IMG/VR virus record: IMGVR_UViG_3300043470_000311
Coordinates: 1 to 32,219 of that record
Length of the DNA stretch: 32,219 nt
Direction: 5' to 3' (one strand)
Origin: a virus
A model generated the notes under the pieces. The model was not told the DNA's origin. It was given only the letters and a program-made list of their open reading frames with translations, and did not search any database. A program made the translations under genes and the position numbers. Each line of letters opens with the position of its first letter. Position 1 is the stretch's first letter. Positions 1-32,219 of the stretch are shown here, in pieces.

Positions 1-236
1 GTGGAGCAATCTTCAAGAATTTAAATGCAACTGGCAATCAACCTTCATACCGCGGAAAAGTAAACGTTAACGGAAAAGATATGGAAATATCCTTATGGGT
101 AAAAGAATCGAAAACAGGCACAAAGTATTTTAGCGCGTCATTCCAAGAGCCATATGTTAAGGCGGTAACTGCTACAGAGGTGGCGAATCAAAATAATACT
201 CAAGATTTAATTGACAACGATTTGCTTCCGTTTTGA
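1..236 (+). CDS. SSB-like single-stranded DNA-binding protein, C-terminal part
   Basis: The frame is open from the left edge (first whole codon at base 3) and stops at TGA 234-236, leaving 77 residues. It begins GAIFKN and contains SLWVKESKTGTKYF, a beta-rich pattern like small phage DNA-binding/DUF736-type proteins. It ends in DNDLLPF, which resembles the acidic-aromatic tip (DDDIPF type) that bacterial SSB proteins use to recruit replication partners. The ERF annealing protein and primase-helicase downstream fit an ssDNA-binding role. The fold assignment is inferred from a fragment, so a DUF736-like protein without SSB activity remains possible. Confidence 0.5.
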   Translation, partial: GAIFKNLNATGNQPSYRGKVNVNGKDMEISLWVKESKTGTKYFSASFQEPYVKAVTATEVANQNNTQDLIDNDLLPF

Positions 237-262
237 TATTTGTAAATAAATTATTATATTTG
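231..262 (+). promoter_or_regulatory. Bacteroidetes-type promoter for leader RNA 1
   Basis: TTTTG at 231-235 (overlapping the stop of the SSB-like gene), a 19-nt spacer, then TATATTTG at 255-262. This matches the Bacteroidetes -33/-7 consensus. Transcription would start a few bases downstream, at about the first base of the leader RNA pairing arm at 267. Confidence 0.75.
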
Positions 263-266
263 TAAT

Positions 267-371
267 GCTTATCCGACAAATGAAAAATATTAAAAAATCC
301 AACCATTTATATTGCCACTCGCAAATTCTTTGCAGTCGGATAAGCCTTTATATTTGGTTGGTATTTTTTTT
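267..371 (+). ncRNA. Pseudoknotted leader RNA 1, upstream of HNH gene
   Basis: P1 is GCTTATCCGAC 267-277 paired with GTCGGATAAGC 335-345 (11 bp). P2 is CCAACCA 299-305 with TGGTTGG 355-361, continued after a TT/TT internal loop by TATA 308-311 with TATA 349-352. P3 is GCAAA 321-325 with TTTGC 329-333. P1 and P2 interleave, so the fold is an H-type pseudoknot with P3 inside the P2 loop. Eight T follow P2 (364-371), directly before the ATG at 372. A homologue at 31975-32077 keeps every helix with compensatory changes. It could be a cis leader (terminator or translation block) or a free RNA of about 105 nt. Confidence 0.85.
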
Positions 372-818
372 ATGAATACAAATGAAATTTGGAAAGATGT
401 TATTGGATATGAAGGATTATATCAAATAAGTAATTTTGGTAATTTAAAATCTTTAAATAGATTAATTATTTACCCAAATAATTTAAAAAACAGAAATTTT
501 AAAGGAAAAATTTTAAATAAAAATTTAAGTAAATCAGGTTATATTTATTATGATTTATATAAAAATTGTAAAAGAATTAGAAAATTTTCACATAATCTAG
601 TAATTGAAAATTTCTTTAGAAATAAAATTAATAAAGAAGATGTTAATCATATTAATGGTATAAAAACAGACAATAGACTTGAAAATTTAGAATATTGTAA
701 TAGAAGCGAAAATATGAAACATGCTTTTAAAATTGGTTTATGTGAAAATACAAAAAAACAATCTATTATAAATTTAAAAAAAAATAAAAATGCAAAAAGA
801 AATATTGCAATGGGCTGA
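372..818 (+). CDS. Free-standing NUMOD4-HNH homing-type endonuclease
   Basis: 148 residues. A NUMOD4 DNA-binding motif lies at about 4-35 (EIWKDVIGYEGLYQISNFGN). An HNH_3-type nuclease core follows: H near residue 74 in SHNLV, then NHINGIKTDNRLENLEY at about 91-107 and RSEN after it. It probably makes a site-specific cut in competing phage DNA. The ATG at 372 is chosen because upstream in-frame codons lie inside the pseudoknot RNA and because the paralogue at 32078 starts with the same codons. The gene is much more AT-rich than the ERF region, and its last 29 bases overlap the MazG-like gene, which suggests insertion as a cassette. Confidence 0.85.
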   Translation: MNTNEIWKDVIGYEGLYQISNFGNLKSLNRLIIYPNNLKNRNFKGKILNKNLSKSGYIYYDLYKNCKRIRKFSHNLVIENFFRNKINKEDVNHINGIKTDNRLENLEYCNRSENMKHAFKIGLCENTKKQSIINLKKNKNAKRNIAMG

Positions 819-1074
819 ATCTAGGGGTATTTTAAAATATGAAAATAGATTTAAGCAATATACAAAATTACAAGAAGAAAGTAATGAGTTATTAATAGCT
901 ATGCTTAACAATGATGATTTAGAGATAAGAGATGCAATTGGTGATTGTTTAATAGTGCTTATCATCCTATCAAAACAATTAGGATACGACTATGAACAAT
1001 GCCTTGTTGATGCTTACAATGTTATAAAGGAAAGAAAAGGTAAATTAATTAATGGTGTATTTGTAAAAGATTAA
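790..1074 (+). CDS. MazG-like nucleotide pyrophosphohydrolase
   Basis: 94 residues, one MazG-like domain. Metal-binding motifs are EESNE at 29-33 and RDAIGD at 47-52 (D48 and D52), in the helical EExxE...ExxD arrangement of MazG/all-alpha NTP pyrophosphatases. These enzymes hydrolyse (d)NTPs to monophosphates; phage versions may alter nucleotide pools or alarmone levels. The start lies within the 3' end of the HNH gene in another frame (29-base overlap), so its own ribosome site is inside the endonuclease gene. Confidence 0.8.
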   Translation: MQKEILQWAESRGILKYENRFKQYTKLQEESNELLIAMLNNDDLEIRDAIGDCLIVLIILSKQLGYDYEQCLVDAYNVIKERKGKLINGVFVKD

Positions 1075-1093
1075 AAAATAATTAGTAATTTTG
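1060..1093 (+). promoter_or_regulatory. Bacteroidetes-type promoter for leader RNA 2
   Basis: TTTG at 1060-1063, a 22-nt spacer, then TAATTTTG at 1086-1093, which fits TAnnTTTG. The first helix of leader RNA 2 begins four bases after it. The -33 box lies within the last codons of the MazG-like gene. Confidence 0.7.
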
Positions 1094-1096
1094 CAA

Positions 1097-1177
1097 TGTC
1101 GGGTGAGAGCGACACAGTAAGAAATTAAAAAGCTAAAGCCATTGGTTAGACTCTCTCACATCTAATCAGTGGCTTTT
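1097..1177 (+). ncRNA. Kissing-loop leader RNA 2
   Basis: Hairpin A is TGTCG 1097-1101, an 8-nt loop GGTGAGAG 1102-1109, and CGACA 1110-1114. Hairpin B is a 16-bp stem with two G-U pairs, AAAGCCATTGGTTAGA 1135-1150 with TCTAATCAGTGGCTTT 1161-1176, and loop CTCTCTCACA 1151-1160. Loop A GTGAGAG (1103-1109) is fully complementary to loop B CTCTCAC (1153-1159), a 7-bp kissing interaction. Hairpin B is followed by a short T tract and then the ATG at 1191. The layout matches leader RNA 3. Confidence 0.8.
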
Positions 1178-1190
1178 GAATTTAATAACT

Positions 1191-1502
1191 ATGGAAATTA
1201 ACACAGATTATTTAAGAGGGCTTGTTGACACAACACTTGAGTTTTACGAGCTAACAAATGGGCGCATCCCAAAAGACAAAGATTTGCAAATCAGTTATGA
1301 GATTTTCACTGGATCTCACTACGTTGTCGGTTGCAAGGTTACATTTACTTATAAAACTACAGTATCAAGCACTTGGGATATAGATAGTAAGTTAGAAGAT
1401 AACTGGATAAAAATTTACGAGAAAGACACTATCAGCGGAGTAGTTAGCGACATCACTGACATATTGAGTGATATACATTTAAAATCAATTAATTATTTAT
1501 AA
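1191..1502 (+). CDS. Hypothetical early protein behind leader RNA 2
   Basis: 103 residues, no family recognised. The sequence is acidic, with alternating hydrophobic stretches (VVGCKVTFTYKTTV) suggesting a beta sheet, followed by a C-terminal helix (GVVSDITDILSDI). The ATG at 1191 is preferred over an in-frame TTG at 1176 because that codon lies in the 3' strand of the leader hairpin. It starts the transcription unit that continues, with a 2-nt gap, into the ERF gene. Confidence 0.7.
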   Translation: MEINTDYLRGLVDTTLEFYELTNGRIPKDKDLQISYEIFTGSHYVVGCKVTFTYKTTVSSTWDIDSKLEDNWIKIYEKDTISGVVSDITDILSDIHLKSINYL

Positions 1503-1504
1503 CT

Positions 1505-2029
1505 ATGGAAAAGACATTAAATACTAAATTACTAGACTTTCAGCGTAAAGTTGGTATAATTAAAAAGGATGCTAAAAATCCGCATTTTAAGAACACTTAT
1601 GCTTCGTTAACACAAATACTAAGCGAAGTTAAACCATTGCTTTCAGAATGCGGTTTAGTGCTTATACAGCCTATTAGTTTGCAAGGTGTTGGAACTACTA
1701 TTATAGACTTTGAAACAAATGAGAAAATTGAAACAATAATCAGTTTACCAATTAACTTAACACCACAGCAATTAGGTAGTGCAATAACTTATTTTCGCAG
1801 ATACACATTGGCCAGTTTACTAGCCTTAGAAATAGATGACGATGACGCACAAAGCACAAATGTTAAACAGCCTAGTTTATCCGAACAATTAGAAATAGCA
1901 AAGGCTAAAATTATAACAGCGAATAGTGCAGATGACTTGGTTAATAAATGGAACACGCTTACCAATATTGAAAAATCATTTGAGCCAGTTGTTTTATTAG
2001 CTAAAGAATTAAAATCTAAATTTAAGTAA
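1505..2029 (+). CDS. erf: ERF-family single-strand annealing protein
   Basis: 174 residues. The N-terminal two thirds match the ERF recombinase pattern: KNPHFKNTYASLTQILSEV near residues 25-43, a beta-rich middle, then GSAITYFRRYTLASLLAL and an acidic EIDDDDA. ERF proteins form rings on ssDNA and anneal complementary strands in phage recombination. The tail (about 120-174) is a helical segment of unknown role. Neighbours with Gp157-like and SSB-like genes form a typical phage recombination cluster. The ATG at 1505 is two bases past the previous stop. Confidence 0.88.
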   Translation: MEKTLNTKLLDFQRKVGIIKKDAKNPHFKNTYASLTQILSEVKPLLSECGLVLIQPISLQGVGTTIIDFETNEKIETIISLPINLTPQQLGSAITYFRRYTLASLLALEIDDDDAQSTNVKQPSLSEQLEIAKAKIITANSADDLVNKWNTLTNIEKSFEPVVLLAKELKSKFK

Positions 2030-2031
2030 TC

Positions 2032-2520
2032 ATGAACATCTATCAAATCCAAAACGAATATTTATTATTAATTAATCAAATAATAGATAATGGCGGTGAA
2101 GTCACTCCGCAACAAGAATTAAACTTGCAAATAACTAAAAACCAGTTACAAGACAAAGGCACTAACTATGCCTTTGTAATAAAGAAACTTGACGCTGAAT
2201 GTGACATCATTGACGCTGAAATAAAGAGGTTAACCGAATTAAAGAAAGTGCGCCAAAACGCTTGTGAACGTCTTAAAAATAATATCAGTCACGCAATGCA
2301 TACATTTGAAGTTGATAAGATTGAAAGCCCATTGATTAAGTTGTCATTTAGAAAATCTCAATCAGTTAATGTATCCGATGTAAATAGTTTGCCTTCCGAG
2401 TATAAGACCATTAAAGTAACTGAATCAGCTGACAAGATGAAGATTAAACAAGCATTATTAAATGGTGAAAAGATTGAAGGGTGTGAAATTATAAACAGTA
2501 AAAATTTACAAATAAAATGA
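2032..2520 (+). CDS. Siphovirus Gp157-like protein
   Basis: 162 residues. A long N-terminal helical/coiled segment (about 1-90, rich in E, K, L and I, with AEIKRLTELKKVRQNACERL) is followed by a compact beta-rich end (ESPLIKLSFRKSQSVNV, LPSEYKTIKV, KIKQALLNGEKIEGCEII). This layout is characteristic of the Siphovirus Gp157 family found beside ERF/RecT genes. Its biochemical role is not established; linkage suggests recombination. It overlaps the next gene by the 4-base ATGA. Confidence 0.75.
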   Translation: MNIYQIQNEYLLLINQIIDNGGEVTPQQELNLQITKNQLQDKGTNYAFVIKKLDAECDIIDAEIKRLTELKKVRQNACERLKNNISHAMHTFEVDKIESPLIKLSFRKSQSVNVSDVNSLPSEYKTIKVTESADKMKIKQALLNGEKIEGCEIINSKNLQIK

Positions 2521-2750
2521 GTAAGGTAATTATAGGCGAATGTTCTTATATCTATAAGAAAACTAAAAACAAATATAGTTTGATTTATGACCCTAATGAT
2601 AAGGAATGGGCCGAACATGTAAGAGGTAAGATAGCCTTTGCAATTGCCGATACTGGCAATGGTTTGCTAATTAGCCAAGAAAAACCAAATAAATTAAATT
2701 ATTCAGAGGTAGCAGAATTAAAGTATTTATTAAGTAAAGTTGATATTTAA
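2517..2750 (+). CDS. Hypothetical protein, 77 aa
   Basis: Unrecognised. A short basic, tyrosine-rich N-terminus (GECSYIYKKTKNKYSLIY) is followed by a likely helix and turn. The start is coupled to the Gp157-like gene through ATGA (2517-2520), so it is almost certainly translated from the same message. Confidence 0.6.
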   Translation: MSKVIIGECSYIYKKTKNKYSLIYDPNDKEWAEHVRGKIAFAIADTGNGLLISQEKPNKLNYSEVAELKYLLSKVDI

Positions 2751-2751
2751 C

Positions 2752-2955
2752 ATGGAAAACAAACACTATAACAACGAAAAAGGAAGCCTGTATTTATTCG
2801 CTCAAAATCATGAGCTTAACGCATGGGAGTTTGATTGCATTAAACGCGTAGTAAGATGCCGAAAGAAAGGCCAGTGGCTAAGTGACATCAATAAGACTAT
2901 CAAAGTCCTTGAATTATACCGAGATGAAATGAAACATTTAAATGATGTTATATGA
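2752..2955 (+). CDS. DUF3310-like small protein
   Basis: 67 residues. HELNAWEFDCIKRVVRCRKKG followed by DINKTIKVLELYRDEM resembles the core of DUF3310 (phage 'nucleotide kinase' annotations), where a helix ending in KYxxRxxxKG is followed by a helix with KAxxYL. It is too short for a kinase and has no P-loop, so no catalytic claim is made. The ATG at 2752 lies one base after the previous stop. Confidence 0.5.
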   Translation: MENKHYNNEKGSLYLFAQNHELNAWEFDCIKRVVRCRKKGQWLSDINKTIKVLELYRDEMKHLNDVI

Positions 2956-3077
2956 CACACGAAGAAATAATTCAAAGCGTATTAAATAGGCTAAAAGCTG
3001 AGATACCAAAGAACGAATACCATCAAATAATTATTAATGAAGCAATTAAACAACTATATCATGACAGAAAATTTTAA
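2952..3077 (+). CDS. Hypothetical 41-aa protein
   Basis: Starts MTHEEIIQSVLNRL and is predicted wholly helical. It is linked to the previous gene by the 4-base ATGA overlap (2952-2955) and runs 17 bases into the next gene in another frame. Tight coupling on both sides argues that it is real, although it resembles no family I know. Confidence 0.5.
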   Translation: MTHEEIIQSVLNRLKAEIPKNEYHQIIINEAIKQLYHDRKF

Positions 3078-3363
3078 AAAAAGAATTGAATTATTTTATA
3101 TTGAACTTGAAAAAATTAATTCGGAAATTGAAAAATTAGAAAAATCAAAATCTAAATTATATTGGAATAAATCAATGATGAAAGTTGAATTGGAGCTGTA
3201 TTATAATTACATGCTTGGTAAAAAAGCTAAATGTTTAACCGAAAACGGAACTAATATTTACGAATGCAATAAAGTAATAATTACTGATGATTTTAAAGCC
3301 TTACCTAAATTTAGAAATGATAAAGGTAAAAAAATTGATGTTATTAATTTTGATTGGTTATGA
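3061..3363 (+). CDS. Hypothetical coiled-coil protein
   Basis: 100 residues. Residues about 5-55 form a heptad-like coiled coil (IELFYIELEKINSEIEKLEK), followed by a small beta-like tail. An in-frame ATG also exists at 3037; 3061 is preferred because it leaves a short overlap with the upstream gene and starts at the coiled coil. Codon use is far more AT-rich than in the flanking genes, suggesting a recent arrival. Function unknown. Confidence 0.6.
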   Translation: MTENFKKRIELFYIELEKINSEIEKLEKSKSKLYWNKSMMKVELELYYNYMLGKKAKCLTENGTNIYECNKVIITDDFKALPKFRNDKGKKIDVINFDWL

Positions 3364-3593
3364 AACGCTGTTTCACTTGCAAACGATTAAAGCCATTAAT
3401 ATGGTTTAAAATTAACCATCGAAAGTATCAGTTAAAATCTGACAAAGGTAGGGCGGTTAATTGTAGGCTTTGTAATGTTAAACGACTGATTAAACAGGAC
3501 GGCGAAGTAATTAAATACAATTATGTAACTAATAAATATGATGCCATTACAATTAAAATAAATTTAATTAACATTATAAAATACTATTTATGA
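3360..3593 (+). CDS. Small zinc-ribbon-like protein
   Basis: 77 residues. It begins MKRCFTCKRLKP and has a second pair at CRLCNVKR (about 34-41), giving two CxxC knuckles that could bind one zinc ion. The C-terminus is hydrophobic and lysine/asparagine-rich. It is coupled to both neighbours by ATGA overlaps. Nucleic-acid binding is a reasonable guess for a two-knuckle ribbon, but nothing more specific is visible. Confidence 0.6.
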   Translation: MKRCFTCKRLKPLIWFKINHRKYQLKSDKGRAVNCRLCNVKRLIKQDGEVIKYNYVTNKYDAITIKINLINIIKYYL

Positions 3594-4081
3594 ATATCGA
3601 AAAAACACACCGAGCGTTATTAATGTATGTAGGAATAGCTAAGACATTAAATGATGAAACTTGTAGGTTTCTAAACGAATTTAAGCAAGATAATAAACGT
3701 AGATTCAATAACTATGTTGGCGATCTAACTAGCTTTCAGAATACTGTTAGAAAGAATATGAACATGGAAGGAGTGGACGCGGCTGAGCAACTCCAGGACT
3801 ATCAACATAGAATCATTCAAGAACTGATAGAAAAGGAAAAATATAAGGACATTGAAACGTTTCTTGCATTCAGTAAGATGCTTTCACTTGTTTACAATAG
3901 TTATTTAAAAATGTATAAACACGCGGCTAAGGATAACTTTACAGCGCTAAATAATTCAGCTAATATATTCAGAAACACCTTAGCCTTCAATAATGCCGAA
4001 CAAAAGAAAGTAGACGACTACATTTATGGGTTTGTGGTTAGTTTGATTGAAAATAATGAGTGGAGTAAAAAAGTTGTATAA
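3590..4081 (+). CDS. Hypothetical helical protein
   Basis: 163 residues, almost entirely helical with many charged residues and no recognised motif; no signal peptide or membrane segment. The ATG overlaps the preceding TGA. It is the last gene of the unit that begins at 1191. The next promoter (TTG 4074-4076) lies inside its final codons. Confidence 0.6.
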   Translation: MNIEKTHRALLMYVGIAKTLNDETCRFLNEFKQDNKRRFNNYVGDLTSFQNTVRKNMNMEGVDAAEQLQDYQHRIIQELIEKEKYKDIETFLAFSKMLSLVYNSYLKMYKHAAKDNFTALNNSANIFRNTLAFNNAEQKKVDDYIYGFVVSLIENNEWSKKVV

Positions 4082-4104
4082 TTAAATAATTATTTGTATA
4101 TTTG
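4074..4104 (+). promoter_or_regulatory. Bacteroidetes-type promoter for leader RNA 3
   Basis: TTG at 4074-4076, a 20-nt spacer, then TATATTTG at 4097-4104. Hairpin A of leader RNA 3 begins at 4110, about where transcription should start. Confidence 0.75.
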
Positions 4105-4109
4105 CATCC

Positions 4110-4192
4110 GTTGTGTAGGAGCAACTGTTTATAAAAAATTTACAAAAGACCTCTATTGTGCGGAACTCCTACTCCAAACTCTAGAGGTTTTT
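4110..4192 (+). ncRNA. Kissing-loop leader RNA 3
   Basis: Hairpin A is GTTG 4110-4113, an 8-nt loop TGTAGGAG 4114-4121, and CAAC 4122-4125. Hairpin B pairs 4145-4155 with 4182-4192 (11 bp, one G-U) around a 26-nt loop and ends in a T5 run. Loop A GTAGGAG (4115-4121) is perfectly complementary to CTCCTAC (4166-4172) in loop B. Loop size, number of loop-loop pairs and position between promoter and ATG all match leader RNA 2, although the sequences are unrelated. Confidence 0.78.
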
Positions 4193-4204
4193 ACGTTAAT
4201 AATT

Positions 4205-4399
4205 ATGCCAACAAAAACTCAGTTTATTTGCAGTTACGAAAGTACAGATGTATTAGAATTAATACATGATGAAAAAGATTTAATAATTCAATTTAAAGAT
4301 TTATTAAATATTGATGATTTAAGAGAAATTATTTTAAACAAATATGATTGTAAAAAATTAATTTCTGAATTATTAATTATAGAAAAAAAATTAAAATAA
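4205..4399 (+). CDS. Hypothetical acidic 64-aa protein
   Basis: Begins MPTKTQFICSYESTD and is mostly helical with many D, E, I and L. Unrecognised. The ATG at 4205 is the first start after leader RNA 3; earlier in-frame codons lie inside the RNA. Its TAA shares one base with the ATG of the replication initiator (TAATG, 4397-4401), so the two are translationally coupled and this protein may be a replication accessory. Confidence 0.6.
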   Translation: MPTKTQFICSYESTDVLELIHDEKDLIIQFKDLLNIDDLREIILNKYDCKKLISELLIIEKKLK

Positions 4400-5169
4400 T
4401 GGCTGAAGATAAAAAATCATTTTTAATGTATTGTGATTTAATACATACTATTAAAAAAATGCCAGATGAAAAAGCTGGTTTATTATTTAAACATTTGTTA
4501 GCATATGTAAATGATGAAAATCCTATTACAGATGACTTATTAATAGAATTAACTTTTGAGCCAATTAAACAACAATTAAAAAGAGATTTAATTAAATGGG
4601 AAAATGAAATAATTAAAAAAGGAGATTCTGGAGCGTTAGGAAATCTTAAAAGATGGAATGAAGATTTATATAAACAAGTGATTAACAAGGAGTTAAGTTT
4701 ACAGAAAGCTGTTGAAATCGCAAAGAGTCGCAAAGTGTCGCACTGCGATGAAATTAATCGCACCGAGTCGCAAAGTGTCGCAAACATCGCTGTAAATGAT
4801 AATGTTAATGTTAATGTTAATGATATAAATATATCTTTTGATTGTTTTTGGAATCTTTACAATAAAAAGGTTGGTGATAAAAAGAAAATTGAAAATAAAT
4901 GGAATAAATTAAAAAATGAGGATAGGCAAAAAATAATTGATACATTGCCAACTTTTTTAAATTCAATAACAGATAAACAGTTTCAACCATTTCCTGAAAC
5001 GTATTTAAATAATAAACGTTGGAATGATGAAATAATTGAAAATCAAAACTCAAATAAAAAACATTATTATTTAAGTAGTCCATTTGGAACTTGGGACGGT
5101 CTTTTAACTGAAGATGAATTTAAAAATAAAACATTAACTAATTACTGGACTTTAATTAAAATAGCATGA
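4399..5169 (+). CDS. Replication initiator / replisome-organiser-like protein (DUF6291-like N-terminus)
   Basis: 256 residues. The N-terminal domain (about 1-75, FLMYCDLIHTIKKMPDEKAG...LLAYVND) is the helical module found at the front of phage replication proteins (DUF6291 type). A polar linker (about 105-150) includes NVNVNVND. The C-terminal part (about 150-215, FWNLYNKK...PFPETYLNNKRWNDE) resembles the DnaD/DnaT-like ends of phage initiators with a YLNxxxW signature. It lies directly before the primase-helicase (ATGA overlap at 5166), which it may load. The linker is encoded by a repeat cluster that looks like an origin, as in lambda O. Confidence 0.65.
   Translation: MAEDKKSFLMYCDLIHTIKKMPDEKAGLLFKHLLAYVNDENPITDDLLIELTFEPIKQQLKRDLIKWENEIIKKGDSGALGNLKRWNEDLYKQVINKELSLQKAVEIAKSRKVSHCDEINRTESQSVANIAVNDNVNVNVNDINISFDCFWNLYNKKVGDKKKIENKWNKLKNEDRQKIIDTLPTFLNSITDKQFQPFPETYLNNKRWNDEIIENQNSNKKHYYLSSPFGTWDGLLTEDEFKNKTLTNYWTLIKIA
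4718..4830 (+). other. Candidate replication origin: phased iterons and AT-rich tract
   Basis: TCGCA occurs at 4718, 4728, 4738, 4758, 4768 and 4778 (steps 10, 10, 20, 10, 10), with an inverted TGCGA at 4744 and a variant TCGCT at 4787. It includes an 18-bp direct repeat (4726-4743 and 4765-4782). One-helical-turn spacing is typical of protein-binding iterons. Because 10 is not a multiple of 3, the repeats fall in all three codon phases and give no peptide repeat, so selection acts on DNA. An AT-rich stretch with tandem AATGTT units and ATATAAATATATC follows at about 4796-4835, a plausible unwinding region. Confidence 0.65.
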
Positions 5170-7040
5170 TAAGCGAAATCTCAATAAATAAAGTAAAAGA
5201 CTCTGCTAAAATTGTTGATGTGATTTCTGATTATTTAGAACTTAAAAAAAATGGTGCAAATTATATTTGTTTAAGTCCTTTTAGTAATGAAAAAAATCCA
5301 TCATTTACAGTTAGTCAATCTAAAAATATATTTAAATGTTTTAGTACAGGTAAAGGAGGTGATTGTATTACATTTTTAATGGAATATAAAAAAATCAATT
5401 ATATTGATGCTATTAAACTTTTAGCTGAAAAGTATGTAATAGAGTTAATTGAAGAAAAAAACACCTCAAAACAAACTTATACACGTCCTATATGGAAAAA
5501 TAATACTATCTTATCTGATAAGGTTATTAAATGGTTTGAAAATGAAAGAAAAATATCTCAAAACACTTTAAATGATTTAAAAATTAGTGAGGGTATTGAA
5601 TGGATGCCTAAAAAAAATGATTCAAAAGGTCATAATATAAATACTATTCAGTTTAATTATTTTATTGATAATAAATTAATTAATACAAAATTTAGAGATT
5701 CTTTAAAAATGTTTAAACTAGTTTCAGGAGCTGAATTAGTTTTATATAATTTAGATTCTTTAAATGGTCATACAAGTTGCTTTATTACAGAAGGTGAAAT
5801 TGATGCCTTAACTTTATATGAATGTGGTTTCAAAAATGTTATTTCTGTACCAAACGGAGCAAGTAAAGGAAAAAATAATTTAACCTATTTAGATAATTCA
5901 ATACAATACCTTGAGCATATTACTGAATTTATACTTTGTTTGGATAATGATGAAAATGGTAATAAATTAAAAGATGAACTTGCAAGACGTTTAGGATTTG
6001 AAAATTGTAAAACAGTTACTTTTAAAGATTGTAAAGACGCAAATGAATGTTTAATTAAATATGGTAAACAAACTATAATTAATTCAATTAAAGATGCTAA
6101 AGAGTTTCCAATAGTTGGCGTATTTAATTCCCATGATATTGAAAATGATATTTTAGATTATTATAATAATGGTTTACCTGAAGGTACTGGAATTAATATG
6201 GCTGAAATAGATACTAATATTAGATTTCACCAAGGTTATTTAACAATGTTAACTGGAATACCTGGACATGGAAAATCAGAGTTTTTAGATTTTTTATTAT
6301 GTAGATTAAATTTATCAGATGATAATTGGAAAACAGCTTATTTTAGTCCTGAAAATCATCCACTTCAATTACATTTTAGTAAACTTGCAGAAAAATTAAT
6401 AGGAAAATCATTTGATAAAAAAAGTAACAATAGATTAAGTCCTATTGATTTAAGAAATGCTATTGATTATTGTAGTGAAAATTTTTATTTTATTAATCCT
6501 GAAGAAGATTTTTCAATTAATTCTATTTTAAAAAGCGTTAAAGAATTAATTAAACGAAAAGGAATAAAAGCATTTGTTATTGATGCATGGAATAAATTAG
6601 ACCATAAAAGAGGTAATAAAGATAAAAATGATTATATAAGTGAAACTTTAGATATTATTATAAAATTTTGCGAACGTAATTTAATTCATTGTTTTTTAGT
6701 TGCTCATCCTACAAAAATGGGTAAGGATAAAGACGGAAAACCTGAAATACCTAGTTTATATAATATTTCAGATTCAGCTCATTTTTTTAATAAAACAGCA
6801 AATGGTATTTGTGTTTATAGAAATTTTGAAACTGGATGTGTAGAAATTCATATTCAAAAAGTAAAATTTAAACATTGGGGACAAACATCAACAGTACATT
6901 TAGCGTGGAATAAAGATAATGGACGTTATTATAAAGGTTCTCCAAATAATGAGAATTGGTTAAGTTACGAAAAACCATTACAAAACAATACTAACTTTTT
7001 AAATGATATAATTTTTAATAACGAAGAAACACCATTTTAA
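5166..7040 (+). CDS. Primase-helicase (DnaG-type TOPRIM plus DnaB-type RecA fold)
   Basis: 624 residues. A CHC2-like domain (about 8-95) contains SPFSNEKNPSF and FKCFSTGKGGD; three of the four usual zinc ligands (CPFH...CxxC) are replaced. A TOPRIM domain follows, with EGEID near 208-212 and LDNDENG near 258-264. The helicase has Walker A GIPGHGKS (about 364-371), Walker B-like AFVIDAW (about 468-474) and a downstream FLVAHPTK. It should unwind the fork and make primers, like T7 gp4 and Twinkle. It overlaps the initiator gene by ATGA. Codon use is strongly AT-biased. Confidence 0.88.
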   Translation: MISEISINKVKDSAKIVDVISDYLELKKNGANYICLSPFSNEKNPSFTVSQSKNIFKCFSTGKGGDCITFLMEYKKINYIDAIKLLAEKYVIELIEEKNTSKQTYTRPIWKNNTILSDKVIKWFENERKISQNTLNDLKISEGIEWMPKKNDSKGHNINTIQFNYFIDNKLINTKFRDSLKMFKLVSGAELVLYNLDSLNGHTSCFITEGEIDALTLYECGFKNVISVPNGASKGKNNLTYLDNSIQYLEHITEFILCLDNDENGNKLKDELARRLGFENCKTVTFKDCKDANECLIKYGKQTIINSIKDAKEFPIVGVFNSHDIENDILDYYNNGLPEGTGINMAEIDTNIRFHQGYLTMLTGIPGHGKSEFLDFLLCRLNLSDDNWKTAYFSPENHPLQLHFSKLAEKLIGKSFDKKSNNRLSPIDLRNAIDYCSENFYFINPEEDFSINSILKSVKELIKRKGIKAFVIDAWNKLDHKRGNKDKNDYISETLDIIIKFCERNLIHCFLVAHPTKMGKDKDGKPEIPSLYNISDSAHFFNKTANGICVYRNFETGCVEIHIQKVKFKHWGQTSTVHLAWNKDNGRYYKGSPNNENWLSYEKPLQNNTNFLNDIIFNNEETPF

Positions 7041-7042
7041 CA

Positions 7043-7264
7043 ATGAAAAAAGAAACGATTATAAAATTAATGAATGATGAAGTATATAATTACTCAAATC
7101 ATTACAATGCTATTTACTTTCAACCTAAAACAGGTAAATTTTTATATGCTGATACTTATATAAATAATGAAATTGTAAATGATTTAATAAATGATAAAAT
7201 AATAACTTACATAGGTAACTGTATTCATCAATCTGAGAAAATGCTTAAATACATATCAATATGA
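7043..7264 (+). CDS. Hypothetical 73-aa protein
   Basis: Unrecognised; tyrosine- and asparagine-rich, AT-biased like the primase-helicase upstream, starting two bases after it. It ends in an ATGA overlap with the next small gene. Confidence 0.55.
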   Translation: MKKETIIKLMNDEVYNYSNHYNAIYFQPKTGKFLYADTYINNEIVNDLINDKIITYIGNCIHQSEKMLKYISI

Positions 7265-7377
7265 AAATCCTAAGAATATACACAATAGACGGCATTCAGC
7301 TAGTTGACTATGAGATTAACGGACATTTTAATACTATGCCGTATGTTTATTTTAAATCTAAATACGAAGTGAAATGA
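7261..7377 (+). CDS. Hypothetical 38-aa protein
   Basis: Starts MKILRIYTIDGIQLVDYEI and looks like a short beta-hairpin protein. ATGA overlaps join it to both neighbours (7261-7264 and 7374-7377), which is the main reason to accept so short a gene. Confidence 0.5.
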   Translation: MKILRIYTIDGIQLVDYEINGHFNTMPYVYFKSKYEVK

Positions 7378-7562
7378 CACATTACATAGGCGAAAAATAC
7401 AGTTACCCAAATAGTAAAAGAAAATACATTTTAACGGAAGTTAGAAATAATATTTATTTTTTTGCTTGCGGTCATTGCTGTACGGATAACGTCTTTATAG
7501 ATTTGATTAGATGTAAAACTAATATTCAAAATTATCAAAACAATCAACTAACTATTTTTTAA
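7374..7562 (+). CDS. Hypothetical 62-aa cysteine-containing protein
   Basis: Contains ACGHCC at about 31-36 and a later C in IRC, a possible but incomplete metal site. Coupled upstream by ATGA and downstream by a one-base TAATG overlap with the nuclease gene. Confidence 0.5.
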   Translation: MTHYIGEKYSYPNSKRKYILTEVRNNIYFFACGHCCTDNVFIDLIRCKTNIQNYQNNQLTIF

Positions 7563-8023
7563 TGATCCCACTACAACAACTAACAGAGCTTGACTGGCAA
7601 ATACGATGTTCTGAGTCACGGATGCCGCCTGAATATATTGTAAGAACGAAGTTTACCGATAAGACAGCCAACGGACTAACCAAGGCAATAGTTAAATGGA
7701 TTAACCTTAATGGCTACCAAGCTGAGAGAATAAGCACGTCTGGCCGTTGGGTTGATAACTCTAAGGTGGTTACCGATGTTTTGGGAAATCAAAAAAAGAT
7801 AGGAAGCGGTAAATATATTAAAGGTTCGGGAACGAAAGGCTCTGCGGATATTAGTGCAACGATTAAAGGCAAATCAATTAAGATAGAGGTGAAAATAAAT
7901 AAGGATAGGCAGTCAGAGGCTCAAGTTGAATATCAGAAAGCGATTGAGCGTGCTGGAGGAATTTATTTTATTGCAAAAGATTTTAATTCATTTTATGAAT
8001 TTTATAGTACTTTAGTAAAATGA
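7562..8023 (+). CDS. VRR-NUC/PD-(D/E)XK-type nuclease (Holliday-junction-resolvase-like)
   Basis: 153 residues. The C-terminal half carries a PD-(D/E)XK core: GTKGSADISA (metal-binding D), then KIEVKI (E-x-K), then QVEYQKAIERAGGIYFIA, the Q...Y...GG pattern of VRR-NUC and resolvase-like nucleases. It probably cuts branched DNA during phage recombination or before packaging, consistent with a place between the replication genes and terminase. The N-terminal 50 residues are unassigned. GC use is closer to the ERF region than to the AT-rich primase-helicase. Confidence 0.75.
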   Translation: MIPLQQLTELDWQIRCSESRMPPEYIVRTKFTDKTANGLTKAIVKWINLNGYQAERISTSGRWVDNSKVVTDVLGNQKKIGSGKYIKGSGTKGSADISATIKGKSIKIEVKINKDRQSEAQVEYQKAIERAGGIYFIAKDFNSFYEFYSTLVK

Positions 8024-8025
8024 TT

Positions 8026-8136
8026 AGTTAGGTAAAGGAATAGCACAAACAACTGTAATGAGTTACGCAATTCTCACATTAAACAAAATATTGATCAACG
8101 CTGTAGAGCGGAAGCGTGTTAAACTTTTACCTGACT
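8026..8136 (+). ncRNA. Possible structured RNA (three-way-junction-like)
   Basis: A closing stem of 13 pairs with two G-U joins 8026-8038 and 8124-8136. Inside are a hairpin TAAT-GAG...CTC-ac-ATTA (about 8055-8081) and CGCT-GTAG-AGCG (8099-8110). It fills the whole gap between the nuclease stop and the sigma-like start. No TAnnTTTG promoter precedes it, and a 28-codon frame occupies the same bases, so the call is tentative. Confidence 0.35.
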
Positions 8137-8144
8137 ATAAATAA
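8058..8144 (+). CDS. Possible 28-aa leader peptide
   Basis: ATG 8058 to TAA 8142-8144 encodes MSYAILTLNKILINAVERK and nine further residues, a plausible amphipathic helix. It ends five bases before the GTG of the sigma-like gene, which could couple their translation. Equally, these bases may be a non-coding structured region; composition alone does not decide. Confidence 0.35.
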   Translation: MSYAILTLNKILINAVERKRVKLLPDYK

Positions 8145-8149
8145 ATATA

Positions 8150-8668
8150 GTGACAAAGTATAAACAAATAACAGAACTGTTTAAAGACACATCGTTAAAA
8201 AACAACGCTCGGAAGTTATGCAACAACCGAGATATTTTTAACGACTTATTCCAAGAAACATTTATTTATTTGTTGGAACTGCCTGACGAAAAGTTTAATC
8301 GAATAAATAACCTTAAGGCATTTGCTTTCACTGTAATGTTCGGCAAAGCTAACAGTCAGGCGCGTAACTATAACTTGAATGGAAAAGACAACGTACTTTT
8401 TGAAATGTCTAACAAGTTCGGAATATTCGACGGGACTAACATTGCTCATAATGAATATAACCATAAGATTGATGAAGACTTTGATAAGGTCATATCATAT
8501 TTAAACACCGATAATACTATAAAGGAGACGGATGTTTATGTTCTATTTGAATCGACAAACGATAAGACATTGAAGGAATTATCAAAGGACTTAGATATGA
8601 GTTACCATACTATTAGATTAAACAGAAAGAAACTAATAAAAAAGATAATTAACAATGTAGTATTATAG
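8150..8668 (+). CDS. Sigma-70-family-like (ECF-type) transcription factor
   Basis: 172 residues. The first part (about 10-75) looks like sigma region 2: NRDIFNDLFQETFIYLLEL followed by NLKAFAFTVMFGKANSQAR, the usual DLxQExF and helix pattern. The last part (about 125-170) looks like region 4, with helix-turn-helix LKELSKDLDMSYHTIRLNRK. It would direct RNA polymerase to phage promoters. It lies just before the terminase genes, the usual place for a late regulator, and a non-host promoter-like motif recurs in late gaps. GTG 8150 is the best start seen. Promoter specificity is inferred. Confidence 0.72.
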   Translation: MTKYKQITELFKDTSLKNNARKLCNNRDIFNDLFQETFIYLLELPDEKFNRINNLKAFAFTVMFGKANSQARNYNLNGKDNVLFEMSNKFGIFDGTNIAHNEYNHKIDEDFDKVISYLNTDNTIKETDVYVLFESTNDKTLKELSKDLDMSYHTIRLNRKKLIKKIINNVVL

Positions 8669-8669
8669 T

Positions 8670-8708
8670 ACCTCGAACGCTTCCCATGAACAGCGCACCA
8701 GTCGAGGT
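8670..8708 (+). terminator. Hairpin after sigma-like gene, possible weak terminator
   Basis: ACCTCGA 8670-8676 pairs with TCGAGGT 8702-8708, and CGCT/AGCG can pair inside the loop. It starts one base after the sigma-like stop codon and is followed by CATTTT. The poor T run makes it a weak intrinsic terminator; an attenuator or mRNA-stabilising hairpin is equally possible. Confidence 0.4.
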
Positions 8709-8719
8709 CATTTTAAATT

Positions 8720-8860
8720 ATGACAATAATTGAGGCAATACAAGTATTAAAGCATCACCATTACTGGAGACTAGGCGCTACTATTGAGCCGTTTGACCCG
8801 AATGTAGTTACGGAAGCAATGAAAGTAATTATTAAACACTATGAGCTATATAAAGAATAA
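8720..8860 (+). CDS. Hypothetical 46-aa protein
   Basis: Begins MTIIEAIQVLKHHHYWRLGA and is likely helical. It starts 11 bases after the 8670-8708 hairpin and overlaps the next gene by 20 bases in another frame. Unrecognised. Confidence 0.5.
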   Translation: MTIIEAIQVLKHHHYWRLGATIEPFDPNVVTEAMKVIIKHYELYKE

Positions 8861-9053
8861 TAAAGATTTTATTTTAGGTGTGGTTGCATATGGTAACAAG
8901 CCTGATATGTCTAATAAGATAGCGGCTAATATAATTGCTGAATATGAAGAGATAACGGGTATTAAAGTAAACAGAAAGCAATGTTTCACTTGCGGGAAAA
9001 ATAATATTTTTGACAAAATTTACTTATATGCAAAAGATAGTAATTTATGGTAA
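8841..9053 (+). CDS. Hypothetical 70-aa protein with CxxC
   Basis: A helical N-terminus (NKIAANIIAEYEEITGI) is followed by one knuckle, KQCFTCGKN, near residues 48-54. A single CxxC cannot build a full zinc site within one chain. Last gene before the gap that precedes the terminase genes. Confidence 0.55.
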   Translation: MSYIKNNKDFILGVVAYGNKPDMSNKIAANIIAEYEEITGIKVNRKQCFTCGKNNIFDKIYLYAKDSNLW

Positions 9054-9060
9054 TATGCTT

Positions 9061-9068
9061 TATCTTTG
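9061..9068 (+). promoter_or_regulatory. Possible host-type -7 box before terminase
   Basis: TATCTTTG fits TAnnTTTG, but no clear TTTG stands 19-23 bases upstream. The 105 bases from here to the terminase start hold no other signal I can support. Confidence 0.35.
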
Positions 9069-9173
9069 CAAACAACGCTGTGAGATACAACTGCTAAGAG
9101 GGAAATTTAACAACATTATAATATTTTTGAATTAAAATGCAAGACGAATACGAATCACAAAACTTTTGGAACG

Positions 9174-9614
9174 ATGGCAAAAACAATTGATTTTATAACT
9201 CAGTTACCTAACTATGCAAATCAATATATTGATATTTGTTTGAATAGTACAAAAGAGGTGGCGACTGGTTCGGGTAAGATAGTTGAACAAAGAGAAAGAC
9301 ACATTCCTACGATTGCATTCTTTTTGAATATTTGGCTACCTAGAAATGTTGGGGATACAATTGCGAGGGATACTTATTACGAATGGTTGAAAGGAAATGA
9401 CACGCTTAAATCCGACACTATAAAAAAGATAGATGAGTTATTTCAGTCATTAGCCGCTGATATTGTGGCCAATGAAGGTAAAGGAATATTTTACGCTAAG
9501 AATAAATTAGGATGGACAGATAAGCAACAAAGTGAATTAACAGTAAATGGAATCCAAGCAAATTTCGGTAACGCTATATCAGCCACACAAGAATCAAGCA
9601 AAGATTCACAATAG
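9174..9614 (+). CDS. terS: Terminase small subunit-like protein
   Basis: 146 residues. A central segment carries the Bacteroidetes phage TerS pattern: DTYYEWLKGND..., IKKIDELFQSLAADIV, then ANEGKGIFYAKNKLGWTDK. TerS binds the packaging site and stimulates the large subunit. The neighbouring terminase large subunit, overlapped by 68 bases in another frame, supports the call. Confidence 0.78.
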   Translation: MAKTIDFITQLPNYANQYIDICLNSTKEVATGSGKIVEQRERHIPTIAFFLNIWLPRNVGDTIARDTYYEWLKGNDTLKSDTIKKIDELFQSLAADIVANEGKGIFYAKNKLGWTDKQQSELTVNGIQANFGNAISATQESSKDSQ

Positions 9615-10746
9615 CATAAACAATGAGCCGTATAAATACTATGTGTTAAACATAGGTAGGCAATTTGGAAAAAGTTTACTCGCTATGAATCAATGCTATT
9701 ACTGGGCCTTTAATGAAAAGAGCGTACAAATAGCGTGGGTAAGTCCTATCTATAAACAAGCTAAGAAAGTCTTTGATGAAATGGTTAAGGCTTTTGATAA
9801 CAGTAATTTAATTACTTCAAATGCAAGTGAACTGATAATTAAGACTAAGAATAATAGCACTATTCAATTCTTTTCAGCAGAACGTTATGATAATTTAAGG
9901 GGATTTACTTTTGATTACCTTGTTTGCGATGAATTTGCATTCATAGACGAGAGAGCGTGGACGGAAGTTTTGAGGGCTACTGTTTTAGTTAAGGGTAAAA
10001 AAGTTCTATTAATATCAACTCCAAAGGGTAAGAATCATTTTTACAACTTATTCAACCTAGACGGAATCAATCCCGCTTATAAGTCATTTAAGATGACCAG
10101 CTATGATGGGTTAGCTCAAGCAGATGAAATAGATGGCGCACGTCATACACTACCTGACAATGTATTTAAACAAGAATACTTAGCCGAGTTCATTGACAGT
10201 GGTTCGGGGGTGTTTAGTAACATCACAATTAATGAGAATCCTGAACGAACATCACGCTATTACGCTGGTATTGACTTAGGACGTGCAGATGATTACACTG
10301 TTATCGTAATTCTTAACGAACGTGGGCAAATGGTCTTATGCGAACGTTGGCGACACAATACATGGTCTAATATAGTAGACGCACTATTAAGCGTTTTAAG
10401 ACGTTTTAACGCATCGTGTAAAGTTGAGGTAAATAGTATAGGAGATGTTATATTTGAGCAGTTACAAGCCAAATACACAAACATAGAGCCATTTACTACT
10501 ACAAGCAAAAGTAAACAAGATGCTGTAGAGGCTTTGCAAGTGGCAATTCAAAACAATGAATTTAGTTTATTGGAAATAGACTGGCTAAAAAAAGAGTTTG
10601 ATATATTCACTTATGAATATTCTCATAAGACTAGGAATATAAAGTATTCAGCTCCGCAAGGATTTCACGATGATGGTGTTATGGCTTGTTGTATTGCATA
10701 CAATGCTTTGAAGTCAAGATTTACCAATATTATAGATATCGTTTAA
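9547..10746 (+). CDS. terL: Terminase large subunit
   Basis: 399 residues. Walker A-like GRQFGKS at 37-43 and Walker B LVCDEF near 124-129 form the packaging ATPase. The RNase H-like nuclease begins at about 238 with YYAGIDLGRADD, and a later D in HDDGVMA completes the acidic set. It packages DNA into proheads and cuts concatemers. The start at 9547 keeps the conserved LYQPHKNQAKIHNSIN leader upstream of the ATPase, which justifies the long overlap with the small subunit. Its last codons contain the TATC box of a candidate late promoter. Confidence 0.92.
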   Translation: MESKQISVTLYQPHKNQAKIHNSINNEPYKYYVLNIGRQFGKSLLAMNQCYYWAFNEKSVQIAWVSPIYKQAKKVFDEMVKAFDNSNLITSNASELIIKTKNNSTIQFFSAERYDNLRGFTFDYLVCDEFAFIDERAWTEVLRATVLVKGKKVLLISTPKGKNHFYNLFNLDGINPAYKSFKMTSYDGLAQADEIDGARHTLPDNVFKQEYLAEFIDSGSGVFSNITINENPERTSRYYAGIDLGRADDYTVIVILNERGQMVLCERWRHNTWSNIVDALLSVLRRFNASCKVEVNSIGDVIFEQLQAKYTNIEPFTTTSKSKQDAVEALQVAIQNNEFSLLEIDWLKKEFDIFTYEYSHKTRNIKYSAPQGFHDDGVMACCIAYNALKSRFTNIIDIV

Positions 10747-10763
10747 CTAATATTTTAATACTT
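10737..10763 (+). promoter_or_regulatory. Candidate phage late promoter A (TATC-N16-AATACTT)
   Basis: TATC 10737-10740, 16 nt, AATACTT 10757-10763, followed by AA. The next gene starts at 10771. The same pair, with spacing 15-16, occurs at three other late-operon gaps. If AATACTT acts as a -10 box, the mRNA would be nearly leaderless. Confidence 0.55.
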
Positions 10764-10770
10764 AAGAAAG

Positions 10771-11367
10771 ATGAAATTTGAAGACTTAACAATAAAGCAA
10801 TACATTGACTTATTAACTGTTGATAGTTTGGAGACTAGCGACATTGATAAGAAAATAAAGAAACTAGCTATTGTTTTAAATAAAAAAGAAAGCGAAGTTG
10901 AGGCTATGCCGATTACTGCATTTGAGAACATTGGTTTTCTTAGTAACATACCAAAACAACTGAAATTTAAAGATAAAACAAGGATAGGTTTTAAAACTTA
11001 TAAAGCATGTACTAACTTAAACGACATTGGAGTAAATCAGTTAGTTGATTTCTATTCTTTGAATAAAGCGAATGCACCAATTAATGAATTACTTGCAGTT
11101 GTTTACAGACCTTATAATCCTGACAAACATAAAGAGGTTTCGCAAGCGTTTCTATCTAAAAAGGTGGGCGACGTATTAGGTACTGTTTTTTTTTTCAAGA
11201 ACTACTATTTGAAATGCGAGAAACCTATTCAGGAATATTTGGAGAGCCAATTGAAATCAATACAGACGTTTCAGACGGAAATACTGACCGACAAAGAGTT
11301 CATGGCTTCCTTGACCACTGGGGCTGGGAATACAACATCGACCTTTGCGCTGAAAACGAACGGATAA
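10771..11367 (+). CDS. Tail assembly chaperone, zero-frame product (G-like)
   Basis: 198 residues, mostly helical (KFEDLTIKQYIDLLTVD at the start), as in phage tail assembly chaperones. At codons 140-142 it reads VFFF across a run of ten T (11186-11195), with slippery heptamer T-TTT-TTC in the correct phase. A -1 shift leads into an open frame ending at 11471. This matches the G/GT system, where both products coat the tape measure and recruit tail tube subunits. The unshifted end is plausible helical protein. The assignment rests on the frameshift arrangement plus fold impression. Confidence 0.65.
   Translation: MKFEDLTIKQYIDLLTVDSLETSDIDKKIKKLAIVLNKKESEVEAMPITAFENIGFLSNIPKQLKFKDKTRIGFKTYKACTNLNDIGVNQLVDFYSLNKANAPINELLAVVYRPYNPDKHKEVSQAFLSKKVGDVLGTVFFFKNYYLKCEKPIQEYLESQLKSIQTFQTEILTDKEFMASLTTGAGNTTSTFALKTNG
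11190..11196 (+). promoter_or_regulatory. -1 programmed frameshift site
   Basis: T-TTT-TTC lies in zero frame of the 10771 gene, inside a T10 tract. After a -1 slip, translation resumes with CAA at 11196. The -1 frame is open from the slip point to TAG at 11469-11471. A homopolymer sequencing error must be excluded. Confidence 0.65.
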
Positions 11368-11471
11368 CATGGGATGACGTTTATTTGTGGAATGTTACAA
11401 GGTTTCTCAATAAGATAAGCTACTTAAAAGATAAAGGAAAATTTTTAATTGCGTTAAATGGCAATAGATAA
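11196..11471 (+). CDS. -1 frame extension of the tail assembly chaperone (T-like domain)
   Basis: From the slip, 91 further residues are made, giving a fusion of about 233 residues (142 + 91). The extension holds HGFLDHWGWEYNIDLCAENE followed by ITWDDVYLWNVTRFLNKISYL. This is the WGWxxxxxxLA...Vxx(L/W)xV...LxYL pattern I associate with the C-terminal half of Bacteroidetes phage chaperones. An internal ATG at 11214 could also start an independent 85-residue protein, but then 154 bases of overlap would be unexplained. It overlaps the next gene by 14 bases. Confidence 0.65.
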   Translation, partial: QELLFEMRETYSGIFGEPIEINTDVSDGNTDRQRVHGFLDHWGWEYNIDLCAENERITWDDVYLWNVTRFLNKISYLKDKGKFLIALNGNR

Positions 11472-12018
11472 AAAGATAGATGAAATACTGGTTGAGTTCG
11501 GGATGAAACTTGAACAGGACTTGCAAGATAGTTTGGCTAGTAAGATGGGTAGTGGTTACAATGCGAGGTTATCAGGTAAAATTAAATCTTTGCCTATTAG
11601 ACATGTTGGGGACTTAACAGAATACATTTTACAAATGCCTTTGTATGGTAAGGCTTTGGACGGTGGTAGGTTACCAACCAAAGAGAAAACGGACGGCACT
11701 ATGAGGGGGAAGGTTGAGGACTGGATTAAAAGACGTGCTTTAGTTGGTAAATATATCAATGATAATTTACAACAACGTTTAGATAAGCAAGCAAAGAATA
11801 AAACGAATAGGCCTAAAAAACCTTTGAAGAAATTAGCATTTGAGAAAGCAGTTAAACAATTAAGTTTTTTAATAGCTCGTAAAATACACAAAAAAGGCTA
11901 CGATGGAAACCAATTTTTCAGCGAAGTAATAAACGATGGACGTTTAGAGAAATTAGAAAAGGACTTAATAGAAGCGGCACAAAACGAGGTTGTAATAGAA
12001 ATAACAAAGAAATTTTAA
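11458..12018 (+). CDS. HK97 gp10-like/tail completion family protein
   Basis: 186 residues, basic. YGKALDGGRLPTKE, then VEDWIKRRAL, and later LIARKIHKKGYDGNQFFSEV form the pattern seen in gp10-like and minor tail proteins (a small beta core with a conserved GR loop and an end like G...FF). Such proteins join the tail tube to the head or terminate tail growth. It starts within the -1 chaperone frame and ends one base before the next gene. Confident as a structural/assembly protein, less so for the exact position. Confidence 0.55.
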   Translation: MAIDKKIDEILVEFGMKLEQDLQDSLASKMGSGYNARLSGKIKSLPIRHVGDLTEYILQMPLYGKALDGGRLPTKEKTDGTMRGKVEDWIKRRALVGKYINDNLQQRLDKQAKNKTNRPKKPLKKLAFEKAVKQLSFLIARKIHKKGYDGNQFFSEVINDGRLEKLEKDLIEAAQNEVVIEITKKF

Positions 12019-12019
12019 A

Positions 12020-13156
12020 ATGGCATTAACAATTACACAATACCCACTAAGTAAGACACCAGCTTACAATGACCAGTGGTTCATTGGTTCATCTAATCAA
12101 ACTGCAATAAGTGACTTCTATTATAAAATAGATTTCACTTGTAATTCAGTTACGTTAACCGAAAAGGTACTTCCTGACTTAAATGGTCGATTTGTTTACA
12201 ACGCAAAAGAGAAAGCAAAGAATTTTATAGAACATTATTTCAATCCAAATGATACGGGATTAGTTGAGGCGGTTAATAAGGCGGTTAGTGTTACACTAAC
12301 AGTTACTGAATACTATTCAGGTGCTTTGCATACACCTTATACAATGACTTACACGGCTTTTGATTCTTGTTTGAATGAGGCTGACTTTGCTGACTATTTG
12401 CCGGCAACATACGGAACTAATTTTTTAGGAGACACTATTTTAAACAGTGACATTGCGACACCATACACCGATGTTTGGATTCATTTCTTTGCGCAAACAA
12501 ATTGGAATAAGATAGAAATAAGTTATTATGACCCTATTGACGGGAATCAAACCTATTCGTTTATCGTTCCATCCATGACTAATAATAAGATTTATTCTAT
12601 TAACATGGGTTATAAAGGAATATTGGCAAATACTGGCTATGTTCCAAAAGTAGGTGGGGCGGTTAATTTTAAAGTATTTAATGTTTCAAATGTTCAGATT
12701 TTAAATTTTGATTTTGTTATTCAAGAAATATGTTCACGTTTCGATGTAACAAGATTATATTACTTATCACGAAGCGGGCGCATCTTATACAAGCAATTCA
12801 GTTTGGCGGCTACAAAACGAATGAGTAAAAAAACATCAAACGTTCGTTTGGGCAAAGGTAATGTAGTGAGTGGTATCATGACTACAAACAGATGGGATAG
12901 AGAAGTACATGAGGTGGCAAACGTTACGACATACACGTCAACGTTAACAAGTGACTGGATAAGCGAAAGCCAAAACGAAGCTTTACAGGAATTATTCGAC
13001 AGTCCAATAGTATGGCAGCACGATGGAACGAATTACATACCAGTAACCATTACAGATACTAGTTACGACTTTAAAAAGCACAATAGCGATAAGCTTTTCA
13101 ACTATACAGTTAACATCGAATATAACACGCAAGAAACACGTCAAAGGGGCTTATGA
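12020..13156 (+). CDS. Tail structural protein (distal tail/baseplate-like)
   Basis: 378 residues, beta-rich, without transmembrane or enzymatic motifs. It has repeated aromatic strands (DVWIHFFAQTNWNKIEISYY) and a C-terminal half resembling tail proteins (WISESQNEALQELFDSPIVW, then DTSYDFKK and KLFNYTVNIEY), as in proteins that report tail tip contacts. Coupled by ATGA to the 877-residue protein. Distal tail is inferred from order and size. Confidence 0.6.
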   Translation: MALTITQYPLSKTPAYNDQWFIGSSNQTAISDFYYKIDFTCNSVTLTEKVLPDLNGRFVYNAKEKAKNFIEHYFNPNDTGLVEAVNKAVSVTLTVTEYYSGALHTPYTMTYTAFDSCLNEADFADYLPATYGTNFLGDTILNSDIATPYTDVWIHFFAQTNWNKIEISYYDPIDGNQTYSFIVPSMTNNKIYSINMGYKGILANTGYVPKVGGAVNFKVFNVSNVQILNFDFVIQEICSRFDVTRLYYLSRSGRILYKQFSLAATKRMSKKTSNVRLGKGNVVSGIMTTNRWDREVHEVANVTTYTSTLTSDWISESQNEALQELFDSPIVWQHDGTNYIPVTITDTSYDFKKHNSDKLFNYTVNIEYNTQETRQRGL

Positions 13157-15786
13157 TAACAACTAGATTAGAGATAGGCGGAGAAAATTACGCTATTGTA
13201 AATAACATTCCAATTAGTACAAACTTTGTTCAAGCCGATTTGCGAGAGCCTGACAAACGTAACGCATCGTTTACTAAGACGATTACTTTGTATGGTAATA
13301 ACAAGCTGAATAAGTTATTTGAGAATATATTTGAAGCCAACATTGATTTGCAATCGTTTAATCCAAACTTAAAAGAAACTGCAAAGTATTTCGTTGATGA
13401 AACTCAAGTATTAACGGGTGCTTTGCAATTATTAAAGATTACTAAGACACCTGACAACAACATCGTTTACGAATGTTCGATTATAGGAAACGAAGGTAAT
13501 TTGTTTGTTGATATTGGCGATAAGTATTTAGAAGAGTTAGATTTTAGCGAATACAACCATGATTATACAAGGGCTAATCAGATAGCATCGTGGACTAATA
13601 ACTGTAAAGTTAGTGGTGTATCAACCAACGTTGGTATGGGCAAAGGTTATTACTATGGATTTGTTCAAAGGGGGTTAGGGACTAATAGTGATAGTGTGTT
13701 TAGTGTTAAGGAGTTCTTTCCGCAATTATTTGTAAGAGAATATTTAGAGAAAATATTTGCTCAAGGTGGTTACACATGGGATTCTGATTTCTTAGATAGT
13801 ACGGAGTTCAAATCTATTTTAGTTGAGCCGAATATCAATGTGTTAGAAATGTCGCAAAGTCAATTAGACGGCTCTAATTTTTACGGAGGGTTAACAACGG
13901 ATGTCAATGTAACTCCTATACCTAATAACAACCCATTTGTTAATATAGTAAACTTCAATGATGACTTTACAGCTCCATTCTTTGATTTAGGTAGTCAGAT
14001 AAATGGAACGTCTGTAACCCTTGCAAACACTGGTTATTACAACTTAGCGTCATCATTAAAATTTAAGTTAAGAGTAACGCATACAGATACAGCAGTAACT
14101 TATGCAAAGGTTTATTTACTTAGTTTAAAGAATACCATTGAGAAATCAGTTAACGGTGGTTCGACTTGGACACCTATGGTAAACAATGAGAATTTTAACA
14201 TAGCTTATACTATTCCAGTTAATACCGATATAATTATAACAGTTGAGGTCGCTACGGGTGAAATGCTTTTAAATGCTGGTAATATATTTAGAGTTAAGGC
14301 TCAAGCATCACGAAGTTTTTACAACCCATTAGTTACATATTTACAAGGTATTGAATATTTTAACGCGTCAAATGTTCAGGTCGGTGTAGATGACGACCCA
14401 GCGGGAACATTCCTTGTTGAATTAGATAGCGGTGCAACAGGTTCATCATTCTACGGAATTATAACAGCTAAACAAACAGTTGAGGGCAATCCATTAGAGG
14501 TAAACCAAGCCTTACCGAAACAGATTAAACAAAAAGACTTTGTTAAATCAGTGATGCAAGCTTTCAATTTATATCTTGACTTTGATAAGAACGACCCTAA
14601 GAAAATTATAATTGAATCATACAATGACTACTTTAATTTTGGTGCTTCGGTTGATTGGGCAAATAAAATTGATTTGGAAAAACCCGTCGATATTAATCCA
14701 ATTAGTATGGTTGATGGTAAACGATATATTTTCAGATATAAGGAAGATAAGGATTACTATAACCAAAAATACTTAAATAAATATGCTGAAACGTTTGGGA
14801 CTAGACGAATAGACATCACAAACGATTTCAAAAAAGAAGATAAGATTAATGAGTTAATATTTTCACCTACTCCAAACGTAGCTAACTATACGTTAAGTAT
14901 TGCGGTGCCTAAGATTTACAAAGAACAAAACGGTGGTAACATTGTGCCAAACATTCGTATGTTATACGCTGGTGGTGTTAAGAATACAGGTGCTACATGG
15001 ACTTATAAGCAATCTGGACTAGCTGACCAAACAATGACGACTTATGGATATTGTGGACATACGGATGACCCAATAACACCGACAAAAGATTTGAACTTTG
15101 GTGTGTTACAAGAGCCTTACTATACTTATGTAGCGGCAAAGTTTACAACGAATAACCTTTACAACCGATACCACAAAAACTTTATTCTAAATGTAACAAG
15201 CAAAAATTCAAAGGTAATGACGGCTTACTTATGGCTATCACCTTTGGACATCAAAACGTTTAGCTTTAGAAAGAAATACTTTATAGATAACGCTTACTAT
15301 ATTGTAAACAAAATCATTGATTACAATCCATACGAAACTCAATCGACAAAGGTTGAATTAATTAAGATTTTAAATACTGATTTGTTTACACCTACGACTG
15401 AATTTTTCTATGACAACCCAACTATCTCAACAGGTGTGGACGTTGGTATAGCAGTTGACGAATCATCTGCTAATTATAGTCAGAATTCAATCAACATGGG
15501 CCTTAACAGCGTTGCAATCGGAGAAGGCATATTTATACCAGCTACAGCGACTAACGTTTTGGTAAACGCTCAAAACGTAACCATTGGAGAAAACGTATCA
15601 AATGTCACTGTAATTAATACTTCAAATATAACAGTAACAGAAAGCAATGTGAGCTACATTAATGGTGTTTACTATCCAACATACACGATTTTAAGTGGTG
15701 GTTTGGGAGTCGACGCGGATGTTAATGTTTTATCGGGTGGCTTAAATTCAAACTTACAAAATTCAATAATTATAGATGGCAACTGA
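13153..15786 (+). CDS. Large tail tip/baseplate hub-like protein
   Basis: 877 residues, the largest protein here. The N-terminus (ISTNFVQADLREPDKRNASF, then TKTITLYGN) and following hub-like segments match large tail tip proteins of Bacteroidetes siphophages. The middle is beta-rich. The end changes character: SQNSINMGLNSVAIGEG followed by short repeats NVLVNAQNVTIGENVSNVTV, which resemble trimeric adhesin head repeats and could form a trimeric needle. It may help penetrate the host envelope. No catalytic residues are recognised. Confidence 0.65.
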   Translation: MITTRLEIGGENYAIVNNIPISTNFVQADLREPDKRNASFTKTITLYGNNKLNKLFENIFEANIDLQSFNPNLKETAKYFVDETQVLTGALQLLKITKTPDNNIVYECSIIGNEGNLFVDIGDKYLEELDFSEYNHDYTRANQIASWTNNCKVSGVSTNVGMGKGYYYGFVQRGLGTNSDSVFSVKEFFPQLFVREYLEKIFAQGGYTWDSDFLDSTEFKSILVEPNINVLEMSQSQLDGSNFYGGLTTDVNVTPIPNNNPFVNIVNFNDDFTAPFFDLGSQINGTSVTLANTGYYNLASSLKFKLRVTHTDTAVTYAKVYLLSLKNTIEKSVNGGSTWTPMVNNENFNIAYTIPVNTDIIITVEVATGEMLLNAGNIFRVKAQASRSFYNPLVTYLQGIEYFNASNVQVGVDDDPAGTFLVELDSGATGSSFYGIITAKQTVEGNPLEVNQALPKQIKQKDFVKSVMQAFNLYLDFDKNDPKKIIIESYNDYFNFGASVDWANKIDLEKPVDINPISMVDGKRYIFRYKEDKDYYNQKYLNKYAETFGTRRIDITNDFKKEDKINELIFSPTPNVANYTLSIAVPKIYKEQNGGNIVPNIRMLYAGGVKNTGATWTYKQSGLADQTMTTYGYCGHTDDPITPTKDLNFGVLQEPYYTYVAAKFTTNNLYNRYHKNFILNVTSKNSKVMTAYLWLSPLDIKTFSFRKKYFIDNAYYIVNKIIDYNPYETQSTKVELIKILNTDLFTPTTEFFYDNPTISTGVDVGIAVDESSANYSQNSINMGLNSVAIGEGIFIPATATNVLVNAQNVTIGENVSNVTVINTSNITVTESNVSYINGVYYPTYTILSGGLGVDADVNVLSGGLNSNLQNSIIIDGN

Positions 15787-16807
15787 ATATAAGAGAGTAG
15801 TAATAAAAAAGGGGAATGGAATCGCGACCATTCCCGCAAGTAATGACCATACAGATGGCACATGGTTAGCAACTGATTTATATGTTGGTGAGTTCTATAT
15901 GGACATGGGACTTGACAAAATTTACATGCGTACGGCATTAGGTATTGAAGAGGTAATTTTCAATGTTGCTGACTTTGAAACTATTTACAATAAGGCAACT
16001 GATTTTACTTTAATAAATAACACTAAATATCCAAGTGTGCAAGCTGTTGAGGCTCGTATTGATAGTAAAATTTCAATGGCTAATTATTGGACATGTCAAG
16101 GATTAGAGATAAGACGTGGGTTTGTAACTCAAAACAACTCAACTACTTTATTTTTAGAAAATATTGCGGTTGGGACGGCTGGGGGTACGGCTACGGCGGT
16201 ATCAGTAAGTACAGGGAGTGAATTAAGTAAAAAGATTAGAACAAGGATGCAAGTATCAACTCCGGCGGCAAATGGTATTTGTTCTTATCGTTCAACAAGT
16301 GCGCTTCACTACGTTGGTACTGGTTTCAGATTTAGTTTTGGTTTTGGTGTAAGTGATTCGGCATTAAATACAGGTGCACGTCAATTCTATGGAGTTACCG
16401 CAACTACGGGGGCTATTTCAATTAGTTCAACTATTTTAGTTGAAACATTATTGAATTGCATAGGAATAGGATCGGATGCATTAGATACTAACTTACAAAT
16501 TTTCCATAATGATGGGACGGGTACATGTACAAAAATTGATTTAGGTTCTAACTTCCCAGCTAATCGTAACGCATCGCCATATACTGATTTTATAACATTT
16601 GAGCTTTACAATCCTGAGCAATCAACCGATGTTTACTATCGAGCAATAAGTCATCAAAACAATAATTTTACAGTTGAGGGAACTATTACAACTGATTTAC
16701 CAAGTAACGTAACAGCCTTAACAATGCAAGCAGTTAGAACGTCGGGAAGTTCATCCAACGCATGTTCTTTCGATTATTCACAAATGGTATTATCATCATT
16801 AAGCTAA
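15776..16807 (+). CDS. Tail tip-associated/fibre protein
   Basis: 343 residues. The N-terminus has the short repeat-like module common in phage fibres (DLYVGEFYMDMGLDKIYMRT), followed by a threonine/serine/glycine-rich beta domain without catalytic motifs. It overlaps the end of the hub-like gene by 11 bases. A role in attachment or in decorating the tail tip is likely. Confidence 0.55.
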   Translation: MATEYKRVVIKKGNGIATIPASNDHTDGTWLATDLYVGEFYMDMGLDKIYMRTALGIEEVIFNVADFETIYNKATDFTLINNTKYPSVQAVEARIDSKISMANYWTCQGLEIRRGFVTQNNSTTLFLENIAVGTAGGTATAVSVSTGSELSKKIRTRMQVSTPAANGICSYRSTSALHYVGTGFRFSFGFGVSDSALNTGARQFYGVTATTGAISISSTILVETLLNCIGIGSDALDTNLQIFHNDGTGTCTKIDLGSNFPANRNASPYTDFITFELYNPEQSTDVYYRAISHQNNNFTVEGTITTDLPSNVTALTMQAVRTSGSSSNACSFDYSQMVLSSLS

Positions 16808-16808
16808 T

Positions 16809-16976
16809 ATGGTTGAAATAATTACACATACAGAAAATAGGGGAGACATTACTTATGTCACGTCATCTCACTTGGATAAAATAGTGGTGGCGAATGAGGT
16901 TGCAACTGAAAACGTCGATGCTGAATTATTAATTCAAAAACAAATAATAGAGGACTATGTCATTAGAAATAGCTGA
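16809..16976 (+). CDS. Hypothetical 55-aa protein before the tape measure
   Basis: Begins MVEIITHTENRGDITYVTSS; acidic, with a C-terminal helix (AELLIQKQIIEDYVIRN). It starts one base after the fibre stop and overlaps the next small gene by 20 bases. Small proteins in this place often help tape measure folding, but the frameshifting chaperone lies elsewhere here, so the role is open. Confidence 0.55.
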   Translation: MVEIITHTENRGDITYVTSSHLDKIVVANEVATENVDAELLIQKQIIEDYVIRNS

Positions 16977-17115
16977 AGAATTACTCAAAGAACATAGTCT
17001 GAAAGACTTTGATAATAGTGTCAGAGAGGGCTTTGCCTTGTTTGAATACTTGTTGAAATTAAAAGAAATTAATGACCCTGAAATAAATAAAATTTTAGAG
17101 AATGGCAGAAAATAA
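16957..17115 (+). CDS. Hypothetical 52-aa helical protein before the tape measure
   Basis: Begins MSLEIAEELLKEHSLKDFDN and is entirely helical and acidic. It overlaps the previous gene by 20 bases and the tape measure by 14, so the three are translationally coupled. Candidate tape measure chaperone by position only. Confidence 0.55.
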   Translation: MSLEIAEELLKEHSLKDFDNSVREGFALFEYLLKLKEINDPEINKILENGRK

Positions 17116-19129
17116 AGACATTGGTTTTAAACTCGAAATTAACGGAGTTGAAAAGTCCATTAGCTCAATCAAAGATTTAAAGGGTGCGATTAAAGACCTT
17201 CAAGATGTTGCTGAAAATTCTGACATTGGTAGCGAACAATACAAGCAAGCTATTGAAGACCTTGAGAAACTTAATGACCAATTAAAAGAGGTAACCCAAA
17301 CAGAAAGACAAGCGGCTAAGGCGGCCGAAGATTTGGCTAAGGCTGAGAAAGAGGCAGCTAAGGAAACTGGAGATTTGAGAAAGCAGTTTGAAACTTTAGA
17401 AGATGAACTCTTTATGCTTGCTGGTCAAGGCAAACAAAATAGTGAGCAATTCAGAAAGCTATCAGTTGAGGCGGCCGCGTTAAATAAAAAAATAGATGAC
17501 GTTAACCAATCGTTAAGCGGTAATGGTACTGAAAGGGCTGAAGCTGGGTTCTCAAAGTTTGGCGAATCTTTAAAAAAATTAGATTTTAAAGGTGTAGCGC
17601 AAGGCGCGAAATTAATGGGTACAGCATTAGCGGCTACGGGTATAATGCTAATTGTTCAGCTTGTTGGCTATTTAATTTCAAATTTTGATGAGTTATCAAA
17701 AGGTAGTGGGGGATTAGCTAAGGCATTAAAATTTGTTGGTGATATTATTGGCGAGATTTTAAAAGCTGGCGAACAAATGCTCAACTTTTTAACCGATGCT
17801 ATTGGCTTAACCAGTGAACTTGAAAGAACACAGGAAGCAATGGGTAAAAAAGCCATTGACTCATTTACCAAAAGCAAAGAGGCTTTAGGTGAACAAACGG
17901 CCGAAATGGATAGAAATATCAAGGTGGCCAAGGCGATGGGAAAAAATACTGTCGAAATGGAAATCGAGAAACAGAAAGCCATTATCGAAACAAATAAACA
18001 ATATTTGTTGCAACTCCAACAAATGTCTAAAACTCGCGCTATTACAGAAGAAGAAAGGAAGTTAGTTAAGGAGGCGGCTAAATCAATTAAGGATGCAAAT
18101 GCTGAGATTCAGATTATTGAAGCGAATGCGAATAAGGAGAAAGCGGCTACAACAAAAACCAATAACGAAACTGCAAAAGCGAATAGAGATAAACAGTTAG
18201 CTGACGAAAAGAAACTTTTAGACGACATTCAAAAGGAGCGTTTAGCTTCAATGAAGGATAGGGATGCGGCGGCTTACATGCAGTTAGAACTTGATAAGCA
18301 AAGAGCATTAGAAGAAATCAATGCAACGAAAGCAAGTGAGGAAATTAAGACACAAGCAAGGTTTTCAGCTCAACAAGATTACATTGCAAAGGTAGAAGCA
18401 CTCGACAAACAAATAGAGGATAAAAAATTAGCAGACGAAGAAAAACTAAAAGCGGATGCTGAAACAAAACGTTTAGCTGATTTAGAGAAAGAAAAGAAAT
18501 TTCAAGATGAACTATTAGCTATTGCTAAAGAGAAAGAGGCCAAACGATTAGCACAAGAAAAAGCGGCCGAAGATGCAAGATTTCAGATAGCTCAAAATTC
18601 AATCAATAGTTTGCAAGGGCTTTCAGATATGTATTTTCTTTTCAAAACAAAAAATTTAGAAAAAGGAAGTGCTGAAGAATTAAGGCAAGCAAAGAGACAG
18701 TTTGATATAAACAAAGGTTTGCAAATAGCAAGTGCAACAATAGCTGGTATCCAAGGTGTTCAAAACGCATTAAGTGCAACGTCTATATTACCTGAGCCAT
18801 TAGCTACTGCGTTTAGAATATCAAATGCTATTGCGGTTGGTGTGGCAAGTGCGGCTAATATTGCTAAAATAGCGGCTAGTCAGTTTTCTGTAGGTGGAGG
18901 TGCTAGTGGTGGTGGTGGTGCGGCTACTCCAGCAAGTGCTCCAATACCAGCCCCCCCAACAGTTAACACACCTGGGGCAAACGTAGAAGGTACACGTTTT
19001 GACCAAGAAGGGAATAAAATAAATAACCAACAAACACCTATGATACAAGTAAACGCTACAGTTGGTGTTGATGAAATAACAGCTAAATCAAATAGAGTTC
19101 AAGTATTAGAAAACCAATCAAAATTTTAA
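17102..19129 (+). CDS. Tape measure protein
   Basis: 675 residues. Long charged coiled-coil stretches (about 20-140 and 240-500, many A, K, E and Q) flank a hydrophobic segment at about 171-192 (LMGTALAATGIMLIVQLVGY) that could insert in the host membrane. The C-terminus is glycine/alanine/proline-rich (GGGASGGGGAATPASAP). This is the usual layout of a siphovirus tape measure, which sets tail length and travels with the DNA. At about 0.15 nm per residue the tail would be near 100 nm. The protease and capsid genes follow, an unusual order. Confidence 0.8.
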   Translation: MAENKDIGFKLEINGVEKSISSIKDLKGAIKDLQDVAENSDIGSEQYKQAIEDLEKLNDQLKEVTQTERQAAKAAEDLAKAEKEAAKETGDLRKQFETLEDELFMLAGQGKQNSEQFRKLSVEAAALNKKIDDVNQSLSGNGTERAEAGFSKFGESLKKLDFKGVAQGAKLMGTALAATGIMLIVQLVGYLISNFDELSKGSGGLAKALKFVGDIIGEILKAGEQMLNFLTDAIGLTSELERTQEAMGKKAIDSFTKSKEALGEQTAEMDRNIKVAKAMGKNTVEMEIEKQKAIIETNKQYLLQLQQMSKTRAITEEERKLVKEAAKSIKDANAEIQIIEANANKEKAATTKTNNETAKANRDKQLADEKKLLDDIQKERLASMKDRDAAAYMQLELDKQRALEEINATKASEEIKTQARFSAQQDYIAKVEALDKQIEDKKLADEEKLKADAETKRLADLEKEKKFQDELLAIAKEKEAKRLAQEKAAEDARFQIAQNSINSLQGLSDMYFLFKTKNLEKGSAEELRQAKRQFDINKGLQIASATIAGIQGVQNALSATSILPEPLATAFRISNAIAVGVASAANIAKIAASQFSVGGGASGGGGAATPASAPIPAPPTVNTPGANVEGTRFDQEGNKINNQQTPMIQVNATVGVDEITAKSNRVQVLENQSKF

Positions 19130-19132
19130 ATT

Positions 19133-19708
19133 ATGAAATATCCAGTTTATTTATTAGAACTAGATGAAAGCGGTAACGCTCAATATGGATTACAAGATGT
19201 GGCACTTGTTGAAAGTCCCGCCTATGAATCAAATTTCTTAAAATTCGACAATCAACATAAAGCATTGTTTGCAATTCAAAATGAAGAAAAGAGAATCATT
19301 TGCGGTGCTGTTATGATACCCGATAAATTAGTTTATCGCGAAGAAAACGGAAAACCATTTTATGTTGGCGCAACAAAAGAAACTATCTACGGAGCGTCTC
19401 AAAAGTGGGCAAAAGAAAATAGAAACTTAAACGTTAAGGCTACTCACGAAGCAGATGGTAATGTAAATGACGTGTTTATTTTCGAATCATTTGTTACCGA
19501 TGAAAATCGTGTTCAATCGGTTAAGGGCTTTGAGGAACTACCATACGGCACGTGGTTTATGACCATGAAAATTAACAATGAGGACGTATGGAATAAAGTT
19601 AAGCAAGGCGAATTTAATGGATTTAGTTTAGAGGCTTTATTTAAGTTGAAACCCGTTGAGCCTTTGAATGACAAAGAGATTGAGGCCCTTATGAATTTAA
19701 TTGATTAA
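19133..19708 (+). CDS. XkdF-like prohead protease
   Basis: 191 residues. The pattern GLQDVALVESPAYESNFLKF, GAVMIPDKLVYR, THEADGNVNDVFIFES, then GTWFMTMKINNEDVWNKV and GEFNGFSLEA is that of XkdF-type putative prohead serine proteases. It should cleave scaffold or capsid during maturation; the histidine in THE and serine in GFSLEA are candidate active residues. The scaffold and capsid genes follow directly. Confidence 0.75.
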   Translation: MKYPVYLLELDESGNAQYGLQDVALVESPAYESNFLKFDNQHKALFAIQNEEKRIICGAVMIPDKLVYREENGKPFYVGATKETIYGASQKWAKENRNLNVKATHEADGNVNDVFIFESFVTDENRVQSVKGFEELPYGTWFMTMKINNEDVWNKVKQGEFNGFSLEALFKLKPVEPLNDKEIEALMNLID

Positions 19709-19713
19709 AAAGT

Positions 19714-19739
19714 TATCACTCATATTAAAATAAATACTT
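19714..19739 (+). promoter_or_regulatory. Candidate phage late promoter B (TATC-N15-AATACTT)
   Basis: TATC 19714-19717, 15 nt, AATACTT 19733-19739. The 16 bases 19733-19748 recur exactly at 27608-27623. The next start is 19756, so the leader would be about 10 nt. No terminator lies between the protease gene and this site. Confidence 0.55.
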
Positions 19740-19755
19740 AAAATAAAAATAGAAA

Positions 19756-20316
19756 ATGAATTTAAACGAAACAATAAATAACATTTTGCCTACAGAATTG
19801 AAAGCAAAATTAAAAAGTGCTTTTATGCAATTTGCTGAGACTCCAGCAATAGAGCCACAACCAGAGCCTATCAAAATGGCTGAGATTAAATTAGTTGATG
19901 GTAATGTTGTATCAGTTGAAGGCGAATTCGTAATTGGTGCAAAGATTTTTTTAGTGACGCCCGAAGGACTTGTCGTTGCGCCGAATGGCGAACATACAGC
20001 GGAAGACGGTACAGTGGTTACTGTATTAGATGGCGTGATTACTGAAATCGAAGCTAAAGAAGAAGTTGAAACTCCTGAAATGCCTGAAGAGATGAGCGAA
20101 ATCAACAAGTTAAAAACTGAAATGGCTAGCATGTTAGCTGAGTTAAATTCTTTGAAAGCTAGTTTTGAAAAACAAAATGAAACTTCAAAATTGACTTTGT
20201 CAGCGATCAATAAAATCATTGAAACTCCCGTAGCTGAGCCAGTTGAAATGAAAGTTGATTTTTCAACATTGACTGCTTACCAAAAACACAAATTAGCTAA
20301 GTATGGCAAAGTATAA
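19756..20316 (+). CDS. Capsid scaffold/assembly protein
   Basis: 186 residues. A helical N-terminus is followed by a compact beta domain (about 40-95, KLVDGNVVSVEGEFVIGAKI, then PEGLVVAPNGEHTAEDGTVV), a charged proline-containing linker and a coiled coil (about 110-145, INKLKTEMASMLAELNSLKA). Helical ends and acidic charge are typical of scaffolds, and the place between protease and capsid supports it. The middle beta domain is less usual and could sit inside the shell. The C-terminal LTAYQKHKLAKYGKV is basic, as expected of a capsid-binding end. Confidence 0.65.
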   Translation: MNLNETINNILPTELKAKLKSAFMQFAETPAIEPQPEPIKMAEIKLVDGNVVSVEGEFVIGAKIFLVTPEGLVVAPNGEHTAEDGTVVTVLDGVITEIEAKEEVETPEMPEEMSEINKLKTEMASMLAELNSLKASFEKQNETSKLTLSAINKIIETPVAEPVEMKVDFSTLTAYQKHKLAKYGKV

Positions 20317-20509
20317 ATTTAAAGAAGGATTCGAGTATGTGTTCAATGGTGGGCGCATTACAAACGAATACTTAACAGACGATGTTGCTATTCATCTTAT
20401 CTCAAAAGGTCGTGTAAAATTAGAAGACTTTGACATATTAGAGGAATCCCAACAAACAGAAATAAAACAAGAAGAAAAACAAATAAAAAAAACAAAAACT
20501 AAAAAATAA
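20303..20509 (+). CDS. Small head-associated protein
   Basis: 68 residues. A folded part (KFKEGFEYVFNGGRITNEYL) is followed by a charged tail rich in E, Q and K that ends KKTKTKK. It overlaps the scaffold gene by 14 bases and lies five bases before the capsid gene. A head protein by position; function unknown. Confidence 0.5.
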   Translation: MAKYKFKEGFEYVFNGGRITNEYLTDDVAIHLISKGRVKLEDFDILEESQQTEIKQEEKQIKKTKTKK

Positions 20510-20514
20510 ACATT

Positions 20515-21531
20515 ATGGCAATTAATTACACACAAGTAGACATTCGCGGAGTAGCCGCCAGTCCAATAATCGAGGAAGTCCTATTTGAAAACAAAACATT
20601 AGGCGAAGGTTATGTAACATTTGAAGAGGAAGTTAAAAACGAAGTTATCTTTACAGAAGGTTCAACTACTGCTTCAATGCAAGCATATACAAGTGGTGCG
20701 CCTACTACAGCTGGTTCATTAGATTTATTTGATATCTCTATTACACCAACTAAATACTTGTATTACCAAACTTTTGACCCTAACACTTTACGTCCGTCTC
20801 GTTTCAAAAGAGATATGAAACCAGGAGCTTGGGAAACTTTATCAAATGAATTTGAACAAGTTGTAATCGGTGGTATGTATTCTAAAAAAATCGCATTCGA
20901 TGCTGAGTTCCAATTTTGGAGCGGGATCACTTCTGCACAAAAAACTGCAATCGCGGCTTTAACTGCTGGTCCTTTAAATACTGAAATCGGTGCAGACGAA
21001 AAAACAGTTGCGGCGGCTTTAACTGCTGGTCAATTTAACGGAGTTGTTGCATCTATGATGTATAACAATTGGAATGCTACTTCTACAGCTGGCGTTGGTA
21101 AACGTGTTAAGGTTGACGGTATCGCTATCACTTCATCTAACATTGCCCAAGAATATGCGCGTGTGTATGCTGCAATACCAGCTACTGTATTAGCTAGTGG
21201 TATGCCAGCTTATATCTACGCTCCTAAGTCTCACATGCAGTTAATCAACATCTATAACACCGCGGCTACTTACCGTGATTTATTTAGTGTTCAAGGCGAA
21301 AAATATTTCTACAACGGAGTTGAAATTAAATTTGTGCCTGTTCCTGAAAACGTAATTATCGCGGCTCCAAAAGAACATTTATTTTGGGTAACTGATTTAA
21401 CTTCTGACGTTAACAAATTTGAAGTTAACAAAGTTGCTTTAAACCAAGATTTATTATTCGTGAAACACGTTGGAACTATCGCTGCTTATGTAGCTAACCA
21501 AGCGTTTAACGTATTATATTGCGGATCTTAA
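20515..21531 (+). CDS. Major capsid protein (HK97-fold)
   Basis: 338 residues. N-terminal arm, then an extended-loop-like segment (FTEGSTTASMQAYTSGAPTT), a spine-helix region (WETLSNEFEQVVIGGMYSKK), and P- and A-domain-like strands (YIYAPKSHMQLINIYN; KYFYNGVEIKFVPVP; HLFWVTDLTSDVNKF). This is a typical HK97-fold layout. The internal repeat ALTAGPLN/ALTAGQFN lies at about 149-181. Codon use is richer in C-ending codons than its neighbours, as expected for a highly expressed protein. A strong terminator follows. Confidence 0.85.
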   Translation: MAINYTQVDIRGVAASPIIEEVLFENKTLGEGYVTFEEEVKNEVIFTEGSTTASMQAYTSGAPTTAGSLDLFDISITPTKYLYYQTFDPNTLRPSRFKRDMKPGAWETLSNEFEQVVIGGMYSKKIAFDAEFQFWSGITSAQKTAIAALTAGPLNTEIGADEKTVAAALTAGQFNGVVASMMYNNWNATSTAGVGKRVKVDGIAITSSNIAQEYARVYAAIPATVLASGMPAYIYAPKSHMQLINIYNTAATYRDLFSVQGEKYFYNGVEIKFVPVPENVIIAAPKEHLFWVTDLTSDVNKFEVNKVALNQDLLFVKHVGTIAAYVANQAFNVLYCGS

Positions 21532-21540
21532 TATTAACAT

Positions 21541-21569
21541 AGGGAGGAGTTGAACGCCCTCCCTTTTTT
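21541..21569 (+). terminator. Intrinsic terminator after capsid gene
   Basis: AGGGAGG 21541-21547 pairs with CCTCCCT 21558-21564, with a 10-nt loop and a T6 run. A strong rho-independent terminator that closes the scaffold-capsid unit and separates it from the tail tube gene. Confidence 0.9.
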
Positions 21570-21593
21570 ACAAACATTTAAAAATATTTATAT

Positions 21594-22109
21594 ATGGCAT
21601 GTGCATTAACGCAAGGACATACACCAAAGGTTTGTAAAACCAGTGCTGGTGTTAAGTCCTTTTTAATTACAGAATTTGCAAACGTAACATCAATAACTAA
21701 AACAGCTGGAGTTATTACAACTCTTACAACTGTTGTAGGTGCTGACTTTTTCAGATACAAACAAAAAAGTGAAGTTGCTTCATTTAAACAAACAGGTGCA
21801 TCAGACGTTAAGACTGGGACAGTTGCTTACGATTTAGAAGCTAACTTGGAACTTTTAGGTTTAGACCAAGCGACTCAAACTGAATTAGATTTATTAATCA
21901 GAAATACAGTTATTTTAATTGCTGAAATGACTGACGGGACTTTTTGGTTTTTAGGTGAGAATTACGGTATGGATTTGGTTTCTGACGGATTAGAATCAGG
22001 AGTTGCATTAGGTGACTTCATGGGTGATAAATTACAATTTAAAGGACGCGCATATACTAGAGTTGCATCAGTTAGCTCAACAGTAATTAGCGGACTTACT
22101 ATCGCTTAA
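21594..22109 (+). CDS. Major tail tube-like protein
   Basis: 171 residues, beta-rich, with TVAYDLEANLELLGLDQATQ, then ELDLLIRNTVILIAEMTDGT, WFLGENYGMDLVSDG and GDKLQFKGRAYT. This is a pattern of tail tube monomers (a central beta barrel with a loop and late GxxxGD...FxG). It stands alone between two terminators, as expected for a protein made in large amounts. No late-type AATACTT motif was found upstream, so its transcription may come through the leaky terminator or from a site I missed. Confidence 0.65.
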   Translation: MACALTQGHTPKVCKTSAGVKSFLITEFANVTSITKTAGVITTLTTVVGADFFRYKQKSEVASFKQTGASDVKTGTVAYDLEANLELLGLDQATQTELDLLIRNTVILIAEMTDGTFWFLGENYGMDLVSDGLESGVALGDFMGDKLQFKGRAYTRVASVSSTVISGLTIA

Positions 22110-22135
22110 ACTAATCGCTTTCATGTGGTGAGTTG

Positions 22136-22167
22136 AGACAGTCATTAACGTGACTGTCTTTTTTTTT
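22136..22167 (+). terminator. Intrinsic terminator after tail tube gene
   Basis: AGACAGTCA 22136-22144 and TGACTGTCT 22151-22159, a 9-bp stem with a 6-nt loop and a T run through 22167. It ends at the TATC box of candidate late promoter D, a back-to-back terminator/promoter arrangement. Confidence 0.9.
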
Positions 22168-22193
22168 ATCATTATATTTGTAAATTAATACTT
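22167..22193 (+). promoter_or_regulatory. Candidate phage late promoter D (TATC-N16-AATACTT)
   Basis: TATC 22167-22170, 16 nt, AATACTT 22187-22193, with ATG at 22202. A host-type TATATTTG (22173-22180) also falls in the spacer but has no convincing -33 box, so the late motif is preferred. Confidence 0.55.
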
Positions 22194-22201
22194 TATATTT
22201 A

Positions 22202-22594
22202 ATGATACTGATTAACAAGAATAGCGCAAACACTTGCATCTTAACGTTAAGCGAAAGAACAACGTTAACAAATGTAAAGTATTTGTTTGAGTTTATAAAC
22301 GATAGCACTAAGCAAACTAAAACGTTTCTTTGTGCCGATATATCAACGAATAAAGAGCGTTTTAATGAATTTGTAATTACAGAAAATACAACGGAAAATT
22401 TACTAACGGGAACTGTATCGTTAACCATTGGTGACTGGAAATACAACATATACCAACAAACATCAACAACTAATTTAATCGTAGCTAACAGCGGCGCATT
22501 AGTTGAAAATGGTAAGGTTGAGGTCAAAGGTACATCAACTGACTTAGCAGAATTTACAAGCGAACAAACAACTTACAAGGAATTTAATGGCTAA
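22202..22594 (+). CDS. Hypothetical structural protein before portal
   Basis: 130 residues, beta-rich. TVSLTIGDWKYNIYQQ and ALVENGKVEVKG form a pattern (GxWxYxxYxQ ... LExGxxxV) I associate with small virion proteins of Bacteroidetes phages. It overlaps the portal start by 8 bases. Probably a head or tail component; exact role unknown. Confidence 0.5.
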   Translation: MILINKNSANTCILTLSERTTLTNVKYLFEFINDSTKQTKTFLCADISTNKERFNEFVITENTTENLLTGTVSLTIGDWKYNIYQQTSTTNLIVANSGALVENGKVEVKGTSTDLAEFTSEQTTYKEFNG

Positions 22595-24647
22595 AAATAA
22601 TACATCTATTGAAGTGCTAAATAACAGTTTAGCTTTCGTAACATTTGGCGAAGAGAAACGTCCTGAATTAAAAAAGGACTGGCAACATGACTATATTAAG
22701 TACGGAAAGAAAAATGACTTCCCGCAAGAACTTGTTAGGTACTTTGAAGAACATGCAGAGCATGGAGCGATAGTAAATGCCAAGGCTCGTTACTTATGGG
22801 GACGTGGATTAAAGGCCGTTAACAAAGAACAAGATGAGCAAGCAGATTTGTTTTTAAGTAAAGCAAATCGTTTTGAAAGTTGGAATAAGATAGGGCAAAA
22901 GTTAGCCTTAGATTGCGAATTATTCAATTCATTTTATTTACAAGTAATTACTGACATTAATGGTAAGCCTGTTGAGTATTTCCATCTACAATACGCTAAC
23001 TGTAGACTAAGTGAATGCAAAACTAAATTATATTTTTGCGAAGACTGGACTGTCAGAAATCCTGATTTCAAAGTATTTTCAATATACAAGAAAGGTCAGG
23101 TAGGCACATTCTTTACGTCATTTAGATACTATCAGCCGGCAAAGAATAGAATAGACGCTGTTTACACGAAAGTCCCTTACAATGGATGTTTGAGCGAAAT
23201 TAAAAGTGACATTGATATCACTACATTTAACGAATCATTTATTAGACGTGGTTTCTCTTCATCAATGATGGTTACGTTCTTCAATGGTGAACAGCCTCCT
23301 GAAGTTAAACGTGCAATCAAAGATAGATTTGAGCAGACATATACAGGGGTTGAGAACGCTGGTAGTGTGGTGCTTAACTTCGCAGATAAGAATGGTCAGG
23401 CGGCAAGCATTCAACCGATAAGCATTGATGAACTTGATAAAAAATTTGAATTTACTTCTAAGCGTTTACAACAAAAAATATTAGTATCTCACAATGTCAC
23501 TAACCCTGAAATATTTGGTGTTAAAACAGAAGGCAGTGCATTGGGTAACCGTGTGAGCGTAAAAGAATCTTATGAATTATTCTTAAACACATACAGTAAG
23601 CCTAGACAAGAGCCATTGCTACAATATATAGCAGACATTTGCTACTTAATGACAGGTGTTTATATAGAGTTTGATTTTGACCAATTAGAGCCTATCGGTT
23701 ACGATTTCTCGACTGACCAAGATTTAACTCAGGACGAAAGACGCGCCATTAAAGGGTTTGAGCCATTAAGCGAACAACAACCAACGGAACAAATACAAGC
23801 GCAAGTTAATAGCACATTGACTAACTTAACAGGTAGACAGTTTCAGGGCTTAATGCGAATCGTAAATAAGTACGATAAAGGCACGATTAACAAGCAGTCA
23901 GCTATTGCTTTAATGGTTAATGGATTTGGTTTGTCAAATGAAGATGCATTAACTTTCTTAAACGAAAACGACGCGATTGATGAAAGCATTGTTAAAATGT
24001 CTAAACAAAACGAAGATGTTATTTTAGCTAAATTCTTAGAACTTGCTGAGCCTGACAACGAAGGCCACGAAGTATTATTTGAAGAGGAAGTACACATACA
24101 TAATTTAAAAGACGCTCTTAAATACGAATTAAAGGCGCATAGAATGTACTTTGAGGATGCATTGAATATTAGTGTAACAGATTTAGACAAAGCAGTTTTA
24201 AACGCAATTAAAGGTAATCCTACATTGACTCAAGAAGAATTATCAAAGTTGCTAAATGTTTCGATTGAGAAAATTAAACAATCAGTTTTCAGATTAAAAG
24301 AAAAGGGACTAGTTGAGAAAAACGCTAGAGCCTATGAAGTAACTGATAAGGGGATTGAAAAAAAAAGTGAGCCAATTAAAACTACTACAATCAAAACTGT
24401 TTATAAATATGCTGTAAGAACACCGACACCACCATTAAAGGGTAATTCAAGAAAATATTGCAGAGATTTAATGGCTATGAGTAAAGATAAACATTGGACT
24501 TATGAACAACTTGAAAAGATGGAAAACGAATTTGGAATGAATGCATTTGATTACCGCGGTGGGTGGTGGACAAACGCAAACACTGGAGAAACTACACCTT
24601 ACTGTCGTCACATTTGGAAAGCAATCACAATAAAAGAAACTAAATAA
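22587..24647 (+). CDS. Portal protein with C-terminal winged-helix and Mu gpF-like extensions
   Basis: 686 residues. The first part (about 1-400) is a portal: KDWQHDYIKYGKKNDFPQEL, HGAIVNAKARYLWGRG, a wing region, and the clip/stem pattern ending in SVKESYELFLNTYSKPRQEP. After a helical region, residues about 535-593 form a winged helix-turn-helix (NPTLTQEELSKLLNVSIEKI, then RLKEKGLVEKN). The last 75 residues (SRKYCRDLMA...DYRGGWW...TPYCRHIW) match the cysteine/tryptophan end of Mu gpF-like minor capsid proteins. The portal forms the DNA gate; the extensions may reach DNA or the inner shell. Confidence 0.8.
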   Translation: MAKNNTSIEVLNNSLAFVTFGEEKRPELKKDWQHDYIKYGKKNDFPQELVRYFEEHAEHGAIVNAKARYLWGRGLKAVNKEQDEQADLFLSKANRFESWNKIGQKLALDCELFNSFYLQVITDINGKPVEYFHLQYANCRLSECKTKLYFCEDWTVRNPDFKVFSIYKKGQVGTFFTSFRYYQPAKNRIDAVYTKVPYNGCLSEIKSDIDITTFNESFIRRGFSSSMMVTFFNGEQPPEVKRAIKDRFEQTYTGVENAGSVVLNFADKNGQAASIQPISIDELDKKFEFTSKRLQQKILVSHNVTNPEIFGVKTEGSALGNRVSVKESYELFLNTYSKPRQEPLLQYIADICYLMTGVYIEFDFDQLEPIGYDFSTDQDLTQDERRAIKGFEPLSEQQPTEQIQAQVNSTLTNLTGRQFQGLMRIVNKYDKGTINKQSAIALMVNGFGLSNEDALTFLNENDAIDESIVKMSKQNEDVILAKFLELAEPDNEGHEVLFEEEVHIHNLKDALKYELKAHRMYFEDALNISVTDLDKAVLNAIKGNPTLTQEELSKLLNVSIEKIKQSVFRLKEKGLVEKNARAYEVTDKGIEKKSEPIKTTTIKTVYKYAVRTPTPPLKGNSRKYCRDLMAMSKDKHWTYEQLEKMENEFGMNAFDYRGGWWTNANTGETTPYCRHIWKAITIKETK

Positions 24648-24648
24648 A

Positions 24649-25218
24649 ATGGATGCACTTTTTATAAGCCAACAATATTTAAAGGATAAATCACTTATCA
24701 ATGATAACACTGACTGGGAGTTATTACAGCCTTCAATTATTATGATACAAGATTTGTATTTACAACAAGTATTAGGCACTCCTTTGTTTGAGGACTTACA
24801 GGATAAGATTACCTATAACACGCTTTCAGTTGATGAAACTAATCTAATCAAAAAGTACATTCAAAAGATGTTGCATTGGTATATTTTAATGGAAGCGACA
24901 ACCATTTTAAAGTATAGATATACAAATAAAGGCGTGATGGTTAAGAGTTCGGAAAACTCACAACCAATAAGTGAAAGCGAGATGAAAGTAGTTAAGGACG
25001 AATGGCGAAGCATAGGCGAACGCTACAGTGAACTTTTAACTAAATATTTAATCAAATATTCGTCAACTTTTCCACTTTATAATACTTACAATAGTGAGGG
25101 AATGAATCGTTCATTAACTAACTTAAGTACGGGAATATTTATCAATGATGACTACATCATTCGCAAAGTTAATCCAAGTGATAACGATCAATTAACTGAT
25201 TTCGGATGGACATACTAA
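24649..25218 (+). CDS. Head-tail connector (DUF6712-like)
   Basis: 189 residues, mostly helical. QYLKDKSLINDNTDWELL, then IMIQDLYLQQVLGTPLFEDL and QKMLHWYILMEATTILKYR follow the layout of adaptor proteins that bind below the portal, close to DUF6712-type connectors. It starts one base after the portal stop. The family call is moderate; the connector role follows from order. Confidence 0.65.
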   Translation: MDALFISQQYLKDKSLINDNTDWELLQPSIIMIQDLYLQQVLGTPLFEDLQDKITYNTLSVDETNLIKKYIQKMLHWYILMEATTILKYRYTNKGVMVKSSENSQPISESEMKVVKDEWRSIGERYSELLTKYLIKYSSTFPLYNTYNSEGMNRSLTNLSTGIFINDDYIIRKVNPSDNDQLTDFGWTY

Positions 25219-25221
25219 GAT

Positions 25222-25350
25222 ATGAGCAAAGCAAACGAAAAGAAAATTATAGAAAAATTAAAGGTTTTAAAGCCTCAAGTATATGCTGACATTAAACCAA
25301 ACAATCGAGATTTTAAAAAACTTTACTTCCAAACACAAAAGCCTAAATAG
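25222..25350 (+). CDS. Small hypothetical 42-aa protein
   Basis: Basic, begins MSKANEKKIIEKLKVLKPQV. It starts three bases after the connector stop and overlaps the next gene by 68 bases in another frame. Adjacency favours a real gene, but so long an overlap leaves doubt. Confidence 0.4.
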   Translation: MSKANEKKIIEKLKVLKPQVYADIKPNNRDFKKLYFQTQKPK

Positions 25351-25930
25351 TTTTTACTTTGGCGATAAATGGGAAGTTGGGGCAAGCAATCCGATTCAAT
25401 ACCCTTTGCTTTGGTGTTCGTTAAGTTCATCAACAATCACTAACAATGTTATTGAGCGTAAATTTGTTATTGATATTTCTGACAAAGTAAACTTAGACGA
25501 ATCAAACGAAACGCACGTTTTAAGCGACTGCGAAATGATAGCCTATGATTTACTTAACTATCTTGAGCAAATCGCTGACAGTGGCGAAATAGGCATTAAA
25601 ATACAATCAAATACATCACTGACTGACTATACAGAAGATAGAGACGACATGGTTTCAGGTTGGTTCTTTGAGGTTTCAATTAGTTCTCACATTGGGAACT
25701 ATTCATGTAACTTACCTATCAGTAATGGTAATATCTTTGATGGTAATTACATTTACATTGACGGCCAATACAACGTGTCATGCGGAGACTTTGAAGTATT
25801 AATCAAAGACCAAAGCGGTAACACTTTACAAACATTTACAACAAGTGGAACTTACACTGTAGAGGTGTTACAAAACATTATTGATACAATCACATCAAAT
25901 ACATCAACAATCATTCAACCATTAACATAG
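25283..25930 (+). CDS. Minor tail/head completion-like protein
   Basis: 215 residues. The N-terminus (TIEILKNFTSKHKSLNSFYF) and a middle beta region (YPLLWCSLSSSTITNN; RKFVIDISDKVNLDESNETH; VSGWFFEVSIS) are like the tail-completion or neck proteins that follow connectors in this phage type. The last third is a beta-domain with repeats such as GNIFDGNYIYIDGQYN. It is directly followed by a fibre gene whose ATG comes right after the stop. Confidence 0.5.
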   Translation: MLTLNQTIEILKNFTSKHKSLNSFYFGDKWEVGASNPIQYPLLWCSLSSSTITNNVIERKFVIDISDKVNLDESNETHVLSDCEMIAYDLLNYLEQIADSGEIGIKIQSNTSLTDYTEDRDDMVSGWFFEVSISSHIGNYSCNLPISNGNIFDGNYIYIDGQYNVSCGDFEVLIKDQSGNTLQTFTTSGTYTVEVLQNIIDTITSNTSTIIQPLT

Positions 25931-27379
25931 ATGGCAAACGTAAACATACAATTAGGTTACAAGGATAGTGCATGGTTCACGGCAAATGCAACATTAGTTT
26001 TGCTTGCTGGTCAGGTAGTATACTTGCAACAAACGGGGCAGTATAAAATTGGTAACGGGGTTACTCAACTAAGCGCATTGGCCTTCTTAGGTAGCTCAGT
26101 GATAGCAACCGAAACACAATTAGTTACGGCAACTGTAGTAAACAAAACAGGGGTTAATTTATTAGCCTCAAACTATCAAGCTGTTAAGGTTTCAACGGCT
26201 CAAGGCCAACGTTTAGCTGTTGATTTCGCGCAAGCTAACAATGATAATAATTCAGCTGATACCATTGGTTTAGTCAGAGAAAATATAAGTAATAACCAAG
26301 AGGGAGACGTTGTTATATTAGGCCAAATAGTTGATGTAAATACAACGGGTTCATTACAAGGCGAAACGTGGGTTGATGGTGATGTACTTTACTTATCGCC
26401 AACTGTAGCTGGACGAATTACTAATATTAAGCCAACGGGGGCGACTGGTCATATAGTTGTAATAGGTTACATTGAATATGCACATTCGCAACATGGAAAA
26501 ATCTATACTAAAATTATGAACGGGTGGGAGCTCGAAGAATTGCATAATGTTAGTGATGTAAGTTACACTACCCCCATTGATGCTGATAGCTTGTTGATTA
26601 AAGATAGTACAGCGTCACTTTGGAAGCGTTTAACGTGGGCGAATATAAAGACGTTAATATTTACTATCCCTTCATTAGTTAGCCAAGCGGCTGGGGTTGC
26701 TATTACGGGTGTTCAATGGGTGTTAGGTTCTAAACAATGGGTAGGCGGTAATATTACTACTCAAAAAGAAATTGAGTTAACATCACCTAGCTATTCATTT
26801 ACAACATCTTCAACAATTACAAACGCTTATTCAATGTATGTGAATGCGCCTACAGCGTCAACAAATGCAACTATTACAAATAACTATGCTATTGGTGCAA
26901 ATGGCAATATCTTAATGACTAATAACAAAGGCATTCAAGTGTTAGATGGAACTGGAACTCCAAGAAACTTAATCAACTATACATCGGCCGATAATATTAA
27001 CATTAACGGAAAACAAGGCAGTTCAGACATATTCATAAATCCAACATCAACAAATAAAGGAATGGTTCTTAAATCAACGGGAACTATCGGTATCTACGGA
27101 GTGTCCACACCTACAGCACGGCTACATGTTGGTGCCGGAGAAAGCGGAGTTAATGCCGCACCTTTGAAATTTACAAGTGGCACGAATCAAACAACTGCTG
27201 AAGCTGGTTCAATGGAATATAATAATACATTGCATTTTACTAACAGTGATGCAACAAGACGACACGTTGCATTAAGTCCAAACTCTACGAAAGTCACTGC
27301 TGGTGCGCCTTACACGAATGATGGCTACATAACTTTAAATATAAACGGAATAGATTTTAAAATTTTAACAACTGCTTAA
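25931..27379 (+). CDS. Fibre-like structural protein
   Basis: 482 residues. The N-terminus has a phage fibre module: YKDSAWFTANATLVLLAGQV, then GQYKIGNGVTQLS, as in head/tail fibre proteins that anchor by short beta repeats. A long threonine/serine/asparagine-rich part follows. Near the end, AAPLKFTSGTNQTTAEAGSM and EYNNTLHFTNSDATRRHV are a motif recurring in Bacteroidetes phage fibres. It probably forms trimers on the capsid or tail for host contact. Confidence 0.6.
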   Translation: MANVNIQLGYKDSAWFTANATLVLLAGQVVYLQQTGQYKIGNGVTQLSALAFLGSSVIATETQLVTATVVNKTGVNLLASNYQAVKVSTAQGQRLAVDFAQANNDNNSADTIGLVRENISNNQEGDVVILGQIVDVNTTGSLQGETWVDGDVLYLSPTVAGRITNIKPTGATGHIVVIGYIEYAHSQHGKIYTKIMNGWELEELHNVSDVSYTTPIDADSLLIKDSTASLWKRLTWANIKTLIFTIPSLVSQAAGVAITGVQWVLGSKQWVGGNITTQKEIELTSPSYSFTTSSTITNAYSMYVNAPTASTNATITNNYAIGANGNILMTNNKGIQVLDGTGTPRNLINYTSADNININGKQGSSDIFINPTSTNKGMVLKSTGTIGIYGVSTPTARLHVGAGESGVNAAPLKFTSGTNQTTAEAGSMEYNNTLHFTNSDATRRHVALSPNSTKVTAGAPYTNDGYITLNINGIDFKILTTA

Positions 27380-27380
27380 T

Positions 27381-27587
27381 ATGACACTAATTTACTTTAA
27401 CGCACCTGACAAGCCTGAAAACATTGGCATTTCACAACTAACAAATGATTTACAACAATTCATTGATGAACGATTAAATATTTTCGTGAACTATGCTATT
27501 GTAGGCAATCAAATACAGTTCGATGTAAACGAAGAACAAAGAGGTTACGCACTATTTTTTGACGTGCCAAATGACTTTCAAAATTAA
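27381..27587 (+). CDS. Hypothetical 68-aa protein
   Basis: Acidic, with a helix (QLTNDLQQFIDERLNIF) and an aromatic end. Starts one base after the fibre stop and ends the unit; candidate late promoter C begins right after its TAA. Unrecognised. Confidence 0.5.
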   Translation: MTLIYFNAPDKPENIGISQLTNDLQQFIDERLNIFVNYAIVGNQIQFDVNEEQRGYALFFDVPNDFQN

Positions 27588-27614
27588 TATCAATTCGTAA
27601 AAAATTTAATACTT
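27588..27614 (+). promoter_or_regulatory. Candidate phage late promoter C (TATC-N16-AATACTT)
   Basis: TATC 27588-27591, 16 nt, AATACTT 27608-27614. The 16 bases 27608-27623 equal 19733-19748. The next start is 27628. Confidence 0.6.
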
Positions 27615-27627
27615 AAAATAAAAGAAT

Positions 27628-27924
27628 ATGCTACAAGAAATTAATGACGCAATGGTTAACCGAATGGGCGGTTTCGCTGGTTCGAGAACAGTAACAGGAA
27701 CGGGTGCTTTAACTAGTTTAAACTTCGCTCAATTCTATGTGCGCGAGGATACAGTTATTGGCACATTGACTGGCACTGATAACCAAACAAATGCAACATC
27801 AAACCTATTAACAACATTAGGAATTTCAGCGGTTACATTGAAGGCTGGCGAATTACACGTCGCACCATACGGAACTAGAATAAGCGCGGTAACTTTAACA
27901 AGTGGTTCAATCATTTTATATTAA
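27628..27924 (+). CDS. Hypothetical virion protein, 98 aa
   Basis: Threonine/glycine-rich and beta-type (TVTGTGALTSLNFAQFYVRE), ending in a possible beta strand pair. First gene of the fibre-lysis unit. Such compact beta proteins often decorate phage heads, but I recognise no family. Confidence 0.5.
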   Translation: MLQEINDAMVNRMGGFAGSRTVTGTGALTSLNFAQFYVREDTVIGTLTGTDNQTNATSNLLTTLGISAVTLKAGELHVAPYGTRISAVTLTSGSIILY

Positions 27925-27926
27925 TT

Positions 27927-28730
27927 ATGCGAATAGCGAGAGGTATATCAGTTAGTAATACAAGCAAGCCAATAAGCACGGCTATCGTATATGATGCGGA
28001 TGCGGCGGCTTTCTTTACGGCGGCTAGTATTACTGATAATACTCAAAAATCGGCTGTTAATCAATTAGTGCTTAGTTTAAAATCAGCTAATATTTGGACT
28101 AAAATGAAAGCCTTATATCCTGTAGTTGGTGGGGTTGCAAGTGCTCATGCTATTAATTTAAAAACGCCGGGTACTTATAATTTAACCTTTCAAACCGGAT
28201 GGACTCACTCAAGTACTGGTATGACACCGAATGGCGCAACTTACGCAAGCTCAGCTCTTGTTCCGTCAAGTGTATTAGTTCAGAACTCAAGCCATGTGTC
28301 TTATTATTCTAGGACTAATAATACTGGGTTATACGACTTTGGTCACGATTGGACTTCGCAAACTTCTTTAATATATTTACTCTCAAGATATTCGGATAGT
28401 AAATCTTATTATCGTGTAAATGCTCAAAATACAGGAGGCACGGAAAGCTCGCAAACATTAGCTGATTCTTTAGGGTTATTTACAGTAAATAGAAATTCAG
28501 CAAGCGCTCAAGATTTATTTAAAAATACTACAAAATATACATTTAATGTTAATTCATTTGGTTTGCCGAGTAACTCTATAATTTTAGGCGGTATATTTTC
28601 AGGTACTTTTTATGGAGGCTCAAGGCAATGCGCCTTTGCCTCAATAGGTGATGGGTTAACCGATGCAGAGGCTTCATCATTTTATACAGCAGTTCAAAAT
28701 TATCAAACAACATTAGGTAGACAAGTATAA
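27927..28730 (+). CDS. Receptor-binding/fibre tip-like protein (LamG-type)
   Basis: 267 residues. The start IVYDADAAAFFTAASITDNT, then SAVNQLVLSLKSANIWTKMK and LYPVVGG and the end SIGDGLTDAEASSFYTAVQN form a pattern common in Bacteroidetes phages and prophages. It consists of a concanavalin/LamG-like sandwich between two helices. It probably binds surface glycans and determines host range. The gene shares one base (A of TAATG) with the next. Confidence 0.65.
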   Translation: MRIARGISVSNTSKPISTAIVYDADAAAFFTAASITDNTQKSAVNQLVLSLKSANIWTKMKALYPVVGGVASAHAINLKTPGTYNLTFQTGWTHSSTGMTPNGATYASSALVPSSVLVQNSSHVSYYSRTNNTGLYDFGHDWTSQTSLIYLLSRYSDSKSYYRVNAQNTGGTESSQTLADSLGLFTVNRNSASAQDLFKNTTKYTFNVNSFGLPSNSIILGGIFSGTFYGGSRQCAFASIGDGLTDAEASSFYTAVQNYQTTLGRQV

Positions 28731-28951
28731 TGGAAGGCAGAATAGTAACTAACCAACAAGCTCAAGATTTACAAGGTAAATTCATTGACTCAGATACTTT
28801 TTTTGGATTCATTCAAGATATTAACGACGTTTATTTTTTATTATTAAGTGAATCAGATGAGGCGGATATTAGCTCAACTGAATACGCTTATTTGTTAGAT
28901 ATTCCGTTAAGTCCATTTATTCCTAAACCAACACCACCAAGACCATTTTAA
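28730..28951 (+). CDS. Hypothetical 73-aa protein with proline-rich end
   Basis: An acidic body followed by SPFIPKPTPPRPF at the C-terminus. Coupled to the receptor-binding-like gene (TAATG), so it may be a partner or fibre chaperone; that is inference from position only. Confidence 0.5.
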   Translation: MEGRIVTNQQAQDLQGKFIDSDTFFGFIQDINDVYFLLLSESDEADISSTEYAYLLDIPLSPFIPKPTPPRPF

Positions 28952-28956
28952 AATTT

Positions 28957-29205
28957 ATGCTTAACACTGAAAATGCTATAAAACTCGTTACTTTCGTTGC
29001 TGGTCTTTCTTCAATGTACTATGCTATTAAATCAGATATAAGAGAAATAAACACCGAGAAACACTATGAGATAGAGCATTTGCAGTATCAGATAAATGAG
29101 ATAAAAGAAAATTGCTGCGATGATACAAGAAGGAAATCATTTGCAATTGACATCAAGCAACCTGAAGCGGTAAAGCCAAAAAACGACATTGACGAAATGT
29201 TCTAA
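28957..29205 (+). CDS. Small membrane protein (holin-like or lysis accessory)
   Basis: 82 residues: one N-terminal membrane segment (about 8-25, IKLVTFVAGLSSMYYAIK) and then a coiled coil rich in E, K and I, with a CC pair. One membrane pass plus a coil resembles phage lysis accessory proteins or Class III-like holins. It lies directly before the DUF5675 gene. Confidence 0.5.
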   Translation: MLNTENAIKLVTFVAGLSSMYYAIKSDIREINTEKHYEIEHLQYQINEIKENCCDDTRRKSFAIDIKQPEAVKPKNDIDEMF

Positions 29206-29207
29206 CA

Positions 29208-29678
29208 ATGACTGAAAGACGTTACAACTATTTATTTAAAAAGATGGAATTATATTTAAAACGCGAAACATTTACAGAGCAGTCAACAATAGGTAAACTA
29301 AGCATTGACGGCCAGTTTGAGTGCTTTATACTTGAGGACAAAGATCGTGGATTGCATGATAAAATGTCAATAGCTGAAATTGAAGCTCACAAAATTTTCG
29401 GTAAAACTTGCATTCCTTATGGCCGCTATGAAATAGATTGGACTATGAGCGCACGTTTCAAAAAAATGATGCCTATATTATTGAAAACGCCCGGCTATAC
29501 TGGCGTGCGCATCCATACCGGCAACTCCGAAAAAGACACGTTAGGCTGTTTGCTTCCGGGAAAAAAGAGAGCTAACAACATGGTTACTGAAAGCACGGCG
29601 GCGACTAACTTACTTTATTCTAAGATCCAAACGGCTAAAAGCAGAGGCGAAAAAATATTTATAACAATAGCCAAATGA
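29208..29678 (+). CDS. DUF5675 family protein, putative lysis enzyme
   Basis: 156 residues. LSIDGQFECFILEDKDR, IPYGRYEI and GVRIHTGNSEKDTLGCLLPG match DUF5675; the H...GC region recalls L,D-transpeptidase/murein-binding folds, with H and C as possible catalytic residues. Its place between two membrane proteins in the lysis block suggests cell wall degradation, not proven. An in-frame ATG at 29244 (MELYLKRETF) equals the usual family start and may be the true one. Confidence 0.65.
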   Translation: MTERRYNYLFKKMELYLKRETFTEQSTIGKLSIDGQFECFILEDKDRGLHDKMSIAEIEAHKIFGKTCIPYGRYEIDWTMSARFKKMMPILLKTPGYTGVRIHTGNSEKDTLGCLLPGKKRANNMVTESTAATNLLYSKIQTAKSRGEKIFITIAK

Positions 29679-29902
29679 TTAAGAAACTACTTGCATCCTT
29701 AGACAACAGTAATTACGGTTATAGCGCACGTAAACTAACTGCCTTTATATTGGTTTCACTTGTTGTATTAGCGCATCTTAAATGGCTTAATTTAGGGGAT
29801 TTAACGCAGTTAGGTGAGGTGTTAATCATTGACTATACTTTTATTTCAGCACTATTCGGAATGACCACATATCAAAAGATAAAAAGTAATGAGCCTAAAT
29901 AA
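29675..29902 (+). CDS. Holin-like membrane protein
   Basis: 75 residues, two hydrophobic segments (about 21-37, KLTAFILVSLVVLAHL, and about 49-65, VLIIDYTFISALFGMTTYQ), short charged end. Size, topology and place after the DUF5675 gene fit a class II holin that permeabilises the membrane for lysis. ATGA-coupled upstream; overlaps the next gene by 14 bases. Confidence 0.65.
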   Translation: MIKKLLASLDNSNYGYSARKLTAFILVSLVVLAHLKWLNLGDLTQLGEVLIIDYTFISALFGMTTYQKIKSNEPK

Positions 29903-30395
29903 ATATTTATCCTTGGTTGTATTTGGACTCCTAGTGTTTATTCTATTATTCCAAACGTGTGGTAAGGATGAAGTGATTAAGACACAAAGATTAATCGACA
30001 CGTTAATAGTTACTAAGCTAGTTAACATCAGCAAAGATAGTTTGGTTATTGATAGCCTTATTAAAGTAAAGCAAAGGGTTAAGGTAGTGTTTAAACAAAA
30101 AACTGATAGCATTTACATTGCGGCCCCTGACACTTGCAAAACGTATATTACTATGTTAGTGAATAATTGCAACGATTATTTATCATTGAATGATAGCATC
30201 ATTGAGCATCAAATGAATGTTATTAATGAACAACGTGATTTATATCGCATACAAAGAGATTTAATTAATAAACAAAATGATATGTTGTATTCAGATAGCC
30301 TTCATATTGAAAAACTGAATAAAAAAATTAAACGAAAAAATATAGCTATCAGCATAATTTCAGCGGTGGGCCTTGGTGCTTTGCTTGTTAAGTAG
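29889..30395 (+). CDS. Spanin-like membrane-anchored coiled-coil protein
   Basis: 168 residues. An N-terminal membrane anchor (about 7-22, LSLVVFGLLVFILLFQ) ends in TCGK. A long helix-rich part follows, with repeated I/V/L and D/K heptads (VNISKDSLVIDSLIKVKQRV, later INEQRDLYRIQRDLINKQND), and the end is hydrophobic (ISIISAVGLGALLV). An inner-membrane spanin (Rz-like) is the nearest idea, acting in the periplasm with an outer membrane partner, which I do not see. Last gene of the lysis unit. Confidence 0.5.
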   Translation: MSLNKYLSLVVFGLLVFILLFQTCGKDEVIKTQRLIDTLIVTKLVNISKDSLVIDSLIKVKQRVKVVFKQKTDSIYIAAPDTCKTYITMLVNNCNDYLSLNDSIIEHQMNVINEQRDLYRIQRDLINKQNDMLYSDSLHIEKLNKKIKRKNIAISIISAVGLGALLVK

Positions 30396-30440
30396 TATCT
30401 TTACAGCGCAATCTTCCATTTTTTTACTTATTATCTAATT

Positions 30441-30469
30441 AGGGCGACTTTAAAAACCGCCCTTTTTTT
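30441..30469 (+). terminator. Intrinsic terminator after lysis genes
   Basis: AGGGCG 30441-30446 with CGCCCT 30458-30463 and a T7 run. Ends the late transcription region. The rest of the 198-base gap 30396-30593 holds the promoter at 30530 and AT-rich sequence. Confidence 0.9.
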
Positions 30470-30529
30470 ATGCGTTTTAAAATTAAACGTATTGAAAATC
30501 AATAAGTTATAAAATAATTGAATATATTT

Positions 30530-30560
30530 TTTGTATATATAAAAAGTATATGTATATTTG
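30530..30560 (+). promoter_or_regulatory. Bacteroidetes-type promoter for the small-gene cluster
   Basis: TTTG 30530-30533, a 19-nt spacer, then TATATTTG 30553-30560: the best consensus match in the window. Its leader (about 28 nt) has no strong structure, unlike the four structured leaders. Confidence 0.85.
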
Positions 30561-30593
30561 TACTCAGATAACAACAATTAAAAAATAGAAATC

Positions 30594-30893
30594 ATGAAAG
30601 CAGCATTTAACTTAAAAAACTTTTTAACTGAAAACAAAGCAATGGTATTAACTAGCTATGAAAATTTAACTAAAGAAAAATTTTTTAACGGAATTTCTTT
30701 AAAAGATTTTATGTTGCAAGTTATGAATGTAATGCAAATAAATAACCCAAAAAGCGAAAAAAGAGCGGCTACTTTATTGCCTTCATTGGTTAGCATGGTA
30801 ATAGTTAATAACTCTAAAATAGAAGTAGTAAATAATTTAGATGCAAAATTAAAAGCGAAATACGAAGGTACAGCGTATATGGCAATGGTATAA
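30594..30893 (+). CDS. Hypothetical 99-aa protein
   Basis: Mostly helical, with hydrophobic stretches (LKDFMLQVMNVMQI; TLLPSLVSMVIVNN). The start sits in an A-rich ribosome site (AAAAATAGAAATC-ATG) that recurs before 31374. Unrecognised; an early-type host-takeover gene by place. Confidence 0.55.
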   Translation: MKAAFNLKNFLTENKAMVLTSYENLTKEKFFNGISLKDFMLQVMNVMQINNPKSEKRAATLLPSLVSMVIVNNSKIEVVNNLDAKLKAKYEGTAYMAMV

Positions 30894-30912
30894 TAAATAA
30901 AAAATAAAAATT

Positions 30913-31101
30913 ATGAAAACAGTAAATTTTAAAAGAGCAGGTTTTGGACAATGGACAGCATCAACCGAACACTACGGAAAAACAATAAGCATTCACTTTA
31001 CAGATGCTCCAACATACGACCTAATTAATTCAGAAGAAAGAGGTTACAAGAAAGCAATCAAGTCATTAAGAAGTAGAATAATTAACCATGGCAGACAGTA
31101 A
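30913..31101 (+). CDS. Hypothetical 62-aa protein
   Basis: Begins MKTVNFKRAGFGQWTASTEH; beta-type then a basic helix (KKAIKSLRSRIINHG). It overlaps the next gene by 14 bases. Possible nucleic-acid contact by the basic end, otherwise unknown. Confidence 0.5.
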   Translation: MKTVNFKRAGFGQWTASTEHYGKTISIHFTDAPTYDLINSEERGYKKAIKSLRSRIINHGRQ

Positions 31102-31237
31102 AAACTACGCTTACAAAGCATCGGGAATTATCAAGATAGTATTCACAAAAAAAGGAAAATTTGTTACTACTATAATGAAAGAAGACCGATTGAAAGACTA
31201 CCCAAAAACTAAATATGACATCGTTGAAATAATATGA
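31088..31237 (+). CDS. Hypothetical 49-aa basic protein
   Basis: Begins MADSKNYAYKASGIIKIVFT; beta-strand-like with many lysines. Coupled to both neighbours by overlaps (14 and 4 bases). Confidence 0.5.
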   Translation: MADSKNYAYKASGIIKIVFTKKGKFVTTIMKEDRLKDYPKTKYDIVEII

Positions 31238-31368
31238 AAAAAGCCAAACTAATACACCTAACACCCGAAGCTATTGCATACTGGACTGAAATAGCAAAAG
31301 CAAACGGAAGCACATTTAAAACATTTATACAGATAATTTTAGAAGAAAAACCAAAACTTAAAAAATAG
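31234..31368 (+). CDS. Ribbon-helix-helix-like small protein
   Basis: 44 residues: MKKAKLIHLTPEAIAYW, then EIAKANGSTFKTFIQIILEE. A short strand, a helix, a turn with polar NGS and a second helix give the size and hydrophobic pattern of a CopG/MetJ-type ribbon-helix-helix DNA-binding protein. Might regulate phage or host promoters; the target is unknown. ATGA-coupled to the previous gene. Confidence 0.6.
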   Translation: MKKAKLIHLTPEAIAYWTEIAKANGSTFKTFIQIILEEKPKLKK

Positions 31369-31373
31369 AAATC

Positions 31374-31466
31374 ATGAACGAATTAAATGACGAACTATCC
31401 CCACTAGCTAAACGATTATTAACCGACTTAACTTTTATCCTATGTGTAATCATATTTTTCCTTTAA
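31374..31466 (+). CDS. Single-pass membrane microprotein
   Basis: 30 residues: a charged N-terminus (MNELNDELSPLAKRLL) and a hydrophobic end (FILCVIIFFL). It has the same A-rich start context as the 30594 gene and overlaps the next gene by 25 bases in another frame. Likely an inner-membrane microprotein; role unknown. Confidence 0.5.
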   Translation: MNELNDELSPLAKRLLTDLTFILCVIIFFL

Positions 31467-31609
31467 ACTATAACAACGAAGCGATTAAACGCTTTTGGTT
31501 AAATAAAAATGTTGAAAACCAAGTTAGATCAACATTCAACGAAGAGTTATTAAAACGTGTTATCCAAGCCAAACTTTATGAAGCAGACAAAAATAGTAGA
31601 ACCAAATAA
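31442..31609 (+). CDS. Hypothetical 55-aa protein
   Basis: Begins MCNHIFPLNYNNEAIKRFWL, with a helical second half. It overlaps both neighbours (25 and 32 bases), a dense arrangement that is plausible in a phage early cluster. Unrecognised. Confidence 0.45.
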   Translation: MCNHIFPLNYNNEAIKRFWLNKNVENQVRSTFNEELLKRVIQAKLYEADKNSRTK

Positions 31610-31934
31610 ATTTTATCATTTGTATCGGAGCTTATCTGTTGAAAGTAGATTGAAATTTTCAGAAAAGATAAAACGTCAAGATAAATATATTAGCCGATAC
31701 AACATAAGTTCAGAAGATTTTGAGTACCTTAACGAACTTTTAAAATTAGAAAATCCTAATATAATAGGCGAATCGGTTGAATTTGATTATTGGCAAGTTC
31801 AGAAATACTTTCAAGGGTTAACGCAACTGATTAACACACCAGAGGACTTTCAAATTTTAATGCAAAGGAAAAAGGATGCGATCATTCAAGAACATAGAAA
31901 CATTCACAAACAATTATTAAACTATAAATCATAA
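31578..31934 (+). CDS. Hypothetical 118-aa helical protein
   Basis: ATG at 31578 (MKQTKIVEPNKFYHLYRSLS) is preferred over an in-frame GTG at 31557, to keep the overlap short. All-helical, charged, no motif known. Last gene before the second RNA-HNH cassette. Confidence 0.6.
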   Translation: MKQTKIVEPNKFYHLYRSLSVESRLKFSEKIKRQDKYISRYNISSEDFEYLNELLKLENPNIIGESVEFDYWQVQKYFQGLTQLINTPEDFQILMQRKKDAIIQEHRNIHKQLLNYKS

Positions 31935-31938
31935 TAAA

Positions 31939-31970
31939 TTTTATATTTAATTAAATAATTATTATATTTG
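31939..31970 (+). promoter_or_regulatory. Bacteroidetes-type promoter for leader RNA 4
   Basis: TATATTTG 31963-31970, with a weak TTTT box 19 bases upstream (31939-31942). The -7 box and following bases TAATGCTTAT equal those at 255-272. Confidence 0.65.
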
Positions 31971-31974
31971 TAAT

Positions 31975-32077
31975 GCTTATTCGACATGAAAACATTAATT
32001 AAATCCAATCCTTTACATTGCCATTTGCTAACACTTAGCAGTCGGATAAGCCTTTGTATTGGGTTGGTATTTTAATT
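31975..32077 (+). ncRNA. Pseudoknotted leader RNA 4, homologue of RNA 1
   Basis: P1 is GCTTATTCGAC 31975-31985 with GTCGGATAAGC 32041-32051. P2 is CCAATCC 32005-32011 with GGGTTGG 32061-32067, plus TACA 32014-32017 with TGTA 32055-32058. P3 is GCTAA 32027-32031 with TTAGC 32035-32039. Compared with RNA 1, three base pairs change on both strands and two change to G-U, so every helix is kept. It ends directly before the ATG of another NUMOD4-type gene. Confidence 0.88.
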
Positions 32078-32219
32078 ATGAATACAAATGAAATTTGGAA
32101 AGATATACCTAATTATGAAGGATTATACCAAGCTAGTAATTTAGGTAATATTAGAAATAAAAAAGCATTAGTTCTTAAACCTCACAAACATAATTATTTA
32201 ATGATAAAATTATGGAAAA
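32078..32219 (+). CDS. NUMOD4-type HNH endonuclease, N-terminal part
   Basis: 47 codons to the right edge. The start MNTNEIWKDIPNYEGLYQAS matches the NUMOD4 motif of the gene at 372, and the first 27 bases are identical. It diverges after the first motif. The nuclease part lies outside the window. Paralogue in a second RNA-HNH cassette. Confidence 0.75.
   Translation, partial: MNTNEIWKDIPNYEGLYQASNLGNIRNKKALVLKPHKHNYLMIKLWK

Follow-up and report, generated by a model that had tools for sequence, protein, structure and literature searches.

Covarying pseudoknot leaders directly upstream of phage homing endonuclease genes, probably a portable switch within a mobile unit

Two NUMOD4-HNH homing-type endonuclease genes in the window (the whole stretch analyzed here, a 32,219-bp IMG/VR phage record) are each directly preceded by a leader RNA that folds into an H-type pseudoknot. 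Comparison of related phage sequences demonstrates the fold of this leader, its position relative to the AUG, its insertion jointly with promoter and nuclease gene, and its exchange between nucleases. It is probably a portable switch whose effect, in the direction and level of control that we infer, is to limit or time the nuclease. The window also encodes a terminase, a primase-helicase, an SSB-like protein, a MazG-like protein, and an ERF recombinase, and its SSB-like gene is flanked by the two leader copies. The features of this first set of leaders, family I, are the following.

255..262, plus strand: Bacteroidetes -7 promoter element TATATTTG of leader 1; predicted +1 at 267
267..371, plus strand: leader RNA 1, family I pseudoknot (pairing and covariation)
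267..277, plus strand: P1 5' strand, pairing with 335-345 (11 bp)
280..298, plus strand: A-rich linker; the conserved AUG at its start (280-282) opens a non-conserved small ORF
299..311, plus strand: P2 5' strand, pairing as 299-305/355-361 (7 bp) and 308-311/349-352 (4 bp)
312..317, plus strand: conserved unpaired core TTGCCA
321..333, plus strand: P3 hairpin, 321-325/329-333 (5 bp)
335..345, plus strand: P1 3' strand
349..361, plus strand: P2 3' strand
362..371, plus strand: T-rich tract from P2 to the AUG
372..818, plus strand: NUMOD4-HNH homing-type endonuclease 1 (HNH1), 148 aa; 3' end overlaps the mazG-like start at 790
31963..31970, plus strand: -7 promoter element TATATTTG of leader 2; predicted +1 at 31975
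31975..32077, plus strand: leader RNA 2, family I (pairing and covariation)
32078..32219, plus strand: NUMOD4-HNH endonuclease 2 (HNH2), cut by the window end; complete, at 156 aa, in the relative G001

Every pair that the earlier note proposed for this H-type pseudoknot (P1, 11 bp; P2, 7 + 4 bp; P3, 5 bp) is present in the sequence, and both 267-371 and 31975-32077 lie directly 5' of NUMOD4-HNH genes. The HNH1 frame starting at 372 contains NUMOD4 and HNH_3 domains (Pfam). The pseudoknot strength of copy 1 was reached by none of 199 dinucleotide shuffles and that of copy 2 by one of 199, and ORFs 372, 1191, and 32078 have leaders that rank among the strongest pseudoknots of the approximately 45 ORF upstream regions of the window. 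Scanning copy 1, the third leader of the window (see below), and related leaders against Rfam 15 gave best scores at chance level, none at the gathering threshold and copy 1 far below it; no known family was matched in this check, which the earlier note had called for. Elsewhere in the window, a strong P1/P2 combination (21465-21593, AGGGAGG/CCTCCCT) followed by a T-run occupies an intergenic region before ORF 21594 and may simply be a terminator.

Three IMG/VR scans using RNA-only patterns, written as DNA and blind to the downstream gene, together with one protein-based scan, yielded 12 distinct family I leaders, with all homologues located on metagenomic phage contigs. MAFFT misplaces the P1 3' strands of the diverged leaders (L015, L163 twice, L166, and L167). 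On the segment-anchored alignment used instead, which is biased towards structure and has whole-strand shuffles as its sole control, P1 is 100% paired with changes on both sides in 7 of 10 pairs, P2 is 97.6% paired with such changes in 5 of 7, and P3 is 100% paired with such changes in 4 of 4, while the observed pairing of P1, P2, or P3 was reached in 0 of 2,000 strand shuffles. For the seven distinct close homologues, 98.9% of the cells are paired, compared to 23-38% when the partners are slid by 1-3 columns. The P2 extension TACA/TGTA is nearly invariant and carries little information. In L015, P1, P2, and P3 are largely different in sequence and the pairing is kept. The view that structure rather than sequence is conserved is thus upheld, with P1, P2, and P3 all covarying across the 12 distinct leaders; a loss of pairing among homologues, which would have spoken against it, was looked for, and they keep it. 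Twelve leaders are enough to establish the fold but too few to judge phylogenetic breadth. A pattern search of GTDB genomes returned 23 matches, none with the flanking structure, and blastn found no homologue among isolated phages and plasmids. A search of a library of open-access papers found no description of such leaders.

The proposed tie between a new structured leader and homing endonuclease genes is supported, since 11 of the 12 distinct family I leaders precede genes for homing-type endonucleases, the twelfth gene being cut by the contig end, and every complete downstream gene encodes a homing-type nuclease. These genes are of the NUMOD4-HNH type (the window twice, L002, L006, L026, L031, L015, L163, and L167), the GIY-YIG type (L005 and L166), or the endonuclease VII type (L163, minus strand); in L001, the leader is followed by a Zn-knuckle frame cut by the contig end. 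L163 carries two family I leaders on opposite strands, at 8178 (+) before the NUMOD4-HNH gene and at 10400 (-) before the endonuclease VII-type gene.

Related phages reveal what is inserted. At the ssb-mazG site, the window contains promoter, leader 1, and HNH1; in G001 and L001, the mazG start lies within a few bases of the ssb stop, and all three are absent. Before ssb, the window and G001 contain promoter, leader 2, and HNH2, and the site is empty in L001 and G003. As promoter, RNA, and nuclease gene are absent together, these three constitute the inserted unit, and the idea that the leader is part of the mobile unit itself is borne out by the empty sites. The HNH1 stop (816-818) falls inside the mazG-like gene (ATG at 790), placing the 3' end of the inserted gene over the start of the neighbor behind it; a similar overlap is seen in G003. 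At the ssb-mazG site, G003 has a leader followed by a different HNH gene, whose protein is 62% identical to HNH1. Its leader is identical to leader 2 at 102 of 103 nt and to leader 1 at only 85 of 106, meaning that orthologues at this site with 62% protein identity carry leaders of different subtypes. The L001 leader is identical to that of G003 (103/103), yet precedes a different reading frame. Overall, leaders identical at 102-103 of 103 nt precede nucleases that are unrelated or 37-39% identical, which indicates that leaders recombine independently of the nuclease.

The beginning of the RNA had been placed at the expected transcription start, and the predicted agreement is better than first stated: in 12 of the 13 loci of family I, the TAnnTTTG element ends exactly 4 nt 5' of P1. 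The -7 element of F. johnsoniae has its G at position -5 (PMC6847099). With this spacing and the 4-nt distance, we infer that G267 is +1 and that the transcript starts at the first base of P1. In copy 1, a second promoter-like element TATATTTG is present inside P2 (349-356); it is absent from copy 2 and from the other aligned family I leaders. Transcription from it could yield a short nuclease mRNA that does not include the pseudoknot, as happens with T4-type genes. A conserved late promoter within P2 was rejected, the element at 349-356 occurring in copy 1 only.

The same plan recurs with other sequences. Pseudoknots of the H type (p<=0.01) were found in 11 of 29 NUMOD4-HNH upstream regions (of 73 other NUMOD4-HNH genes, those set apart from the preceding gene by 80 nt or more), compared to 6 of 151 controls (Fisher p 2e-6), counted after removal of the L115 and L123 pseudoknots, which are the antisense of nuclease leaders. 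A search by RNA motif alone defined family II, with 37 distinct leaders in Bacteroidetes-type phages (L117:1905-1991, L142:1910-1994, and L168-L226), which follows the plan of family I but with a kissing loop in place of P1. Hairpin 1 is present in 35 of the 37 leaders, all seven kissing pairs form in 35 of 35, and the A-T and G-C kissing variants always match (15 and 20 leaders); P2, taken as the best helix per sequence, is 100% paired by construction, whereas hairpin 1 and the kissing pairs are not. The terminator-like P2 is followed by a T-run reaching the AUG, with T at a median of 7 of the 9 positions that follow P2 (background for at least 7 T in 9 nt, 0.6%). Endonuclease genes follow 33 of the 37 leaders: 26 NUMOD4-like and 2 GIY-YIG-like homing endonucleases, 2 NUMOD3-HNH, and 3 endonuclease VII-like. 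The rest precede two replication proteins (L223 and L226), one unknown gene (L225), and one remnant. No Rfam family matched the family II leaders. In L183 (7088-7107) and L215, the family II P2 hairpin and loop 2 stand without hairpin 1 and without a nuclease gene behind them, possibly as a remnant.

A third leader in the window shares the plan as well.

1086..1093, plus strand: -7 promoter element TAATTTTG of the third leader; predicted +1 at 1098
1098..1190, plus strand: third leader, same plan with its own sequence, directly before the non-nuclease (non-HEG) ORF 1191-1502

It begins with a hairpin (1098-1101/1110-1113) whose loop region 1103-1109 pairs with 1153-1159, the loop of a 16-bp P2 hairpin (1135-1150/1161-1176), and it is kept in G001, L001, G003, and L004 with compensating P2 changes. 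Considered as an architecture, the leader is strongly but not exclusively tied to homing endonucleases. An evenly balanced possibility is that phages of Bacteroidetes, and probably of Firmicutes, share a general class of +1-anchored leaders, comprising no fewer than three sequence families, where base pairing joins the 5' end of the transcript to the loop of a terminator-like hairpin touching the start codon, and that homing endonucleases have repeatedly captured this class as a portable gate within a selfish cassette. Separately, in L123 (1897-1998), L115 (1889-1994), L112, L092, and L113, phages that look like those of Firmicutes with their TATAAT promoter and Shine-Dalgarno sequence, an analogous long P1/P2 pseudoknot with a T-run precedes NUMOD4-HNH genes.

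The reading that we favor, and consider probable, is that free-standing homing endonuclease genes of phages carry the leader as a portable 5' attenuator, which acts in cis and gates their expression. Transcription would start at the first base of P1, as predicted from the promoter element, and the nascent RNA would fold P1, P3, and P2 into the pseudoknot supported by covariation. P2 would be completed last, with the T-rich tract directly after it and touching the AUG. Together they may act as an intrinsic terminator for part of the transcripts, exclude ribosomes from the start, or both, while P1 would lock the terminator loop to the 5' end, stabilizing or regulating the gate. The nuclease would then be made only at a low level, or only when something such as a phage-modified RNA polymerase lifts the block. 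T4-type homing endonucleases are known to be held down by RNA structure (PMC2988022; PMC3014915), which makes a gate likelier than a free RNA.

A stable stem with a U tract between it and the start codon is clear in family II and weaker in family I. The earlier note had the RNA ending with T8 at the HNH start; the stretch between P2 and the AUG is indeed kept T-rich over about 10 nt, but T8 itself is unconserved, copy 2 reading TATTTTAATT. Family I tails are only T-rich (5-8 T of 9), the P2 loop of copy 1 is long (37 nt), a simple terminator scan gave none in family I, and no alternative antiterminator fold was identified. We count against the attenuator these weak tails, the long P2 loop, and the occurrence of the architecture before a few non-nuclease genes (window ORF 1191 and the replication genes at L223 and L226).

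Among the other readings, a translational operator of the T4 gene 32 type is unlikely. A phage protein, such as the adjoining SSB, would nucleate on the pseudoknot, spread over the T-rich strand, and block the AUG with no termination, following the precedent of T4 gp32, which binds a 5' pseudoknot and an A+U-rich tract over the start site (PMC535899, PMC3014915). Both window copies flank the SSB-like gene; however, family I also occurs at other sites, such as L001, where it is far from its ssb, and P2 with its T-run in family II is terminator-like rather than a single-stranded landing site. We regard as improbable a role as an mRNA 5' stabilizer, with P1 shielding the transcript end from decay and the rest supporting the fold: the predicted +1 of family I coincides exactly with P1, and most family II leaders have hairpin 1 within 3-4 nt of theirs, but the constant short spacing between P2 and the AUG, the T tract, and the conserved unpaired core are left unexplained.

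In type III toxin-antitoxin systems, tandem pseudoknot repeats form an RNA antitoxin that is specific for a single RNase toxin. The succession of promoter, pseudoknot RNA, terminator-like element, and nuclease gene resembles this layout, and a free RNA acting on the nuclease protein in a similar way was the other option offered by the earlier note. It appears very improbable, whereas the leader option is supported: RNAs 0-1 nt apart precede unrelated nucleases (L001 compared to L002 and copy 2), and a single RNA family stands before the genes of GIY-YIG, HNH, and endonuclease VII proteins, as one unit without tandem repeats. Near-identical RNAs with unrelated nucleases leave no room for RNA-protein co-adaptation, which disfavors a direct RNA antidote. 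Equally hard to credit is a leader peptide, translated from the AUG after P1, with ribosome passage controlling folding or coupling termination to the nuclease start: this AUG is present in 12 of 12 family I leaders and the stop lies at most 20 nt from the nuclease AUG in most, but ACATTGCCA, the conserved core, is read in differing frames (copy 2, L015, and L163), the stops span -54 to +11 as counted from the nuclease AUG, the small frame of two leaders is continuous with that of the nuclease, and the family II hairpin-to-P2 linkers inspected contain no ATG. A translated small ORF as a conserved element was rejected on these changing frames and varying stops; translation of the region had been named as evidence against a structured RNA, and the inner frame is not kept as a peptide.

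Few selfish genes of phages are as common as free-standing homing endonucleases, whose known expression control consists mostly of T4-type hairpins. Two covarying RNA families (12 and 37 distinct leaders), unmatched in Rfam, common to unrelated nuclease families and co-inserted with them, suggest that selfish nucleases bring along regulators of their own and that the combinations of regulator and nuclease are reshuffled. At about 100 nt and with a predictable +1, the leaders are amenable to simple reporters.

Several known RNAs resemble these leaders in part. The HEARO or omega RNA of IscB likewise lies upstream of an HNH-containing nuclease in a mobile element; here there is no Rfam match, and the proteins are small NUMOD4-HNH, GIY-YIG, or endonuclease VII enzymes rather than IscB. 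HDV-like ribozymes have a 7-bp P1, a short J1/2, and a catalytic C in J4/2. Family I has the HDV-like strand order P1-P2-P3-P1'-P2', but such a ribozyme was rejected, with P1 at 10-11 bp, J1/2 at about 20 nt, about 3 nt between P1' and P2', and no Rfam match. The manA, wcaG, and STAXI motifs are likewise structured RNAs of phages or mobile elements found by comparison, and STAXI is pseudoknotted and lies near SSB genes (PMC2864571); they are associated with other genes, STAXI is tandem, and no Rfam model matches the present leaders. The T4 gene 32 operator is also an H-type pseudoknot near the 5' end of a phage mRNA, with an A/U-rich start region after it, but it serves one autoregulated SSB gene from about 67 nt upstream, whereas here only about 10 nt lie between the pseudoknot and the AUG of a mobile nuclease; the leaders are not those of ssb, which is a mere neighbor at the two insertion sites of the window. 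The hairpins of T4-type homing endonuclease genes (I-TevI, I-TevII, I-TevIII, segB, and Aeh1 mobE) are also directly upstream of the nuclease start, where the RNA structure is shown or implicated in reducing translation (PMC2988022; PMC3014915). A simple hairpin on a Shine-Dalgarno sequence does not describe the present leaders, as P1 and P2 are interleaved and no SD-like sequence was found in the fully read leaders. T4-type hairpins pair the RBS of one gene and are bypassed from a late promoter; the leaders described here form a covarying pseudoknot from +1 and, unlike those hairpins, are common to unrelated nuclease families and exchanged between them.
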